Shown: piece by piece, positions 1-64,000 of the stretch
Layout: each line of letters opens with the position of its first letter
How positions within the stretch are numbered: the stretch's first letter is position 1
NCBI GenBank assembly: GCA_016432265.1
Contig: CP066681.1
Span: 248,001 to 312,000 of the forward strand
DNA length: 64,000 nt
Direction of reading: 5' to 3'
Origin: Micavibrio aeruginosavorus
GTDB taxonomy: Bacteria; Pseudomonadota; Alphaproteobacteria; Micavibrionales; Micavibrionaceae
Made by a program: the position numbers and the translations under genes
Notes under the pieces: model-generated
Databases searched by the model: none
Seen by the model: the letters and a program-made list of their open reading frames with translations, nothing else
Told to the model about the DNA's origin: nothing

Positions 1-1
1 A

Positions 2-241
2 GACGTCATGAGCCATGTGCTGGCCTATGGACTGCTGTTGCAAGAAGCGTCATGGGAATTGACACACGAACAAGACATGAAAAAGCTTCTGGTGGCTCGT
101 CATTACTACGAAAGGGCTTTCGAACGTAAAGCGGTTCCCGATTTCCGGGTAACGGATCTGCAATCGCATTTTGATACTATTGCCAAAGGGTCGTCGATCA
201 TTATGCCCGATATTTCTGCCAATCCTGGTTTAACCATTTGA
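2..241 (+). CDS. 3' end of a gene cut by the window edge; perhaps acyl-CoA dehydrogenase family
   Basis: The frame is open to the left edge (codons for D and V precede the first ATG at 8), so this is the C-terminal part of a longer protein of which 79 residues are visible. The segment looks helical and contains KLLVARHYYERAF, which recalls the last helix of acyl-CoA dehydrogenase-type enzymes, where a helix ending in an aromatic/arginine cluster closes the C-terminal bundle. No catalytic residue is in view, so the family call is weak. The next gene follows after an AT-rich gap of about 115 bases, which probably carries its promoter. Confidence 0.4.
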   Translation, partial: DVMSHVLAYGLLLQEASWELTHEQDMKKLLVARHYYERAFERKAVPDFRVTDLQSHFDTIAKGSSIIMPDISANPGLTI

Positions 242-355
242 TATATAAAGAATAAAAGACATAATTAATATTATGGTTAATTAATGTTAAGATTTTCCTA
301 GGGCTTTTCTTCTAAAATGGTATCTGGGTAGTAATTTTAAAGGGTCGCCCAGAAC

Positions 356-3300
356 ATGGCCTTTTTCCATTTTGAGATAGACGCAAGCGCCACTTACAGC
401 CTGACCGCGCCCACTCTTGAGGTGCTGGTTGACGGGATTGTCGTATCGTCGGCCCAAATCACCGAACATACGGGATCTGGCCTCGATTATTTGCGCTTCG
501 AGCTTGAATATAGCGGTACATACCCGGGCACTTTGCAATTTCGTTTTAATGATGGCGGCGAGGGCGGACGCAACATTGTGATCGATGCCGTTCGTGTAAA
601 CGGCTGGCTGGTCGATACAACCTATATTTCGATGATGACGCTGTTGAACGGCCAGACATCTTCCGTATCCACAGCGGCGGTTGATCACCTATTTGGACGC
701 ACACCACCTGTACTGGGGGATCTTCCGGCGGAAACGATGACTGGTACAACAGGCGATGATCGCCTGATAGGCGGTTCACAGCCTGAAATTATCAATGCCG
801 GTAACGGCGCTGATCGTGTGCGCGGGCGTGACGATAGTGACGCCGTTTTTGGCGGCGGTGGCAATGACACGATTTATGGCGGCGGTGGCAACGACATTGT
901 CGTGGCTGATGATGGCGATGACTTCCTGTACGGAGAGGCAGGCAACGATCTGCTCCATGGCGGCGACGGCAATGATGTCATCAACGGCGGTCTTGGTCAC
1001 GATCTTCTAAATGGCGGTCTTGGCGCGGATTATCTGATCGGCGAAGGCGGCGATGACATTCTCTATGGCGAGGACGGGAACGATACGCTGAATGGCGGGG
1101 CGGGCAATGATTTCTTGATGGGGGACGGCGGTGCCGACATCGTCTTCGGCGGCGCAGGTAACGATACAGTTTACGGAGGCCTGGATCAGGACGAGCTTTA
1201 TGGCGGGGCGGGCGATGATGTTATGTACGGTGAGGGCGGGGACGATCTCATCTTCGGCGGGGCGGGTGGCGATTCCCTGTACGGCAATAACGGTGTCGAT
1301 AACATTGCAGGAGGCTTGGGAAACGATATTATCGAGGGCAATGATGGCGATGATACTGTCAACGGTGATGCCGGGAATGACACAATTGACGGCGGGGCGG
1401 GCAACGACACTCTGGACGGCGGCGCCGACAACGACACGCTGACCTATACAACCGCATCCTCGGCGATTACGGTTTCGCTCGCGGTGTCCGGCGCACAGAC
1501 CACAGGCGGGGCGGGAACAGATGTTATTGTAAATTTTGAAAACCTAACAGGATCCGACTATAACGACAAACTGACGGGCAGCGGCGGTGCCAACACCATC
1601 GTCGCCGGATTGGGTGATGATATCGTCGAGGGTGGTGCCGGTAACGACACGCTGCAAGGCGGCGGGGGTACGGATACACTGGTTTATACATCGGCGTCGG
1701 CAGCGGTTAATGTCAACCTTCTGACCGGGGCGGTAACGGGGGGTGCCGGCAGCGATGCCGTATCGCAATTCGAAAACGTTCTCGGTTCATCATATAACGA
1801 CACGCTTACAGGGGATGGCGGCAATAACATCCTGTCCGGCGCCGCCGGTAGCGACACGTTAAACGGAGACGACGGGAACGACACGTTGTATGCCGTCTCT
1901 ACCGGGGTTACTGTATTCTCTACAAACTTTAACAGCGGCACTGAAAGCTTCACATACGCCGATAATACCTTCGGCGGAACAGGCGGGGCCTACGTATCCG
2001 GTTCGCGCAATACTGCCGACGGCGTAAACGGCAACGGTTGTCTGGAGGTTTTTTTCGACGGCACTAACGCTACCGCCCAAGGCACCATGTCAGGGGCGCA
2101 TACAAGAAGTTTCACGGTTTCGCAGGAGGTGGCCGAGGCTGTAGCGACATTCCAGTATAAGGTGATTCGCGCGGGTACTTATGAAACTAACGAGGACACC
2201 TATGTTTATGTGGAGGTTGATGGCGTTAAATTCGGCTTGAACAGCAACAACTATATTACCCGCATGGAAAGCGATGGTGGCGACCCGACATACGATACTG
2301 GCTGGCGCAGCGTTACCTTGAATCTGGGAACGCTGGCACAGGGAAACCATACGATTTCTCTGGGTGGTTTGGTTGAGGGCAAGGATAACGCCAACGAAGA
2401 TTCGACAATCCGGTTTGATAATATTTATATCGGGACGGCGGTCGTCACCGATGATGCTTACAGCAACGCGTTGAACGGCGGTAACGGCACCGATACATTA
2501 TATGGCAGCGCCGGCACCGATAGCTTGAACGGGGGAGCGGGCGATGACATTCTCTACTCGGCTTCTGTCGCCAGCGTGACATCGGCCTCGATATTGGCGG
2601 CCTACTCCGGCGTTGCTTATAACGCCACAACAAACAGCTTTTACCGTTATGTCACAACCACCAGAACGTGGGAGGCCGCAAACAGCGCAGCGACCGCAGA
2701 TCTTATTAACGGGGTCAGCGGCCATCTGGCGCACTCAAATTCCGCAACAGAGAATAGTTATCTGGATACGCTGTCAGGCTCGTCAAACATATGGCTGGGA
2801 GGCTCCGATGGTGCCGTGAATGGTGAGTGGCGCTGGATCGGCGGCCCTAACGATGGCACACAGTTCTGGCAAGGGCAAAGCGGGGGCAGTGCTGTGGGGG
2901 GTGCCTACACCAACTGGAACACGAATGAACCGAACGACTACAACGGCTTCGAGGCTAACATCGAGATGTATAACGGAGGGCGATGGAATGATCAGTTGCC
3001 AGGGACGACCCGCGCCTATGTTGTCGAGTGGGAAGCCAGCCAGATTCTTGTAACCGGGAATACGACAACCTTAGCCGGGGGCGATGGGCTTGACACACTA
3101 TATGGCGGCGCAGGGGCCGATATTTTCCTGTTCGAAGCCGCTAACGCCTATAACGATACAGACGCGATAAATGGATTTGACTACGTAGACGGCGACAAAC
3201 TTGATCTATCCGACCTTCTCTCGGGGTATGATTCCCTCACCGAAAATCTCGCTGATTTTGTCATGGTGAGCGATGGCACGGCGACTGACAGTTATATGGC

Positions 3301-4117
3301 GGCCATGAAAAACTACGACGCTTTGCTTTATTACCGCTTGGGCGAGACATCCGGCGGCACGGCGGCTGATACCATGGGCGTGTTGAACGGTTCCTATATC
3401 AACACGCCGACCCTGAATGTCGCGGATTTCAATGGCGGGTTGAGCAATAACGCGGTCGAATTTAACGGCACGAACGAATATGTCCGTATCAACGATAACG
3501 CTGTTTTCGACCTCGGGGCGGCGACGTTTATGGCATGGTTCCGTTCTGATACCAATTCAGCAACCCAACAAACCGTAATGTCCAAAGATGGTTCCAGCGG
3601 CGGACAGTTCCAGATTGGCGTCACCACTGATGACGGGGATATTGTCGGCCTGTTGCAGAACGGTGGCGGCGCTGCGATCAATTTCGATATTGATCAAAGC
3701 GTGGCGCTCAATACCTGGTATCATCTGGCGATCAGCTTCAGCACCAGCAGCGGCGTTGAAGTATACCTGAATGGATCGTCGATTTACACGAACGCGTCTT
3801 TTACCACGGCGCTGGGCTCGAATTACGACTTCCTGATAGGGGCTGAGAACCGGGGAGGCAATAACACGGTGTCGCGTTACTTCAATGGTCGGATCGATGA
3901 GGTGACTGTTTTCAATTACAAAATGGGCGACCAGACGATCGCCAATATTTACAATGCCGGCGTGAACGCAACCGATGGAGCTGTTGCTGACGGGGTTTAT
4001 GTCGACATGGCTGGAACCGGTGATTTCGATTCAGGCAGCCGAATCGCGGATTTTACCGGCTCAACCGCGGTATTAAACACGCTGGATATGCTGTCTGGCG
4101 GATATATTGTGACATAA
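356..4117 (+). CDS. Giant RTX surface/secreted protein with C-type lectin-like and LamG-like domains
   Basis: A 1253-residue protein without a Sec signal peptide, as expected for a type I secretion substrate. Order of parts: an N-terminal beta-rich domain (about 1-120) shared with the RTX protein at 4876, reminiscent of calcium-dependent xylan-binding modules; dense GGxGxDxxx repeats (about 131-361) and shorter repeat blocks later; a beta-sandwich-like region (about 515-700); a C-type lectin-like domain (about 745-895) with the EPN and WND signatures; a LamG/concanavalin-like domain (about 984-1203); and a short C-terminal tail. Acidic RTX repeats bind calcium and fold after export. The two sugar-binding-type folds suggest an adhesin for glycans or other cells. 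No T1SS ABC or membrane-fusion gene is in the window. The start at 356 is chosen because it aligns with the start of the paralogue. Function is inferred from domains. Confidence 0.9.
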   Translation: MAFFHFEIDASATYSLTAPTLEVLVDGIVVSSAQITEHTGSGLDYLRFELEYSGTYPGTLQFRFNDGGEGGRNIVIDAVRVNGWLVDTTYISMMTLLNGQTSSVSTAAVDHLFGRTPPVLGDLPAETMTGTTGDDRLIGGSQPEIINAGNGADRVRGRDDSDAVFGGGGNDTIYGGGGNDIVVADDGDDFLYGEAGNDLLHGGDGNDVINGGLGHDLLNGGLGADYLIGEGGDDILYGEDGNDTLNGGAGNDFLMGDGGADIVFGGAGNDTVYGGLDQDELYGGAGDDVMYGEGGDDLIFGGAGGDSLYGNNGVDNIAGGLGNDIIEGNDGDDTVNGDAGNDTIDGGAGNDTLDGGADNDTLTYTTASSAITVSLAVSGAQTTGGAGTDVIVNFENLTGSDYNDKLTGSGGANTIVAGLGDDIVEGGAGNDTLQGGGGTDTLVYTSASAAVNVNLLTGAVTGGAGSDAVSQFENVLGSSYNDTLTGDGGNNILSGAAGSDTLNGDDGNDTLYAVSTGVTVFSTNFNSGTESFTYADNTFGGTGGAYVSGSRNTADGVNGNGCLEVFFDGTNATAQGTMSGAHTRSFTVSQEVAEAVATFQYKVIRAGTYETNEDTYVYVEVDGVKFGLNSNNYITRMESDGGDPTYDTGWRSVTLNLGTLAQGNHTISLGGLVEGKDNANEDSTIRFDNIYIGTAVVTDDAYSNALNGGNGTDTLYGSAGTDSLNGGAGDDILYSASVASVTSASILAAYSGVAYNATTNSFYRYVTTTRTWEAANSAATADLINGVSGHLAHSNSATENSYLDTLSGSSNIWLGGSDGAVNGEWRWIGGPNDGTQFWQGQSGGSAVGGAYTNWNTNEPNDYNGFEANIEMYNGGRWNDQLPGTTRAYVVEWEASQILVTGNTTTLAGGDGLDTLYGGAGADIFLFEAANAYNDTDAINGFDYVDGDKLDLSDLLSGYDSLTENLADFVMVSDGTATDSYMAAMKNYDALLYYRLGETSGGTAADTMGVLNGSYINTPTLNVADFNGGLSNNAVEFNGTNEYVRINDNAVFDLGAATFMAWFRSDTNSATQQTVMSKDGSSGGQFQIGVTTDDGDIVGLLQNGGGAAINFDIDQSVALNTWYHLAISFSTSSGVEVYLNGSSIYTNASFTTALGSNYDFLIGAENRGGNNTVSRYFNGRIDEVTVFNYKMGDQTIANIYNAGVNATDGAVADGVYVDMAGTGDFDSGSRIADFTGSTAVLNTLDMLSGGYIVT
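746..1440 (+). repeat. RTX nonapeptide repeat block
   Basis: About 230 residues of near-continuous GGxGxDxLx-type nonapeptides, seen in DNA as recurring ggcggcgatgg / ggcaacgata motifs. These are calcium-binding beta-roll repeats of the surrounding gene. They are translated in one frame and have no spacer structure, so they are not a CRISPR array. Confidence 0.9.
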
Positions 4118-4215
4118 TAAGGCCGCGTTGCCGGCAGGCGACCTTTTCAAGCATGATGCGGCGCGTTAGAATAAGGGTGTGTAATGCCCGCACGAGGTCA
4201 TTTTCTGGAATCAGT

Positions 4216-4734
4216 ATGAAACCGAATTATAAGACACAGGACAAACGAAAGCAGAGGCGCCTGATGGTCGCCTTGTCGGTTCTGACTGTTTCGGCAATGA
4301 GCACGCAGCGACAGGCGTGGGGGGCTACGCTTGCCTGCACGCCGATCGATTTCGGCACATTTGCGCCTTGTCCAACAACAGCGGGAACGGTAACAGTCTC
4401 ACCAGCGGGAACAACAACTCCTGCGCCGGGTTGTCTGACCCAGTTGGGTGCCGGGAAACGGGCGCAGTGCCTTCTAACGGGGGAAACCGGCTCGATCGTC
4501 ATTACGGCAGCCTCGCCGGTAACGCTTAATTCAGGCGGCGACAGCATGACTGTGAACAATTTCCTGTTTTCCGCCGACACGCCGCCCATTGCATCCGTTC
4601 CTACACTTTCCGTGACCATAGGTTCTTCCTCCCCTGTATTGAACTTTTATGTCGGAGCAACCTTGAATATCAGCGCGGCGCAGGCTGGCGGCTCCTATAC
4701 CGGCACCTATACCATTACCACCAACAACCCATAA
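4216..4734 (+). CDS. Small secreted protein, DUF4402-like
   Basis: 172 residues from the ATG at 4216, preceded by a GGAA ribosome-binding sequence; an upstream in-frame ATG at 4153 lacks one. The N terminus has a basic stretch and then a hydrophobic segment ending near AWG-A, a probable Sec signal peptide. The mature part is Ser/Thr/Gly/Pro-rich and ends in GGSYTGTYTITTNNP, the typical last strand of DUF4402-type domains, which are small beta-sandwich proteins exported by many Gram-negative bacteria and of unknown role. It contains cysteines that could pair. It lies between two RTX genes in the same direction, so it may take part in the same surface structure, but that is inference from position only. 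Confidence 0.75.
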   Translation: MKPNYKTQDKRKQRRLMVALSVLTVSAMSTQRQAWGATLACTPIDFGTFAPCPTTAGTVTVSPAGTTTPAPGCLTQLGAGKRAQCLLTGETGSIVITAASPVTLNSGGDSMTVNNFLFSADTPPIASVPTLSVTIGSSSPVLNFYVGATLNISAAQAGGSYTGTYTITTNNP

Positions 4735-4875
4735 CTTATGTAAATATAAAGTTGCAGCAGTGCCTGAGGTATTAAGGCACCGCCCGTTAACCATTTATTT
4801 TCCGGATGTATGAAATAATTAAAAAGAGGTCGGTGAAGGCCTCGGGTGTTTATTCACGGGAAACAACAAGGACAA

Positions 4876-7800
4876 ATGGCACATTTTATTTTCGAGATTG
4901 AAGCCAGCGCTTCCTATATCACCGATGCTCCCGTGCTTGAGGTGCTGGTTGACGGCTCTGTCGTGTCATCTGCATCCGTGACGGGTGTGACCGGATTTGG
5001 AACATCAAGTCTTTATTTCGAACTGGAATATAGCGGCACCGCCCCGACATCGCTGCAATTCCGCTTCAATGATGCCTCAGGCGAGGGTGGGCGACAGGTT
5101 ACGATCAACAATGTCAAGATCAGCGGTTGGTCTGTTGATACGACCTACATTTCGGTGATGACGCTTTCCCAGGGCAACAGCGCAAACATAAACATTGCAG
5201 GCACGGATCATCTTTATGGCCGCCAGGCTCCCGTGACGGGCGATGTGGGCGCTGTGACGGACAGCGGCAGCAGCAGCGGCGACTATATCAAGGTCGATAG
5301 TGGCGGTGCAGGCGTTGTCGAGGCGGGCGATGGCGACGATCGCGTGCGCGGCGCGGATGACGATGATGCGCTTTTTGGTGATGGCGGCGCCGATGTTCTT
5401 TATGGCGGTGCGGGCAACGATATTATCGTAGGTGGCCTCGGCAACGACAATTTGTATGGCGAGGCGGGCGATGACCTCCTGCATGGGGGCAACGATATCG
5501 ACATTCTGAATGGCGGTGCGGGCAACGATTTGCTCAACGGCGGCGCAGGGGCTGATATGCTCATGGGAGGGGATGGCAACGACATTTCCTACGGCGAGGC
5601 GGGCAACGACACAATATCGGCAGGCGCAGGAAACGATATCGCCTATGGTGACGGCGGGGATGACATCCTCAGCGGCGGGATCGGAAACGATACCCTCTAT
5701 GGCGGCGCCGACGCCGACAAATTATACGGCGAGGCGGGCGATGACCTGTTGTACGGCGAAGACGGAAACGACCAGATTTATGGCGGGCTGGGGAGCGACA
5801 CGGTTGATGGCGGTGCGGGCGACGATCTCCTGCAGGGTGGCGCTGGTGCCGATATCCTGAACGGTGGCAATGACAACGACACAATAAACGGTGGCGCAGG
5901 GAACGATACGATTGACGGCGGCGCGGGCACTGATGTGGCTATCCTTACGGGCACCTGGGCCAGCTATGCCATCAGCCTGGCCGGAAGCACTTATACTCTG
6001 GTGCATGCGACCGATGGGACTGACAATGTAACGGCGGTTGAGAATTTCCAGTTTTCCAATGGAACCGTGGCTGTTGCCAGCCTTCTTAATGTGGCCCCTA
6101 CGGGAGCGAACGCCACTTTGACGGGGGCGGAAGATACCGATCTGGTGCTGGCAGCCGGCAATTTCGGTTTCAGTGACGCAAACGCGCTGGACGCCCTGAG
6201 TGCCGTCAGAATCGACAGTTTGCCAGCCGCCGGAACCTTACGCTTGAGCGGCGTGGCGGTTACCGCCGGGCAAGTAGTTAGCGTCAGCGATATCAATGTC
6301 GGTAACCTGACCTTCCAGCCGGCCTCGGGAGCCTCCGGCTCGCCTTATGCCAACTTTACATTCTCCGTGCGCGATCTTGGCGGGCTTTACGACGCCGCGC
6401 CCAACACCATTACGATCAACGTGACGGCTGTCAATGATACGCCGACGATCACATCAAACGGCGGCGGGTCGTCAGCTTCTATCAGCATCGGCGAAAATGG
6501 CACGGCCGTTACGATAGTCACGGCGACCGACCCTGATATTCCCACGACCCTGACATACTCTATTGCCGGTGGCGCCGATGCTGCTCGTTTTGCCATCGAT
6601 TCGGCGACCGGTGTGCTGACTTTCCTTACAGCGCCTAATTACGAAAGCCCGACCGATAACGGCGCGGACAATATATATGATGTTATTGTTCAGGTCTCCG
6701 ACGGATCTTTGACGGATACGCAAACCCTGGCGGTCACCGTTACGAATGTCAACGAAACGCCGACGATCACATCGAATGGTGGCGGAGCAACTGCATCCGT
6801 CACGATCAACGAGAACGGCGCCATTGTCACAACGGTTGCCGCCACCGATCCAGATGCTTCGACGACGTTGACCTACTCAATCTCCGGCGGGGCGGATTCC
6901 AGCCTCTTTGTCATTGATTCGGTTACGGGCGTTCTGGCTTTCATATTGGCGCCGGATTATGAAGTCCCGGCTGATTCAGGCAATGACAACGTATACGATG
7001 TGACTGTGACGGCCAGCGATGGCAGCCTGAGCGACAGCCAGAATATATCGGTCGTGATATCGGACGTATCCGAAGGCGATGTGGGCAACACGACCGGCAC
7101 GGCCGGCACAGTTGCGGTGGGCGGCGTAGTGGCGGGCACTGTCGATACGGCCGGGGATCGCGACTGGTTCCAGGTAAACCTGACCGCCGGCACAAAATAC
7201 GCCATCTGGGCGCGCGGCACGCCAACGGAAGCCGGCACGATGACCGACCCGCGCATTCACTCCATCCGCAATTCGGCGGGCACTTCCGTCAACTCAGGCG
7301 ATGATGACGGTGGCGTCGGGTATGACTCTTTACTTTATTATACCCCTACAACAACAGGCACTTATTATATCGAGATGGGGGCCTATGGCGCGACCCAGAC
7401 GGGAACATATACGCTGAATGTCTTTGTCGGCGGCAATACTTATACCGGCAGTAGCGGCGGGAATACCCTGACAGGCACTGCTAACGCTGACTACCTTGAC
7501 GGGCAGGGTGGGGCCGACACATTGAACGGCGGCGATGGCAGCGATATTCTCGATGGTGGATCGGGGAACGATATTCTGGTTGGCGGTAACGGCGCCGATG
7601 TCCTTCTGGGCGGTTCGAATGCGGATACATTCCGTTTCACGGCGACGGACGCCGTCGATCAGATTGTCGACTACACGACAGCGCAGAGCGACGTTCTTGA
7701 TATTGCCAACATCTTGACCGGGTTCACCGCCGGTGTCAGTGATATTGACGATTTCGTGCAGTTCCAGACGGTCGATGGCGATACGGTCATGAGGGTGGAT

Positions 7801-7911
7801 GCGGATGGTACAGCCAACGGGGCCAACTTTGTACAGGTTGCCACCTTGCTGGGTACGACGGGCCTCACCGTGCAGACGCTCTACGACAGCAGCTTGATCG
7901 ACGCGACATAG
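4876..7911 (+). CDS. Large RTX protein with cadherin-like repeats and PPC domain
   Basis: 1011 residues from the ATG at 4876, which has AAGGA about five bases upstream; an in-frame GTG at 4846 would add ten residues but does not match the paralogue. Order: an N-terminal beta domain (1-115) clearly related to that of the RTX protein at 356; RTX repeats (about 140-350); a VCBS/cadherin-like stretch with three tandem beta modules, two of which begin TPTITSNGGG; a bacterial pre-peptidase C-terminal (PPC) domain with the signature DRDWFQVNLTAG; a short second RTX block; and a C-terminal region like those of large type I-secreted adhesins, which carries the export signal. The likely role is an exported, calcium-stiffened adhesin. 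It lacks the lectin and LamG modules of its neighbour, so the two probably bind different targets. Confidence 0.9.
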   Translation: MAHFIFEIEASASYITDAPVLEVLVDGSVVSSASVTGVTGFGTSSLYFELEYSGTAPTSLQFRFNDASGEGGRQVTINNVKISGWSVDTTYISVMTLSQGNSANINIAGTDHLYGRQAPVTGDVGAVTDSGSSSGDYIKVDSGGAGVVEAGDGDDRVRGADDDDALFGDGGADVLYGGAGNDIIVGGLGNDNLYGEAGDDLLHGGNDIDILNGGAGNDLLNGGAGADMLMGGDGNDISYGEAGNDTISAGAGNDIAYGDGGDDILSGGIGNDTLYGGADADKLYGEAGDDLLYGEDGNDQIYGGLGSDTVDGGAGDDLLQGGAGADILNGGNDNDTINGGAGNDTIDGGAGTDVAILTGTWASYAISLAGSTYTLVHATDGTDNVTAVENFQFSNGTVAVASLLNVAPTGANATLTGAEDTDLVLAAGNFGFSDANALDALSAVRIDSLPAAGTLRLSGVAVTAGQVVSVSDINVGNLTFQPASGASGSPYANFTFSVRDLGGLYDAAPNTITINVTAVNDTPTITSNGGGSSASISIGENGTAVTIVTATDPDIPTTLTYSIAGGADAARFAIDSATGVLTFLTAPNYESPTDNGADNIYDVIVQVSDGSLTDTQTLAVTVTNVNETPTITSNGGGATASVTINENGAIVTTVAATDPDASTTLTYSISGGADSSLFVIDSVTGVLAFILAPDYEVPADSGNDNVYDVTVTASDGSLSDSQNISVVISDVSEGDVGNTTGTAGTVAVGGVVAGTVDTAGDRDWFQVNLTAGTKYAIWARGTPTEAGTMTDPRIHSIRNSAGTSVNSGDDDGGVGYDSLLYYTPTTTGTYYIEMGAYGATQTGTYTLNVFVGGNTYTGSSGGNTLTGTANADYLDGQGGADTLNGGDGSDILDGGSGNDILVGGNGADVLLGGSNADTFRFTATDAVDQIVDYTTAQSDVLDIANILTGFTAGVSDIDDFVQFQTVDGDTVMRVDADGTANGANFVQVATLLGTTGLTVQTLYDSSLIDAT
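5290..5935 (+). repeat. RTX nonapeptide repeat block
   Basis: Around 23 consecutive GGxGxDxLY-type nonapeptides encoding a calcium-binding beta-roll inside the second RTX gene. A shorter block of the same type recurs near the 3' end, at about 7440-7620. Confidence 0.9.
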
Positions 7912-8422
7912 CGGCGATAATTCTTTGGCCATAGCGCATTTATTTTAACAACGTCACGTGTAGCGATTATTGCGGAAATGGCGATTGCTCTAAGAGTTAC
8001 AGCTATCTCATCCGTTGAGTGTGGTGTCAGTAAGGAGTATCCTTGGCCCCCTTTTAGGGCGCACCTGAAATTCGTATATCTAGGCGATTGATTTATAAAG
8101 AGATGGTGGACCTGAAGGGGGATTTGGCGAAAAGCGCTATAGAGGATCTCCGTGATTGGGATGAAACCCTTAGAGTCTCAGGCTTTTCAGCATTTCACCG
8201 TAAAAGCGCGAATATCCCTCATTCCGAATACTCCCCAATAAAAACAAAACATTAAACCACCCGAAGGGGAGAGAATAACTATACTGTACTAGGTTAGTAA
8301 TATACGTCCCTTATTCAAAGCTAATTTAACAATGATAGACAAAGCAGGAAGTGAGTGAGTTACCTTTTGTTCCAACTCATGCTAAGTCAAGGTAATTGTG
8401 AAAATTATTTTGAGTAATAGTC
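7912..8422. other. Gene-poor junction between RTX genes and AT-rich element
   Basis: About 500 bases without a convincing gene. Composition shifts from GC-rich on the left to AT-rich on the right, so the left end of the integrative element probably lies here. At 8104-8111 the octamer TGGTGGAC repeats the terminal bases of the tRNA-Ala at 12489-12496, and the similarity continues with gaps for about nine bases. A 50-codon open frame begins at 8103. No promoter or terminator could be assigned with confidence. Confidence 0.5.
8103..8255 (+). CDS. Possible small protein or gene remnant
   Basis: A 50-codon frame in the junction region, too short to be sure of. It is charged, with a probable amphipathic helix near its start (MVDLKGDLAKSAIEDL), and is preceded by AAAGAG directly before the ATG, a poor spacing. 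The frame stays open for about 15 codons upstream of the ATG, so it may be the tail of a degraded gene. It is not recognised, and it overlaps the suspected attachment site. Confidence 0.2.
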   Translation: MVDLKGDLAKSAIEDLRDWDETLRVSGFSAFHRKSANIPHSEYSPIKTKH

Positions 8423-9169
8423 ATGCCTCGTAGAAACAGCATTGTTAAGAACTACTATTTAGAAGCAGATGACGGGAGAGGGTCTATATGGACGATTTGG
8501 CTATCTCCCGCTCTTACTGGATTTAATGATGTTTACTTCGCCGGTAGTGGTTACCGACGACCCAATAGTAATAATGAAGGGTTTCTTTTTCATTTAAGCC
8601 ACCATAAAGATGGACGCTCTCACATAAAGAACAGTGATGAAAAAATTCACAAGTTCCGATTAACCAATCAGAATAATTTTCCGATCTGCTCAGTTTATGC
8701 TCACAGTAAAGACCTTCTTGTTCCTTTGGAAATACCGGAGAATATTAAAGGTGAAATAATCCCTGTAGATATTCGTCTGAAAGATAATCCTGATTCTTAT
8801 GAATGGTGTGAGTTATTCTTTGCACATTTTGAGATATCAAAAACCGAATCATTTCTCAGGAAATACACAGGAAAAGAATACGAGTTTAATGTTGTTGATC
8901 AGATTGATATAGGCCAAGGAAAAGAGATACTTGTACTTTTTCGCTTTGTAAGATCAGTCGCGACCTCAGGAAAGATACCTAATCTTAGCAAAGAAGTGAC
9001 CTACAGTAATAGAAATCGATTGACGGTATGGGGCTTTCGCTGCAGTAACGAGAAACATGTTACCATCCACGATCTTGCTGCTAACAAGATAGATAGAATT
9101 TCTCAGCTCTACAGAAAAAGCTTGTTGTTGCGGGCATTGATGTCGTCGGCAAGCTATCTAGGTTTTTAG
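8423..9169 (+). CDS. Unrecognised protein in the integrative element
   Basis: 248 residues, AT-rich codon use unlike the flanking RTX genes, no signal peptide or membrane segment. The sequence mixes beta-prone and charged stretches (for example LFFAHFEI and ILVLFRFVRS) and ends in a helical segment. It has no family signature that I recognise. Neighbours are a truncated patatin-like phospholipase on the other strand and recombinase genes, so it is cargo of the element. A role in phage defence would fit many such elements but is not shown by the sequence. Confidence 0.6.
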   Translation: MPRRNSIVKNYYLEADDGRGSIWTIWLSPALTGFNDVYFAGSGYRRPNSNNEGFLFHLSHHKDGRSHIKNSDEKIHKFRLTNQNNFPICSVYAHSKDLLVPLEIPENIKGEIIPVDIRLKDNPDSYEWCELFFAHFEISKTESFLRKYTGKEYEFNVVDQIDIGQGKEILVLFRFVRSVATSGKIPNLSKEVTYSNRNRLTVWGFRCSNEKHVTIHDLAANKIDRISQLYRKSLLLRALMSSASYLGF

Positions 9170-9213
9170 GGTCAGGACACAAAATTCTAAATAAAACTAA
9201 AAGTTGGCCAAAA

Positions 9214-9777
9214 TTATCCATCATTGCAGGGACTATATCTATCTGTTGGCGCGTAAAGAAACATATCTTTTAAGACTCTTCCGTGCTGCATGGCTTTCAT
9301 ATCGGCATGGTTTGGTAGTACGGTTGATGCATGGCGATAATTGTCCATCTTGATACCCTGAAATTCATCATCGGGGTCAATACGGATAATGTTATGCTTG
9401 CCAATAAGTAAACCTGCCTGACCTAATGCATTCTGAGACTGCAGGTTCATAGCAGCAAAAATTATATCGTACCAGCAAAGCTGACCACCAAGAGTTTTTT
9501 GGAGCCATGAAACAGAATAAGGATCGCTTCCGCAACCTATACTCAGTATTCGGATATTGTCCCTAGGTACATTATAACAAGCCAGAGTATCAACAAGACC
9601 GATCATGATCGGATTGTTTGCCCATACACCACCATCCACAAATGTGTATCCTTTGTGGACGTGTGGACGCAAAAAAGTGGGGGCGGCGCTTGTCGCCATG
9701 CCAATAGTGACCATCTCTTCGAGATGATCTTGTGTATAGTCTGGATGATGATTGGTTTTATAGATGAATAAATAGAT
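9214..9777 (-). pseudogene. Patatin-like phospholipase, N-terminal half missing
   Basis: The readable frame starts directly after an in-frame stop at 9780-9778 and contains the C-terminal half of a patatin fold: YKTNHHPDYTQD, then ATSAAPTF, then DGGVWANNP with the catalytic Asp of the Ser-Asp dyad. The oxyanion GxGxxG and nucleophile GxSxG motifs that should lie upstream are absent, so the protein cannot be an active lipase. The first ATG in frame (9714) would give 166 residues. The break coincides with one arm of an inverted repeat at 9778-9826, which suggests a rearrangement or small insertion. Similar patatins act as effectors (CapV) in CBASS anti-phage systems; no cyclase is seen nearby. 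Confidence 0.75.
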
Positions 9778-9826
9778 CTAAACTGTACAGAAATCTTATA
9801 TAACAGTGATTTTCTGTACAGTTTAG
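9778..9826. repeat. Inverted repeat at the patatin break point
   Basis: The left arm CTAAACTGTACAGAAATC (9778-9795) pairs with the right arm 9808-9826, whose complement differs only by one extra A, across a 12-base AT-rich spacer. The left arm supplies the stop codon that ends the patatin frame. It could be the remnant of a small inverted-repeat element, or a palindromic operator for the genes that follow at 9887. Confidence 0.8.
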
Positions 9827-9886
9827 TAGAGAGACTTATCTTTAAAATCCAAATACTTTCCTTCTGTAATGATGCTTGAGGAGAGT

Positions 9887-10063
9887 ATGGCGGGATCTGA
9901 CACTGATATTTCTAGTAAAGATATAATCGAGGGTGCTTTGCGCTCTCTGATTAAGATGGTTATGAATCAGCACTGCGAAGGTAAGTTCAGTCCTTTACTA
10001 CAAAAACCATCTCCCCTGCATCCTATAATAGTAACTAAGGATAAAGGAAATGAGAATGACTGA
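9887..10063 (+). CDS. Small unrecognised protein in the element
   Basis: 58 residues from the ATG at 9887, preceded by GAGGAG; upstream ATGs at 9869 and 9872 lack a ribosome-binding sequence. The N-terminal half is helical (KDIIEGALRSLIKMVMNQ), the rest Pro/Lys-rich and probably disordered. The end overlaps the next gene by 8 bases, so the two are likely co-translated. It is AT-rich like the rest of the element. Small regulators and DNA-binding accessory proteins occur at this position in integrative elements, but no such motif is visible. Confidence 0.45.
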   Translation: MAGSDTDISSKDIIEGALRSLIKMVMNQHCEGKFSPLLQKPSPLHPIIVTKDKGNEND

Positions 10064-10487
10064 GGTCAACATAAGTTCAGAAAACCAAGCAGTGGGTGAT
10101 CAAGCAGATGTCCCTCCGCGTGGAGAGAATGTCTTAATCTGCTACATTATGTGTTCTTCTGAACAGTTTAAGGATTTTTCATTGTGTGAGAAGCCGTCCC
10201 ATATTCATCGTATGGCAAATCAAGTTGGCTTAGCCCCGCATTCTTTCGTACCTGTTACTTACGGTGCGCGCCATTGGAGAGCCGTTCATGATGGCTATAA
10301 AATAATAGATGCTGCCTTAAGCTATAAAAGTTGTTCAAATCAAAAGGTCACTTTCTATTTCTACATAGAGGATTTGGCTGGCTTCAAAAGGCACGTTGAG
10401 GGCAGTGCCATAAGCTGTTTAAACCGCTTGGGATTCTTAAGGGATTTAAGCGAGTTACACTCGGAATGTCAGAGGGAAATTTATTAA
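10056..10487 (+). CDS. Unrecognised protein in the element
   Basis: 143 residues; the ATG at 10056 has AAGGA seven bases upstream, while the ATG at 10050 sits too close to it. No signal peptide or membrane helix. The central part (CYIMCSSEQFKDFSLC and VPVTYGARHWRAVHDGYKI) looks like a compact alpha/beta fold with several cysteines. No known domain was recognised. It follows a small gene with overlap and is followed by a factor-independent terminator, so the pair forms a short operon. Confidence 0.55.
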   Translation: MTEVNISSENQAVGDQADVPPRGENVLICYIMCSSEQFKDFSLCEKPSHIHRMANQVGLAPHSFVPVTYGARHWRAVHDGYKIIDAALSYKSCSNQKVTFYFYIEDLAGFKRHVEGSAISCLNRLGFLRDLSELHSECQREIY

Positions 10488-10535
10488 ATTAAATCAGTGC
10501 GTTAAAAGAAATTCTTACGGTAATTACGGAAAATA

Positions 10536-10564
10536 AAGGGGATAATCACTTTGTCCCCTTTTTT
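10536..10564 (+). terminator. Rho-independent terminator
   Basis: AAGGGGA at 10536-10542 pairs with TCCCCTT at 10554-10560 across an 11-base loop and is followed by a run of six T. It ends the two-gene unit before the recombinase genes. Confidence 0.7.
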
Positions 10565-10583
10565 CTTACCGTGAGGAAATTCT

Positions 10584-10982
10584 ATGAAGGCACTGATTTA
10601 TACGCGTGTAATGCCCGACAACAAAAAGGTTGCGAGACCTGATCGACTGCAAGAGCAGGAGAAGCGTTGCCGGGACTTCTTACGCGATAACCGAATTACA
10701 CCTGTCCGTACATATTCAGATCAAGGGGTGATGCACCCGCAGCGATTTCTTCCTGGTATGAGATCACTGTTGCAGCACCTCGCCAGAAGTTCTGAGGAAA
10801 TGTTGGTGATCTGCGATCATCCGGGCAGGTTGGGATTAAAAAGCGATATTCAAAAAGCTGTGACGGCTCAGATCGAAGATCTGGGAGGGCGCATTATTAC
10901 CGTGATGGGAACGGCAGAACAATATCGCGCAAGCTATAGCACTGTTGAAAATATATTGGTGAGATTGGAGAAAACCAAATGA
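10584..10982 (+). CDS. Resolvase-domain protein lacking the catalytic serine
   Basis: 132 residues made only of a serine-recombinase N-terminal domain. The start MKALIYTRVMPDNK aligns with the family signature YxRVSS, but the catalytic serine is methionine. Of the conserved arginine pair in DRLGR only the second is kept (DHPGR). It therefore should not cut DNA. It precedes a complete large serine recombinase and overlaps it by 4 bases (ATGA), so the two are translationally coupled. It may act as a dimerisation or directionality partner of the active recombinase, or be a decayed copy; its intact frame and good coupling favour function. This role is inferred. Confidence 0.7.
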   Translation: MKALIYTRVMPDNKKVARPDRLQEQEKRCRDFLRDNRITPVRTYSDQGVMHPQRFLPGMRSLLQHLARSSEEMLVICDHPGRLGLKSDIQKAVTAQIEDLGGRIITVMGTAEQYRASYSTVENILVRLEKTK

Positions 10983-12553
10983 CTATTCGTAACACTCAAG
11001 ATGCCGTTCTGTATGCGCGTGTATCCTCGATTAAACAGGTTGAGCAAGGAAATGGCTTAGATAGTCAAATTCATCGCTGCCGGAAATATGCTGATAATAA
11101 TGGATACAGAGTCCTGAAAGAATTCAGGGATGAAGGCATAACTGGCAGTCGTGCTGACCGTAAAGAAATCATGGCTGTCGTGAATTTCATAGAAGCGCAT
11201 GAAGCCCCCGTGACTGTCATTATGGATGATGTCACGAGATTAGGCAGGGATATGGTTGTTTACTTCACGCTTAAGGAAGAAATTGAGGCACTGGGCGGAA
11301 AAGTTGTATTCCTTACACAGAAGTTTGATAAATCACCAAGTGGCAAATTTGTTGAGAATATTATGGTAGCCTGCGGTGAGTTTGAGCGCCTGAATAATAA
11401 AGAACGTGTGATCGGGCGTATGGCAGCAAGGGTTGAAAGTGGCCTGTGGCCTTACGGCTTGTTTCAAGCCTATAAGCCAACGCAAACTCCCGGTATAAGA
11501 GAGCCATACGAACCAGCGGCAAGCGTCATTCGTCAGGCGTTAGAGGGTTATGCGTATGGAAGCCTCACAAGTTATGAGGACGTGGCTCGTTTTATTAACA
11601 GTCACAAACTCCTGAACTATAAGGGAAGGCCGATTATCTATAACGGCGATAAAGCAAAAGACTTACTGGATAGTGCTTGGTATCAGGCAGGGTTTGTTCA
11701 GCTTCCTAAAAGAAACGTTCCGCGCCGTCTTGGCCTGCATAAACCAATAATCTCAGGTAGTGTCCTTGAGCTTATAGAACTGCGTATGTCCGGTAAGGCC
11801 GTGCCTAAGTACCGCAAGAACATGAATCAAAACTTCCCTCTAAAAGGACATGTTTTATGCGATTCATGCAATAAGCCAATGACGGCATCATTCTGTGGTC
11901 ATGGTGACAAGTACGGATATTACTACTGCCGGACGGGTGGTTGCGAACTAAACAGCAAGCATGTTGCCCATCATGTTGTGCATGACCAATTCCTGAGCCT
12001 CTTACAGTCAGCAACACCTAAGCAAGAGCTGGTTGATTTGGCACGAACCATTCTTAAAGATGTCTGGAATCAGCAGTGGGAAGCGTTTCAGCATGATCGA
12101 CATGAATGGGGAATGGAGGCCAGTAAGCTCGATGAGGAAATACGTTCCTGCGTTGATGAGTTAAGGAAGACAAATATCCCTGCTATCCGAGAGGCGATCA
12201 CTGAGAGGATTCAAGAGTTCTCTGAGAGAAGGGAAGTTTTGCGTAAAAAGATCCATGACTTTAAAGAGCTCCGCAATGACTTCGGAGACGTATTGGATCG
12301 GGTGGTAGGGGTCATTGAGCAGCCACATACGTTCTGGACTGAGGGAGATCTGTCAGCGAAGCAAATGATACAAAGGCTGGTTTTTCCAAAACCGCTGATT
12401 TTCGATCAAAAGGCCAAAAAATTTCGAAAACCGGAGAAGGCGCTTGTTTACAGGCTTTTTGAGAAACTAAACCCTAAAAAACAGGGTTTGGTGGACTCGA
12501 ACGGGATCGAACCGTCGACCTTCGCAATGCCATTGCGACGCTCTCCCAGCTGA
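10979..12553 (+). CDS. Large serine recombinase (site-specific integrase of the element)
   Basis: 524 residues. Residues about 6-150 form the resolvase catalytic domain with YARVSS (nucleophile Ser) and TRLGRD. Then follow the recombinase DNA-binding domain, a zinc beta-ribbon (CDSCNKP with later paired cysteines) and a C-terminal coiled coil, the standard order in phage and ICE integrases of this class. The enzyme joins attP and attB through a covalent phosphoserine intermediate. The last 20 or so codons run into tRNA-Ala on the other strand, and the stop TGA (12551-12553) lies inside the tRNA D-arm, so the present C terminus is host-derived. It is coupled to the catalytically dead resolvase-like gene upstream. 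Confidence 0.9.
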   Translation: MTIRNTQDAVLYARVSSIKQVEQGNGLDSQIHRCRKYADNNGYRVLKEFRDEGITGSRADRKEIMAVVNFIEAHEAPVTVIMDDVTRLGRDMVVYFTLKEEIEALGGKVVFLTQKFDKSPSGKFVENIMVACGEFERLNNKERVIGRMAARVESGLWPYGLFQAYKPTQTPGIREPYEPAASVIRQALEGYAYGSLTSYEDVARFINSHKLLNYKGRPIIYNGDKAKDLLDSAWYQAGFVQLPKRNVPRRLGLHKPIISGSVLELIELRMSGKAVPKYRKNMNQNFPLKGHVLCDSCNKPMTASFCGHGDKYGYYYCRTGGCELNSKHVAHHVVHDQFLSLLQSATPKQELVDLARTILKDVWNQQWEAFQHDRHEWGMEASKLDEEIRSCVDELRKTNIPAIREAITERIQEFSERREVLRKKIHDFKELRNDFGDVLDRVVGVIEQPHTFWTEGDLSAKQMIQRLVFPKPLIFDQKAKKFRKPEKALVYRLFEKLNPKKQGLVDSNGIEPSTFAMPLRRSPS

Positions 12554-12564
12554 GCTACGAGCCC
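12489..12564 (-). tRNA. tRNA-Ala (anticodon GGC)
   Basis: 76 nt read on the minus strand. The acceptor GGGCTCG pairs with CGAGTCC (one G-T), the D-stem is GCTC/GAGC, the anticodon stem TCGCA/TGCGA closes loop ATGGCAT with anticodon GGC, and the T-arm contains TTCGATC. CCA is encoded. It decodes GCC. Its 3' end is the insertion site of the neighbouring element and was restored on integration, so the tRNA looks intact. Confidence 0.97.
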
Positions 12565-12582
12565 TTGTTTCAAGGTAGGGCG

Positions 12583-12611
12583 AAAGTAGTCGAGCCTGTG
12601 CCTGATTTCAA
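12583..12611 (-). promoter_or_regulatory. Likely sigma-70 promoter of tRNA-Ala
   Basis: On the minus strand TTGAAA (12611-12606) is followed after exactly 17 bases by TACTTT (12588-12583), about 18 bases before the mature 5' end of the tRNA. Confidence 0.5.
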
Positions 12612-12646
12612 GAGAAAAAACGGCCTTTGTTCTTGAATTGGGCGGG

Positions 12647-13810
12647 TCAACCTTCCCGCCTCTGTGGCATAGAGGGCGGATTCTCGGGGTTTTTTAAGGT
12701 AGCAGGGGCCCAGGCCAGGCGCTTGCGGTAGAGTGTTGACGGGGCCACTCCCAAATGGGCGGCAGCCTGCGGGATATTTCCTGCCATGCGGCTTACGGTG
12801 TTTTCAATGACATAGCGTTCGATATCGGCAAGCTTCATCTCGATGAAAGGCTCAGCCAGCGGCGTGCCTTCTGAGGTTTTCATGGCTTCGTTCTCGTGCT
12901 GAGGCGGCGGTGTCAGAACCGGCATCAAGGGCGTTTCCAAGCTGCCGCGGGCAGACTGAAAATCCTGAGGACGGTGCAGCAACGCTCTTGGCAGCAGAGC
13001 GGCGGTTACAAGGTCGCTATCGTGCATGACGCAGATATAACGGATGACATTTTGCAATTGACGGATATTGCCGGGCCATGAGTAGTTGCGGAAAAAGGCC
13101 CTGACATCGGCAGAAAAGTCGTGGAATGATCTTCCTTCCTCGCGGTTATAGCGCTTAAGCAGGGCGTAAGCGATATCGAGGACATCGTCGCCGCGTTCGC
13201 GCAGGGCCGGCATTTCTATGGGAATCACATGCAGGCGGAAAAAAAGATCCTCACGCAGGTGTTCGCGCCCGACTTCTGTTAAAGGGTTGCGGCTTGTGGC
13301 GCAGACAATTCTGATGCTGGCTGTCTCGGTTTCGTTGCTGCCAATTTTGCTGAAGGAGCGGTATTGGAGGAAATGGAGCAACCGGCCTTGTGTTTCCGGA
13401 TTCATATCGGTGATATCGTCGAGAAAGAGCGTTCCGCCATCCGCCATCCTGATGGCTCCCGTATGGGCGTTGAGGGCGCCGGGGAAAGCCCCTTGAACAT
13501 GCCCGAAGAGTTCCGATTCAAGGTGATCGCGGTCGATCATAGCGCAATTCACAGTGATGAAGGGCATGTTCTGGCGGGGGCTGTAACGGTGAATGGCTTC
13601 GGCGCAAATATCCTTCCCCGTCCCTGTTTCGCCGGTAATGAAGACAGGCGCCTGGCTGCGGGCGGCGTGGGCAATTTGCTCATATAGAACCTGCATGCGT
13701 GCCGATGTGCCGATGAATTTGCCGCGCCGCGCCTTGTTTTCCAGGGACGTTGTCTCACGGCGTTGCTCCATGATAAGTGTATCACGCGGCGCTTCTTGCA
13801 CGTTTTGCAT
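12647..13810 (-). CDS. Sigma-54-type AAA+ transcription activator with altered signature motifs
   Basis: 387 residues from the ATG at 13810 (an upstream in-frame ATG at 13900 would read through a weakly conserved leader). It contains the AAA+ domain of bacterial enhancer-binding proteins: Walker A GETGTGKD, arginine-finger region REDLFFRLHVIPI, and a C-terminal Fis-type helix-turn-helix (NIPQAAAHLGVAPSTLYRK). There is no receiver, GAF or PAS sensor. Two key motifs differ from the family: the sigma-54 contact loop GAFTGA reads GAFPGA, and Walker B, usually LFLDE, reads LFLDD. Such proteins remodel RNA polymerase-sigma-54 complexes with ATP; the changes may weaken that. The target genes are unknown; flagellar genes about 10 kb away are one possibility. 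Confidence 0.85.
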   Translation of the reverse strand: MQNVQEAPRDTLIMEQRRETTSLENKARRGKFIGTSARMQVLYEQIAHAARSQAPVFITGETGTGKDICAEAIHRYSPRQNMPFITVNCAMIDRDHLESELFGHVQGAFPGALNAHTGAIRMADGGTLFLDDITDMNPETQGRLLHFLQYRSFSKIGSNETETASIRIVCATSRNPLTEVGREHLREDLFFRLHVIPIEMPALRERGDDVLDIAYALLKRYNREEGRSFHDFSADVRAFFRNYSWPGNIRQLQNVIRYICVMHDSDLVTAALLPRALLHRPQDFQSARGSLETPLMPVLTPPPQHENEAMKTSEGTPLAEPFIEMKLADIERYVIENTVSRMAGNIPQAAAHLGVAPSTLYRKRLAWAPATLKNPENPPSMPQRREG

Positions 13811-13899
13811 CCTAACTCTCACTTTCCTGAACGGGAGGATCTTATATAATTCTGCGCCCTTTTGTTCAGAAAAGAAAATTTGATTATCACCGCATGTCA

Positions 13900-13924
13900 A
13901 AAGGCCCGCGCAGGGCGGGCCTTT
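13900..13924 (-). terminator. Rho-independent terminator after the Bax inhibitor-1 gene
   Basis: A perfect 10-base stem, AAAGGCCCGC (13900-13909) with GCGGGCCTTT (13915-13924), and a 5-base loop, about 30 bases past the stop of the minus-strand gene at 13955. On that strand the stem ends in TTTT. Confidence 0.85.
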
Positions 13925-13954
13925 ATTAAGTTTCGCTAAATTACGTTAAGCTTC

Positions 13955-14665
13955 TTAGCGATTGTTTCCAAGAAGATGCAGAATGTGCATGAATATCGCG
14001 ATGAAGCTGATATACAGGTTCAAAGCGGCGGCCCACGCCATACGGCTGTTGGCTTCGACGCCATGCGCGGCACTGTACATTTCTTTCATGGTCTGTGTCT
14101 GCCATGCGGTAATACCGGCGAAGGCGATGATCGAAACCACAGAAATCACGTTCATCAACTGGCTGGAGCCGACAAACAAATTGATGATGCCAAGAATCAA
14201 AACCCCCCAAACCCCCATCACGGCGAACGTACCAAGGCCGTCGAGGTTCTTGCGGGTAGCGTAACCGAATATGCTCAGGCCCGCGAACATTGCCGAAGCG
14301 ATGAAGAAAGCGCGGGCGATATCGGTTTTGGCGTAAGCGATAAAGATCGTGGCCAAGCTGATCCCGTAGAGCACGCTGATCAGGAAAAACGATATCTTTA
14401 GTTTGCCCGAAGGCATTGTCATCGGGTTGAAGCCGAACCACATGACGGCCAGCGGGGCAAACATGACCACATAAGCCTGCGGGCCGTCCAGAAAGAGCGA
14501 GAGCAGTGCCGGAGTGTTGGCGACGAAATAAGAGGTGATAGCGGTGACCAGAACACCCAAGGTCATACGGTTATATACGTTTTGCATATGGCCGCGCAGT
14601 CCGGCATCTATAGATGCGGCGCGCGTGGCGGGAGCGGGTGTCGACGTGTAACGGTCAGGTTGCAT
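13955..14665 (-). CDS. Bax inhibitor-1/YccA family membrane protein
   Basis: 236 residues with seven hydrophobic segments after a short hydrophilic N terminus, typical for the BI-1/YccA family (about 230 residues). Recognisable stretches include LRGHMQNVYNRMTLG at the start of the membrane part and the GYATRKNLDGLG loop. Bacterial members are inner-membrane proteins; E. coli YccA interacts with and inhibits the quality-control protease FtsH. Here it sits beside an M48 protease and LemA on the same strand, a group often seen in membrane-protein quality control, though a shared role is inferred. It ends in a strong terminator. Confidence 0.92.
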   Translation of the reverse strand: MQPDRYTSTPAPATRAASIDAGLRGHMQNVYNRMTLGVLVTAITSYFVANTPALLSLFLDGPQAYVVMFAPLAVMWFGFNPMTMPSGKLKISFFLISVLYGISLATIFIAYAKTDIARAFFIASAMFAGLSIFGYATRKNLDGLGTFAVMGVWGVLILGIINLFVGSSQLMNVISVVSIIAFAGITAWQTQTMKEMYSAAHGVEANSRMAWAAALNLYISFIAIFMHILHLLGNNR

Positions 14666-14751
14666 TGCTTTTTCTCTCCTTGGTTCAAAAAGCGTATAGC
14701 ATCTATATATATAATTTTACCAGATTTCCAAGGGCGCGCTACAAAAACCGG

Positions 14752-15900
14752 CTATCCGGGCCGCCCCCGGTCTTGATCTTGCGTCCATGGATTCCTTTGC
14801 CGCCGCAGGGGCCGCTCGCGGGTCAGCCAAGGGTTTCCTTCCGTTCCCGGGCTGAAGCGGTCGCTATCGGCGGCGCGGCGGGTTTGCCCCAGATCGGGAA
14901 CCGGTGTGCCTGTGGTTTCGCTGATTATGCGAATGCGCGTATCAATCGGGGGATGAGTGGCAAACAATCCCAAAAACGGGTGTGAGTTTTCTATGCACAT
15001 CAGGGCGATATCGCCGGTGGCTTCAGGAATGCGGTCGCGCTGGGCGATCCGCAGCAAGGCGCGCATCATCGCTTCCGGGTTCTTGGTGAGCTGGATAGCG
15101 CCGGCATCGGCCATGAATTCACGTCGCCGCGAAAGGGCAAAGCGGGTAAACAAAGTCGCGACATAACCGACCCACAGAACCGCCATGACGCCCAGAATGA
15201 ACAACATGACGGGGACGCTGTTGTTCTGGTCGCGGCGTTGCCGGAAGCGGCGGCTCCCGGCCCACATGTTATAACGGAAACTGCTCCAGGCCATTTGCGC
15301 GGCAAACCCGAGCAGCCCCGTGAAAATAACGGAAACGATCAGCAGGCGTACGTCGCGGTTGCGGATATGGGTCAGCTCATGGCCTAGCACCGCTTCCACT
15401 TCGTCACGGGTCAGGGCTCCGAGCAGACCGCGTGTCACGGTGATGGTATAGCTGTCGCGGCTGACGCCGCAAGCAAAGGCATTGCGGGCGTGTGTTTCGA
15501 TGATTTCAAGCTTGGGCATCGGCATGCCGGCGGCGATGCATAAATTCTCCAGTAGATTATAAAGCTCGGGCTCTTCCTTGCGGGTTACGGGATGGGAATG
15601 TGAAAGAGACCGCACCATTCTTGTGTTAAAAAACCAGGCAATAACAAACCAGATGCCGACGATTGTGAATACCAGCGGCAGATACTCGAACGCCGCAGCG
15701 GTGGCAAAACGGGCGGGGCGGCTGAAATCGAAATTGCCGCCCTGCAGGGCTTCGGGCTGTGGCATGATGCCGGCACCCGCCAGAAAGCAGATCGCCCATA
15801 ACATCGCCGTCAGTAGCAGCGGATAGGAACACAACAGCAATATGGAACGTATATTATTGTTCCAGATATGGGTGTTAAGCCCTACGGTTTTCAGAGCCAC
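14752..15900 (-). CDS. M48 family membrane metalloprotease (HtpX-like)
   Basis: 382 residues. Two N-terminal membrane segments, then GHELTHIRNRD containing the zinc-binding HExxH, followed by two more hydrophobic stretches and the third zinc ligand region in SRRREFMADAGA. This is the architecture of M48B (HtpX) peptidases, which cleave misfolded membrane proteins at the cytoplasmic face. The C-terminal 60 residues are Arg/Pro-rich and not conserved in the family. The gene follows lemA with a 9-base gap, a pairing found in many bacteria, so the two are likely co-transcribed. Confidence 0.9.
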   Translation of the reverse strand: MALKTVGLNTHIWNNNIRSILLLCSYPLLLTAMLWAICFLAGAGIMPQPEALQGGNFDFSRPARFATAAAFEYLPLVFTIVGIWFVIAWFFNTRMVRSLSHSHPVTRKEEPELYNLLENLCIAAGMPMPKLEIIETHARNAFACGVSRDSYTITVTRGLLGALTRDEVEAVLGHELTHIRNRDVRLLIVSVIFTGLLGFAAQMAWSSFRYNMWAGSRRFRQRRDQNNSVPVMLFILGVMAVLWVGYVATLFTRFALSRRREFMADAGAIQLTKNPEAMMRALLRIAQRDRIPEATGDIALMCIENSHPFLGLFATHPPIDTRIRIISETTGTPVPDLGQTRRAADSDRFSPGTEGNPWLTRERPLRRQRNPWTQDQDRGRPG

Positions 15901-15909
15901 AGCGGTTTA

Positions 15910-16485
15910 TCAGTTGAATTTGACGGCGGGTGCCTTCTGGATCAACGCCGCCTCTTCGGCGCCGACCTCGAAGAAGGCTTCTTCCCGGAACCCGAACATC
16001 CCGGCGATCAGATTGGCCGGAAATTGTTGAACAGCGGTGTTATATTCGTTGGTGGCGCTGTTGAAGAAGCGACGTGCGGCGGCGATCTTGTTTTCAATAT
16101 CCGATAGCTCGGCCATCAGTTGCTGGAAATTCTGATCGGCTTTGAGCGCGGGGTAGTTCTCAGCTACGGCGAACAACCCCATCAGGGCGCTACCAAGCAG
16201 GCCTTCGGCTTGCAGACGCTCGGCTCCGGGCCCGCCGCTCCCTACCCGCCCGACACGGGCGCGGGCTTCGGTGACGTTCTCGAAAACGGTTTTCTCATGC
16301 CCGGCATACCCCTTTACGGTTTCCACGAGCTGCGGCACCAGATCGAAACGTTGCTTGAGTTGCACGTCTATGTCCGAAAAGGCATTCTTGCGCGTCTGCC
16401 GCAGAGCGATCAGACGGTTGTAGAGCATGATCACAAAGATCAGCGGGATCAGGATAACGGCAACGATGATCCAGGTATTGTCCAT
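15910..16485 (-). CDS. lemA: LemA family protein
   Basis: 191 residues from the ATG at 16485, which has AAGGAG nine bases upstream; a longer frame from 16551 lacks this. One N-terminal membrane helix (IIVAVILIPLIFVIML), then the LemA signature NRLIALRQTRKNAFSDIDVQ and RFDLVPQLVETVKGY, and a helical periplasmic or cytoplasmic bundle. LemA proteins are small single-pass membrane proteins of poorly known function; they are frequently encoded with M48 proteases, as here. Confidence 0.92.
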   Translation of the reverse strand: MDNTWIIVAVILIPLIFVIMLYNRLIALRQTRKNAFSDIDVQLKQRFDLVPQLVETVKGYAGHEKTVFENVTEARARVGRVGSGGPGAERLQAEGLLGSALMGLFAVAENYPALKADQNFQQLMAELSDIENKIAAARRFFNSATNEYNTAVQQFPANLIAGMFGFREEAFFEVGAEEAALIQKAPAVKFN

Positions 16486-16620
16486 GACGAAATCTCCTTG
16501 AGGAGGGATGAAAGCTGATCCGGATTCTAGCAGAAGTGATGATAAAGCCAATCAGGTGTTTGAATTCGCAAGGAAGCTGGCCTAGAATGGCGGCACCTGT
16601 TCGAAAGCGGAGATAACCTG

Positions 16621-17496
16621 ATGACGTCCTTTGCCCGCCTGTGCCTCAGCCTTCTTTTTTTTGTGATTATGTCCAATCAATCCATGGCCCAAACTGTGGC
16701 CGGTAAAGAGCCGCCGTTGCCAGCACCGCTGGAAACGATGGCTAAGGAAGGGGCGCAACTGCGTTATATGGGGCAGGCTGCCGGGCTTGATTCTTGGATA
16801 GCCATACAGAACGGGCAGGAACAATATTTTTATGTTACGCCCGATAGGGAATACGTGCTGCTGGGGTTGCTGTTTGACAAAACGGGTAAAATGATCACGC
16901 TGCAGCAAGTGAGCGCTTTGCAAAAGCAGGGCGACTCTGTGCTGGATATACTGCAGGCTGAAGCGAAGCCTGAAACTGAATCTGTGACCAAGAACCTGGC
17001 TGGCGAGAAAGAGATCGCCAACAAGATACTGAAATCTCCTGCCGAGCAGTTATTTACCGACGTTGAAAGCGCGAACTGGGTGCGTCTGGGGCAGGAAGCC
17101 GCCCCGGCTATTTATATGTTTATCGATCCGCAGTGCCCTTATTGCCACGAATTTATGAAAACGCTGCGCCCGGATATCGAGGGGGGCAAGATACAGATTC
17201 GTATGATTCCTGTGGGGTTTAAGGATGATACAAGGGCGCAAGCTGCTTTGTTGCTTGCCATTCCTTCGCCGCAAGAGCGCTGGTTCCGCCATCTGGACGG
17301 CGATGCGGAAGCCCTGCCGGTCACACCGGGGATCAACGAGCAGGGGGTAGAGCGGAATATGTCGATCATGCAGTCATGGAAGCTGAATGTTACGCCGCTT
17401 AGCCTATACCGCGCCAAGGACGGCACTGTGAAAATTGTGCAGGGTCGCGCCAAGGATGTGAAGGCCCTGATGTCTGATCTGCACCCTGTGAATTGA
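16621..17496 (+). CDS. Periplasmic DsbC/DsbG-like thiol-disulfide protein at the head of the type IVB cluster
   Basis: 291 residues; GGAGA precedes the ATG. A signal peptide (about 1-23, ending SMA-Q) is followed by a DsbC/G-type N-terminal domain and a linker helix, then a thioredoxin fold with the redox motif CPYC in FIDPQCPYCHEF and the cis-proline segment NVTPLSLY. DsbC/G proteins are periplasmic isomerases or chaperones kept reduced by DsbD. The gene starts a same-strand run that leads into dotD-dotC-dotB-icmT, so it probably folds or shields disulfide-containing components of that secretion system. The five cysteine-conserving paralogues at 27-34 kb would be plausible clients. That link is inference. 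Confidence 0.8.
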   Translation: MTSFARLCLSLLFFVIMSNQSMAQTVAGKEPPLPAPLETMAKEGAQLRYMGQAAGLDSWIAIQNGQEQYFYVTPDREYVLLGLLFDKTGKMITLQQVSALQKQGDSVLDILQAEAKPETESVTKNLAGEKEIANKILKSPAEQLFTDVESANWVRLGQEAAPAIYMFIDPQCPYCHEFMKTLRPDIEGGKIQIRMIPVGFKDDTRAQAALLLAIPSPQERWFRHLDGDAEALPVTPGINEQGVERNMSIMQSWKLNVTPLSLYRAKDGTVKIVQGRAKDVKALMSDLHPVN

Positions 17497-17508
17497 CGTA
17501 TTTAACAG

Positions 17509-18465
17509 ATGAATCAGCGCGCTGCATTTTTGTTTCAGATTCTTGAGAAGATCGGCGCCCCGCTGATGGCGGCTGCGAGCGCTGTCCAGAGTGAGGGCGA
17601 ATCGCGCCCTGAGGCGGCTGTCGTGGCTGAGCTTTTGGCGCGTGCCGTGCAGTCAGGTGTGGAACTCTCCAACATTATGGATATTAAAGAATCCGGTGCT
17701 GAAGGGGAGGCGGTACGGCTGGCCTTGGCAGGACTCGCCAGCCAGCTTTTGGCTGGCCAGTATCGTCAGAAAGGGCGGATCCCGGGAGAGGGCGAGACGG
17801 CGCGTTTGATCGCCGCTTTATCGGCGACTTTGACATTTGCTGATAATTTTAGCCCGGCAGCCGGGAACACCAGGCGTCTGGCCGCGCTGGAAGCCGGTAT
17901 GCCACCTGCTGACGATGTGCAGGTGATGATGCAATGCTTACACGCTTTCGACCCTGTTGTTCTGGCCATTTCCGAATATTCGTTTGGGGTTCCAGAACGT
18001 AAATTAGTTCAAGAGGTTACGGAACGTCTGGTCGCTACTGCCGGAGGGATCGCCCATCGCTTGCTCACAGATGAAACCCTGTCTGACCGCAAGCAGGCAG
18101 AGTTGGTTTTGCTGCGGGCTCTCGCCCCCCTGTATTGCGAAGCGCACTGTGCTGAAACGAAGCGTCTGGCGGGGTTGGCCGACTCTGAGCGCGAGCAACT
18201 CGCTCACGGGGCTGCGGCGCTGCCGATGGAGGGCGTCTGGCAGGTTTTTGAACGCCGTGCTGCGATGATGGAGCTTTTTGCTCAGACGCTGTTGCCGCGC
18301 TTCCGCGCCGGACAGACTCAGGATGAGGTTGCCATCGATCCGCTGCCGCCTATGGCCGCCGCCGCGCCGCCGGTGGAGGCTGAGGCTCCTGTGCAAACTT
18401 CTTATAATCCTATGGCGTTTTTCAGGCCAGGCGCGCAACCTGCTGAGGAAGGCGAGAATACATAA
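17509..18465 (+). CDS. Unrecognised helical protein in the type IVB cluster
   Basis: 318 residues, starting 12 bases after the preceding gene. No signal peptide or membrane segment, rich in Ala, Leu and Glu, almost entirely helical up to about residue 270, then a Pro/Ala-rich tail (MAAAAPPVEAEAPV) ending in a short conserved-looking NPMAFFRPGA. This suggests a cytoplasmic helical-repeat protein with a flexible tail. I recognise no family. Its place between a Dsb-like gene and a transglycosylase, ahead of dotDCB, makes it a candidate lineage-specific secretion factor, for example an adaptor in the position of IcmS/IcmW, with which no similarity is visible. Confidence 0.6.
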   Translation: MNQRAAFLFQILEKIGAPLMAAASAVQSEGESRPEAAVVAELLARAVQSGVELSNIMDIKESGAEGEAVRLALAGLASQLLAGQYRQKGRIPGEGETARLIAALSATLTFADNFSPAAGNTRRLAALEAGMPPADDVQVMMQCLHAFDPVVLAISEYSFGVPERKLVQEVTERLVATAGGIAHRLLTDETLSDRKQAELVLLRALAPLYCEAHCAETKRLAGLADSEREQLAHGAAALPMEGVWQVFERRAAMMELFAQTLLPRFRAGQTQDEVAIDPLPPMAAAAPPVEAEAPVQTSYNPMAFFRPGAQPAEEGENT

Positions 18466-18513
18466 TCTCTGGCAATCTGGCTTTTTTTATAAAGATACGC
18501 TAAATAAAGGGAC

Positions 18514-18930
18514 ATGATCGGGAAGGTTTTTGCAGCATGCTTGCTTCTGGCCGCGGAAACGTATGAGTTGCCGCCTCATGTTTTATTGGGGATTTACCAA
18601 GTTGAGGGAGGCCGGGTCGGACAGGAGGTTGGCCCTAACCAGAACGGCAGCTACGATCTCGGGCCTATGCAAATCAATACGATCTGGTTGACGGAGCTCT
18701 CGGGGCAGTGGGGTGTGAACAAGGCGACGGCCCGTCAGTGGGTGCGGGACGACCCCTGCACGAATGTTGGGGTCGCGGCCTGGATACTGAGGCGCCACCT
18801 GAATGAAACTGGCAGCCTGTCGCAAGCAATCGCGAATTATCACTCCCGGACGCCGAGTGTAGGAAAGATTTACAAATCCAAGGTTCTGAAGTCCATGAAC
18901 CGTCATGGTTTGATGCGGGCGGCGCAATAG
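18514..18930 (+). CDS. Lytic transglycosylase (SLT-type), secretion-associated
   Basis: 138 residues. Contains the lysozyme-like SLT fold: the catalytic Glu in GIYQVEGGRVG, then the YDLGPMQIN signature and the NYHSRTP motif near the end. It resembles small specialised transglycosylases such as IagB, VirB1 and PilT of IncI plasmids, which open peptidoglycan for secretion machines or pili. The N terminus is hydrophobic (FAACLLLAAETY) but continues straight into the catalytic domain, so a cleavable signal peptide is not clear and export is uncertain. It lies upstream of dotD and very probably makes the wall gap for the Dot/Icm complex. Confidence 0.82.
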   Translation: MIGKVFAACLLLAAETYELPPHVLLGIYQVEGGRVGQEVGPNQNGSYDLGPMQINTIWLTELSGQWGVNKATARQWVRDDPCTNVGVAAWILRRHLNETGSLSQAIANYHSRTPSVGKIYKSKVLKSMNRHGLMRAAQ

Positions 18931-19099
18931 CTTGCCCTGCCCCTCTTTCGGGAGGGGTTGGTGACAATCTCGTCAATCCGGTAAAAGACCCCTTGTTCCT
19001 CTTGTTCTAAAAGGCTAATTTTGTGACAATATGCCGATTTGCCATGATTGCCGTGGCATGAGGTTGTTTTCTGTAAGGTTTTTATCCGAGGTATTCCAT

Positions 19100-19615
19100 A
19101 TGTTCCGCAGTTCCCGTTCCCTGTGCACCCTGACGGTTCTGGCCAGTGCTGTTTTGCTGGGGGCTTGCTCCACGGGAACGCCCATCCTGAAACGCAATCC
19201 GCAAGTGGCCGCCTCTCCCGACAAAGTCTCGGCGCAACTGGCAGAGGCCGCTGACCGGGCTTCCGTGGCTTTGGAAACTTTGGCGGCTGTTGAGCAGGCG
19301 CGTTCCCCGGGTATCGCAGTGGCGCCAATTGAAAATGCGCCGCCGGAATTGCGACGGGCTATTACGGTCAACTGGGTGGGGCCGGTCGATGTCGTGACCA
19401 GGACTTTGGCTGACCGTGCCGGTTATGCGTTTAACATTATCGGCAATACTCCTGTGACTCCGGTTGTCGTGTCGATTGATGTTGAAAACAAGCCTGTGAT
19501 CGATGTGTTGAGGAATATCGGTTTGCAGTTGGGTATGCGTGCCGACATTCGGGTTGATGCGACCAGGCGTCTTGTGGAGATCCATTATGCGCCCAATACG
19601 GGCGTTGGGGGCTAA
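19100..19615 (+). CDS. dotD: DotD-like outer-membrane lipoprotein of type IVB secretion
   Basis: 171 residues from the ATG at 19100. The signal peptide ends in LLGAC, a lipobox, so Cys is the mature N terminus. Next comes the family stretch AEAADRASVALETLAAVEQA, then a small alpha/beta domain (ITVNWVGPVDVVTRTLADRAG, DVENKPVIDVLRNIG) like the N0 domain of secretins, as known for Legionella DotD. With DotC, DotD localises DotH to the outer membrane and forms the core complex. It is followed after 6 bases by dotC, and then dotB: the same dotDCB order as in Legionella. Confidence 0.88.
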   Translation: MFRSSRSLCTLTVLASAVLLGACSTGTPILKRNPQVAASPDKVSAQLAEAADRASVALETLAAVEQARSPGIAVAPIENAPPELRRAITVNWVGPVDVVTRTLADRAGYAFNIIGNTPVTPVVVSIDVENKPVIDVLRNIGLQLGMRADIRVDATRRLVEIHYAPNTGVGG

Positions 19616-19621
19616 GTCCAA

Positions 19622-20485
19622 ATGACATCAATCCAAACGGTAAAACGGGCTGCTCTTTCTATGTCGCTGACGTTGTTGCTGACGATGCCGTTGGCGGCGG
19701 GGGCGGTCGATGTGATGAGCGGCAGCGCATCGTTGCCACCGCCTATTTCCGAGCTTGAAAACATAGAGGGCAGTACAACGCCGATTAAGAAAGACGACGA
19801 TGATAAAGGCGGCATGCCTTTTGATATGCGCCGTGATGCCATGAAAGAAGCCGCCCTCTCATATGGCGCGCGTGGCGGGCTGGCGTGGCGTACCTACCAT
19901 ATCCGCAACGAGCTTGAGACGCGCGCTACGCAGCTTGATAAGACGTTTGACTTCCGGCAGCTCTTGATTCCGGCCCCATCGGGCCTTCTGATCGAGCCCC
20001 CTATCATCTCTGAGGCCGTCAATGCGCTATTGATCGAGGGTTCCGGGCAGGAAGCTGCCGTTTCCGACCGTGTTTATGAAATCATTCGCAACGCCCATAT
20101 CGTCAGCGCGCCGCGTAGCTGGCGCAATTACCTCGAAAGAGACTGGGGCGAGGTTTTGCCGCCGCCCGACATCCTTCGCCCTTCTACGAAAGAGGAGAGG
20201 GAAGAGTGGATAGTCTGGGTGCGTGAAGGCTGGGAAAAAGGCTTGGTACAGGCCGATGAGATTTTCACAGATGATCTGAACCAGTTGTCGGCCGATTATA
20301 ACGGCATGGTGCGTTATCGCCTCTTGCTGGCGCAGGGCATGATTTCTCCGCCCAATGCTTTGCAGGTTGATCGTGGGGTAACCGGCACGGGCAATCGTAT
20401 GCGCGTTGGCGACCGGGCTGTGCAGATCACCGGCAAGCCTGCTTTCGTTTCTGGGGCAGAGAAGTGGCAACCCGCAAACCGATAA
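19622..20485 (+). CDS. dotC: DotC-like core-complex protein of type IVB secretion
   Basis: 287 residues. After a signal peptide (about 1-28, ending AAGA-V) comes the conserved DotC body: KEAALSYGARGGLAWRTY, LIPAPSGLLIEPPII, SAPRSWRNYLERDW and GVTGTGNRMRVGDRAVQIT. In Legionella DotC is a lipoprotein that helps bring DotH to the outer membrane. Here no cysteine occurs in the signal region or elsewhere, so lipidation is not possible with this start. The 3' end overlaps dotB by 22 bases, so translation is coupled. Confidence 0.88.
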   Translation: MTSIQTVKRAALSMSLTLLLTMPLAAGAVDVMSGSASLPPPISELENIEGSTTPIKKDDDDKGGMPFDMRRDAMKEAALSYGARGGLAWRTYHIRNELETRATQLDKTFDFRQLLIPAPSGLLIEPPIISEAVNALLIEGSGQEAAVSDRVYEIIRNAHIVSAPRSWRNYLERDWGEVLPPPDILRPSTKEEREEWIVWVREGWEKGLVQADEIFTDDLNQLSADYNGMVRYRLLLAQGMISPPNALQVDRGVTGTGNRMRVGDRAVQITGKPAFVSGAEKWQPANR

Positions 20486-21621
20486 GCCTCCTTAAAGGCA
20501 AGGATAACAAAGCCCAGACATGGCCGGAAGAGCCGGGTCGGTTTACGCAGGATCATATCGACCCGTTTTTGCTGTGGTCTGTCAAGAAAGGCGCTTCCGA
20601 CATCACTTTTCAGTCTGATCGGCCGATCTACCATGAACTGGACGGCGCGCTATACCCCGGCACGTTCCGCAGTCTTGATGCTGCCGACATGAGCGCCGTT
20701 CTCCATAAAATATACGGGCCTGAGGCACAAGCGCGCTTGGCATCAGGTACAGATCTTGACTTGTCTTATGAAGTGCGTCCGGATCGTTACACAAGGATAC
20801 GTTTCCGTGTGAATATAACGGCGATCCTGTCGAAGGGCCGGGATGCTGCGCAGGTGACAATGCGGGTTCTACCCAGCACACCGCCTTCTCTTAAGGATCT
20901 GAACATAGAACAGGACATTATAAATAACTGGGCACCGCGTCAGGGGATTGTGATCATTACAGGGCCGACAGGGTCGGGTAAATCCACCTTGTTGGCGGCT
21001 GGCAACCGCATGCTCTTGGAGCGGCCTCATGGGTGCGGCAAGATGCTGACCTACGAATCGCCGATTGAATATGTGTATGACACGATTCGTTCGCCGCGTT
21101 CGCTGGTTTCACAAACTGAAATCCCGCGGCACTTGCCGGATTTCGCGCGTGGCGTGCGTAACGCCCTGCGTCGTAAGCCTGAAGTTATTCTGGTGGGCGA
21201 ATCCCGCGATCGTGAAACGATATCGGCTTCAATCGAAGCCGCGCAAACGGGGCACGCTGTTTATACCACGACCCACACTACAGGGGTGGCGGCAACCATC
21301 CAGCGTATGGTGTCGACATTCGACGCGGCGGAACGCTCGGAACGGGCCTACGCGTTGATGGAATGTTTGCGCATGATCGTCACGCAGGCGCTTGTGCCAA
21401 AAATTAACGGCGGGCGCATGGGTATCCGCGAATATATGGTTTTTCCTGCTGAAGTGCGGGAAAAGTTACTGGATATGGACTTCACCAACTGGCCTCCCAC
21501 CATACAGCGTATGATCCCTGCGTACGGCCGCACCATGGCTGAGGCCGCGAAAGTCGCTTTCCAGGAAGGCACGATTGAGCGGCGCTGGTATCTTTTGCTA
21601 GCTTCCAGTACGGGGGCTTGA
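20464..21621 (+). CDS. dotB: DotB-like secretion ATPase
   Basis: 385 residues from a GTG at 20464 inside the end of dotC. A PilT/VirB11-type hexameric ATPase: an N-terminal PAS-like part (SDITFQSDRPIYHELDG), Walker A GPTGSGKST at about 166-174, an Asp-box-like ESPIEYVYD, Walker B region EVILVGESRD, and a His box GHAVYTTTHT. This fits Legionella DotB (377 residues), which docks on the cytoplasmic DotO hexamer and powers substrate transfer. Its gene order (dotD-dotC-dotB) and closeness to PilT homologues of IncI plasmids both fit. Cytoplasmic, at the inner-membrane base. Confidence 0.93.
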   Translation: MATRKPISLLKGKDNKAQTWPEEPGRFTQDHIDPFLLWSVKKGASDITFQSDRPIYHELDGALYPGTFRSLDAADMSAVLHKIYGPEAQARLASGTDLDLSYEVRPDRYTRIRFRVNITAILSKGRDAAQVTMRVLPSTPPSLKDLNIEQDIINNWAPRQGIVIITGPTGSGKSTLLAAGNRMLLERPHGCGKMLTYESPIEYVYDTIRSPRSLVSQTEIPRHLPDFARGVRNALRRKPEVILVGESRDRETISASIEAAQTGHAVYTTTHTTGVAATIQRMVSTFDAAERSERAYALMECLRMIVTQALVPKINGGRMGIREYMVFPAEVREKLLDMDFTNWPPTIQRMIPAYGRTMAEAAKVAFQEGTIERRWYLLLASSTGA

Positions 21622-21702
21622 GACTAACTGTGTTCATGGATAATTCACCCTTTGCTGCCATCGTGATAGAATACTGCTTTGAAAGCGGGTTAGGACGATA
21701 AT

Positions 21703-22005
21703 ATGGCAACAGCAGAAGATGATACCCTTATAGAAAAGCAGAACTGGCACTGGCGCAACACCATGCGTCCGGTTCGCTTTTACAATCTGGATGCTCGCGC
21801 CGGCATTCCTTACTTCATCTTGTTAGTTTACGCTCGTCCGGTAACTTTATTTCTTGTTATTGTTACGACCTTCCTCTTCAAATTCATGGAGAAAAGAGGG
21901 CTCACTTTCCCCGCTGCTTTAAGGGCTTTTCGCGTCTGGCTATTTGGTGACGAACGCCCCGGTTGGCTGACGATGCGCCGCCGAACCATGAAGGATTTTG
22001 GCTGA
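21703..22005 (+). CDS. icmT: IcmT-like small membrane protein
   Basis: 100 residues. The N-terminal part NWHWRNTMRPVRFYNLDARAG, with its W-H-W-R-N and FYNLDAR elements, matches the IcmT family (86 residues in Legionella). Two hydrophobic segments follow (IPYFILLVYARPVTLFLVIVT), and then a basic tail. In Legionella IcmT is essential for the Dot/Icm system and affects export and egress; its exact place in the machine is unsettled. An 80-base gap separates it from dotB, on the same strand. Confidence 0.87.
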   Translation: MATAEDDTLIEKQNWHWRNTMRPVRFYNLDARAGIPYFILLVYARPVTLFLVIVTTFLFKFMEKRGLTFPAALRAFRVWLFGDERPGWLTMRRRTMKDFG

Positions 22006-22138
22006 TCCATTCAAATTCCTGCTCATTCCTTACTTGCGGCGGCTTGTCATTCCGCAGCGGTCGGATTAATGTCGGATACGTAATTTCCCCGTTTACGGCG
22101 GGCTGTTTTTTAAAGTCTGATTGATGAAAGGTAACAAC

Positions 22139-23455
22139 ATGAGTGGAAAAAGCGCATTGTGGCGCCAGACGGCTCTGACCGCCTTGATGATGGGTGTTTT
22201 CTCTCTCCCTGCCCAAGCGGGATTTGAGTGGACTCCTCCCCCTGCCGCCCCCGTTCTTTCGACGGCTTCGACTGATGGGCCACCGGTTCCGGCCGCCCCC
22301 AGCGGTAATGTGGAGGCAACTGAACTTACGCCGGCTCTGCCTGAATCTGAGAACCCTGCCGTATCTGATATGGCCGCCCCCCCGGTTTTGGAAACGGAAA
22401 ATGCCGATGGGCCGCCCCCGGCTTTCCCGGAAGCATTGCCTGCGCCTATGGCTTACGAGAACGCGCTTGGTTTTGGAGCCGATATTCCTTTGGCCTTAGC
22501 TTTGGGGCAGATTGTCCCCCCTGCTTTTGCCTATTCTTTTGCGTCCGATGTTCATCCTGGCGTTAAAATTTCATGGGAAGGCGGTAAGCCGTGGAATCAG
22601 GTTCTGGAAGAAGCGCTGGCTCCACACGACCTGACATCTGTGATTGAAGGTACCATCGTGACGGTTCGCAGGGCTGAGGAAAGAAAAGAGGTAAAAAACG
22701 ACCTCGCTGTTCCTGCTGAAAAAGCCTCCTATGATGCTCAGAATGAACCCCTGCCGCCTGTCGATACATCTGTGACCGACGATGCGCTGCCGGTTTCTGA
22801 TCCTGTGATGGGGGAGGGGACAGCCAATAATTATCCGCGTCGCACGCCGCCGCATCGTCGAAGCCTTCATAACGAAGTGCCGGCAGACACCGCTGCCGGC
22901 TCGGCGCCTCTCCCCCCCGTGACTAATGAGCAGGCTGTCATTGTCGAGCAGCCCCCGAAGGAAATGGCGGAAGCAAACCAGGTTGCCTCCTATGAACCTG
23001 CGGCGCCAGCGCAGGATATTGGAATTGTCGAAGATTCTGCGGCTCAACAGGGGCCTCAACCTCTGGAGCCGCAGAAAATCTCATACGCGGATGAAGGCCG
23101 CGCCAGCCATGAGGATTTGATCCCGCCCAGGGGTGCGCCCGAGAACAATGATTCCTATGCATCAACGGGGCACGTTGTCCTGGATCCGTTTGAAATCCGT
23201 TTTTGGCAGGCCAAACGCGATCAGAATTTACGCGATGTTCTGATGAGTTGGGCTGGGAATGCCGGAGTCGAGGTCATATGGGATTCGGGTTATGATTACA
23301 AACTGCCCCATGCAATCAGCATGCACGGTACATTCCCTGAAGCCGTGACAAAAATTTTCAGCCTTTATGGCGATACGGAGCCGCGGCCTCAGGGTCGTTT
23401 GCACCCGAACCTGCCTAAGGGGCCGTCCGTGTTGCTGGTGGAAAATTTCCCCTGA
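22139..23455 (+). CDS. Secreted PilL/TcpQ-like protein of the type IVB cluster
   Basis: 438 residues from the ATG at 22139 (AAAGG seven bases upstream; TTG/ATG frames at 22121 and 22124 lack it). The signal peptide ends PAQA-G. A proline-rich segment leads to a first small domain (about 110-185: KISWEGGKPWNQVLEEALAP), a long Pro/Glu-rich linker, and a C-terminal domain (NLRDVLMSWAGNAGVEVIWD). Both domains resemble the TcpQ/PilL/STN-type fold, a periplasmic module with the pattern LxxVLxxWAxxAG found beside secretins of pili and conjugative systems. It may replace or complement a Dot core component absent here. The gene ends the operon at a terminator. Confidence 0.65.
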   Translation: MSGKSALWRQTALTALMMGVFSLPAQAGFEWTPPPAAPVLSTASTDGPPVPAAPSGNVEATELTPALPESENPAVSDMAAPPVLETENADGPPPAFPEALPAPMAYENALGFGADIPLALALGQIVPPAFAYSFASDVHPGVKISWEGGKPWNQVLEEALAPHDLTSVIEGTIVTVRRAEERKEVKNDLAVPAEKASYDAQNEPLPPVDTSVTDDALPVSDPVMGEGTANNYPRRTPPHRRSLHNEVPADTAAGSAPLPPVTNEQAVIVEQPPKEMAEANQVASYEPAAPAQDIGIVEDSAAQQGPQPLEPQKISYADEGRASHEDLIPPRGAPENNDSYASTGHVVLDPFEIRFWQAKRDQNLRDVLMSWAGNAGVEVIWDSGYDYKLPHAISMHGTFPEAVTKIFSLYGDTEPRPQGRLHPNLPKGPSVLLVENFP

Positions 23456-23483
23456 GGCGGCAGAAGACGAGACTCTTTTTAAG

Positions 23484-23507
23484 AGCGCCCTTAAACGGGC
23501 GCTTTTT
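23484..23507 (+). terminator. Rho-independent terminator between convergent genes
   Basis: AGCGCCC (23484-23490) pairs with GGGCGCT (23497-23503), followed by TTTTT. It closes the plus-strand cluster and lies against the stop of flgL on the other strand, where it may work in both directions. Confidence 0.8.
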
Positions 23508-23509
23508 CT

Positions 23510-24586
23510 TCAGGCGAGAAAGGTCGCCAGGTTTAAATTGCTGATGGTGGCCGTAACGCGGTAAGACGCCTCCAATTGAACCGTTAGGGCGTTCAGGCGT
23601 ACGGCGACCTCGTTGATGTCTACGTCCTCGACATCGGCGATGGCAGTTGCCAGCATGTTTTTCTCAAACTTGTGGTTATCTGCGATCTGTGCGGTCTGAG
23701 CCTGAGCCTGGGCTAGCTTGAAGCGCTCGGTATCGATCTGATCCAGCGCCTTGTTTAGCATTGCCGCCAGATCGTTGAAGACGCGGTAAAAATTTTCGTT
23801 TTGCTCTTCTTGGTTGGCGCCTGGCGCTGTCACTGTCCCCGGTGGGTCGTTCGCTTCCAGCGTGACTTCGTCGAGAACGGCATCGATGTTCTTGACCATG
23901 CTGATCGCTATCATTATGTTGCGGAACGGATCGGCGTTGGCCATGACGGTGTAATCAATCTCTGCATTATCGTCCACCCTGACTGTTACGGCCTTTGTTT
24001 CGCCGCTTGCTATTTCAGCGCTATAGCCGACGATAGTGTCGGTAAGTTGTGTTTTGTCGCGATAGGACTGTATGAATTGATCGGTTGTGATCACGCCGTT
24101 GACCCAATCTTCAATCTGGTTGAGGCTATAGGTGTCGAGCCCGCCGGTATCGGTAAGAGGCTTGTCCAGAGTATTGGCCCCCCCTAAAAGGTAACGATCG
24201 CCGTCCTTCTCGTTCAATAAGTTGGCGATGAAGCCCTGCAAGTTGTCGGCATACTGCCCTAGCGCTTCGATCTCGTACTCGCCCTCTTGAGTCTGAAGCT
24301 CAAGAGATCCAAGCAACCCTTCAGACTGCGCCTTGACTTCTTCGATAATGTTGGTTGTCATGCTCATGCGGCGGTTGGCTGTTTCAATATTGGTCAGGTA
24401 ATTGTCCAGCGCGTTAAAACTGGCGCGCGATTTTTTTGATGTGATGACATCGCTGCCCAGACCTTTGAAAAGCTCCGTTTTCTTACCTGTCGTCAGTTGG
24501 GTCTGCAATGTGCCTAGTTGGCTTTGCAGGATTTTCAAGCGTTCAACCTGATCAAGGGATTGTCCTATTGTTGATACGAACGTCAT
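23510..24586 (-). CDS. flgL: Flagellar hook-associated protein 3 (FlgL)
   Basis: 358 residues with flagellin-like termini: an N-terminal helix (SLDQVERLKILQSQLGTLQTQLTTGKK) and a C-terminal helix with the pattern ADVEDVDINEVAVRLNAL and ASYRVTATISNLNLATFL. The N terminus starts near ISTIGQS-like flagellin sequence, and the length fits FlgL (about 320-400). FlgL joins the hook-FlgK segment to the filament and is exported by the flagellar type III apparatus. It follows flgK by 19 bases on the same strand, the usual pair. It ends at the convergent terminator next to the type IVB cluster. Confidence 0.87.
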   Translation of the reverse strand: MTFVSTIGQSLDQVERLKILQSQLGTLQTQLTTGKKTELFKGLGSDVITSKKSRASFNALDNYLTNIETANRRMSMTTNIIEEVKAQSEGLLGSLELQTQEGEYEIEALGQYADNLQGFIANLLNEKDGDRYLLGGANTLDKPLTDTGGLDTYSLNQIEDWVNGVITTDQFIQSYRDKTQLTDTIVGYSAEIASGETKAVTVRVDDNAEIDYTVMANADPFRNIMIAISMVKNIDAVLDEVTLEANDPPGTVTAPGANQEEQNENFYRVFNDLAAMLNKALDQIDTERFKLAQAQAQTAQIADNHKFEKNMLATAIADVEDVDINEVAVRLNALTVQLEASYRVTATISNLNLATFLA

Positions 24587-24605
24587 GTTATGGCTCCCTT
24601 ACGGC

Positions 24606-26978
24606 TTACCGGAAAGCGTTGAGTAGTTCTGCGAAGAGCTCGTCAATCGCACTGATCATTCTCGCCGATGCGGCATAGGCGGTTTGCACGACGATTAAAT
24701 GGGAAAGCTCCTCGTCAATGTTGACAGACGATTGGTCAAGAAATTCCTTCTGAATCAGATCGCGGAAAGATTGTTCATCGTTCATCCGGGCTTCCGCCAG
24801 CAGCACCTCCTCTGCGTGCTGGTTAACCATTTTCTGCGAATAGTCGATAAGTGTGGTTGAGCTGATAATTCCCGTGTTGATGTCGGCGTAAGGGCCGAGG
24901 TTGCTGTAGCGGAATGTGGAGTTCGTCGTATGCAGTATGTTGTTTATAGGATTGTTGTTGCCGAACAAGGATTCAATGACTGTGGCTCCAGCCGCCACGC
25001 CTGAGCCGCCTGTCCCGTCCGCAGTGAAGGGGCCCCCTATGATTTTTATATCCCCGCCAAACACAGGGCCGCCGTTGCTGTCGTCGTTGCCGGGGCGCAG
25101 CGTCAGGAATCCTGTTGCGGCATCTATGTCGACATACAAGCCGGGAACGCCTGTTCCTGTGGAGCTGTCATATTCAAGTTTATCGGCAAGCTCTGTTTCC
25201 GTGTCGCCGGGCTCAATTGTGACGCGAACCGGATTGTCCTTGCCGACTTGAACATCAATATAGGGGTCTGTCGTATCGAACGTGCCTTCGGTGAAACCGA
25301 GCAAGGCAAGGCCTTCCTCTCGCATGCCGTTAGCCATAGATGAGGCATCAAGAGTGATGTTGGCGCGAGATTGAATAGTCAGTTCCCCATAGGGGCTGAC
25401 GCTGGCCTGTACCGCAAAGGCCGGGTCGGTGGGCGGCGCAAGGTTGTTGATAGCGGCGGCTAGCTGGTCAGCGGCGTTCGTGATTGCGCCGCCGATCGGA
25501 TAGGCTAGGTGAATGGCGCTTAGGCTAAGTGAGTAAGTTTGCGAAGGAACACCCAGCCGCGGATCGTCGAAGGTGATTTCGAATGTATCGTTGATAGGGG
25601 GGCCGGGCGGGTTTGGGTCAAACACAGTGCCGCCCGCGTCAATAAACGCCTGCAGGTCTGAGTAAGATGATACGTCCAGCGTGCCTTGTAGCGTGTTTTG
25701 TGAATACAAACCCAGCCACTCTTGCAATGTGACGCCGCCTGTGCCGTTGGCGCGGACGTCGACGTTGCCAACAGCTTCCTGATACTCGATCTCGCCGAAA
25801 GTGAACTCGACAATTCGTCTTAGTGTTTCGTTTGATCCTGATTGCACAGGAAGGTCTGTGGCGGCAGTGCCTGTCTGGATCAACGAATTGTCGTTGATAA
25901 TGTTCTGGTTGACCTGGATTTCACGGGAAAAACCCACGTAGGCTACGGGGGCCAACGGGCCGGGAACTGCTGGAACCGGAGCGGTGTTGGCCGGAACCGA
26001 GCCCGTTGAATCGGTGAAAAGACGCAGGCCCTGCGATTCAAAACGCATTGCCATTTTATGAGCCAGTTCGTCCAGTTGCGCTTGCTGGCGCGGCAATACG
26101 TCGTCGCGCAATTCTATCAGTGAACCGACCTTGCCTCCCAGTCCGGTCTCAGTGATGTTGATTGCGTTTATATTCTCTGATGGATCGCCGCCTACATAAA
26201 TCCCGTTTGCGGAATCGGGGTAATAGCTGTCAGGCCCAAGCGGAGAGCCAATCTCAAAGAACACCGTTTCAGCGCGTTCGTCTGCCAGTTGCACGCCTTG
26301 GCGGGTTTGCACGACCAGAACACCGTCGCCTCGCGTGAAGAATGAAATATCCATTAGCTCGGATAATTTCTTAATACTTTGATCGCGTAAATCTTCGGTG
26401 GCCGCCGTCGTTTTATTAAAGGTCTTGTCAAGTTTTATCTCTTTGTTGGTCGCGGCTATGGTTTGCAACAAAGTGTTGATTTCTTCAACGGCCAGAACGA
26501 TGTCTTCCTGCGTGTCGTTTCTCATTTCATCGAGCAGCGCCGAAAAATCGTTGAATTTTGTTGCCACCGTTTGGGCTTGCTGGATAACCGCGCGCTGCTT
26601 GAACGTATCTTCCGGGCTGTCGGCCAGGGCTGCAAAACTGTCGCGCAGTTTGGATATCTGTGCCGACACTGAAAGTTCTTTTTCAGGGGCACCGTGGAAT
26701 TGCTGGATTCGGCTTAAGTAGTCGAGCTTTACGTCGTAGAAAGTTGTCGAGCTGATCTGAGTCCAGTAATCGCGCTCAAGGTTAAGGTCGACATTCCGGA
26801 TAATTGGATCCCCTTTGACTCCAATCGTGGTTCCTTGCATTGTAACGGTCGATTGCGGCAGAATTTTCCGCGTATAGCCTTCCGTCCCTACATTGGCCAC
26901 GTTATTGGAAATAACGCTCAACTGTTGCTGGGCGACTCTTAATCCGGAAAGCGCAGAGTTTAAGCCACTGAAAGACAT
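24606..26978 (-). CDS. flgK: Flagellar hook-associated protein 1 (FlgK), unusually long
   Basis: 790 residues. The N terminus GLNSALSGLRVAQQQLSVIS followed by NNVANVGTEGYTRK is the hallmark of flagellar axial proteins; the C terminus (FLDQSSVNIDEELSHLIVVQ, then TAYAASARMISAID) is the matching D0 helix. The E. coli protein has about 550 residues, so the middle carries some 240 extra, mostly beta-rich segments (about 400-650) that would form extra surface domains at the hook-filament junction. The gene lies 152 bases downstream of the five-gene paralogue operon on the same strand. Confidence 0.92.
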   Translation of the reverse strand: MSFSGLNSALSGLRVAQQQLSVISNNVANVGTEGYTRKILPQSTVTMQGTTIGVKGDPIIRNVDLNLERDYWTQISSTTFYDVKLDYLSRIQQFHGAPEKELSVSAQISKLRDSFAALADSPEDTFKQRAVIQQAQTVATKFNDFSALLDEMRNDTQEDIVLAVEEINTLLQTIAATNKEIKLDKTFNKTTAATEDLRDQSIKKLSELMDISFFTRGDGVLVVQTRQGVQLADERAETVFFEIGSPLGPDSYYPDSANGIYVGGDPSENINAINITETGLGGKVGSLIELRDDVLPRQQAQLDELAHKMAMRFESQGLRLFTDSTGSVPANTAPVPAVPGPLAPVAYVGFSREIQVNQNIINDNSLIQTGTAATDLPVQSGSNETLRRIVEFTFGEIEYQEAVGNVDVRANGTGGVTLQEWLGLYSQNTLQGTLDVSSYSDLQAFIDAGGTVFDPNPPGPPINDTFEITFDDPRLGVPSQTYSLSLSAIHLAYPIGGAITNAADQLAAAINNLAPPTDPAFAVQASVSPYGELTIQSRANITLDASSMANGMREEGLALLGFTEGTFDTTDPYIDVQVGKDNPVRVTIEPGDTETELADKLEYDSSTGTGVPGLYVDIDAATGFLTLRPGNDDSNGGPVFGGDIKIIGGPFTADGTGGSGVAAGATVIESLFGNNNPINNILHTTNSTFRYSNLGPYADINTGIISSTTLIDYSQKMVNQHAEEVLLAEARMNDEQSFRDLIQKEFLDQSSVNIDEELSHLIVVQTAYAASARMISAIDELFAELLNAFR

Positions 26979-27130
26979 GTGTTTTTTGCCCTAAGCCCTA
27001 TCAAAGCTATGATTGACCCGTTGCCGACGCCAGCCGGCTACAGATCCAAAAATGCAAAAAAGATGCCATCCTGACCTTTCTTAAAAAACGCGGGGCCGGG
27101 GGAGCATGGCGGCTCTGTAAGAGGGGAGAG

Positions 27131-28372
27131 TCAGTTGCCGGTTGTGGTATTGGAGCGACCTGTGGTGTCGCTTTCCAGAACTTCCTGCGTGTCGCGCAGA
27201 CGCAACTCCAATATGCCGGATAATAACATCTCACGGCGGAGGCTTGCTTCAAAGCGGTCGCGGTCATGCATGATTTGAAGGGCGAGCAAGGCCGCGCTGG
27301 TACGTTTCAGGTTCTCCGGCGTTGTATAAAGGTTCGTGTAAAAGTTCTGGTTATGATACATCCGGCGTGTCAGAACTTCCATTTGCGCAAAGTAGCTCGG
27401 ATTCACGCCGAGAAACTGGTTTATATCTGCCGCCGCCACGCCCAGCTCTTCTATCATGCGCCGCATAAAGGGGCCCACCGTCCCGGTTCCCGCTGCTTTC
27501 ATGCCGACTATCTCTGCAAAGCTGTTACGGGCAATGCCTCGTAAGGCATGGACAGTCCTCATTTCTGTGACGTTCAGGATGTTCTTTTCGCGGTTGAGCA
27601 AATCTTCGTCTTTATATACAAAAAGCTCGTGTGCATAAAGGTTGCGGGAAAGCGCAAGTATGTCCTGTTCGTCGTTCGTCAACGCCGTATCGGTAAAGTT
27701 GACATCCAGTGTCATCCGTGTATCCAGCATCCGGGTAAAATCTATATCATTATTAATCCGCGTTGAGCCGGCAGCTGTCCGGCAGATGCTGGATTGCGGG
27801 AAAGATGCGTTCCACATCTCCCCGTTGTTGTCTTCCGGGTTACAGTACATGGTGCGGAAATGTTCGTAGCGGTTGCGCTTATCAAAGCCGCGGCCGGTCT
27901 CACTCAGGCCTCTCCCGCGCAACGTTTCTCGCTGAACCATAATTTGCGTCAGGATTTGCTTGTTGGCTTTCGCAAGCTCTTCCGTAGCCGCCAGGCTTTT
28001 CACGTTGGTACCGTAACGGCACATTTGCTCTGAGGAGGCATAATTTTTGTGAGCTTCGGCTCTCAATTGACCGAGTAGCCTCTGGCTTTCCAACTGGTGC
28101 TTGGCGTCGAGCATGGCGCCGACGCCAAAGATTTGGTGAATCATCGTAGCCGAGAACTGATCAGCCATTTCAGGCAATGTGATCAGCCAGTAATCGTTCA
28201 ATTGGTCTTCCAGATCCTGCTGCTGCGTTCCCTGGTCCAGGGCGCCATCGGTGCCGTTGTGGTCGGCCTGGGCCGATGGGGATGCGAACGCCGACAGAAC
28301 AAACAACGCGGCCAGCAGTCCATGATGCAGGCGTTTGAGGGGGAGCATTGCTGAATGACTTTCGGTCTTCAT
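27131..28372 (-). CDS. Tandem paralogue 5 of an unrecognised secreted protein family
   Basis: 413 residues, last gene of the five-gene array. Signal peptide (hydrophobic LLAALFVLSAF, cleavage near SAQA-D). It shows the family core: GVGAMLDAKHQLE; MCRYGTNVKSLA; a cysteine in MYCNPE and one about 20 residues later; DIDF and LDVNFTDTALTNDE; NSFAEIVGMKAAG; GVNPSYFAQMEVLTRR followed by FYTNLYTTPEN; and a C-terminal helix bundle. It differs from the other four by lacking the N-terminal cysteine cluster. It is predicted periplasmic or secreted and mainly helical. No known family was recognised. Five bases separate it from the gene upstream. Confidence 0.8.
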   Translation of the reverse strand: MKTESHSAMLPLKRLHHGLLAALFVLSAFASPSAQADHNGTDGALDQGTQQQDLEDQLNDYWLITLPEMADQFSATMIHQIFGVGAMLDAKHQLESQRLLGQLRAEAHKNYASSEQMCRYGTNVKSLAATEELAKANKQILTQIMVQRETLRGRGLSETGRGFDKRNRYEHFRTMYCNPEDNNGEMWNASFPQSSICRTAAGSTRINNDIDFTRMLDTRMTLDVNFTDTALTNDEQDILALSRNLYAHELFVYKDEDLLNREKNILNVTEMRTVHALRGIARNSFAEIVGMKAAGTGTVGPFMRRMIEELGVAAADINQFLGVNPSYFAQMEVLTRRMYHNQNFYTNLYTTPENLKRTSAALLALQIMHDRDRFEASLRREMLLSGILELRLRDTQEVLESDTTGRSNTTTGN

Positions 28373-28377
28373 AAAGA

Positions 28378-29829
28378 CTAATCGCTCCCTTTCCTTGAAT
28401 ATGTATCTTCGATCGTCTGCTGAACCTTCAAGGCCTTCAGTTCCAGCAGTTGCGATGTAATGGCTTCGGCTCTCAGTTGGCTGTCGTATATTTCCCGGTC
28501 AAGCATGGAGGCGATGGCGCTCATCGCTACGCTCTTACGTTTTGTGTTCTCAGGCTTATCGTAAAGCTCGCGGTAGAAATCAGGATTCTGATACATCTTC
28601 TTCGCCAAAATTTCCATTTGCGCGTAATAGCTGGGGTTTGTACCGACGAAATCCAGAGCTTGCGCGTTCGTTAACCCCAGTTCCTCAAGCAGCAGAACCA
28701 TGTATTGCATGGTGTCCGTGCCGCTGCCGTCCGTACCGCGAGCCTTCAAGCCAACGAGGGCGTTGAATGACGCTTGCGCAATACCGCGCCTTGCCGCGGC
28801 AGAGCGCAGGTTGAGGAATTGGTTCTGCAGGCTGATTTCGCTGGCGCTGTTTATTGCCGGAATCTTGGGTACGACAGCCCCGTAGAGGTTGGTCGCCATG
28901 TTGAATACGTATGTGCTGTCCTTATTCTGCGGATCTACCGGATTGATAAAGTCGACGTTCAGCGTGCGCGGCGTCATGATTGTGCGGTTAAAGTCGATAT
29001 CCATGTTCACTGTGCCGTCTGTTCGCGGGCCTGTGCCGCATATATTGGCAAAACCGCTGTTTGTTTCATCATGAATGCGGTTGTTGTCAAAGCGGTCGCA
29101 GACATGCTCGATGAAGAATCTCACACGGCCTTTCTGGTCGCTTTGGTTGCCGCCGGCCGCCAGGCCGCCGTCTGTGCTCATCATCCTGTCGATCAGGCGT
29201 TGATTCAGCGCCTGCGTCGTATGATCGGCGCGTCTTTCGCTGGCGGCAAGGCTTCTCACGTTCGTGCCGAAAACGCACATGCCAAGGCTGGGTTGGTAGC
29301 GTTTATGAGTGTCCGCCATACGTGATTGTAACAGCGCCTGAATTTCCAACTGGTGCTTGGCGTCGATAAAGGCGCCGATGGCGAACGTATGCCACATCGT
29401 GTTTTCGGTCAGTTGGACAGACATCGCCATCCACCAGGGCAGGAAATTATCGAACCATAAATTCCAGACAAATTCCTGATGTTGGCCCAGTCGCTCAGTG
29501 CCTTGTTGCTCGCCCTTGATGTCGATGGCCGTGTTCGTATTCGCAGCCGACAAGGCAATATTTGCCGGTACGATCCAGAAGGGCAGCGGCAATACTGTGC
29601 CGAATTCTGTACGTGTATCGTTGTGTAAGGTTGCGTTTTCATTCATGTTTTGAATGAATTCAGCAAGCGAAGAGCAAGTTGTACATGTAAAATTGCAGGG
29701 GCAGGTGGCGGCTTGGCTCCTGCGAGAAGGGGCTAAAGTTAGCATAAGCGCAACTGCAGCCATCAAAGCTATCAGCAAAATTGTCCTGTGTAGAAGTTTT
29801 CCGTTTCCCCTTTTTTTCATTTCGATCAT
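28378..29829 (-). CDS. Tandem paralogue 4 of the unrecognised secreted protein family
   Basis: 483 residues, the longest copy. A signal peptide or anchor (TILLIALMAAVALMLTLAP) is followed by a cysteine cluster (CPCNFTCTTC) and an extra 50-residue stretch not seen in the other copies. Then the family core: WFDNFLPWWMAMS, AIGAFIDAKHQLE, GMCVFGTNVRSLAASERR, HVCDRF, a third conserved cysteine in NICGTG, DIDFNRT, ASFNALVGLKARG, and GTNPSYYAQMEILAKKMYQN. It overlaps the upstream copy by 4 bases, so it is translated from the same message. Its function is unknown; the invariant three cysteines suggest one disulfide plus a free or intermolecular thiol. Confidence 0.8.
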   Translation of the reverse strand: MIEMKKRGNGKLLHRTILLIALMAAVALMLTLAPSRRSQAATCPCNFTCTTCSSLAEFIQNMNENATLHNDTRTEFGTVLPLPFWIVPANIALSAANTNTAIDIKGEQQGTERLGQHQEFVWNLWFDNFLPWWMAMSVQLTENTMWHTFAIGAFIDAKHQLEIQALLQSRMADTHKRYQPSLGMCVFGTNVRSLAASERRADHTTQALNQRLIDRMMSTDGGLAAGGNQSDQKGRVRFFIEHVCDRFDNNRIHDETNSGFANICGTGPRTDGTVNMDIDFNRTIMTPRTLNVDFINPVDPQNKDSTYVFNMATNLYGAVVPKIPAINSASEISLQNQFLNLRSAAARRGIAQASFNALVGLKARGTDGSGTDTMQYMVLLLEELGLTNAQALDFVGTNPSYYAQMEILAKKMYQNPDFYRELYDKPENTKRKSVAMSAIASMLDREIYDSQLRAEAITSQLLELKALKVQQTIEDTYSRKGSD

Positions 29830-31205
29830 GGTAGCGGCAACTCCTGATCGGTCATAAGGTTCATGTCGTTCGATATGTCGCTTTGGTAGCGCGCGAGCTC
29901 AGTTTCCAGCCACAGGCTGAGAAGCGCTTCGGTGCGCAGTTCGCTTTTAAAGGTATCCCGGTCAAGCATAAGGTTAATCGCCTGCATGGCTACATTTTTG
30001 CGCAGCACGTTCGCAGGCGCATCGTACAGATTGGTATAGAATTCAGGGTCTTGGTAAATTTTCTGCGATATAGCCTCAAGCAAAGCATAGTAACTGGGGT
30101 TATTTCCCAACATCTGCCGGGCTTCTGCGGTCGTTCCTACGCCGAGTTGGTTAAAAATGGCGTGTATATAGTTGCCCACGTTGGCTGAGGCGCCGCTGCC
30201 CGCGGATCTCATCCCTACGATCGCATTGAAGGAGTTTTGCGCCAGATTGCGCTTCGCTGTTATGGCGCGCTTGTCCAGAAAGTCGGTTGCGATCCCGGTT
30301 TCCCATGACTTTTCATTGTCCAGTTCAATGTTGGCCGGGGTGCGGGTGCGCTGGAAAACCGTGCCGCCATAAAGATTGGTCGCAAGCGCCATAATGTTTT
30401 CGTCGTCGCTGTCAACAGCGCCGTTGACCAGGTTCATATTAATCGTACGTTTCAGCCCCACTGTTCCCGCATAATCGATATCTTTGTTGATGTTAGGGCC
30501 GCTGGCCGCGGCCAGGCATATCTGGTTGGTGTTGCCGGTGTTGCTGTGGCGGTCGCAGAAGCGCCGGCGCAGTTGCTCAATTCGCCCTTCAACATCAGAG
30601 GTCATGCTTTCATGACCGGGAGAGTTTTTCAGGCTGAGTTGGCGGTCGATCATGCGTTTGTTCAGGATGACGGCCGCCGTCTCCCCGCTTCTGTCCGATG
30701 CGGCCAGACTGATGGCGGCCGTGCCAATCGTGCACATGCCCATATCCGGATGATAATCACGCTGCGCCTGTGCTGTCTTTTCCTGAATCAATCGCTGCGT
30801 TTCCAGTTGTTCCTTGGCGTCAAGGATGGCGCCGAAGCTGAAGACCTGCATCTCGCCGATCCCGGTCAGTTGTTCGGCCATTTCCATCATGCCCAAGAGG
30901 ACATATTCCTCGAAATAGCCCCAATAAACATTATCCGAGCTGTCGGACATGAACCATTTTTGCTGGTAGACGAATTGTTGTGTAATAAAATCGCGCAAAA
31001 TGTCATGAAGGTTCATTTCAAGCGCCTGACTTGAGGCATTGGCCGGAATGGAGCATGCGGCAGCGTTTGATCCGGCGCATGTACATGCAGCATGGGTCTT
31101 TTTACTGTCGATTCCAACAGCGAATAAGGAGAATAAGAAGAATAATACGACTATTGACGGGTGTCGTCTGCGCTTAGGAGGTTTCTTTCTTAAGAAGGGT
31201 TCCAT
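29826..31205 (-). CDS. Tandem paralogue 3 of the unrecognised secreted protein family
   Basis: 459 residues. Basic N terminus (RKKPPKRRRH), hydrophobic signal segment (SIVVLFFLFSLFAVG), then cysteines in ACTCAG and AACS. Family core: MMEMAEQLT, FSFGAILDAKEQLE, GMCTIGTAAISLAASDRS, RRRFCDRHS, QICLAA, DIDYAGTVG, NSFNAIVGMRSAG, GNNPSYYALLEAISQKIYQD, LYDAPANVLRKNVAM. It deviates in the otherwise conserved AQMEIL, which is ALLEAI. Its start codon directly follows the stop of the copy upstream. No membrane segment is seen beyond the signal. Confidence 0.8.
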   Translation of the reverse strand: MEPFLRKKPPKRRRHPSIVVLFFLFSLFAVGIDSKKTHAACTCAGSNAAACSIPANASSQALEMNLHDILRDFITQQFVYQQKWFMSDSSDNVYWGYFEEYVLLGMMEMAEQLTGIGEMQVFSFGAILDAKEQLETQRLIQEKTAQAQRDYHPDMGMCTIGTAAISLAASDRSGETAAVILNKRMIDRQLSLKNSPGHESMTSDVEGRIEQLRRRFCDRHSNTGNTNQICLAAASGPNINKDIDYAGTVGLKRTINMNLVNGAVDSDDENIMALATNLYGGTVFQRTRTPANIELDNEKSWETGIATDFLDKRAITAKRNLAQNSFNAIVGMRSAGSGASANVGNYIHAIFNQLGVGTTAEARQMLGNNPSYYALLEAISQKIYQDPEFYTNLYDAPANVLRKNVAMQAINLMLDRDTFKSELRTEALLSLWLETELARYQSDISNDMNLMTDQELPLP

Positions 31206-32522
31206 TTATTGTTCACCCCCCGTGATGGGGTTTTCGATGATGCCCTGATAAGTGGCGACCTCAAGTTCCAGGAGAACGGACAACAAGGCTTCGGTGCGCA
31301 GGTAACTCTGCCAGATATCGAAATCCTGCATCAGGGAAATCGCCTGCAAGGCCACCTTCTTGCGATCTATATTGGCCGGCTTATCGTAAAGGTCGGCGTA
31401 AAATCCGGGCTGCTGGAACGCCTTTTTGGTTAGAACCTCCATTTGCGCGAAATAGCTGGGTTGTGTGCCCAGAAAGCGGTCAACTTCGCTTACGCTCATC
31501 CCTAATTGTTCCAGAATAACGCGCAAATATTGCTTGGTGTCGACAGAACTGCCAATCGTAGCGCTCCCGGAGTCGGGCGATCCCAGTGCTTTCATGCCGA
31601 CAATCGTGTTGAATGAATGCTCGGCGACGGCGCGTTTGGCGAACAGGCTCCGCTGGTCGAGCAAAGGCTCCAGTTTGTGACTGTCTTTGGAATGGGTTGC
31701 GTTGTTAAACCCTTTTTCGTCGAATCGGCGCGGAATCTCATGCGCGTACAAATTGCTGGCCAGTGCCAGAACATCTTCCTCGTCATTGGTCAGTGTTGTG
31801 TCGGTAAAATCTATATCGAGGGTTTTGTGCGCGTCGACCGTGCGGGTATAATCAATGTCCTTGTTCAGGGTCGGCCCGCGTGCGCCATTGGCTGATCCGC
31901 AAACCCTCTGGAAGAGGTTGTTGTGATCGTGGGTATCGCAGTAGCGGCGGCGGAATTGCTCCATGCGGCTATTGCGGTCTCTTTCCGACCCTTCGGCGGC
32001 GGCCGAGTGAATATTGCCTATTTGCCTGTCCTGCGAACGCTGGCTCATGACGAAAGCCGTCGTTTCAGCGCGGCGCTCGGCGGCGGCCAGAGAGCGGACA
32101 GTCGTGCCGATCATGCAGATGCCGACACTGGGTTGGTAATCGCGATGCGCTTCGGCCACTTTGCGCTGCATGAGGCGCTGCACTTCCAGTTCTTGTTTGG
32201 CGTCAAGCAAGGTGCCGATCGCAAAGACCTGGTAGACCATGGTCGTGGTCATTTGTTCGGCCATGTCCATCAGGGGTTCGAGCCAGGGCGGGGTGAATGT
32301 ATTTTCAAGCCAGTCCTCCCACGAGTCGAATTCGGCCTTGAAGTGCTCGCGCGTTTCATCATGCTCGTCATTCATGACATCGCGCGTATCGGAGTTCTCA
32401 CTATTGACGCTGGCACAGTCATCGCAGACGGCGAACGCCTGGTTATTCACCCATGCTATGCCAGCCATCAAGACGGTGGTGAATAGGAGAGGCCGCAACC
32501 GTGATGTTAAATCGAAAATCAT
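31206..32522 (-). CDS. Tandem paralogue 2 of the unrecognised secreted protein family
   Basis: 438 residues. Signal peptide (LLFTTVLMAGIAWVNNQAFA) with a mature start carrying CDDC. Family core: DMAEQMTTTM, AIGTLLDAKQELE, GICMIGTTVRSLAAAERR, RRRYCDTHD, RVCGSANG, DIDYTRTVDAHKTLDIDFTD, EDVLALASNLYAHEI, NTIVGMKALG, GTQPSYFAQMEVLTKKAFQQ. It overlaps the first copy by 4 bases. With the other copies it defines the consensus: a helical protein with about 100-residue N-terminal, central cysteine-bearing and C-terminal helical sections. Confidence 0.8.
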   Translation of the reverse strand: MIFDLTSRLRPLLFTTVLMAGIAWVNNQAFAVCDDCASVNSENSDTRDVMNDEHDETREHFKAEFDSWEDWLENTFTPPWLEPLMDMAEQMTTTMVYQVFAIGTLLDAKQELEVQRLMQRKVAEAHRDYQPSVGICMIGTTVRSLAAAERRAETTAFVMSQRSQDRQIGNIHSAAAEGSERDRNSRMEQFRRRYCDTHDHNNLFQRVCGSANGARGPTLNKDIDYTRTVDAHKTLDIDFTDTTLTNDEEDVLALASNLYAHEIPRRFDEKGFNNATHSKDSHKLEPLLDQRSLFAKRAVAEHSFNTIVGMKALGSPDSGSATIGSSVDTKQYLRVILEQLGMSVSEVDRFLGTQPSYFAQMEVLTKKAFQQPGFYADLYDKPANIDRKKVALQAISLMQDFDIWQSYLRTEALLSVLLELEVATYQGIIENPITGGEQ

Positions 32523-33886
32523 TCCTTCACGGCCCCGGATACATTGATGTGATCCTTCTGGATATCGTCGACGAACATTTCCACCAGCACCGACAAATTC
32601 TGTTCCGCGCGGAGAACGCTGTTGAATTTATCCATATCCTGCACCATGCGCAGCGCCCGTATCGTGGCGCTCTTGCGTTCAACGTTGGCCGGGCTGGTAT
32701 ACAAATCGGTATAAAATTGCGGCTGCTGGTATATTTTTTTGGTCAGCAATTCCATCTGCGCGTAATAACTGGGGCGGGGGCCGACCATTTGCGTCGCTTC
32801 AGTCGTTGGAACTCCCAGTGTTTCAAAGACGTTTCTGAGATACTGGGCGTTGCCTGCCGCCGCCGCCGACCCGGCTGTTTTCATTCCGACGATGCTGGCA
32901 AAAGAATAACCGGCAACGCTGTGCTTGGCCGCTATAGAGCGCATGTTAAGCAGGTATGTGCGGCCCTTGACCGAGTTCAGCAGGTGGTTCGGGAAAGGGG
33001 AGGGCAGGTTATGGGCGTACAGATTGTTGGCCAAGGCCAGAAAATCTTCTTCTTCCGGGGTTCGCGTTGCATCTGTAAGGTCGACATTGATCGTGAGGGG
33101 GTCAACCACCATGCGGCCATAATCGATATCCGCATTGCGGCCGGGGGCGCCGGTCGCCGGGTTGCAAACGAAGGAGGCCATCTGGCGGCTGCCATCGCGC
33201 TCATCGCAGAAACGGCGCCGAACCTGCGCGAAGCGCGCAGTACGGTCAATCGAGGGGCCGGAAAGGCCCGAGCTGTTGCGCGCGTTGGTCAGGCGGTCGA
33301 TCTGGTTTTCAACCAGCGCATAGGCGGCCAGCTCGCCGCGGCGGCTGTTCTCACCCAGGCTGCGGGCGACGGTGCCGAACGTGCACATTCCTAAATCGGG
33401 CTGGTAATTCCTGTGGGCGTCGACCATTTTTGTCTGAAGCAACGCCTGCGTTTCCAGTTGATGCTTGGCGTCAAAGAAGGCGCCTACCGAAAACATCTGC
33501 AGCATGGCGGCGCTGGAAAGCTCATTGGTCCATTGCATCAGGGCGTTGCCGATATTGTAGTTCCACATCCATGTGCCCCAGAATATGGTGCGGTGCAGGC
33601 TGAACTGGAGGGCGATCCAGGCTGTGGTTAGGGCGTGCTGCGCAATCATATTGGCTTGAAGAATGCCATGATGGCTCCATTCACAATTGCAAGCGTCAGG
33701 ACAAATAAGCGCATGCGCCGGTCGCGGGTTCATGACCCCCAGGCCGATAACGAAGGCCAGCATCAGTATCAGCAGGCGGGTTGTTTTTCCCGGCTTGAGA
33801 AGCCTTCCCCGCATAGGGCGAATTTCCATCGCAGAAACCTGCGATGGGCCACAGGCCCGGCGAATAAGCCTGGCGTGGTGTGTCAT
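32519..33886 (-). CDS. Tandem paralogue 1, first gene of the five-gene array
   Basis: 455 residues if begun at 33886; in-frame ATGs at 33829 and 33814 would give a more usual signal peptide and cannot be excluded. The hydrophobic segment LLILMLAFVIGLGVM is followed by cysteines (CPDACNC). Family core: MLQMFSVGAFFDAKHQLE, GMCTFGTVARSLG, RRRFCDERD, FVCNPATG, DIDYGRMVVDPLTINVDLTD, EDFLALANNLYAHNL, ASIVGMKTAG, GPRPSYYAQMELLTKKIYQQ. It is transcribed away from icmL across a 324-base AT-rich gap that must hold both promoters. It is likely exported; whether it is a structural part or a substrate is unknown. Confidence 0.8.
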   Translation of the reverse strand: MTHHARLIRRACGPSQVSAMEIRPMRGRLLKPGKTTRLLILMLAFVIGLGVMNPRPAHALICPDACNCEWSHHGILQANMIAQHALTTAWIALQFSLHRTIFWGTWMWNYNIGNALMQWTNELSSAAMLQMFSVGAFFDAKHQLETQALLQTKMVDAHRNYQPDLGMCTFGTVARSLGENSRRGELAAYALVENQIDRLTNARNSSGLSGPSIDRTARFAQVRRRFCDERDGSRQMASFVCNPATGAPGRNADIDYGRMVVDPLTINVDLTDATRTPEEEDFLALANNLYAHNLPSPFPNHLLNSVKGRTYLLNMRSIAAKHSVAGYSFASIVGMKTAGSAAAAGNAQYLRNVFETLGVPTTEATQMVGPRPSYYAQMELLTKKIYQQPQFYTDLYTSPANVERKSATIRALRMVQDMDKFNSVLRAEQNLSVLVEMFVDDIQKDHINVSGAVKE

Positions 33887-34210
33887 ATCGAGAAAACCCC
33901 GCGTTTTCTTATAGTTAACTCTATAGCTTTATAATTTTATCATATTCTGCTTTCAAACGTACAGGCTTTCCCTGCAAAATTCTTGTCCAGCTCCATTTTT
34001 TACAATAGGCCACCCAAACTGTGCCATAGAGTGCACAATATATTATGTCATTTGTGCTTTGGCGGGGGACTCGCTTCTTTTCAGGCTTGGTAAAGCCCTT
34101 GTTTTTCTGTTAGATAAGTAAATGCGATTCGGGAAAAATTTCCTGAAAAGCGGACGCAATATTCGTTTTTGTCAGTATAGACCTTAGATAATTCGAGAGT
34201 TTCTCAAGCT
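33887..34210. other. AT-rich divergent promoter region between the paralogue operon and icmL
   Basis: 324 bases without a gene, much richer in A and T than the flanks, between divergent operons. It must contain the start signals of both the five-paralogue array (minus) and the icmL-icmB cluster (plus). I see near-palindromes such as GTGCCATAGAGTGCAC around 34021 and GGAAAAATTTCC around 34132, which could be regulator sites, but no full-quality sigma-70 promoter. Confidence 0.5.
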
Positions 34211-34927
34211 ATGGCGACTCAGCGACCCCCCCGACCCGGCTCACCCCGCCCTGCCCGCTCGGCACCGGCGGCCAAGGCTGAAGCGCCGACAGAAGACGCT
34301 GCGTCAATGCGGAGTCTGGGTGCCGTCGTCATTCGCAATGAATTTTACCGCGATGGCTACCGCACGATGTTGCGCGTGGCATTGTTGCTGGTTCTGGTTA
34401 TCGTCTTCCAGATCGGGGTGATGTTCTACGTAGTTAAAACGAACAGGATGGAATACCGTTATTTTGCGACGACCGAAGATGGGCGCTTGATACCAATGGC
34501 GCCTTTGAGCGAGCCGAACTTAAGCTCCCCGGCCCTGATGTCCTGGGTGGCGCAGGCAGCGACCGAGGTTATGACCTTCGGGTTTAACGATTACCGGCGC
34601 CGGCTGCAGGAGGCTTCACGCAATTTTACCCGCCGTGGATGGGAAAGCTTCTCCTCCGCGCTTCAACGCTCGCGGATTATTGAAACCGTTGAGGCAAACC
34701 AGCAAGTTGTAACGGCGGCACCAACCGGGGCTCCTGTCATACAATCTGAAGGGATGGTCAAGGGGCGTTATCAGTGGGTTGTGCAAGTTCCCATGTCGCT
34801 ATCTTATCAGGCTGGATCGAAAACGCGTACGGATGACGTGTTGGTGACTTTGGTGATTGTCAGGGTGCCGCGCCTTGAGAGTCCGAATGGTGTGGGGATT
34901 GAACAATGGATTGCGTCGGCAAGGTAA
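34211..34927 (+). CDS. icmL: IcmL/DotI inner-membrane protein of type IVB secretion
   Basis: 238 residues. A Pro/Ala-rich N terminus, then SLGAVVIRNEFYRDGYRTML and one membrane helix (VALLLVLVIVFQIGVMFYVV), followed by a periplasmic domain with the family features: FATTEDGRLIPMAPLSEP, TFGFNDYRRRLQEASRNFT, and GRYQWVVQVPMSLSYQ. Legionella IcmL has 212 residues; conjugative relatives are TraM of IncI plasmids. DotI and DotJ form inner-membrane complexes under the core channel. It is the first gene of the plus-strand cluster icmL-icmK-icmE, in the Legionella order. Confidence 0.9.
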   Translation: MATQRPPRPGSPRPARSAPAAKAEAPTEDAASMRSLGAVVIRNEFYRDGYRTMLRVALLLVLVIVFQIGVMFYVVKTNRMEYRYFATTEDGRLIPMAPLSEPNLSSPALMSWVAQAATEVMTFGFNDYRRRLQEASRNFTRRGWESFSSALQRSRIIETVEANQQVVTAAPTGAPVIQSEGMVKGRYQWVVQVPMSLSYQAGSKTRTDDVLVTLVIVRVPRLESPNGVGIEQWIASAR

Positions 34928-34960
34928 TTTAAGGGGTATGCGGCCTGAAAAGGGTTGGGT

Positions 34961-36106
34961 ATGGGGAAGTACATGGAACGGATAGACAGACAGCGTTGTT
35001 CATGCCTTGTGGCGTTGTGTTTAACGCTTTTTTTGATGACGGGGTTTATGGCGTCTCGCGCGGCGAGCGCCCAGGATGATGGTTCTGAAAACCCTTTCGC
35101 CGGTGCGGGCGGCGAGGCAAGCGCTCCTTCTGCGCCTGAGAATCCTTTTGCGGCTACGGCCTTGCCTTCCGACGATGTAACCCCGCGTTCACCGGGTTTC
35201 GAGTTGCCGGCGGACGCCGGAGCGGGTTCTGGCGGCGGCGCCAGCTCTAATCCGTTTGCGCCGCGCCCTGTAGAAATCACAAAGACTCCTGAACAAATCG
35301 AGGCCGAGATTCGTCAGCAAGCTTTTAATGCGGCCCTTACCGGGTTGATACCGATGCGTCCGGAAGAGATTCGCAATTTGCTCAAACGCTACGACCAGAC
35401 CCGTCAGGCTGTCGAGACGCCCGTCTATCCCTATCCCAAGCCTGAAATCGTCGTTCAGGATATTGTTCTTGATCCGGGTACTACGCCGGCCGTGCTGAAA
35501 CTGGCGACAGGCCATGTGACAATGGTTAATTTCGTCGATATTACAGGCGAGCCATGGCCTATTCAGGATATAAGCTGGGCTGGCAATTTTGAGATTATAA
35601 AGTCAGAGCCCGGCAGCAACCGCCTCGGTATTTCTCCGATGTCTGATTACGCTTATGGCAACATATCTGTGCAACTGCTGGAGATGAAGACGCCTGTTTC
35701 CTTCACGTTGGAAACTCAGCGCGAGCTTGTCCACTATCGTTTTGATGCGCGTATCGGTCAGCGAGGCCCGTATGCCAAGCCAGGCCTGATCGAGGCCAGT
35801 ACGCCCGTAAGTCTTTCGGCGGGGGGATGGGATCTGAATGCCGTTCTTGAGGGTGTTCCCCCCAGCAGCAGCGAGCGGTTGCAGGTTGAGGGCGTGGATG
35901 GCCGCACAACAGCTTACATGATTGGCGGTTTAACATATGTCAGAACTCCTTTGATGCTGTTGTCGCCTTCATGGAGCAGCTCCGTTTCATCAGCCGATGG
36001 CATGAATGTATATACGATTAAGAACGCGCCGGTATTGTTGCTGTCCGATAACGGGCAGGTGGTGCGAGCAAGATTGAGCGAGAGGGATTTTACCCATGAC
36101 GAATAA
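34961..36106 (+). CDS. icmK: IcmK/DotH outer-membrane core protein
   Basis: 381 residues from the ATG at 34961 (AAAAGGG upstream); an ATG at 34973 is an alternative. Signal peptide ending near ASA-Q. An Asn-Pro-Phe-rich linker (NPFAGAGG, ENPFAAT, SNPFAPRP) precedes the DotH body: GLIPMRPEEIRNLLKRYDQT, a predicted beta-rich middle (VTMVNFVDITGEPWPI) and a beta C-terminal domain. DotH is the VirB9/TraN-like ring protein of the outer-membrane core, placed by DotC and DotD. The NPF repeats are a local oddity. The 3' end overlaps icmE by 11 bases. Confidence 0.9.
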   Translation: MGKYMERIDRQRCSCLVALCLTLFLMTGFMASRAASAQDDGSENPFAGAGGEASAPSAPENPFAATALPSDDVTPRSPGFELPADAGAGSGGGASSNPFAPRPVEITKTPEQIEAEIRQQAFNAALTGLIPMRPEEIRNLLKRYDQTRQAVETPVYPYPKPEIVVQDIVLDPGTTPAVLKLATGHVTMVNFVDITGEPWPIQDISWAGNFEIIKSEPGSNRLGISPMSDYAYGNISVQLLEMKTPVSFTLETQRELVHYRFDARIGQRGPYAKPGLIEASTPVSLSAGGWDLNAVLEGVPPSSSERLQVEGVDGRTTAYMIGGLTYVRTPLMLLSPSWSSSVSSADGMNVYTIKNAPVLLLSDNGQVVRARLSERDFTHDE

Positions 36107-37361
36107 CGAGAACGATCAGGAGCCTGAAGACTTCGAGACCGGTTCCGAGGAAAACGATTCCTTTGACGAGTTTGAGGGTGTCAAGGGCGCAAGTCCCCTG
36201 AATAGTCCTATGGTTAAGGTCGGCATTATTGTGGCTGGTATCGCTGCAATTATCGCGGTCATAACATTGTTCGGCGGGGAGAAAGAGCAGCAGCAAGCTT
36301 CGCGTGTAAAGGGAGCCAAGGAAGTGAGCGCCCCTCCGGGGATGGAAGAAGTCTCTCCGGCTATGCGCGAGGCGATAGAACAAACCAACGAAGAGGCGGC
36401 GGAAGAGGCTGCGCGCACGGGGGGAAGTGCTATACCTGTGCCTATCAATACGCCTGATGTGAAAATGGGTCTTCCTGACGCGGCAAACCAGCAACAGGAA
36501 GACCCGCTGGAGAGGTGGCGTAGAATTCAGGAGGAGCGCCAAAAAAGGGAAGCGTTGGCGCAAAAGCCGCGCGGCCCGGAGGTCGACCCGAATGCCGATG
36601 TGATTGATGAGCTGGCCAAGGCCATGGCAAAGCAGATGGAAACCATTCTGGAGGCCCAGACCCCGGAAGCGCCCCAAGTGTATACAGTAGCGGATGCTGA
36701 CTATCTTGAGGAAGAGCGTGAAAGGGAGGCGCAAAAGCAACAGGAAAAGGCGGCTGCGGCAGCCGCTGCCGCGGGTACAGGGCAGCCGCCGGTAGTTCTG
36801 GATATTATCCAGCCCGCGGGTACGATTGAATACGCGCAATTGATTACCGAGGCTAACTCGGATGCGCCGGGCCCTGTTTTGGCGCAGGTTATGAGCGGCC
36901 CCTTGAAAGGCTCAAGGATATTGGGAAGCTTTGAAGTGAAAGAGCGTTATTTGACGCTAAGCTTCTCAACGATCGTTGTTGACGGTGTCAGCTATTCCGC
37001 CGAAGCCATTGCGCTGGATCCGTCCTCAGCCAATCCTGGTATCGTGACAGAAATTGACCAGCGTTATTTTTCCAGGATCATCCTGCCGGCGGCGGCGGCC
37101 TTCGTTGAAGGCATGGGCGAGGCTATTGCCGAGACAGGCAATACTACGGTTACGGTTGAAGGAGATACGGTAGCTCAGGAAGAGGAAGAGCTTGATACGC
37201 GCGAGCAAATCTTCAAGGGCGTGGAAGAAGCCGCTTCCAAGGCTAGTGAAATTATCGATGAAGAGGCTGGCAAGGTTCAGCGGTTGATCAAGGTTCACGC
37301 GGGCACGCCTGTAGGTATATTGTTCCTGCAGCCTGTGACAAAAGATGCGGCGGCACAGTAA
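36096..37361 (+). CDS. icmE: IcmE/DotG channel protein, short form
   Basis: 421 residues: an acidic cytoplasmic N terminus (1-38), one membrane helix (MVKVGIIVAGIAAIIAVITL), a charged helical linker (about 75-235, many Glu/Lys/Gln), and the TrbI/VirB10-like beta-barrel domain (IQPAGTIEYAQLITEANSDA, then GPVLAQVMSGPLKGSRILG). Legionella DotG is about 1048 residues because of a long pentapeptide-repeat region; that region is absent here, as in conjugative TraO-type relatives. DotG spans from the inner membrane to the outer-membrane core and forms the channel. It overlaps icmK at its start and is 42 bases before the next gene. Confidence 0.9.
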   Translation: MTNNENDQEPEDFETGSEENDSFDEFEGVKGASPLNSPMVKVGIIVAGIAAIIAVITLFGGEKEQQQASRVKGAKEVSAPPGMEEVSPAMREAIEQTNEEAAEEAARTGGSAIPVPINTPDVKMGLPDAANQQQEDPLERWRRIQEERQKREALAQKPRGPEVDPNADVIDELAKAMAKQMETILEAQTPEAPQVYTVADADYLEEEREREAQKQQEKAAAAAAAAGTGQPPVVLDIIQPAGTIEYAQLITEANSDAPGPVLAQVMSGPLKGSRILGSFEVKERYLTLSFSTIVVDGVSYSAEAIALDPSSANPGIVTEIDQRYFSRIILPAAAAFVEGMGEAIAETGNTTVTVEGDTVAQEEEELDTREQIFKGVEEAASKASEIIDEEAGKVQRLIKVHAGTPVGILFLQPVTKDAAAQ

Positions 37362-37403
37362 CGGCTTAAACGGGTCTGCGCGACGCAACGGAGAAGAGAA
37401 TAA

Positions 37404-38795
37404 ATGGTTAGCAACAACGATCATGACGAATACGACCCTTCCATGGAAGAAGAGGGCGAGGACTTCTCGTATGATGATTCTGTTGAGGGCGATGATTTTT
37501 CTGCCGACGAGTCATGGGACGATGGTTATGAAGAGGAGTCGGCAGAGGGTGGTGAAGAAGAGAAAATTCCTCAGAAGCACAAGAAGAAGGGTGGTCTTTT
37601 TAACGTCATAGTGATTGTTTTGGCTGTTCTGGGGGGGGGTGTTTTTATGTACTTCCAGTTTGGAACCAAACCACCTGCGCCGCCGGTTGCTGCCGAAGCG
37701 GAACAGACCCCCCTAGATGCCGCCAGCACGGAAGCCAGCGCCCTGCCATCAGAAGATGTGGCAAGTGCGATGCCCTCACCAGTCGAAGCGGTGCCGTCTT
37801 TAAACAGTGGCCATGGAACGGCGGCGGAGCCTCTTTTGCCTGAACCGGAAGAGTCGTTGGACAAGGCGTTGGGCGGAAGTGAAGGGGCGGCGGGCGAGCG
37901 GGTTGTGGAAGCGGAGCCTGAATCCGTTAATTCGAGCGGCACTGAACCCGTTTCAATTGAGCCTGTTTCACTGGAGACGGTTGATGTTGCGAGTGCGCCT
38001 CCAATGCCGACATCCATCAGCGAACCGGCCGCGCCTTTGGCAGAACCCCAGTCGTCGGGGGCCTTTGATCCGTCTTTGCCGTCAGCTCAGGACATTTTAC
38101 TGGACAGGGCGGCCGGGACGGAAGGCATGACAAAGCAGGGGGGTGCCGTCTCATCCTCGGCGTCTGTAGACGCAACGGCAGACAGGACTGCTGCGATAGA
38201 TCAGAAGCTGAGTGTTTTGATTGCCCGCCTCGATAGCTTTGAGGGCCGGATCGCCAACCTTGAATCTGGGTTGCATAAGGTTTCAAGCGAAGCCAGCGGC
38301 GCTTCCGTTGTTTCTTCAGCCGAGGTTTCTTCCTTGAAAGAGGCTGTAATGGCGCTAGAGCAGAAGTTATCGATTCTGGGGCAGGAGAAGGGCTCCGCTG
38401 TTGAAAAGGCGGCTGCAAACGAGATCCCGGTTGAAAAACCAACTTTTGTTCCGGCGATTAATGAATCTATTGATGGATCTGAAGAGGAGCCCTCTCCTGC
38501 ATCAGATGTCGGGGCAGAGAAAGAGCCATTGCGCGTTACAACAGCGTCGGTAAAGGTAAAGGATGCCGCCCCTAAACCCGCCAGGGCCGGGAGTCGCTCT
38601 TCGGAAGCATCGTCGGATTCCTGGGTTTTACGTTCGGCGCAGCCTGGCGTGGCCATGGTCAGCTCTAAAAAAACAGGCGATATGAAAACTGTGAGGGTTG
38701 GGGACTTGTTACCCGGTATAGGGCGCATTACCTCAATAGACAAGCAGGGGGGCCGCTGGGTTGTGCTGGGAACGCAAGGAAGCCTTAGCCACTAA
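37404..38795 (+). CDS. IcmG/DotF-like bitopic protein by position and architecture
   Basis: 463 residues. The first 55 are very acidic (EEEGEDFSYDDSVEGD), then a basic KHKKKGG and one membrane helix (about 65-86, VIVIVLAVLGGGVFMYF), a long Pro/Ala/Ser/Glu-rich periplasmic segment, a coiled coil (about 270-330, LIARLDSFEGRIANLESGL) and a C-terminal globular domain (TVRVGDLLPGIGRITSIDKQ, then WVVLGTQGSL). This layout, a short N-terminal tail plus membrane helix plus coiled coil, and its place between icmE and icmC match Legionella IcmG/DotF (269 residues), but the sequences are too loosely related to be sure. The C-terminal domain resembles those of IncI and pilus-assembly proteins and is not in Legionella DotF. 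Confidence 0.6.
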   Translation: MVSNNDHDEYDPSMEEEGEDFSYDDSVEGDDFSADESWDDGYEEESAEGGEEEKIPQKHKKKGGLFNVIVIVLAVLGGGVFMYFQFGTKPPAPPVAAEAEQTPLDAASTEASALPSEDVASAMPSPVEAVPSLNSGHGTAAEPLLPEPEESLDKALGGSEGAAGERVVEAEPESVNSSGTEPVSIEPVSLETVDVASAPPMPTSISEPAAPLAEPQSSGAFDPSLPSAQDILLDRAAGTEGMTKQGGAVSSSASVDATADRTAAIDQKLSVLIARLDSFEGRIANLESGLHKVSSEASGASVVSSAEVSSLKEAVMALEQKLSILGQEKGSAVEKAAANEIPVEKPTFVPAINESIDGSEEEPSPASDVGAEKEPLRVTTASVKVKDAAPKPARAGSRSSEASSDSWVLRSAQPGVAMVSSKKTGDMKTVRVGDLLPGIGRITSIDKQGGRWVVLGTQGSLSH

Positions 38796-38972
38796 GCCAT
38801 AAAAGGTTTAATAGCAGCATTACATAAATTTTAACTACTCTTTAAGGCTTTGCGCCCCATTATTTTTTCATGGGGATAATTTGCACAATTTAGATAAAAT
38901 GTGATTTAATGGAATAAGGTTATACGAGTGGTATCGTATGGAGCCGGGTGTGTGTTTAAAAAAGGCGGTAAA

Positions 38973-39899
38973 ATGCATAGAGTGACGGGCAAGTTCCTGA
39001 GCATTGTTACGCTTATGTGCTTGACGCTGGGTGCGCCGACGGCGGCGCATGCTGGGCCGACTATCAGAAATGTTTTAAACAATATATCCAGCTCCTCCGA
39101 GGAGTTGCCCTACCTTCTGGCGGCCCTGTCCTATATGTTCGGTGTAACGCTGGCTGTTTTTGCGATCGTTAAATTTTACGAGCATGTTCAAAATCCGCAC
39201 CAGACGTCGATCTGGGAGGGCATGAAACGCACTATGGCGGCATCCTGCTTTCTGGCACTCCCTATAGTCGTTGAGGCGGCTTATGTCACAATGAATGACG
39301 GCACCCTGAACGCTGTGGCTTTAAGCCAGTTCTCCGGCGCGACTGCAGGAAGCGGGCTTGATGCCATGATGCAGCAGTTGATGGACGACATGCATGACCC
39401 GCTCCTCTGGGTAATGAATGGATTTTGCTATCTGGCGGGCATAACCCTTGTCCTTGTTGGTATATCGCGCCTGTTGAAGTCTTCACAGGAAGGCCCGCGT
39501 GGCCCGGGTGGGATTGGCACGCTTATGACGTTCATCGTGGCGGGCGCGCTTTTGTCCGTAGACGCCATGATGGGGGCGTGGAGCTCTTCCTTGTTTGGCA
39601 GCAATGTCGTGCAGAACACTGCCGGTTTGTCATATACAGGCGGTATGACCGCCGCTGAGGTCGACCATGTCCATGGTGTGATCAGCAGTATACTTATATT
39701 TATGATGATTCTTGGTTGGGTCAGCTTCATCAGGGGCTGGTTCATCATCAGGGATGTGGCCGAAGGAAACCACAACGCATCGCTTATGGCAGGGATTACA
39801 CACCTGTTTGGCGGCGCGCTTGCAGTCAACCTGGGGCCGCTAATGAATGTCGTTCAAGAGACTTTGGGATTGAGCGGCTATGGTGTAAGCTTCACGTGA
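38973..39899 (+). CDS. icmC: IcmC/DotE-like membrane protein with an IcmD-like N-terminal module
   Basis: 308 residues from the ATG at 38973 (AAAGGCGG upstream; a GTG at 38928 would add 15 residues before the signal peptide). Signal peptide ends AAHA-G. The first half (YMFG, HVxNPxQT, ALPIxxEA) repeats the sequence pattern of the next gene, icmD. The second half has further hydrophobic segments, GFCYLAGITLVLVGISRLLK, then ILGWVSFIRGWFIIRDVAEG, as in IcmC/DotE (194 residues in Legionella). So this protein looks like an IcmD-type module joined to IcmC. IcmC is an inner-membrane component of unknown mechanism. It keeps the Legionella order G-C-D. Confidence 0.75.
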   Translation: MHRVTGKFLSIVTLMCLTLGAPTAAHAGPTIRNVLNNISSSSEELPYLLAALSYMFGVTLAVFAIVKFYEHVQNPHQTSIWEGMKRTMAASCFLALPIVVEAAYVTMNDGTLNAVALSQFSGATAGSGLDAMMQQLMDDMHDPLLWVMNGFCYLAGITLVLVGISRLLKSSQEGPRGPGGIGTLMTFIVAGALLSVDAMMGAWSSSLFGSNVVQNTAGLSYTGGMTAAEVDHVHGVISSILIFMMILGWVSFIRGWFIIRDVAEGNHNASLMAGITHLFGGALAVNLGPLMNVVQETLGLSGYGVSFT

Positions 39900-39930
39900 T
39901 TGTTCAAATTTGGTATGAGGAGGAAAACGA

Positions 39931-40311
39931 ATGACCAAACTGATTAGAAACAAGTCACTGCAGATGTCGGCTGCTTTTGTAGCGGGCTATGTGATGACGA
40001 CCAAACCGGCGCACGCTAACAACTTCAGCTCAATCGCACAGAATGTAGTGACGTCGATTGCCAGCTTGCCTGCGTTGCTGTCCGCTCTTTGTTATATGTT
40101 CGGTATTCTGCTGGGTGTTCTTGGTATTTTGAAAATCAAGGATCACGTTGAGAACCCGGGCCAGACGCCGATCAAGGATGGCGCTATCCGTCTTCTTGCC
40201 GGCGGCGCTTTGTTGGCTCTGCCGATCATCTTCGAAGCTATGCTTTCAACGGCAGGTACCAGCGGTGCTGGCGCCAGCGTGGCTTCCGTTTCGAGTATCG
40301 ATTGGCAATAA
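39931..40311 (+). CDS. icmD: IcmD/DotP-like membrane protein
   Basis: 126 residues, close to the 132 of Legionella IcmD. GAGG ribosome-binding sequence 12 bases before the ATG. Signal peptide (ending AHA-N), then two hydrophobic segments: LPALLSALCYMFGILLGVLG and GAIRLLAGGALLALPIIFEA, separated by the basic/proline loop HVENPGQTPIKDG. The C-terminal tail is Gly/Ala/Ser-rich. This two-helix plan is shared by IcmD and, in this genome, by the first half of IcmC just upstream. It is an inner-membrane part of the Dot/Icm system. Confidence 0.82.
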   Translation: MTKLIRNKSLQMSAAFVAGYVMTTKPAHANNFSSIAQNVVTSIASLPALLSALCYMFGILLGVLGILKIKDHVENPGQTPIKDGAIRLLAGGALLALPIIFEAMLSTAGTSGAGASVASVSSIDWQ

Positions 40312-40321
40312 GTCACGCTTA

Positions 40322-41026
40322 ATGAAGTTCCTACCTATTACTCTGGGCATTGCGCGGGCATCTGCGAATGCCCAGAGTTCTCTAGGCGGACGAGATTCCG
40401 CCAAATTATCCCCCGAGGTGCGTCAGAAAATTCTGGAACGCGACGGGCAGGTTTGCGCCTGTTGCGGCTTCCAATCTGCCAAGTACCAGGAAGTTTTGCA
40501 TATCAATGGGAACCCGAATGACGCTCGGCCGGAAAATCTGAGAACCGTATGCATATTCTGTCATCAGTGCTTCAACCTCGATCAGGTGGCCCTGATGCGC
40601 TCGGGCGTATTGATATGGCTTCCAGAGATTGGTCAGGCCGATCTCCATCATATAGTGCGCGCAATCTATGTGGCCCGGATTTCGCAAGGGCCGATTGCCG
40701 ACGCGGCTCGACGCTCTTTGGATGTTTTTATGCAAAGAAGAGAGGACGCACGTCGGCGGCTTGGTACGGACGACCCGTTTATACTGTCCTCTGTTATGAA
40801 GGATTATATCAGTAGCAAGACATGCGAGGGCGCTGCCCAAAAACTGGAAGGGCTTAGGCTTTTTCCTCTGGATCGACGCATTATTAAAGAAGCCGATCTT
40901 GAATTTAACCAGTTTCCCCAGATATTGGCATATTGGCGTTCCAAGGATGGGCCATTTGGCGGCACTTTGCCGCGTCAATGGATTGACATTTATAAATCTG
41001 TTTTGCCCCCTTCCAAGGCTGCCTGA
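40322..41026 (+). CDS. icmJ: IcmJ/DotN-like HNH-fold zinc protein
   Basis: 234 residues from the ATG at 40322; a longer open frame from 40148 lies inside icmD and is ignored. It shows the IcmJ pattern: LGIARASANAQSS near the start, then a zinc-finger/HNH-like core with CACCGFQSAKYQEVLHINGN and, 20 residues later, CIFCHQC, and a helical C-terminal half with ILAYWRSKDGPFGGTLPRQW near the end. Legionella DotN (208 residues) has this HNH-like fold without nuclease activity and binds the coupling protein DotL. Here the pairs CxxC and CxxC are kept. It ends 113 bases before icmB. Confidence 0.85.
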   Translation: MKFLPITLGIARASANAQSSLGGRDSAKLSPEVRQKILERDGQVCACCGFQSAKYQEVLHINGNPNDARPENLRTVCIFCHQCFNLDQVALMRSGVLIWLPEIGQADLHHIVRAIYVARISQGPIADAARRSLDVFMQRREDARRRLGTDDPFILSSVMKDYISSKTCEGAAQKLEGLRLFPLDRRIIKEADLEFNQFPQILAYWRSKDGPFGGTLPRQWIDIYKSVLPPSKAA

Positions 41027-41139
41027 CCATGCCGTATGGGGTGTATGGCACGGTCTTCCGCCATTTTGGCTATTCTTTCCCCGGCGCAAACTCGATATAC
41101 TAAGAATCGTTTTATTTTCTTAAACTCTGGTTCGGGTCT

Positions 41140-44139
41140 ATGAGCTTTTTTCTGAAATTCCTTGTTCCTTTTCAGGTCGCGCTTAAGCAGCCTCTGGAGA
41201 GTTTTATTCGTCTGGAGACATCAGACGACGAATTCACGCTTGTGGCCATGGACGGCTCTTTATTGACTTTCGTCAAGATTGAGGGCTGTAAAACGATTAT
41301 CGGCGAACTTGAGTATAAGCACATCATAGAAGGGGCAACGATTAAGATTGGGGCTAAGTTTGACCGGGTTGGTCATGCCATGCAGGTTTTCTTTGTGCGT
41401 GACCCTGATCGAACCATTCGTCAGCTTGAATATCTCGTGCGCCCCAGTCGCATATCGGCAAAAAACATGGGCCTTGAAGTTGACGACGTTTTCGAGGAAC
41501 GCGTCAAGAACCTGTCGAAATACGTATCTTACGAGGAAAGCTATTATGTGCTGTGGACTCGCCCCAGCGTCCTGACCAAAAGCGAAGTGGAGCGTGCCGC
41601 CAAGGAGGCCAAGGAGAAGAGATGGCTGCCTGCGGGTCACGCACAGAATCCGATTGCCGCATTGGATATGCTGCGCATACGGCACAAAAGCTTCATATCC
41701 TCAGCCATGACGGCGATCGATGAACTGGGCATCAAGGGCCGGATGATGGAAGTTCATGACGCTCTGCGCGCAGTTCGCAATAACATGTTCCCCGATCACG
41801 CAAACGAACAGTGGCGTGCTTGCTTGCCCGGCGATCCCATACCGCCGCGCGCGCCGACTTCTGCAAGTGATATGTCCGATATTCTGTGGCCGCCGCTTCG
41901 ACAGCAGATCGTCGCTGCCGATGGCAGGGTGATTGATCAGCACATATGCCAGATCGGTTCAATATACTGGGCGGGCGTCGACATGACGCTCGGGCCAATG
42001 GATGCTTCGCCCTTTACACAGCTGCTGGAGCGGTTGTTTGAGGCTAATATCCCTTATCGCCTGTCGTTCCTTATTGAGGGGGGGGGCGCGCAATCTATGG
42101 CTTTGCGCACGTTTGCGGCGTCGATTCTATCAGTAACCAACTCCTTGAATAAACAGATCAAGTTTTCTCTTGAGGGGTTGGCTGTTCTGGCGCGGCGTGA
42201 GCCTGTGGTCAGGTTGCGCGTGTCTTTTGCGACCTGGGCGGAGGAGTATGATGTCATTCAAAGCCGGCTGTCCATTTTGGCGCAATCGGTGGAAAGCTGG
42301 GGGTATTGTCAGGTTAGCGAATTCTCCGGCGATCCTCTTGATTGTGTGATGTCTTCGGCCATGGGAATTCATTGCGCGGGAACGGCGCCTGCGGCTGTTG
42401 CGCCCATGTATGAGGTTATGAAGCTTCTGCCTTGGCAGCGGCCTTCAAGCCCCTTCCAGCATGGAGCTATTATCCTGCGCACGCCCGACGGCAAGGTCTG
42501 GCCTTACCAGACCGGAACCAATGTCACAACAACGTGGTTTGACCTGGTTTTCGCTCAGCCGGGTGCGGGTAAGTCGGTCTTGCTCAATACATTGAATCTG
42601 GGCACCATCCTTTCCCCCGGATTGTCTAAGCTGCCGTTTGTGGCGATTGTGGATATCGGGCCTTCTTCCTCGGGTCTGGTATCTCTGATCAAGGAAGCGC
42701 TGCCGATGAACCGGCAGCATGAAGTGGCGCATTACCGGCTCCAGATGGCGCATAAATTTGCAATTAATCCTTTCGATACCCAATTGGGTATGCGTGTGCC
42801 GCTGATGGATGAGCGTAGCTATCTGGTTGAATTGCTGACGCTGCTTTGTACGCCTCCCGGGTATGAAAAGCCCTATGACGGCATACAGCAACTGGCTGGT
42901 CTGGTGGTTGATGAAATGTTCAGATGGCGGGATGATACGGCCGCCAATGCGGAACCGCGTCCCTATCTGCCACGACTGGATCCGGAAGTCGACGAAGCCC
43001 TGCAAAAATTCAACGTTCATCTGCCAACAGATCCTTATTGGTGGGATGTGGTGGATAAGATGTTTGAGTTGGGTGAATATCATGTCGCGGGCTTGGCGCA
43101 ACGGCACGCAGTGCCGACACTGGGTGATACGATTACCGCCGCGCGCCGCCCGCAAATTAGGAGTTTGCTTGAACAAACCTCCGTTGGAACCAGCGCCGAG
43201 AGCGTGATCAACGCGTTCGAGCGTATGGTCACGTCAGCCATCCGTGAATTGCCCATCCTTTCTTCAGTTACACAGTTCGATATCGGGGCGACCCGCGTTT
43301 GCGCTCTTGATTTGATGGACGTTGCGCCGCAGGGCGACGAAGTAGCCGACCGGCAGACATCGATTATGTACATGCTGGCGCGCCATGTTCTGGTGCGCAG
43401 TTGGTGGATGGGCATGGAGTCCTTGCAATTTGTGCCGGAGAAGTACAGGCTCTACCACGAAAAGAGGCTGCAGGATATCGCCGAATCGCCAAAGCGGTTG
43501 GGTTACGATGAGTTCCACCGCACCAGTTCGTCCTCTTCCGTGCGGGGACAAATTATTCGCGATGTTCGTGAAGGGCGCAAACGCGGGGTGCAGATTATTC
43601 TGGCTTCGCAGCTCCTCGATGATTTCAGTCAGGATATGATCGATCTGGCTACGGGCGTATGGGTTCTGGGAACGGCAATCTCGGATGCGGCCGTGGAGAA
43701 CGTGCGGGAACGCTTCGGCCTTTCTGATACAGCACGCGATGTCATTCGTTATAAACTGACCGGGCCAAAGGCCGGAGGGGCGCCTGCCCTGTTCGTTCTG
43801 GGTACGACTGAAGGCCGTTATGAACAATATTTGATCAACACGCTGGGGCCGATCGAGTTGTGGGCTCTTTCCACTTCTCAGGAAGACGTTGCGCTCCGTA
43901 ACCGCCTTTACGGCCGATTGGGCGCAGGGCAGGCGCGCCATATGCTGGCGCATGTTTTCCCTGGGGGAAGCGCGCGTACAGAGATCAAACGCCGCGTATT
44001 GATGAAGAGCGAGAAGGGATCCGATGCCAAGGGTGCGATGACCAGCGCCGTTATTGATGAGATTGTTGAGGAACTGGTTAAAAAGGCTGAAGCCGCCAAA
44101 GAGAAAAAAGACACGGTCGAGATGAAGGAAGCGTCATGA
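41140..44139 (+). CDS. icmB: IcmB/DotO VirB4-like secretion ATPase
   Basis: 999 residues (Legionella IcmB 1009). The N-terminal half matches the family; Walker A is QPGAGKSVL at about 471-479, Walker B region LGYDEFH, and further on VQIILASQLLDDF (sensor-like). The C-terminal ATPase closes with RERFGLS and FVLGTTEGRYEQYL. DotO forms a cytoplasmic hexamer at the base of the channel, onto which DotB docks. Eight genes in the order icmL-K-E-G-C-D-J-B match Legionella. The last four bases overlap the next gene (ATGA). Confidence 0.94.
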   Translation: MSFFLKFLVPFQVALKQPLESFIRLETSDDEFTLVAMDGSLLTFVKIEGCKTIIGELEYKHIIEGATIKIGAKFDRVGHAMQVFFVRDPDRTIRQLEYLVRPSRISAKNMGLEVDDVFEERVKNLSKYVSYEESYYVLWTRPSVLTKSEVERAAKEAKEKRWLPAGHAQNPIAALDMLRIRHKSFISSAMTAIDELGIKGRMMEVHDALRAVRNNMFPDHANEQWRACLPGDPIPPRAPTSASDMSDILWPPLRQQIVAADGRVIDQHICQIGSIYWAGVDMTLGPMDASPFTQLLERLFEANIPYRLSFLIEGGGAQSMALRTFAASILSVTNSLNKQIKFSLEGLAVLARREPVVRLRVSFATWAEEYDVIQSRLSILAQSVESWGYCQVSEFSGDPLDCVMSSAMGIHCAGTAPAAVAPMYEVMKLLPWQRPSSPFQHGAIILRTPDGKVWPYQTGTNVTTTWFDLVFAQPGAGKSVLLNTLNLGTILSPGLSKLPFVAIVDIGPSSSGLVSLIKEALPMNRQHEVAHYRLQMAHKFAINPFDTQLGMRVPLMDERSYLVELLTLLCTPPGYEKPYDGIQQLAGLVVDEMFRWRDDTAANAEPRPYLPRLDPEVDEALQKFNVHLPTDPYWWDVVDKMFELGEYHVAGLAQRHAVPTLGDTITAARRPQIRSLLEQTSVGTSAESVINAFERMVTSAIRELPILSSVTQFDIGATRVCALDLMDVAPQGDEVADRQTSIMYMLARHVLVRSWWMGMESLQFVPEKYRLYHEKRLQDIAESPKRLGYDEFHRTSSSSSVRGQIIRDVREGRKRGVQIILASQLLDDFSQDMIDLATGVWVLGTAISDAAVENVRERFGLSDTARDVIRYKLTGPKAGGAPALFVLGTTEGRYEQYLINTLGPIELWALSTSQEDVALRNRLYGRLGAGQARHMLAHVFPGGSARTEIKRRVLMKSEKGSDAKGAMTSAVIDEIVEELVKKAEAAKEKKDTVEMKEAS

Positions 44140-44660
44140 CAAGCGCTGAAGAGACTTTTGTCATGGTTGGGGGCAAGAAGCAGAAAAAGCCCCCCAGTAA
44201 GGCGCAGCGGATAAAGCGTCGCCGCCAGCAGAAGAAAATCGCGGCAGGAGTGATTCTTGTCATGGCTTTTCTGATCTGGTTTGGATTTCAACCCCTGAAA
44301 GGGGATATGGATTATGGTGTTTGCCGCACTTTCGCGGAACTGCGTGTAGCCAATCCCTCTACGATGAGGATACTGTCCTATGAGAACTATGGCGAGGCAT
44401 GGAAGATTTTTTATACTTTTATCGGTGAGTATGGGGAACAACGGTCGAACTATATCGACTGTGTTTTCACAGTGAACCCCGCCACAGGACAGCGTGAGTT
44501 GAGGGAGGTTAAAATCAACCGTGTTAAAGTTGGGAAGGAGGAACTCAAACGGTTTAACCTGAGTATTCCTGCTGTCATCAAGGGTAAGCCCAATCTGGTA
44601 ATCCCGCCGCCTCTGGAAAAGTCTGATCTGATGGGCTTAAGAACAATTTATGAAGAGTGA
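44136..44660 (+). CDS. Unrecognised bitopic membrane protein coupled to icmB
   Basis: 174 residues, overlapping icmB by 4 bases. A basic N terminus (KKQKKPPSKAQRIKRRRQQK) and one membrane helix (AAGVILVMAFLIWFGF) lead to a periplasmic domain of about 120 residues: GVCRTFAELRVANPSTMRIL, YIDCVFTVNPATGQREL, VKINRVKVGKEELKRFNLSI. Two cysteines in the domain could pair. In Legionella icmF follows icmB; this small protein is unrelated to IcmF. The domain shape (one helix, small alpha/beta domain) resembles VirB8- or pilus-type periplasmic adaptors only in general layout. It is a probable lineage-specific member of the secretion system. Confidence 0.65.
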   Translation: MTSAEETFVMVGGKKQKKPPSKAQRIKRRRQQKKIAAGVILVMAFLIWFGFQPLKGDMDYGVCRTFAELRVANPSTMRILSYENYGEAWKIFYTFIGEYGEQRSNYIDCVFTVNPATGQRELREVKINRVKVGKEELKRFNLSIPAVIKGKPNLVIPPPLEKSDLMGLRTIYEE

Positions 44661-44771
44661 TCGTCGTAACGTATTGATTTACATCATTAATATTAGTTAC
44701 TGAGGCACCACCTGAATTTGCATATTCAATAATAACTTTGATATAATGAAAGGCAAAAGAGAGAGGGCTGT

Positions 44772-45143
44772 ATGCAAAAAGAGGCGTTTGTCGATTTCTT
44801 TCCTGATTTTTCAAAATCAGAGGTGAATCCGGAATCGCCGATTTATCCCTCTTTGATGTCTGTGATGAAAGTTGATTTGGCGATCAGCCCTGAATCAGAC
44901 GTTTGGATGGCTCATGATCAGCCCCTGCCCGAGGTTTTGAAGTGGATTGAATACGATCTTGATCTGGAGACGCTGACGCTGGTGAGTGTTAGCGGAAAGA
45001 TTCAGGATTTTGGCATGAAGGTGCCGTCGCCAATGAAAAAATACCTACGGAAGGCCAAGCATATCTATGCGATCCATCAGGCCGAAGACCACATCAAGGA
45101 TATGAGTCGCGTGCCGCTGGTGGTGCGCGAGGCTTTGTATTAA
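44772..45143 (+). CDS. Small unrecognised cytoplasmic protein in the type IVB cluster
   Basis: 123 residues, preceded by GAGAGGG. No signal peptide or membrane helix. Sequence features: acidic N-terminal half (SEVNPESPIYPSLMSVMKVD), then the beta-prone DLDLETLTLVSVSGKIQDF and a helical end (KKYLRKAKHIYAIHQAEDHI). I recognise no family. The stop codon overlaps the next start (TAATG), so the pair is co-translated. Such small soluble proteins next to Dot/Icm genes can be chaperones (IcmS/IcmW class), but no similarity is visible here. Confidence 0.6.
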   Translation: MQKEAFVDFFPDFSKSEVNPESPIYPSLMSVMKVDLAISPESDVWMAHDQPLPEVLKWIEYDLDLETLTLVSVSGKIQDFGMKVPSPMKKYLRKAKHIYAIHQAEDHIKDMSRVPLVVREALY

Positions 45144-46357
45144 TGCAAAAAGAAGAGGGTAAAATGGCGGCGGAACCAACACTAGGCGTAATTACAAAGG
45201 TTAAGCTAGGTGCTTTTGCGACAGAAATGGGTGTTAAATATCCCGAGCAGCGCGGAGCTATACTCAGCTTGCAAGATACTTTGGAACAAAGATTACCGCC
45301 TTCCATACAAAACCAAATTACCGAGAGACTCAACCGTGATGCCGATGGTACTCTTGCGAAAGCGAGGTCTATCATTGAGAAAGACCCCAAGATTCTGGAT
45401 GCGATCAATAAGGATCCGATGAAATTGGCGCAGATTATGGGCGTGACAGCGCCGCAGGCGCCGGCAGTGGCGGCATCTGCTGAACCTCCCCGGAAGATTG
45501 AAGGGGCTTCCGGCGCGAATGCGCCGGCCAGACCGGAGCAACAACCGCAAGGAGGATCCGCACCGGCGGCTGTTGCCGCGGCACCCCCGGCCAAACCGTT
45601 GTCGCAGGCTGAAATGTCTGATCGTCAGGCCCTCAACGAGGCCGCCATGCGCATATCGAAGATGACCGGCTTTGAAGAATTCGCTGCGAAGGCGCAGAAG
45701 AGCCAGAGTCTGGAACAGGCTATGGATGCGATGATGGGCGATAAAAAACTGTCTGCTGCCGACAGGCTTAAATCACTCAAGGAAATCGAATCCGATCCTG
45801 AATTCTTCGTGAAGGCTAATAAGGCTATTGAGGATATACCTCCGCAGATGAGGGATAATGTGTTCTCTCAAATCGCTGAAAACCCGGCGCTGGGGCGGCA
45901 GGCTTTAAGCGGCGATGGCGGCGCCAAGATGCAGCTTATGATGGGCGGTATGTTTGGCGGCGGCGGTAAGGGGTTTTCCAATTTGTTCGGTGGCGAAGGC
46001 GGTGGACTTGGCGAGATGCTGAGTAAAATCCTGCCGAAGCTTCTTGAAGGCCTGCAGCAGGCTTTGGCCCCGATCATGCAAGGGATTGGCAAGATGATGA
46101 ACTCGTCGGGGTTGATGGGCGGCATGGGCAATGGTCAGGGGCAGGTGATGAACAATTTCGCCAGAACCATCGATCAAACTATGGGATCCGATATTCGGAA
46201 TAAACCTTATGTGGATGCCAACAGGCCGGAGCAACCCGCGATGACGCTGGCACAAAGGGCGGCAGAGGTGCCGGCCCCGGACGCCAGAGCCGAGCCGGCA
46301 ACAGCGCCGGCGGAGTCAAGGCGCCTGCCCGGCGTTCAGAATCAGACCGGTCTGTGA
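45143..46357 (+). CDS. Unrecognised low-complexity and helical protein at the end of the type IVB cluster
   Basis: 404 residues from 45143; an ATG at 45164 with AGAGGG close upstream is an equally good start. Helical N-terminal domain (1-100), Ala/Pro-rich linker (PPRKIEGASGANAPARPEQQ), helical middle (AMDAMMGDKKLSAADRLKSL), a Gly/Met-rich stretch (MFGGGGKGFSNLFGGEGGGL) that could insert in or line up at a membrane, and an Ala/Pro tail. No signal peptide. It is not recognised. As the last gene of the co-directional cluster it could be an effector, a translocated regulator or a chaperone, but the sequence does not say which. Confidence 0.6.
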   Translation: MQKEEGKMAAEPTLGVITKVKLGAFATEMGVKYPEQRGAILSLQDTLEQRLPPSIQNQITERLNRDADGTLAKARSIIEKDPKILDAINKDPMKLAQIMGVTAPQAPAVAASAEPPRKIEGASGANAPARPEQQPQGGSAPAAVAAAPPAKPLSQAEMSDRQALNEAAMRISKMTGFEEFAAKAQKSQSLEQAMDAMMGDKKLSAADRLKSLKEIESDPEFFVKANKAIEDIPPQMRDNVFSQIAENPALGRQALSGDGGAKMQLMMGGMFGGGGKGFSNLFGGEGGGLGEMLSKILPKLLEGLQQALAPIMQGIGKMMNSSGLMGGMGNGQGQVMNNFARTIDQTMGSDIRNKPYVDANRPEQPAMTLAQRAAEVPAPDARAEPATAPAESRRLPGVQNQTGL

Positions 46358-46369
46358 TAAGCACTTAAT

Positions 46370-47281
46370 TCAGTCGGCATCTGATAGATCAGGTGCCGCA
46401 CAGCTTCTATCTCCAGAAGGTAAACCGGGAGGCAGGAGTTCCAGCGTTGCCTGGGCCGATTGCAGGATGTCCGTAAAAACATTCATGAGGGGGTCAGCCA
46501 TCATCAGTGGCCACGCTTTGTGCAGTTCGTTGAGGCTAAAAGACCGATCACGGTTAGTATCCAGCTCCACCAACAGCCAATCCAGATAAGGTTGAATTTC
46601 CCGGGCGTCCGCAGGCAGAGAATAAGGCACGCCGCATGAGCTGTTTATGCTGCTGTAAGGCACCGCAATATCCCAGAGGCGGGAGATTTCCTGCGTATCA
46701 AGGAGTCGGTCTTTGTTTGTATCAAACACAGCGAAGACCGCCTGTTGGCACGCATTTTCCTTAATGGACGAGGCCCTCGGACAGGTTTGATAGACAAGGT
46801 CGAATGAGGAAAATATTTTTAACAGGTTTTGGTTTTCTTTCAGGGCGGCTGGCGGGTTGTCTGCGCAATCCTTGTATCTGATTTTTGGGAGGGGGGTGTT
46901 GCCGTTGCTCAACCCTTCCAATGTGATGTTGTCGCTGACTTCACCGAACAGTTGGATCAAATCTCCGTCAGGAGCGATTGCAAAGCGATAGAGAGGGCCC
47001 AGCGCCGGGATATGATAAAATCCCGGTCTTTCTTCTATGGTTTCAGTGAGGCGTTTAATCCCGCTTCCCTGCCGGGTGGTGAAAAGAACATAGTAAGAAG
47101 ATAGCCGGTAGCTGACCTTCCCTTTCTCGCAATCCAGCATGACCCATCTTTTCTGAAAAAGAGGGGGCAGGGCTTTTGCTTGCTCATTCTTGCGCTCAAG
47201 GTTCGCATCGGGCTTCGCGGCGGCGGACGCAGCTGCTGATACAATCATGAGAAAAACCACAAGGCGGATCAGTATTCTCAT
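46370..47281 (-). CDS. Periplasmic EF-hand protein
   Basis: 303 residues with a signal peptide (LVVFLMIVSAAASAAA). Two EF-hand loops: DTNKDRLLDTQE at about 192-203 and DTNRDRSFSLNE at about 240-251. The loop positions 1, 3, 5, 9 and 12 mostly carry the expected ligands, with Ser at position 9 of the second, so calcium binding is likely. The rest has no known domain; paired cysteines (CEKGK, CADN, CPRAS, CQQA, CGVP, CAAP) suggest disulfides. It is convergent with the type IVB cluster and overlaps the upstream ubiH-like gene by 4 bases. The function is unknown. Confidence 0.75.
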   Translation of the reverse strand: MRILIRLVVFLMIVSAAASAAAKPDANLERKNEQAKALPPLFQKRWVMLDCEKGKVSYRLSSYYVLFTTRQGSGIKRLTETIEERPGFYHIPALGPLYRFAIAPDGDLIQLFGEVSDNITLEGLSNGNTPLPKIRYKDCADNPPAALKENQNLLKIFSSFDLVYQTCPRASSIKENACQQAVFAVFDTNKDRLLDTQEISRLWDIAVPYSSINSSCGVPYSLPADAREIQPYLDWLLVELDTNRDRSFSLNELHKAWPLMMADPLMNVFTDILQSAQATLELLPPGLPSGDRSCAAPDLSDAD

Positions 47282-48567
47282 GCGGCATGATCCTTGATCA
47301 ACGAAGGCAGTAGTCCGGCCGCACCCATGGCCTGTTTCATGAAAAATCGCTTGGCGGGCGGAAATTCGGCGACGGCGCGCAAACCGGCACGCCGGGCCAG
47401 TCGCACGGGAGTGAAATCGTTTGAGAACAGGCGTGTCAGGCTATCCGTAGCTCCTGCCATGCCGATATTATCAAGCCGGCGACGACGCTGGTAGGCCGCC
47501 AACATTTCTGGTCTGCCGGGATCCGCCCCCTGTTGTGCGCCTTCTGCAATCAAATCGCACAATTCGGCGATATCGCGGAAACCGAGGTTCAGACCCTGTC
47601 CCGCGATCGGGTGAATGCCGTGCGCCGCATCAGCCACCAGCGCCATGCGCGGGCCGATATAGCTGTGGGCATGAATCAATCCAAGGGGATAGCTGTAGCG
47701 TTTGCCAATTTGCCTGACCCGCCCATAGCGGGCGGGGAAACGGGCTGTCATGCCGGCGTCAAAACTGTCTTGATCCCAGTGCAGGGCCGAGTCCTTCAGG
47801 GGGCCGTGTTCAGTCCAGACGACGGATGAGCGGTGGTGGCCTTGCGGTGAATCAAATAGCGGCAGTGTCGCGAACGGGCCGCCGGGGTAGAAATGCTCGA
47901 CGGCGATATTGTCGTGCGGGTTTTCATGTTCGACGTTGCAGACTAGCGCCCGCTGATGGTAAGACCAGGCCCTTGTTCCGATGCCCATCCATTCCCGGGT
48001 GAAGGACTGACGGCCATCCGCCCCGATAATCAGGCGGGCGCTGAAGCTGCGTCCATCCGTAAGTTCGCATGCGGCTTGCGCTTCGCCGACAATGAAATTC
48101 CTGACAGTGGCGGGGGCGATATGTTGCGCGGTTTTTAGCTCCGCCACGCGTTGGTAGAGGGCTTTGCGAATGGCTAGGTTTTCAGCGATCCAGCCGAAGG
48201 TGCGGCCCCCGACTTCGTCGCTGTGGAAGGTCAGCAGCAAAGGGCTGTCGCCATCGAGGATATCAATCTGACGGATAGGGCAGGCCTCATCGTCGATCAG
48301 ATGCCAGATGCCGGCGGCTTCCAGCACCTTGCGCGATCCCCAGGATATAGCCGTAGTGCGTCCGTCGAATACGTCCTGTAAGGTCGCGGGCGGCGGTTCG
48401 CGATCAATGCAAGCCACTTGCAATCCAGTATTAGCCAGAAGGCAGGTCGTTGTCAGTCCGGCCAACCCGCCGCCGATAACAATCACATCGAAATTATGCT
48501 CCGGCGGCGCACGGCGCGGTGGTTTCGATGAACGCGGATTCTGTTTCTTCCGATGTCGCGGCGCCAT
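47278..48567 (-). CDS. UbiH/UbiF/COQ6 family FAD-dependent hydroxylase
   Basis: 429 residues. A basic N-terminal tail precedes the dinucleotide-binding FDVIVIGGGLAGLTTTCLLA (GxGxxG), the middle motif IIGADGRQSFTRE and the second FAD motif LVADAAHGIHPIAGQGLNLG. These three define the ubiquinone-ring hydroxylases, which use FAD, NADPH and oxygen. UbiH, UbiF and UbiI cannot be told apart by eye, so no symbol is given. It runs into the EF-hand gene with a 4-base overlap. Confidence 0.9.
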   Translation of the reverse strand: MAPRHRKKQNPRSSKPPRRAPPEHNFDVIVIGGGLAGLTTTCLLANTGLQVACIDREPPPATLQDVFDGRTTAISWGSRKVLEAAGIWHLIDDEACPIRQIDILDGDSPLLLTFHSDEVGGRTFGWIAENLAIRKALYQRVAELKTAQHIAPATVRNFIVGEAQAACELTDGRSFSARLIIGADGRQSFTREWMGIGTRAWSYHQRALVCNVEHENPHDNIAVEHFYPGGPFATLPLFDSPQGHHRSSVVWTEHGPLKDSALHWDQDSFDAGMTARFPARYGRVRQIGKRYSYPLGLIHAHSYIGPRMALVADAAHGIHPIAGQGLNLGFRDIAELCDLIAEGAQQGADPGRPEMLAAYQRRRRLDNIGMAGATDSLTRLFSNDFTPVRLARRAGLRAVAEFPPAKRFFMKQAMGAAGLLPSLIKDHAA

Positions 48568-48595
48568 GGGACTTCCTTATAAAAAGGCAGTGCTT

Positions 48596-48621
48596 AGACA
48601 AGCAATACCAGACAAGCAATA
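48596..48621. repeat. Two direct copies of a 12-mer
   Basis: AGACAAGCAATA at 48596-48607 and again at 48610-48621, spaced by two bases (period 14). They lie just upstream of the ubiH-like start, where a regulator could bind the same face of the helix twice. No partner is known. Confidence 0.6.
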
Positions 48622-48686
48622 TAGGCGAGGACACAAGGGAATGCCAGAGTCCATGGCTTCTTGGGATTGCAAGAGAGGGTCAGGGC

Positions 48687-49349
48687 CTATTTGAAGAGGT
48701 CGACCGGCAGGTCGTAGTGCAGGCCCATGCGGAATTCGTGAGCGCCGTAATCGATGCTGTAATCGCCGATATCGAAATCGGTGGTGCCGACATAGCGGTA
48801 ACCGCCGGAAAGGGCCATGCCCGGCTTCACCTGATATTTCAAACCGCCGCCGACCGCATAGGCAAGGTTGTACGATGTGTCGGAAGCATCGCTCAATCCG
48901 CCCGGCGCGCCGGCCACGCCGCCATCATGCATGGCAAGGCCCAGGCCGCCTGTGACGTAAGGTGTGATGTTTTTCCAGTTGACGTCGAAATCGTAGTAGA
49001 CATTCGCCATATAGAGCCAGGTTTTGACGTTCTTGCCGACGCTGCCTGAAGCTCCGGTATCGAGTGTCATGTTGCTTAAATCCGAACGGCTATAGGCAAT
49101 TTCGCCTTCAACACGGATGTTGGGCGAAAGACGTAAGCCCAAGGCGCCGGCAAAAGAGGCGCCGTTTTTCATCTCTACGGCGCCGTTGGTCGATGGGTGA
49201 GTGAATTCACGTGAGCTGAAAGTGTTCAACCCCATGTAGCCGGAAAAGTATAAGCGGCTGGATTGCTGCGCCTGCGCGTTGTGCGGCAGGGTTAGAAGGC
49301 CTGCTGTGAAGGCTGCAAAGGCGATATATTTTAATAATAGTATGCGCAC
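48687..49349 (-). CDS. Outer-membrane beta-barrel protein (opacity/Omp25-like)
   Basis: 220 residues from a GTG at 49349; the longer open frame upstream would read through the terminator at 49426-49449 and is rejected. Signal peptide ends NAQA-Q. The mature part is an eight-strand-type barrel: SRLYFSGYMGLNTFS, then RVEGEIAYSRSDLS, WLYMANVYYDFDV, ITPYVTGGLGLAM, GGLKYQVKPGMALSGGYRY and a last strand EFRMGLHYDL. Such porin-like proteins are abundant in alphaproteobacterial outer membranes, in adhesion or envelope stability. The substrate is unknown. Confidence 0.83.
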   Translation of the reverse strand: MRILLLKYIAFAAFTAGLLTLPHNAQAQQSSRLYFSGYMGLNTFSSREFTHPSTNGAVEMKNGASFAGALGLRLSPNIRVEGEIAYSRSDLSNMTLDTGASGSVGKNVKTWLYMANVYYDFDVNWKNITPYVTGGLGLAMHDGGVAGAPGGLSDASDTSYNLAYAVGGGLKYQVKPGMALSGGYRYVGTTDFDIGDYSIDYGAHEFRMGLHYDLPVDLFK

Positions 49350-49425
49350 TGTTATGGAGCCTGGCAAGAAAAGCGAAGAGCGGGCCGGGAATCGGCAAGA
49401 ACGATATTGCAATGATAAATAAAGA

Positions 49426-49449
49426 AAACCCGGCTGTCCAGCCGGGTTT
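49426..49449 (-). terminator. Rho-independent terminator
   Basis: AAACCCGGC (49426-49434) pairs with GCCGGGTTT (49441-49449), with a 6-base loop that can pair further, 28 bases past the minus-strand gene at 49477. On that strand it runs out into TTTTCTTT. Confidence 0.85.
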
Positions 49450-49476
49450 ATTGATAGGGGGTATAAGCTTGGACAG

Positions 49477-50097
49477 TCAGGCGACAGGCGCTTCCACCCG
49501 TATCGGCAGATCGCCTGCCACAGGTTCATCGTTCAGCATTTCGATCATGCCGCCCGGTTGCACCGAAAAGTTCGCCAGGAAAAGGGCGTTGGCGTAAAAC
49601 ACCACGCCGTCGCACAGGAACTCGCCCTTTTCATTGCGGCCTTCATAGGTGGCCGGTCGCAATACGCCTTCCATGACAGCGCGGGTTTGCGGATCCATGT
49701 TTTTCGGGATATCGGGATCGTCGATCGATTCGGCAATCAGGAACGGCCCTTCCTCTCCACGAACAAAGAAGCAGAAGAAACGAAGGTATTCGAGCACGTT
49801 ATCTTCGGTGATCTTGATCGGGGCTTGCGCGTTAACTTCGTGGATGGGGGGCGATGTGCCATTCAGGCGGTACAGATTGCCTTGCATGGTCAGGTAATAA
49901 ATATTGATGTTGCGCGGTGTCCAGGATGCGTCGCGCACGCGGATCAGCACAACCTGATCGTAAAAAGGCAGCGGACGCCACGCGACCTGTGTCGTCGCGG
50001 CCGCGGCCTTGAGGCGGCCGTCGACCGGATTGATCTGTTCCAGAAAGCCGGCGAGTTCCTCGCCTGTTACCGGGTTCCAGTTATTATCGTCATACAT
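49477..50097 (-). CDS. Unrecognised conserved-looking protein, possible DUF
   Basis: 206 residues. No signal peptide or membrane helix. Begins MYDDNNWNPVTGEELAGFLE, contains IYYLTMQGNLYRLNGTSPPI, the aromatic LRFFCFFVRGEEGPFLIAES and ends in an acidic/Pro-rich tail. It reads as a compact mixed fold. I know no family name for it. It stands alone between a terminator and the rpmH promoter region and is probably monocistronic. Confidence 0.6.
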   Translation of the reverse strand: MYDDNNWNPVTGEELAGFLEQINPVDGRLKAAAATTQVAWRPLPFYDQVVLIRVRDASWTPRNINIYYLTMQGNLYRLNGTSPPIHEVNAQAPIKITEDNVLEYLRFFCFFVRGEEGPFLIAESIDDPDIPKNMDPQTRAVMEGVLRPATYEGRNEKGEFLCDGVVFYANALFLANFSVQPGGMIEMLNDEPVAGDLPIRVEAPVA

Positions 50098-50403
50098 GGA
50101 AATGCATATCCCTTATAGAAACTGATCAAAGCAGGCGCGGATGCCAGCCGGAAGACCGTTATGATGCCAGAATCAGGCACCGGCTGCAAACCCGCTTTGC
50201 GAAGATTAAAAGTTTGCCGGAAGGTCGTCAAAGAAAATCAGAGCAAAAAGAATGGGCTAGACTATATATTATGGAATATAATAAGGCGGTAAGGGGGAGC
50301 GTTCTGCTCCTGTGGAAAAGATTGACAGCGTCCCCGCAACCGATTATACAAGCCCTCTCAAGATACAACATATTTTTTAAAGACCGAGTGACGGAGCCGC
50401 ATT
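50098..50403. other. Divergent promoter region before rpmH
   Basis: 306 bases between the minus-strand gene at 49477 and rpmH. It holds the sigma-70 promoter at 50322-50350 for the rpmH operon. The left half must contain the start of the minus-strand gene, but no clear box is seen. A second AT-rich stretch (TATATATTATGG around 50266) could be an alternative -10 region. Confidence 0.6.
50322..50350 (+). promoter_or_regulatory. Consensus sigma-70 promoter of the rpmH operon
   Basis: TTGACA (50322-50327), exactly 17 bases, then TATACA (50345-50350); transcription would begin about 45 bases before rpmH. This is the best sigma-70 match in the window. Confidence 0.8.
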
Positions 50404-50538
50404 ATGAAACGTACTTTCCAACCCAGCCGCATTGTTCGCAAGCGTCGCCATGGTTTCCGCTCACGTATGGCTACGGTGGGGGGGCGTCTGGTCTTGGCTG
50501 CCCGTCGTGCCAAGGGCCGCAAACGTTTGAGCGCCTAA
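50404..50538 (+). CDS. rpmH: Ribosomal protein bL34
   Basis: 44 residues, [20 protein letters not shown] at the start and GRKRLSA at the end, an almost standard bL34 (44-46 residues). It is a small basic protein of the large ribosomal subunit. It begins the conserved run rpmH-rnpA-yidD-yidC-engB on the plus strand, downstream of the promoter at 50322. Confidence 0.97.
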
Positions 50539-50563
50539 GGGCGGGCCCTTTATCAGGATCCGG

Positions 50564-50594
50564 GCGGGCGCGGTAGCGCCCGCTTTGCTTTTTC
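50564..50594 (+). terminator. Hairpin with T-rich tail between rpmH and rnpA (attenuator)
   Basis: GCGGGCGC (50564-50571) pairs with GCGCCCGC (50576-50583) around GGTA, then TTTGCTTTTT. It should lower read-through into rnpA so that bL34 is made in larger amounts than RNase P protein. Confidence 0.55.
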
Positions 50595-50605
50595 AGGGTT
50601 GAACG

Positions 50606-50992
50606 ATGAATAAGGCGACAAAGAAAGACATTGAACAGCTCCGCAGTTTGCGTAAGCGCGGCGATTTTTTGCGGGTGCAGGGGTCGGGCTGCAAATGGGT
50701 GGCGCCGGGCGTCATCATGATTACTGCGCCGGGACAAGGCGGCCAGACGGGGTTCGGTCTGACTGTGACAAAAAAGCTGAGCAAATCTGCGGTCATACGT
50801 AATCGTATTCGCCGCCGCCTGCGGTCGGCAGCCTACGATGTTCTGCCCCGGTTCGCTCGCTCCGGGCAGGATTATATCCTGATCGCCCGCCTGGAGTCAG
50901 GGACTATAGATTATGAAAAATTATGTAAGGACATATACTGGTGTCTGAAGAGGCTTGAATGTCTGAACGAAACCAATCCCCACGTCGCTTAG
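50606..50992 (+). CDS. rnpA: Ribonuclease P protein component
   Basis: 128 residues. Family signature [20 protein letters not shown] followed by RRRLRSA (the RNR motif) and a basic helix. It binds RNase P RNA and helps cleave 5' leaders from tRNA precursors. An insertion of about ten residues relative to short homologues lies before the signature ([14 protein letters not shown]). The 3' end overlaps yidD by 34 bases. Confidence 0.95.
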
Positions 50993-51303
50993 GCCCTGGT
51001 GGGTTGATAAGTGCCGTTTTGCAGGGTGCCATCAAAGGCTACGCTTGGTTGATTTCGCCCCTGAGCGGTTCGAAATGCCGCTTTTACCCCACATGCTCGG
51101 CTTATGCCATTCAGGCTCTGAGGCGCCATGGGGTATGGGCTGGGTTGTGGTTGTCTTCACGGCGGATTGGCTGCTGCCACCCGTGGTCGGGCCGTTCGGG
51201 GATAGACCCGGTGCCGGATCAGTTTGAATGGCGCTCTCAGTTCCGCTATAAACGCCGCATCTTCCGCTCTAACCAAGACTGCAACAACGAGACTCGTAAA
51301 TGA
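50959..51303 (+). CDS. yidD: Membrane protein insertion efficiency factor YidD
   Basis: 114 residues with the family pattern [20 protein letters not shown] and, after [18 protein letters not shown], the cysteine pair [16 protein letters not shown]. YidD is a small amphipathic membrane-surface protein that aids YidC. It overlaps both rnpA and yidC (last 4 bases), so the operon is translationally coupled. Confidence 0.95.
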
Positions 51304-53234
51304 CCATGCAAAAGCCGACCATGAACAGTAAAGATCAGATGCATCCGGAAGACCGGCGCAATCTGATGATTTTTCTGATGCTGGCGCTGGTGATCTGGTT
51401 CGGCTTTGATCATTTCATCATGAAGCCGCGCCTGGAAAAGATGCGGGCGGCGCAAGAGGTTGCGATGCAAGCCGAGCAGGAACGGCAAGTCAATCTGGCG
51501 GCCGGCGTCAGCGACAACCCTGTCGCACGCTCTCGCGAGGCCGTTCTGGCGGATGCGGAGCGCATTCGTTTGCACAATGGGGCAATCGAAGGCACGTTGC
51601 CGTTGACGGGGAATCGGTTTGACGATATCAGCCTAAGCCGCTATTTTAAAACTTTGGGTGGTAAGGATAAACTAGTCTTGCTTCAGCCGACGGGCACGGA
51701 ATCGCCGCAATATGTTGAATATGGCTGGCTGTCTTCCGATCAGGGCTTGATGCTTCCGGGCAAGGAAACACGGTGGCGTGTTGAAGGAACGGCGGAACTG
51801 ACGCACAAAACCCCGGTAACGATGGTATGGGATAATGGGCAGGGCCTTCGCTTTAAAAGAGTTTTTAGATTGAGCGAAGACTACATGGTGCACGTAACCC
51901 AGTCGGTGATGAATAACACCGGTAAAGCCGTCACACTCTTTCCTTATGCCTTGGTCGGCTCTTACGGCATGCCCGATCATGTGGATGGCACGCGTGCCAT
52001 CCACGAAGGGCCCATCGGCTATATAGACGGCAAGCTGACCGAATACAGCTATAAGGACATGGCCAAGAAGAGAATTCAGGAAGACATGCACGGCCAGAGC
52101 GGCTGGATCGGCATTACGCAAAAATACTGGCTGACCAGCCTGATTATTGATCAAAACGAGGCGGCACGATACCGGTTCAGTTTCACTCCTGCCAAAGGAG
52201 AGCAGGACAAGGATCACTACCAAGCGGACGTCATGGGCGCTTCACGCGCCGTTGATAACGGTCAGGAAGCCAGCGCCAACCTTTGGATCTACGCTGGAGC
52301 TAAAGAGGTTAAAAAACTTGAGGCTTATAGCAAGGAGCTTAACGTGAGCCATTTCGACCTTGCTGTTGATTTCGGCTTGTTTTATTTCCTGACGCGCCCT
52401 TTCTTCGAGGCGCTGCATTTCTTCGGTCATTTGTTCAATAACTTCGGCGTGGCGATCATTTGCCTGACCGTTATTATCCGCATATTGGTGTTTCCGTTGG
52501 CCAATGCGTCCTTCCGTTCGTTCGCGAAACTGAAGAAGATATCACCGATGATGGCCGAGATTCGCGAACGTTACAGTGATAACCGGGAAATGCTGCAACA
52601 GGAACTGGTGAAGCTGTATGAGAAAGAAAAGGTTAATCCCATGGCGGGGTGTTTGCCAATCCTGATCCAGATCCCCATTTTCTTCGCCCTCTACAAGATT
52701 TTGATGGTTACGATCGAGATGCGACACGCGCCGTTCTTTGGCTGGATTCACGATTTGTCGGCAATGGATCCGACAACGGTTTTCAACCTCTTCGGATTGC
52801 TGCCTTACGATGTCCCGGCGCCTTTGATGATCGGGGCGTGGCCCTGCATTATGATGTTCTTCATGGTTTTGCAGAAATACATGAATCCGCCACCGCAAGA
52901 CAAAATGCAGGCGACCATGATGAGTATGATGCCTTATTTTCTGACATACATCATGGCGAGTTTTCCTGCGGGTCTGGTGGTGTATTGGACGTTCAGCAAC
53001 GCCCTTTCTATCGTTCAGCAATATATCATCATGCGCTCAATGAACGTGCCGATCCATCTTTTCGACCGCAAGAAGGAGAAGGAAATGGAGAAGGCGGTTC
53101 ACGATGGCCCGGCGGTTCACCCCGAGATTGAATTGATAGAGAAGCGGGCCGAAGACGCATTGTTCGGCACTGACGACCAGGAAACGCCGCGTCCGGTGTC
53201 TGCCCCGAAACCGCGCAAGAAGAAAAAGAAATGA
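51300..53234 (+). CDS. yidC: Membrane protein insertase YidC
   Basis: 644 residues. One N-terminal helix ([20 protein letters not shown]), a large periplasmic beta-super-sandwich domain (about 60-350) and the conserved five-helix insertase core from about 360, with [20 protein letters not shown], the hydrophilic groove region and a basic cytoplasmic tail ([10 protein letters not shown]). It inserts and folds inner-membrane proteins, alone or with SecYEG; many type IVB components here would be clients. It overlaps engB by 4 bases. Confidence 0.95.
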
Positions 53235-53863
53235 CGGAAGCTGACCTTCCTATCGAACAGGGCCGTAAGGCGTTTGCCGGGCCGTGCGATTTCATTGCGG
53301 CGGTAAACGGACTTGAGGGCTTGCCCCCCGCAAGTCTGCCTGAAATCGCCTTTGCCGGCCGTTCGAATGTCGGTAAGTCGTCGTTGATCAATGCCCTGAC
53401 CGGGCGCAAAACGTTGGCGCGCACATCGGATACGCCGGGGCGGACGCAACAGCTCAATTTCTTCGACCTTGGCGGCCATTTCTTCCTTGTCGATATGCCG
53501 GGCTATGGTTATGCCAAGGTTTCCAAGGCGCAAAAAAAGCAATGGAACTACCTGATTCGCGATTATTTACGCGGCCGCCAGACTCTTCGCAACGTTCTGG
53601 TGCTGATCGATTCGCGTCACGGTCTGAAGGACAGCGATGAAGAACTTATGGACATGCTGGATGAATGTGCTGTGCCCTATCGCGTCGTTCTGACCAAGGC
53701 GGATAAAGCCAAACTGGCTGAGGCGGCGGGCGTGGTGGATACAATAATCTCGGCGCTCAAGCAGCATGCCGCGGCTTTTCCCGACCCGATTCTCACCAGC
53801 GCTCATGAAGGAACTGGTATCGCCGAGTTGCGTGCGCTGATATTTTCTGTAGCAAAAAGCTGA
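53231..53863 (+). CDS. engB: Ribosome-biogenesis GTPase EngB/YsxC
   Basis: 210 residues with GTPase boxes G1 GRSNVGKSSLINALTG, G2-like threonine in TPGRTQQLNF, G3 DMPGYGYA and G4 TKADK. EngB binds the large subunit precursor during assembly and is essential in many bacteria. It follows yidC with a 4-base overlap, as in many alphaproteobacteria. The next gene is 2 bases downstream. Confidence 0.95.
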   Translation: MTEADLPIEQGRKAFAGPCDFIAAVNGLEGLPPASLPEIAFAGRSNVGKSSLINALTGRKTLARTSDTPGRTQQLNFFDLGGHFFLVDMPGYGYAKVSKAQKKQWNYLIRDYLRGRQTLRNVLVLIDSRHGLKDSDEELMDMLDECAVPYRVVLTKADKAKLAEAAGVVDTIISALKQHAAAFPDPILTSAHEGTGIAELRALIFSVAKS

Positions 53864-53865
53864 TC

Positions 53866-54759
53866 ATGACGCGCTTGCAGGCCGACTGTCTGTTATTAAT
53901 CACGGCGATTATCTGGGGGACGGCATTTGTAGCCCAGAAAACAGGAATGAACGGTTTGGGCGCGCTGGGTTTTGTGGGCGTGCGCTTCTCACTATCGTTG
54001 GCTGTTATCATGCCCTTTGTGCTGATGGAGAGGAGTAAGGCTCCTGCCCTGCCGTCAGGCTGGTGGAAGGGGTGTGTCGCTCTTAGTATATTCTTTATTG
54101 GCGGTGTTGTTTTGCAACAGATCGGCATTTCTCACACCAGTGTGACCAACGCCGGATTTTTGACAGGTATGGGCGTTGTGTTCGTGCCTTTTATTGCCTG
54201 GGTTCTTTTCCGCCGCCGCCCTTCCTGGACGGTGATACCGACCTGTCTGATTGCGGTGATGGGCCTGTGGTTCCTTAACGGCGGTTCTCTTGCCCGGATC
54301 GGCTGGGGCGACGGCTTGGTGCTGATGTGTTCGGTTTTCTTCGCGGCGCAGGTGGCGCTGATGGGGTTCCTGCTGGGCAGAATCAAACGCCCGCTTCTAT
54401 TCTCTGCGATACAGTATGCCGCTTGCGCTCTGGCCGGGCTCAGCCTGGCATTACATTACGAAGGCATTACGTGGCAGGCGTTGCTGGATAATATTGGGCC
54501 GCTTTTCTACGCCGGAGCGGTATCCGGCGGAATTGCCTATACCTTGCAGGCAGTGGCGCAGCAACATACACCACCTGCAGATGCCGCGATTATCATGTCA
54601 GGGGAAGCGCTTTTTGCGGCCTTGGCCGGAGCATTCATTCTGGGTGACCGGCTGGGCGTGATGGGATGGCTCGGGTGCGCTCTCATCCTGCTGGCAATGT
54701 TGCTGGTAGAGGCGGGGTCGCTTTACACAGCCCGCCGCAAGGTCAGCGAGACAAAATAA
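53866..54759 (+). CDS. EamA/DMT family transporter
   Basis: 297 residues with ten hydrophobic segments in two EamA repeats, starting RLQADCLLLITAIIWGTAFV and with the second repeat near GDGLVLMCSVFFAAQVALMG. Members export amino acids or other metabolites, or move nucleotide sugars; the substrate cannot be told from sequence. It lies 2 bases behind engB, so co-transcription is likely, and overlaps the convergent pilin-like gene by 17 bases. Confidence 0.9.
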   Translation: MTRLQADCLLLITAIIWGTAFVAQKTGMNGLGALGFVGVRFSLSLAVIMPFVLMERSKAPALPSGWWKGCVALSIFFIGGVVLQQIGISHTSVTNAGFLTGMGVVFVPFIAWVLFRRRPSWTVIPTCLIAVMGLWFLNGGSLARIGWGDGLVLMCSVFFAAQVALMGFLLGRIKRPLLFSAIQYAACALAGLSLALHYEGITWQALLDNIGPLFYAGAVSGGIAYTLQAVAQQHTPPADAAIIMSGEALFAALAGAFILGDRLGVMGWLGCALILLAMLLVEAGSLYTARRKVSETK

Positions 54760-55468
54760 GGCTGTAGAAGCTGCGTATGGGTTCACCGGGAATTTCGCTG
54801 GGGCCTTCGAGGCAGCCAGCGATGACGCCTTCACAGGCCGGGCAGTCTGCAATCATAAAATCGGCGTTGGTGCCGCCGTGCAGTTGATCGTCGATCAGGA
54901 TATCGCGTGGGTTTGATGTTGTGGCCAGAGGTGTTGGGTTTCCAAGCAGCGTCTGGTTTATGGCGCGGCATACCGGGGTGCTGATCTGGTGTGCAACCAT
55001 AATCACGTCTTCTGCGATTGTCTTGCTCCATTCAATATTGTTAAAGCGCCCGATATACCAGCGTGCCGGGGGGTCGGCCGATATCTGGTCGAGGGATTCG
55101 GCGGGCAAGGCCTGCAAAACCAGGCCGCCGCCCGATGGGTGAAACACCTTGTTGACATGCGAGGGGCCCGCGCTGAACGCGGGTTCGGTATCTGGGGTGA
55201 CGAAATCAAGGTTGGCCGGGTCGGTGCCGCCATAGAGCATCTGATCGACGCCCTGCTTGAGTTGCATTGAGGTTTGAATGATTTGTGTGGCGGCGATCCC
55301 GACGCGTTCCGTATCCAGCGTTCCTGATTCACTGTTATCGCTTTGCCTGGCGACGATCAGTGTCAAGGCAGCAAACAGGACGATGGCGATCAGGACGTAA
55401 ATCATAGCATTCCCGCGCTCGGCGGGGCGAGAATCGTAACCAATCGTTGATTTGCGGCTTGTATTCAT
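54743..55468 (-). CDS. Pilin-like secreted protein (copy 1)
   Basis: 241 residues from the ATG at 55468 (AGGA upstream; an ATG at 55474 adds two residues). A basic N terminus (RKSTIGYDSRPAERGN) and one hydrophobic helix (AMIYVLIAIVLFAALTLIVA) followed by a long alpha helix and a mixed C-terminal part. This is the plan of type IV pilin-like proteins, but the Glu at mature position 5 is absent, and cleavage by a prepilin peptidase at G-N is not certain. It shares ERGN/QQGN plus LIAxxLFAALxx with the gene at 62965. C-terminal cysteines (DCPACEGVIAGC) may form disulfides. It is divergent from rmuC. Confidence 0.65.
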   Translation of the reverse strand: MNTSRKSTIGYDSRPAERGNAMIYVLIAIVLFAALTLIVARQSDNSESGTLDTERVGIAATQIIQTSMQLKQGVDQMLYGGTDPANLDFVTPDTEPAFSAGPSHVNKVFHPSGGGLVLQALPAESLDQISADPPARWYIGRFNNIEWSKTIAEDVIMVAHQISTPVCRAINQTLLGNPTPLATTSNPRDILIDDQLHGGTNADFMIADCPACEGVIAGCLEGPSEIPGEPIRSFYSLILSR

Positions 55469-55504
55469 GATCATCCTATTCTACACCAAAGGAGGGTTTT
55501 GCAA

Positions 55505-56776
55505 ATGGCTGATACCGACTTTACAACATTCCTGTCCAGTCTGGATATGGCATCTCTGGCGCTGGGCGGGGCAGGCGGGGTGGCATTGGCCATGTTGATT
55601 GGCGGGGTTGCCCTTTTGCGTATGGAACGCGAGCGCGCTATCCTCAAAACCCGTCTGGAAGCCCAGCAACTTGGCCGTGACGAGTTGGACGGGCTTTTTG
55701 CCCGAACCGCGCAGGAGGCTTTGAAGCGCAGCAACGAGCAGTTCTTGCAATTGGCGCAGGAGAGGCTGAAGCAGGCGCAGAATGACGGCAGTTATGACCT
55801 GGAAAAGCGGCAGAAAGCCATCCACGACCTGGTCAAGCCGGTTGATGAGCATCTGCGCCAATTGAGCGCCGCCGTCGAACAGTTAAAGGGTACCGACAAG
55901 GCTATTCGCGACGATTTGCAAAATTTGCACCGTGAGACGGCCAAGCTCTCCGGAGCCTTGCGCAACCCGACGGCGCAGGGCAAATGGGGAGAATATATTC
56001 TCGAACGCCTGCTTGATAACTCCGGTCTGATGAAGGGGGTTCACTACGATACGCAGGTATCGCTCGACACGGGTGAGGGTAAGGTGCGACCCGATGTGAT
56101 TATCCGCCTGCAGGATGGCTTTAATATCGTGGTTGATGCCAAGGCCCCCGTAAACCAGTTTGCCGACCGTTTGCAGGAAGATATTCCCGAAGCAGAGTAC
56201 AGGAAATTGATGGAGGATCTGTCCGGGCAGGTGCGGACTCATGTCAAGGCGCTGGGCGCCAAAAGTTACTGGGAACAACTCGATTCGCCTGATTTTGTCG
56301 TTCTCTTCCTACCCTCTGAACACCTGTTTAGCGCGGCGCTGCGGGCTGATCCGGGGTTGGTTGATTACGCGGCGGAAAACCGGATCGTGATCGCTTCGCC
56401 GACATTGATGATGGCGCTCTTGCGCGTGGTTGGGTTAAGCTGGCGGCAGGTTGAACTGGCCCGCAACGCGCAGGATATTTCCTCGATTGGCGCCGACTTA
56501 TACCAGCGCCTTTTTACTTTTAGCGGCCACCTTGAAAAAGCCGGGCGCGGGTTGGGGCAGGCGCTTGACGGTTACAACAAGGCAATGGGGTCGCTGGAGC
56601 GCATGGTATTGCCGGCAGCGCGCAAGCTTAAGGATTTGCATGTGCAAACGGGCGGAAAAACGCTTGAGGAACCCGCTTACGTCGAGGCGCTTCCCCGCTC
56701 TTTCAGCGGCGCGCCCTTGACGCCGGCGCAAGATGGCGCAGATGATTATGAGGAAGACCGCCGCATTCACGGCTAG
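55505..56776 (+). CDS. rmuC: DNA recombination protein RmuC family
   Basis: 423 residues from the ATG at 55505, with GGAGG nine bases upstream (a TTG at 55499 is weaker). A membrane helix (LALGGAGGVALAMLIGGVAL), coiled coil (about 60-130), then the RmuC domain: GKWGEYILERLLDNSGLMKG, RPDVIIRLQDG, VVDAKAPVNQF and VVLFLPSEHLFSAALRADP. RmuC is a nuclease-like protein that limits rearrangements at inverted repeats. It starts the block rmuC-def-fmt. Confidence 0.94.
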   Translation: MADTDFTTFLSSLDMASLALGGAGGVALAMLIGGVALLRMERERAILKTRLEAQQLGRDELDGLFARTAQEALKRSNEQFLQLAQERLKQAQNDGSYDLEKRQKAIHDLVKPVDEHLRQLSAAVEQLKGTDKAIRDDLQNLHRETAKLSGALRNPTAQGKWGEYILERLLDNSGLMKGVHYDTQVSLDTGEGKVRPDVIIRLQDGFNIVVDAKAPVNQFADRLQEDIPEAEYRKLMEDLSGQVRTHVKALGAKSYWEQLDSPDFVVLFLPSEHLFSAALRADPGLVDYAAENRIVIASPTLMMALLRVVGLSWRQVELARNAQDISSIGADLYQRLFTFSGHLEKAGRGLGQALDGYNKAMGSLERMVLPAARKLKDLHVQTGGKTLEEPAYVEALPRSFSGAPLTPAQDGADDYEEDRRIHG

Positions 56777-56787
56777 GCGCAGAGATC

Positions 56788-57309
56788 ATGGATACATACA
56801 GCATTATTAATATACCGCATCCCACTCTGAAGGCGACCGCCCAGCCGGTTATGACTGTCACGGATGACGTGCGTCGGCAGATGGATCGGATGCTGCAGAC
56901 CATGTACGATGCGCACGGTATCGGTCTGGCTGCCAATCAGGTCAACTTGCTCAACCGGGTCTTCGTCATGGATATGGCGCCGCGAGAAGGCGGCGACCCC
57001 TGCCCTGTTTTCGTCGTCAATCCGGAGATTGTCTGGCGTTCCGAAGAACGCAGCGTGATGGAGGAAGGCTGTTTGTCCATACCCGGACAATATGCCGAAG
57101 TTGAACGGCCGGCTTCCGTACGTCTGACATACCTTGATTACCATGGCGAACCATCTGAATTACTGGCTGAAGGCGCGATGGCCCATTGTGTGCAGCATGA
57201 ACTGGATCACTTGAATGGGGTTCTTTTTATCGACCACATCTCTAAGCTCAAGCGAGACATGATCGTCCGCAAGATCGAGAAGTTGCGTAAACTGGGCGAG
57301 ATTTTGTAA
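56788..57309 (+). CDS. def: Peptide deformylase
   Basis: 173 residues with the three deformylase motifs GIGLAANQV, EEGCLSIP and HELDHLNG, whose Cys and two His bind the metal (usually iron or nickel) and whose Glu (QHELDH) is catalytic. It removes the formyl group from nascent proteins. It is 11 bases after rmuC and directly abuts fmt, which makes the formyl-Met-tRNA it later acts on. Confidence 0.96.
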   Translation: MDTYSIINIPHPTLKATAQPVMTVTDDVRRQMDRMLQTMYDAHGIGLAANQVNLLNRVFVMDMAPREGGDPCPVFVVNPEIVWRSEERSVMEEGCLSIPGQYAEVERPASVRLTYLDYHGEPSELLAEGAMAHCVQHELDHLNGVLFIDHISKLKRDMIVRKIEKLRKLGEIL

Positions 57310-58269
57310 GTGACGACCCCGCTTAAAATCATTTTCATGGGGACACCCGACTTTGCTGTGCCTGCCTTGCAAGCGTTGCTCCACAGTTCTCATAACGTTA
57401 TCGCTGTTTATACCCAGCCGCCGCGCCCCAAGGGTCGCGGGCAGCAGGTTCAGCTTTCGCCCGTGCACCAACTGGCGGCTGATAACGGCGTGCCTGTTTT
57501 TACGCCCCGGTCTTTGCGCAAGGATGAGCAGGCACGGCAACAATTTTGTTTGATGCCAGCCGATGTGGCGGTGGTGGCCGCTTACGGCTTGCTATTGCCC
57601 GGGGATGTTCTGGAAGCGCCGCGCTTGGGCTGTTTGAATATTCACGGTTCTTTGCTGCCGCGCTGGCGTGGAGCTTCACCGATCCAGCATGCGGTCTGGA
57701 AAGGCGATACAGAGAGTGGCAATTGCATCATGAAGATGGAAGAGGGTCTGGATACCGGCCCCGTGCTCTTGCGTCGCTCCGTACCCATTCATGCGCATAC
57801 AACCGCCTCAAGCCTGTATGGTGAATTGAGCGCTTTGGGCGGCGTCATGATTCATGAAGTGATCGATTATATCTCTGTTCACGGACGACTGCCCCCCGCA
57901 GAGACGCAGGATGACCGTTTGGCGACTTATGCGCCGCTGTTGAGGAAAGAAGACGGCTTGATTGATTGGGCGCAGCCAGCCAAAGCTATAGATTGCCAGA
58001 CCAGAGGATTGCATCCTTGGCCCGGAGTTTACACGTTCACATCCGACGGCAAACGGCTCAAGGTTTTGGAAGTTGTGCCTGTCAATATGACGTCGGATCT
58101 GCCGCCCGGAACGTTGATCGACAAGGCCGGCCATATTGCCTGTGGGCAGGGCAGCGTCCTGCTGCTCAAGAAGGTTCAGCCGGATAATGCCAAGCCAATG
58201 GACATGGCTGCCGCATTTAACGGCCGTTATGTTGGCGTGGGGTCGCAGTGTGGCGTGTTGCTGCATTGA
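57310..58269 (+). CDS. fmt: Methionyl-tRNA formyltransferase
   Basis: 319 residues from a GTG directly after the def stop. FMGTPDFAVPALQAL at the start; catalytic region with NIHGSLLPRWRGASPIQHAV (SLLPRWRGA is the 10-formyl-THF and active-site loop); QDDRLATYAPLLRKEDGLID and the C-terminal tRNA-binding OB domain. It formylates initiator Met-tRNA. Its last 43 bases overlap a minus-strand gene. Confidence 0.96.
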   Translation: MTTPLKIIFMGTPDFAVPALQALLHSSHNVIAVYTQPPRPKGRGQQVQLSPVHQLAADNGVPVFTPRSLRKDEQARQQFCLMPADVAVVAAYGLLLPGDVLEAPRLGCLNIHGSLLPRWRGASPIQHAVWKGDTESGNCIMKMEEGLDTGPVLLRRSVPIHAHTTASSLYGELSALGGVMIHEVIDYISVHGRLPPAETQDDRLATYAPLLRKEDGLIDWAQPAKAIDCQTRGLHPWPGVYTFTSDGKRLKVLEVVPVNMTSDLPPGTLIDKAGHIACGQGSVLLLKKVQPDNAKPMDMAAAFNGRYVGVGSQCGVLLH

Positions 58270-59006
58270 TTATGCCATTTGCGCAAGAGGCGGCTTGCGG
58301 GAACGCCTTGTTCTCTGGCAATACTCAATCCGTGTTCTCGCGCCAACTCCTCGAGCTTCCCCTCTTTTGCAAGAATAGGGAAAAGAGACAGGATGCCGAG
58401 GTATGTGCGCATGAAGCCGGGGCCGTGCCAGGCCCATTTGTCTTTATTGACCTGGTCGTTCACCAGATGCGCCATCTCATGAAGCAGCAAAGCAAGGTGA
58501 GGGCGATACATGATGATTTTGTTGTTCTCCAGATCGGCCTCGGCGTAGACCTTCCTTTTCTTGGGCTTGAAAACGACTTCGGGCGCTTCCATGTTGAATA
58601 TTTGCGAGAGCTTCCTGACCACAGATTCCATTTGCGGGACACTCAGGGCCATAGTGCTCAGGCGGAAACTGTGCTCCCAGCTATAGACTTCTGCGACCTG
58701 CCTGTCATTTTTGAAATGCTGGTTTTGCGGCGGGCCTGATTTTTTATGATTCTCGAAGAATTGCCGTGCCTCAGTCTCTGTCTGGAAGTTCCTGTAATGC
58801 CAAAGCCTGTCAGACTCCGCGACTAGCCAGCCTACGATATAACGGCCTTGTACAGGGCGCGGTCGGGCATCTGTCCTGGCCAAGATCAGCGAAGCCCCGG
58901 AGAGAGGGTGCAAATGCTGCTGGTAGACAGGCGTGCCGTCGTGAATTTTTACAAGAGAACGTCGCCGCCGGAATATTTCCGACAGCGTTCCGCTTTTTCT
59001 GGTCAT
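58227..59006 (-). CDS. Putative zinc metallopeptidase-like protein
   Basis: 259 residues. The core LALLLHEMAHLVNDQV carries HExxH, and the later stretch WAWHGPGFMRTYLGIL could supply the third zinc ligand, an arrangement recalling SprT- and minigluzincin-like peptidases. Upstream it has the basic TRKSGTLSEIFRRRRSL and a predicted mixed fold. No signal peptide, so it probably is cytoplasmic. It overlaps the end of fmt by 43 bases on the opposite strand, an unusual arrangement. The family is not firmly recognised. Confidence 0.65.
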   Translation of the reverse strand: MTRKSGTLSEIFRRRRSLVKIHDGTPVYQQHLHPLSGASLILARTDARPRPVQGRYIVGWLVAESDRLWHYRNFQTETEARQFFENHKKSGPPQNQHFKNDRQVAEVYSWEHSFRLSTMALSVPQMESVVRKLSQIFNMEAPEVVFKPKKRKVYAEADLENNKIIMYRPHLALLLHEMAHLVNDQVNKDKWAWHGPGFMRTYLGILSLFPILAKEGKLEELAREHGLSIAREQGVPASRLLRKWHNQCSNTPHCDPTPT

Positions 59007-59119
59007 GTGGTACTCCCTGTTTGTTCCAGGGCTCTTTCTTACGGCCCTGATTCACCGGCAACCATTAGACCTTGTTTTCTGGACTTGCTCAAGCAGCCAA
59101 AAACCGCTATTTCCGGCCT

Positions 59120-59896
59120 ATGACAATTCAACGATGGAAATTAACGATTGAGTACGATGGGCGGCCGTTTAAAGGCTGGCAGCGTCAGGAAGCTGGCGTT
59201 CCTTCGGTTCAGGAGGCTATCGAGGCCGCCATTTATAAATTCTGCCAGCAATCAATCACGGTGTATGTGGCGGGGCGTACTGATGCCGGCGTGCATGCGC
59301 GTGGACAGGTGGCCCATTTTGACCTTGATTATGGTGGCCGGACGCTAACAGCTCACGATCTGGCTAAAGCTTTGAACGCGCATATGCGCGATGTGCCCGT
59401 GGTGATTCTCAAGGCTGAGGAGGTTGAAAGCGATTTCCATGCCCGATTCATGGCGATTAACAAACTCTATATCTACCGCCTTGCGTGCCGCGCGGCCCTG
59501 CCGACATACGATCGTGGCTTGGTTTGGCAGGTATGGCGCAAGCTGGATGTTGCCGCCATGAGAGAGGGGGCGGCTCATCTTTTGGGCCATCACGACTTCT
59601 CAACGTTCCGAGATAGCGAATGTCAGGCCAAATCGCCGATGAGGACTCTGGATCGGTTAGATCTGGAAACCTTGCCTTACGATGGTTGCGGCGGCATTGA
59701 GATTCGTTTTCATGTCGAAGGACGCTCATTCCTTCACCATCAGGTGCGTAATATGGTGGGTACGTTGGTTCTGGTGGGCGAGGGAAAGTGGCAACCGCAG
59801 GACGTAAGACGGGCGCTTGAAGCCTGTGACCGCACAAAAGGCGGGCCGACGGCGCCTCCGGAGGGCCTGTATCTGGCACGGATTGATTATCCGTGA
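59120..59896 (+). CDS. truA: tRNA pseudouridine synthase A
   Basis: 258 residues from the ATG at 59120 (a start at 59072 would add a non-conserved leader). TruA motifs: LTIEYDGRPFKGWQRQ, GRTDAGVHARGQVAHF with the catalytic Asp, FHARFMAINKLYIYRL and the late HHQVRNMVGTLV. It makes pseudouridine 38-40 in tRNA anticodon arms. It is convergent with dapE, overlapping by 10 bases. Confidence 0.95.
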   Translation: MTIQRWKLTIEYDGRPFKGWQRQEAGVPSVQEAIEAAIYKFCQQSITVYVAGRTDAGVHARGQVAHFDLDYGGRTLTAHDLAKALNAHMRDVPVVILKAEEVESDFHARFMAINKLYIYRLACRAALPTYDRGLVWQVWRKLDVAAMREGAAHLLGHHDFSTFRDSECQAKSPMRTLDRLDLETLPYDGCGGIEIRFHVEGRSFLHHQVRNMVGTLVLVGEGKWQPQDVRRALEACDRTKGGPTAPPEGLYLARIDYP

Positions 59897-61023
59897 AAAT
59901 AACTTTGCAGTATGCGCAGGTAGATTCGCGTCAATTGGTACAGATCGTCAACGGCGACATGCTCGTCGGTTTTATGAATGGTGCTGTTGATCAGGCCGCA
60001 TTCCACAACCGGGCCATAGCGGGCGATAAACCGCGCATCGGATGTGCCGCCGCCTGTGGAGAGCGCAGGTTTGCGCCCCGTGATACTTTCTACGGCGCTT
60101 GAGACAAGGTCAGTAAAAGGGCCTAGTTTTGTCAGGAAAGATTCCGCATTCGACGATGTTGTCAAGTCGTACGAGACGCCGGTATTGTTAAGACAGGATC
60201 GTATGCGGTCTTCCAGCGTATGCGCTGTCCATTGATCATTGAAACGAACGTTAAATCGCGCCGCGCCGCGCGCCGGGATGACGTTATCGGCGGGGTTGCC
60301 GACGTCGATGCTCACGATTTCAAGGTTACTTGCTTGAAAATGCGGCGATCCCTGATCGAGGGTCAGTTGATCGAGGGCTGATAATAGCCGGATCAAGCGC
60401 GGCAGCGGGTTGTCCGCGCGATCAGGATAGGCGACGTGGCCTTGTATGCCCTGCACGGTCAGCAGGCCGGTCAAGGAACCGCGGCGACCGATCTTGATTT
60501 CATCGCCCAAGGACTGCGGGTTGCTAGGCTCCCCTACCAGCCAGACATCGGCCAGATGTTCGTTTTCCTTCATCCATTGTAAAACCTTGACTGTGCCGTC
60601 GATAGCTTCGGCTTCCTCGTCGCCGGTGATCAGGAAGCTGATTGAACCGCGGAAATCTGACGATTGCTCCAAAAACTGGCTGACGGCGCCTGCAAAGCAG
60701 GCGATGTTCGCTTTCATGTCAGCGGTGCCGCGCCCATAAATGCGCCCTTCGCTCAGGATGGCCGAGAAAGGGGCGAACCGCCACAGAGTAAGATCCCCCG
60801 GAGGAACGACATCGGTGTGGCCGCAGAAGCAGATATGTGGCCCCCGCGTCCCGATACGGGCGAAGAGATTCTGAATGTTGCCGAAAGGCAGGTTGTGGCA
60901 AGCAAAACCAAGCGCGTGTAAATTATCCCGCAAAACAGTCTGCGCTCCTGCATCGTCTGGAGTGATGCTGGGGCAGCGAACCAACTTTTGCGTCAGAGCG
61001 ATGGGATCGATAATCTGGCTCAT
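59887..61023 (-). CDS. dapE: Succinyl-diaminopimelate desuccinylase
   Basis: 378 residues of an M20 metallohydrolase: GHTDVVPPGD, GRGTADMKANIA, ITGDEEAEAIDGT (catalytic Glu), and the ligand-bearing TGGGTSDARFIARYG. It releases succinate from N-succinyl-LL-diaminopimelate, a step in lysine and peptidoglycan synthesis. dapD lies two genes upstream on the same strand, so the succinylase branch is grouped here. The gene between them is not a known pathway enzyme. Confidence 0.95.
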   Translation of the reverse strand: MSQIIDPIALTQKLVRCPSITPDDAGAQTVLRDNLHALGFACHNLPFGNIQNLFARIGTRGPHICFCGHTDVVPPGDLTLWRFAPFSAILSEGRIYGRGTADMKANIACFAGAVSQFLEQSSDFRGSISFLITGDEEAEAIDGTVKVLQWMKENEHLADVWLVGEPSNPQSLGDEIKIGRRGSLTGLLTVQGIQGHVAYPDRADNPLPRLIRLLSALDQLTLDQGSPHFQASNLEIVSIDVGNPADNVIPARGAARFNVRFNDQWTAHTLEDRIRSCLNNTGVSYDLTTSSNAESFLTKLGPFTDLVSSAVESITGRKPALSTGGGTSDARFIARYGPVVECGLINSTIHKTDEHVAVDDLYQLTRIYLRILQSYFHG

Positions 61024-61069
61024 GCCGGTAGCCTAGCATGATCGTGGCCAGGGGGCCAAGGGCTCTGGC

Positions 61070-61990
61070 CTAGGGGGTTGAGGGCGCGGGTTTCTGGTAA
61101 GCGCGCGCCCAAGCTATACAGGTCAGGGCGCGCGCCTGCGTGATTTGCAACGGGTCAAGACCTGGCGGCAATGGTTTCATGCGATGCAAACGCGGTAAGG
61201 CAACAAAAGGCAAGGGGCGCCTGTTCTCGGGGTCGACGATATCCAGATAGCGGTTTGTGAACAGGATCTGTGTGGTGACGATCTTGTTCATCGTTAACAG
61301 TGCCGGTTTGTATTGGGGCCAGGTTTGCGCGGCCAAAAACAGGATATCACGTAAGGTAACGGTCTCTTTCAGATACTCCCGTTGCTTGGGAATGGACTTG
61401 ACCCCGATCATGGTGGCCATGTTATGGATGCGGTCAAGGAATTTTGCCATCGCGGTTACGGGATCGGCCATCATGGCGTAGAAATATTGCTCATGATCTG
61501 TTTTCGTGGGGTTGCCCGCCAATGGAAAAAGAGAGACGTTATTCATTTTCTTGGCCATGCGGCTGAATTGCGTGCTGAGGCTTTCGAGCCAGCCTTGGTG
61601 GATGTTGCAGCCGGAAAGCGTTTGATCCTGACGCCAGTGATTTAACAGACCTTCGCGGCTCACGCCGAATTCCTCCCCCAGGTCATGGGTGAAGTTAAGG
61701 CACAGCAAGGCCTCGGTATCGGGCAGCGTGTAGCCGCTATCGGCCAGTGCGATCGTATAGCAGGACTGACTGAGTTCGTGCAGGATCGCCGGGGTCAGCC
61801 CGTCCTCCCGCTTTTGCTGCCCTTTGAGGTCGCGCAGCAAATTCAGACAGCTTAGGGCATGGTGGTAATCATGGTGCTCGAGCCAGCGCGTGACAAAATC
61901 GAGGATGGCTGCCGTTTCATGCGTGGCTGCTGTCTCGCTTGTAATGTAGGCAAGGTCGTCCAGGCGTGGGGCGGGGGCAGTTGCGGTCAT
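61070..61990 (-). CDS. HD-domain protein related to RelA/SpoT hydrolase domain (putative)
   Basis: 306 residues, no signal or membrane helix. Helical throughout. Two motifs match the hydrolase half of RelA/SpoT proteins: NFTHDLGEEFG (the HD pair, compare HDVVEDT) and AMAKFLDRIHNMATM (compare KLADRLHNMRT). The synthetase and the ACT/TGS domains are missing. If the metal site is active it would be a stand-alone alarmone or nucleotide hydrolase; the first conserved His of the family is hard to place by eye. It sits between dapD and dapE, 46 bases before the latter. Confidence 0.6.
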   Translation of the reverse strand: MTATAPAPRLDDLAYITSETAATHETAAILDFVTRWLEHHDYHHALSCLNLLRDLKGQQKREDGLTPAILHELSQSCYTIALADSGYTLPDTEALLCLNFTHDLGEEFGVSREGLLNHWRQDQTLSGCNIHQGWLESLSTQFSRMAKKMNNVSLFPLAGNPTKTDHEQYFYAMMADPVTAMAKFLDRIHNMATMIGVKSIPKQREYLKETVTLRDILFLAAQTWPQYKPALLTMNKIVTTQILFTNRYLDIVDPENRRPLPFVALPRLHRMKPLPPGLDPLQITQARALTCIAWARAYQKPAPSTP

Positions 61991-62096
61991 GCGGTTTAAG
62001 GGTTCGGTAAAATTAAGCGTTGGAATTTTTACATAAGAATATAAGGTGATAGCATGGTTCGAGCAGCCTATACAAAAAAATAAATCCTTATTTATA

Positions 62097-62960
62097 TCAA
62101 TATCTTAAAAGGTCATTGAGGGTAGTTTTGGCCCGGGTTTGTGCATCCACGCGCTTGACGATCACCGCGCAGGCTAGCGATGGATTGGCCTGGCCGTCAG
62201 CGCGGGCAGACCCGGGTAAGGTGCCGGGAACCACCACGGCATAAGGGGGCACATGGCCGTGCAGGATTTCGCCGTTGGCGCGGTCGACGATCTTGGTTGA
62301 GGCGCCGATAAAAACGCCCATCGAAATCACGGCGCCCTGACCTACCCTTACCCCTTCGGCGATTTCACTGCGGGCGCCGATGAAAACATCATCCTCAATA
62401 ACGACCGGGGAGGCCTGCAACGGTTCGAGAACGCCGCCGATCCCGGTGCCGCCTGAAATATGGCAGCGCTTCCCGATCTGGGCGCAGGAACCAATCGTGG
62501 CCCATGTGTCGACCATTGTGCCGTCACCGACATAGGCGCCGATATTCACAAACGAGGGCATCAAAACGACATCTTTGCCGATGAAGGCACCATGCCGGAC
62601 GTAGCTGCCGGGCACAGCACGGAATCCGGCTTCGGAGAAATGATTTCCTGTCCAGTCGGTACATTTGGGGGCGACCTTATCCCACCAGACCGTGTCGCCG
62701 GGGCCGTTTTTGATCTCCTCGTTGCGATTGAGACGGAACGAAAGGAGGATCGCTTTCTTTATCCACTCGTGAGTCAGCCAGCGCCCGTCGTTCAATGGTT
62801 CTGCAACGCGCAGCCGCCCGCGATCCAACTGATGCAGGGCATGTTCAACCGCCTGTCGAATAGGCCCTGTCGTTGATACGCCGATTGAGGCCTTGTCGTT
62901 CCACGCCTGGCTGATGATGGTTTCCATGTCAGCGACTGACAGGGCATTTGCAAGAGTCAT
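62097..62960 (-). CDS. dapD: Tetrahydrodipicolinate N-succinyltransferase
   Basis: 287 residues. Left-handed beta-helix acyltransferase: [20 protein letters not shown] in the N-terminal domain, then hexapeptide repeats in [20 protein letters not shown] and [20 protein letters not shown]. It transfers succinyl from succinyl-CoA to tetrahydrodipicolinate. It starts 4 bases after the stop of the pilin-like gene upstream, so the two share a message. Confidence 0.96.
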
Positions 62961-62964
62961 GGGT

Positions 62965-63714
62965 TTAGCGCCTTACGAGAACATGATAATAGGCATATGT
63001 GCCAACAGGCGGCGTGCCGCCGCCCTCGACGCAGCCGAACATCTGGCCGCGAAGAATGTTTAGGTCACCGCTGCCGCCGCTGTCAACCCGTCCGCCATCC
63101 GAATAACTGCCGGCAAAGACGGGCATGCCGTTGCTCCAAAGGTCGCCCGCAGCCCTGGGTGGGTTACCGCCGGGGTTATCGATCCCGAGTTGCTGGTTGA
63201 TTTCAAGGCACAGTGGTTTGGTGATATTGGGCAGGAACATGACAATGTCTTCATTGCCATTGTTGCCGTCGCTGTTGCAGTCATCGTTTTGCAGGGTGCC
63301 GACGCTTAAAACGCACGTATTGCCAGTAACATACCAAGGCTCGCCGGCGTTGGCACCATCGGGAACTTTCAACCAGACGACGTTTCCTGCCCCGGGGACG
63401 GTGCTGAAAACTTTGTTCGATTCCGTGGCGCAGCCGGTATGATCGTAATCGCTGTGCCCCCATAACGGCGCGTCAAAACATAAGGCGTCGTCGCCAACCC
63501 CCCGGAATTTCATGCGCTGTACGGATTCGGCTACGAAAGTTGCGTACTGAATAATCTCCACGCCGCGCACGCGCTGGCTGTCTTCCTGCGCGCTTTTGGT
63601 GCCGCCTGCCCGCGTCCCTTGTGTGGCGCTGTAGCTGAGAGCCGCGAACAGTGCCACGGCTATCAGAATCAGAAACAGTACATTCCCCTGCTGTGCTGCA
63701 TGGGTTGGCTTCAT
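62965..63714 (-). CDS. Pilin-like secreted protein (copy 2)
   Basis: 249 residues from the ATG at 63714 (AAAGG eight bases upstream; an open frame from 63783 is not supported). Short basic leader ([10 protein letters not shown]) and a helix ([20 protein letters not shown]), then a mixed C-terminal domain with six or more cysteines (ALCFDAP, HTGCATE, TCVLS, DDCNSD, PLCLEI, FGCVEG) and a Gly-rich loop. Same plan as the protein at 54743, and like it without the Glu of true type IV pilins. It leads the unit pilin-like-dapD-HD-dapE, an odd pairing for an envelope protein. Confidence 0.68.
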
Positions 63715-63825
63715 GAAATGGGAACCTTTGCAGACAGATGTCGCGGTTATGATATCGCTTTTACAAAGCAGTCTATCAACCATTTTACATTCAGACGCCG
63801 CTCATGCAATATGAGAGGAGAGGTA

Positions 63826-64000
63826 ATGCGAATGGCACGTGGGGTTATCATGAAACAGAGTTTGCTTTTCATATTCACGATCCTGGGCGGGTTGGCTATC
63901 ATACCTCCCGTGCAGGCGACCAAAGCGGAAACTGTGACAGCGCTGCCCGATGCCCACCGTCAGGTCATGTTTTATGACGTTTATGCGGGCGGTATTCACG
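63826..64000 (+). CDS. 5' part of a secreted protein, cut by the right edge
   Basis: 58 visible codons from the ATG at 63826, with GGAGAGG immediately upstream. Hydrophobic core LLFIFTILGGLAII and a likely cleavage after PVQA, a Sec signal peptide. The mature start TKAETVTALPDAHRQVMFYD continues to YAGGIH, which recalls DUF3108-type periplasmic proteins, but too little is visible. It is divergent from the pilin-like gene. Confidence 0.65.
   Translation, partial: MRMARGVIMKQSLLFIFTILGGLAIIPPVQATKAETVTALPDAHRQVMFYDVYAGGIH

Follow-up and report, generated by a model that had tools for sequence, protein, structure and literature searches.

A catalytically dead serine-recombinase domain encoded immediately before the large serine recombinase of a tRNA-Ala element in Micavibrio aeruginosavorus

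To our knowledge, the switch of serine integrases between integration and excision is understood only for a few unrelated recombination directionality factors (RDFs). CcrA of the staphylococcal cassette chromosomes is itself a full-size recombinase, and the target of the Ccr system is rlmH. CcrA and CcrB are two co-transcribed proteins of the serine-recombinase family, and CcrA has been reported as being needed together with CcrB for integration and for attB-specific excision (Wang and Archer 2010, as cited in PMC3146451). The same source proposes that DsiA works with DsiB in the ssrA islands of Dehalococcoides. DsiA is described there as a PinR-like protein of ~200 amino acids, a small serine-recombinase catalytic-domain protein without a DNA-binding motif that is encoded in a putative operon, and the 3' end of the large serine recombinase (LSR) gene reads into the RNA target gene, which encodes tmRNA. 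Taken together, the two systems as presented in PMC3146451 demonstrate or hint that an LSR can operate alongside a second protein of the serine-recombinase type. The RDFs gp3 of phiC31 and gp47 of Bxb1 are small proteins that are encoded by their elements and regulate an LSR through contact; they are not recombinase-like. The descriptions in PMC3783163 and PMC5814800 place the action of known RDFs, as proposed or shown, at the C-terminal zinc/coiled-coil region of the LSR and not at the catalytic domain.

The window, the whole 64-kb stretch of DNA that was analysed, comes from a replicon of Micavibrio aeruginosavorus that is a single contig of 2.46 Mb. It contains two adjacent co-oriented genes of the serine-recombinase family (Table 1), an arrangement that it shares with the Ccr pairs. 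The family score differs, since the CcrB model gives 67 bits against a cutoff of 900 and the partner is a single domain that is not full-size. The partner also differs from CcrA in having 132 residues, in having no nucleophile and in belonging to an element that targets tRNA-Ala. The small catalytic-domain protein and the LSR that reads into an RNA gene resemble DsiA and DsiB, whereas the length, the PinR-likeness and the tmRNA target are different, as far as the published description allows the two to be compared. Narrow term searches of the open-access literature returned no description of a dead, domain-only LSR partner. Such a partner provisionally appears to be new, while the paired architecture is known from CcrA/CcrB and DsiA/DsiB. 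If true, control of a serine integrase by an inactive catalytic domain that naturally accompanies the LSR would be without precedent in kind, and, if the domain is a modulator, it would be a ready-made regulator for LSR-based tools.

Table 1. Features of the locus in window coordinates; positions preceded by a locus handle refer to that locus.
Feature	Position	Strand	Basis
Candidate left end, core GATGGTGGAC, common to the tRNA-Ala 3' end	8103..8112	.	10 bases match G001 beside the tRNA; precise edge inferred
Cargo ORF of 248 aa without a family match	8423..9169	+	profile searches
CBASS-type patatin phospholipase remnant (C-terminal part)	9214..9714	-	PADLOC effector, E 5e-44; covers profile positions 159-323 of 331; N-terminal part missing
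Perfect 16-nt inverted repeat CTAAACTGTACAGAAA, upstream of small ORFs; possible operator	9778..9826	.	repeat search
Short ORF, 64 aa, overlaps ORF A	9869..10063	+	without match to the small pre-LSR protein family
ORF A, 145 aa	10050..10487	+	G060 and G025 have an ORF of comparable length immediately upstream of their hairpins
Long RNA hairpin that begins just past the ORF A stop, reaches codon 6 of the dead gene and takes in its Shine-Dalgarno region	10490..10600	+	dG -51.3, z -9.3
Intrinsic-terminator-like stem with U run, at the hairpin tip	10535..10570	+	terminator prediction
Catalytically dead serine-recombinase catalytic-domain protein, 132 aa	10584..10982	+	profiles, PDB matches, AlphaFold, residue alignment
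ATGA in which the stop of the dead gene overlaps the LSR start	10979..10982	+	sequence; same in G060
LSR, 524 aa; C-terminal codons inside the tRNA-Ala gene	10979..12553	+	ORF list, profile searches, alignment
Candidate right end, core TTGGTGGAC, at the tRNA 3' end	12488..12496	.	comparison with G001 and shared core
Integration target tRNA-Ala (GGC)	12489..12564	-	tRNA gene call and comparison with the empty site in G001
Slot-protein examples	L069:1133-1468; L061:4738-5124(-); L056:14461-14682(-)		survey of 48 LSR loci

The element inserts at tRNA-Ala through its own LSR. The empty site is present in G001, a genome of the same genus, where the homology on the left stops at ~7890 and restarts at 12489, and where about 45 bases separate the gene from the tRNA. 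The core occurs at 8103 and at 12488 and is common to the tRNA 3' end, so by this comparison the element is about 4.4 kb long and is seated in the 3' end of tRNA-Ala, with an inferred left edge. The ~190 bases to the left of the core at 8103 are likewise absent from G001. The dead gene and the LSR gene are the terminal genes of the element and are located at the tRNA end, and the LSR ORF terminates inside the tRNA-Ala gene of the opposite strand (shared stretch 12489-12553). Related LSRs likewise sit in tRNA genes (Ala, Arg and Tyr). C-termini that are read from the antisense strand of a tRNA are found in the window LSR and also in L054, L055, L056, L057, L058, L061, L062 and L217. Two large tandem RTX-type calcium-binding repeat proteins, at 356-4117 and 4846-7911 of the window, adjoin the integration site; their N-termini are related and the pair is conserved in G001.

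The 132-aa protein is a genuine stand-alone homologue of the serine-recombinase catalytic domain, as judged from sequence comparison and structure prediction. Its match to PF00239 is weak (E 9e-4, below the Pfam gathering score), and it scores strongly, at 48.8 bits, with a profile built from the catalytic domains of related LSRs, a score that 0 of 2000 shuffles reach. The PDB sequence match is the TnpX catalytic domain (E 6e-4). The AlphaFold model has a pLDDT of 82 and its top PDB matches are serine-recombinase catalytic domains; the alignment behind the model included LSR domains, which helped the model. Helix E is short and badly predicted, with a pLDDT of about 50 past residue 110. Alignment with 43 LSR domains determined that Tyr6, Arg8, Val9, Gln25, Asp78 and Arg82 are still present, whereas the nucleophile Ser is replaced by Met10 and a Gln by Lys15. 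The Arg61 equivalent in the 'RP' motif is Leu56, the RLxR motif keeps its first Arg as Arg82 while the second, the Arg90 equivalent, is Leu85, and the helix-E Arg is absent. The protein falls outside the active enzymes, which carry the catalytic Ser and the active-site Arg set. None of the 43 aligned LSR domains has lost the nucleophile. In the serine recombinase mechanism, loss of the nucleophile by itself precludes the normal cleavage reaction, and normal cleavage by the dead protein is therefore ruled out.

The downstream LSR features intact catalytic residues, a zinc ribbon and a long C-terminal part (phrog_95, E 2e-56); PF13408 also matches it, but under its cutoff. Alignment with related LSRs revealed that it retains Ser, Gln20, Arg61, Arg87, Arg90 and Arg137, of which the first five are each 100% kept in the 43 aligned domains and Arg137 is kept in 93%. 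An earlier sequence-only reading of this DNA had described a small protein with an open frame, the YTRV fold signature and Met in place of Ser, overlapping an active large serine recombinase by 4 bases. The coordinates, the frames and the ATGA at 10979-10982 are all exact, Tyr6, Arg8 and Val9 are retained with Met10 at the nucleophile position, and the LSR is of the active type with an intact frame. The reading had also counted one of two active-site Arg residues as lost, which is correct for Leu85 beside the retained Arg82, but it understated the loss, which extends to Leu56 and the absent helix-E Arg.

A survey for the same pair, which that reading had proposed as a check, found it in a second genus and revealed a further case that is probably independent. 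The genome G060, from a different genus of the same family, encodes a 129-aa homologue in which Ser is replaced by Asn and which overlaps its LSR by the same ATGA. The two proteins are 30% identical, have DHxGRLG and LPxxRSL in common, and cluster apart from 62 LSRs in a tree (support 97/96), with very long branches. In G465, from another alphaproteobacterial family, a 160-aa domain with Ala at the nucleophile position and Glu in place of the helix-E Arg sits between a conserved small protein and the LSR, adjacent to the LSR. This domain is 47% identical to the domain of its own LSR and 48% identical to another LSR; on the basis of these identities it most likely arose separately from the Micavibrio type. 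All three dead proteins have lost Ser, the Gln20 equivalent, both loop Gly residues and the helix-E Arg, and all three keep the Tyr, Arg14, Val, Gln30, Cys34, Asp83 and Arg87 equivalents.

There is no dead gene in G025, where the LSR is intact and 38% identical, or in G015, where the LSR is 50% identical and residues ~150-378 are deleted internally. The dead gene is therefore optional in the clade. Frameshifted or missing homologues in closely related elements had been named beforehand as evidence against a function; the homologue is indeed missing from G025 and G015, whereas no frameshifted homologue was found. Searches that covered 142 genomes from the order and 385 from the class yielded no Micavibrio-type dead proteins beyond the two, and a search of plasmids, phages and genome contigs gave no further homologues of the dead gene. 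Viral contigs gave 3 hits, and the one examined more closely, L232, proved to be a normal recombinase that retains Ser. A Ser to Ala candidate, L089 (G126), was not counted, its neighbouring recombinase being on the opposite strand. In L055, the G015 locus, a DUF3631 protein (256-1581) overlaps the internally deleted LSR.

The slot before related LSRs is usually occupied by a different protein. Of 48 related LSR loci, counted without redundancy, 39 have a small conserved protein whose end falls directly in front of the LSR start or within it, and a partner coupled before the LSR is thus the rule, although its identity is variable. The slot protein has ~75-150 aa and the consensus mkpDiekYlpmlddfdlteeqKiElietLWqImesFVDlgfGihPvQ, it is unrelated to the dead domain, and its LSR neighbours are tRNA-targeting and alphaproteobacterial. 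The members tested had no match in Pfam, NCBIfam or PHROGs. The slot protein is a candidate RDF or accessory factor for the LSR. It is lacking in 9 of the 48 loci, which include all four clade members (the window, G060, G025 and G015). The 64-aa ORF of the window was compared with this family as a candidate member and gave no match.

The start of the dead gene is covered by a long hairpin with a predicted energy of -51.3 kcal/mol (z -9.3), and 0 of 200 and 0 of 500 shuffles are equally stable. At the corresponding position G060 has a hairpin whose sequence is unrelated; it pairs the Shine-Dalgarno region and the AUG (z -4.7) and lacks a U run at its tip. In G025 the hairpin is again unrelated in sequence, and here the outer arm is paired to the opening codons of the LSR gene (z -3.6). 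The energy in each of these three loci beats 500 of 500 shuffles; the end-to-end pair count is less extreme and is reached by 16, 1 and 5 of 500 shuffles in the window, G060 and G025, respectively. Ranking of hairpins over the 800 bases upstream of 48 LSRs placed G060 and the window first and second and G025 sixth, and the same scan revealed strong hairpins elsewhere, in L119, L116 and L026. In the window, G060 and G025 alike, the stem bridges two genes: it sets out at the stop codon of the ORF before it and reaches the start region of the gene that follows. This position would fit translational gating in which ribosomes terminating on ORF A open the stem. A ribosome at the end of ORF A would open the outer 11 pairs in the window, with the ribosome-binding region still partly paired.

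The leading reading, to which we give an even chance, makes the dead domain an accessory subunit that acts on the LSR through contact, in one direction or another, and that is made under translational control of the hairpin. The dead gene would be translated from the same message immediately before the LSR, and its product, having neither catalysis nor a DNA-binding part, would keep the fold through which serine recombinases pair and synapse. LSR dimers, as described in PMC3783163, assemble through the catalytic domains and helix E, so a free dead domain could enter or cap such assemblies. By associating with LSR subunits or capping them, it may restrict or skew synapsis and strand exchange while cleaving no DNA itself. 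The hairpin over the ribosome-binding site and first codons probably holds down synthesis of the dead protein and, via the ATGA overlap, probably that of the LSR too, and ribosomes completing ORF A would ease the block. We infer the protein contact, the effect on recombination and the translational gating. The earlier sequence-only reading had suggested heterodimers that could set the direction of integration or dampen activity, and it is supported in part: a catalytically dead partner acting on the LSR would fit the open frame, the derived losses and the ATGA in two genera, the G465 case and the fold kept in the model. The hairpin, the tRNA target, the ends of the element and the slot protein go beyond that reading. 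The coupled slot protein of most related loci, the hairpins in three loci and the precedents of CcrA/CcrB and DsiA/DsiB also speak for an accessory subunit. However, there are clade members without the dead gene, the genomes of the order and class yielded just the two Micavibrio-type proteins, and known RDFs act, as proposed or shown, on the C-terminal zinc/coiled-coil region of the LSR. Helix E, moreover, belongs to the known dimer interface, and in the dead protein it is short with a poor prediction.

The broken cargo (the patatin remnant), the absence of the gene from G025 and G015 and the moderate divergence of the G465 copy from its own LSR are compatible with an inert protein, left by a partial duplication of the catalytic domain during decay of the element. 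The direct passage of the frame into the LSR by ATGA would also suit a mere leader that carries ribosomes to the LSR start. A relic or leader of this kind is rather unlikely, because the reading frame has stayed open and the residues of the fold persist across genera at 30% identity, because derived features are common to two genera, and because 130 conserved codons are needless for a plain leader. The precedent of CcrA and DsiA, the slot protein in 39 of 48 loci and the lack of any other recognised RDF candidate within the element would also suit an obligate second subunit, an RDF-like factor on a recombinase fold that alters att-site choice or direction as CcrA does with CcrB. This is improbable, since G025 and G015 lack the gene and the dead protein has no DNA-binding part; additionally, the slot protein and the dead domain occur together in G465, so neither simply replaces the other. 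The hairpin has an alternative of its own that is compatible with any of these readings of the protein: instead of an RNA switch, the palindrome at 10490-10600 could be a simple terminator or a site in the DNA (res-like or a transfer origin) that has no bearing on dead-gene expression. The tip in the window is a good intrinsic terminator, however, the stop-to-start stems with unrelated sequences in three loci and the G060 tip without a U run make this explanation rather unlikely.

ORF A of the window was considered as a third resolvase domain and rejected (hhalign P 0.4; 160 of 2000 shuffles were as good), and its AlphaFold model has a pLDDT of 42. The G025 copy gave no resolvase signal with hhalign. 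The G060 ORF A matches the resolvase domain with an hhalign probability of 64% (P 7e-5), and its score exceeds all but four of the decoy fragments; HMMER scores identify three of these four as parts of recombinases. On these profile comparisons, the G060 ORF A is probably a further degenerate resolvase domain. There is a small chance that the locus is a regulatory array in which as many as three proteins have the resolvase fold, one of them active and two dead; ORF A would be a far-degenerated copy, the start-codon hairpin would gate synthesis and the dead copies would set the extent and direction of LSR activity. Upstream of the G060 recombinase genes, L053 (4774-9093) encodes a 1439-aa P-loop protein that is NACHT/AVS-like by eye and is possibly defence cargo.
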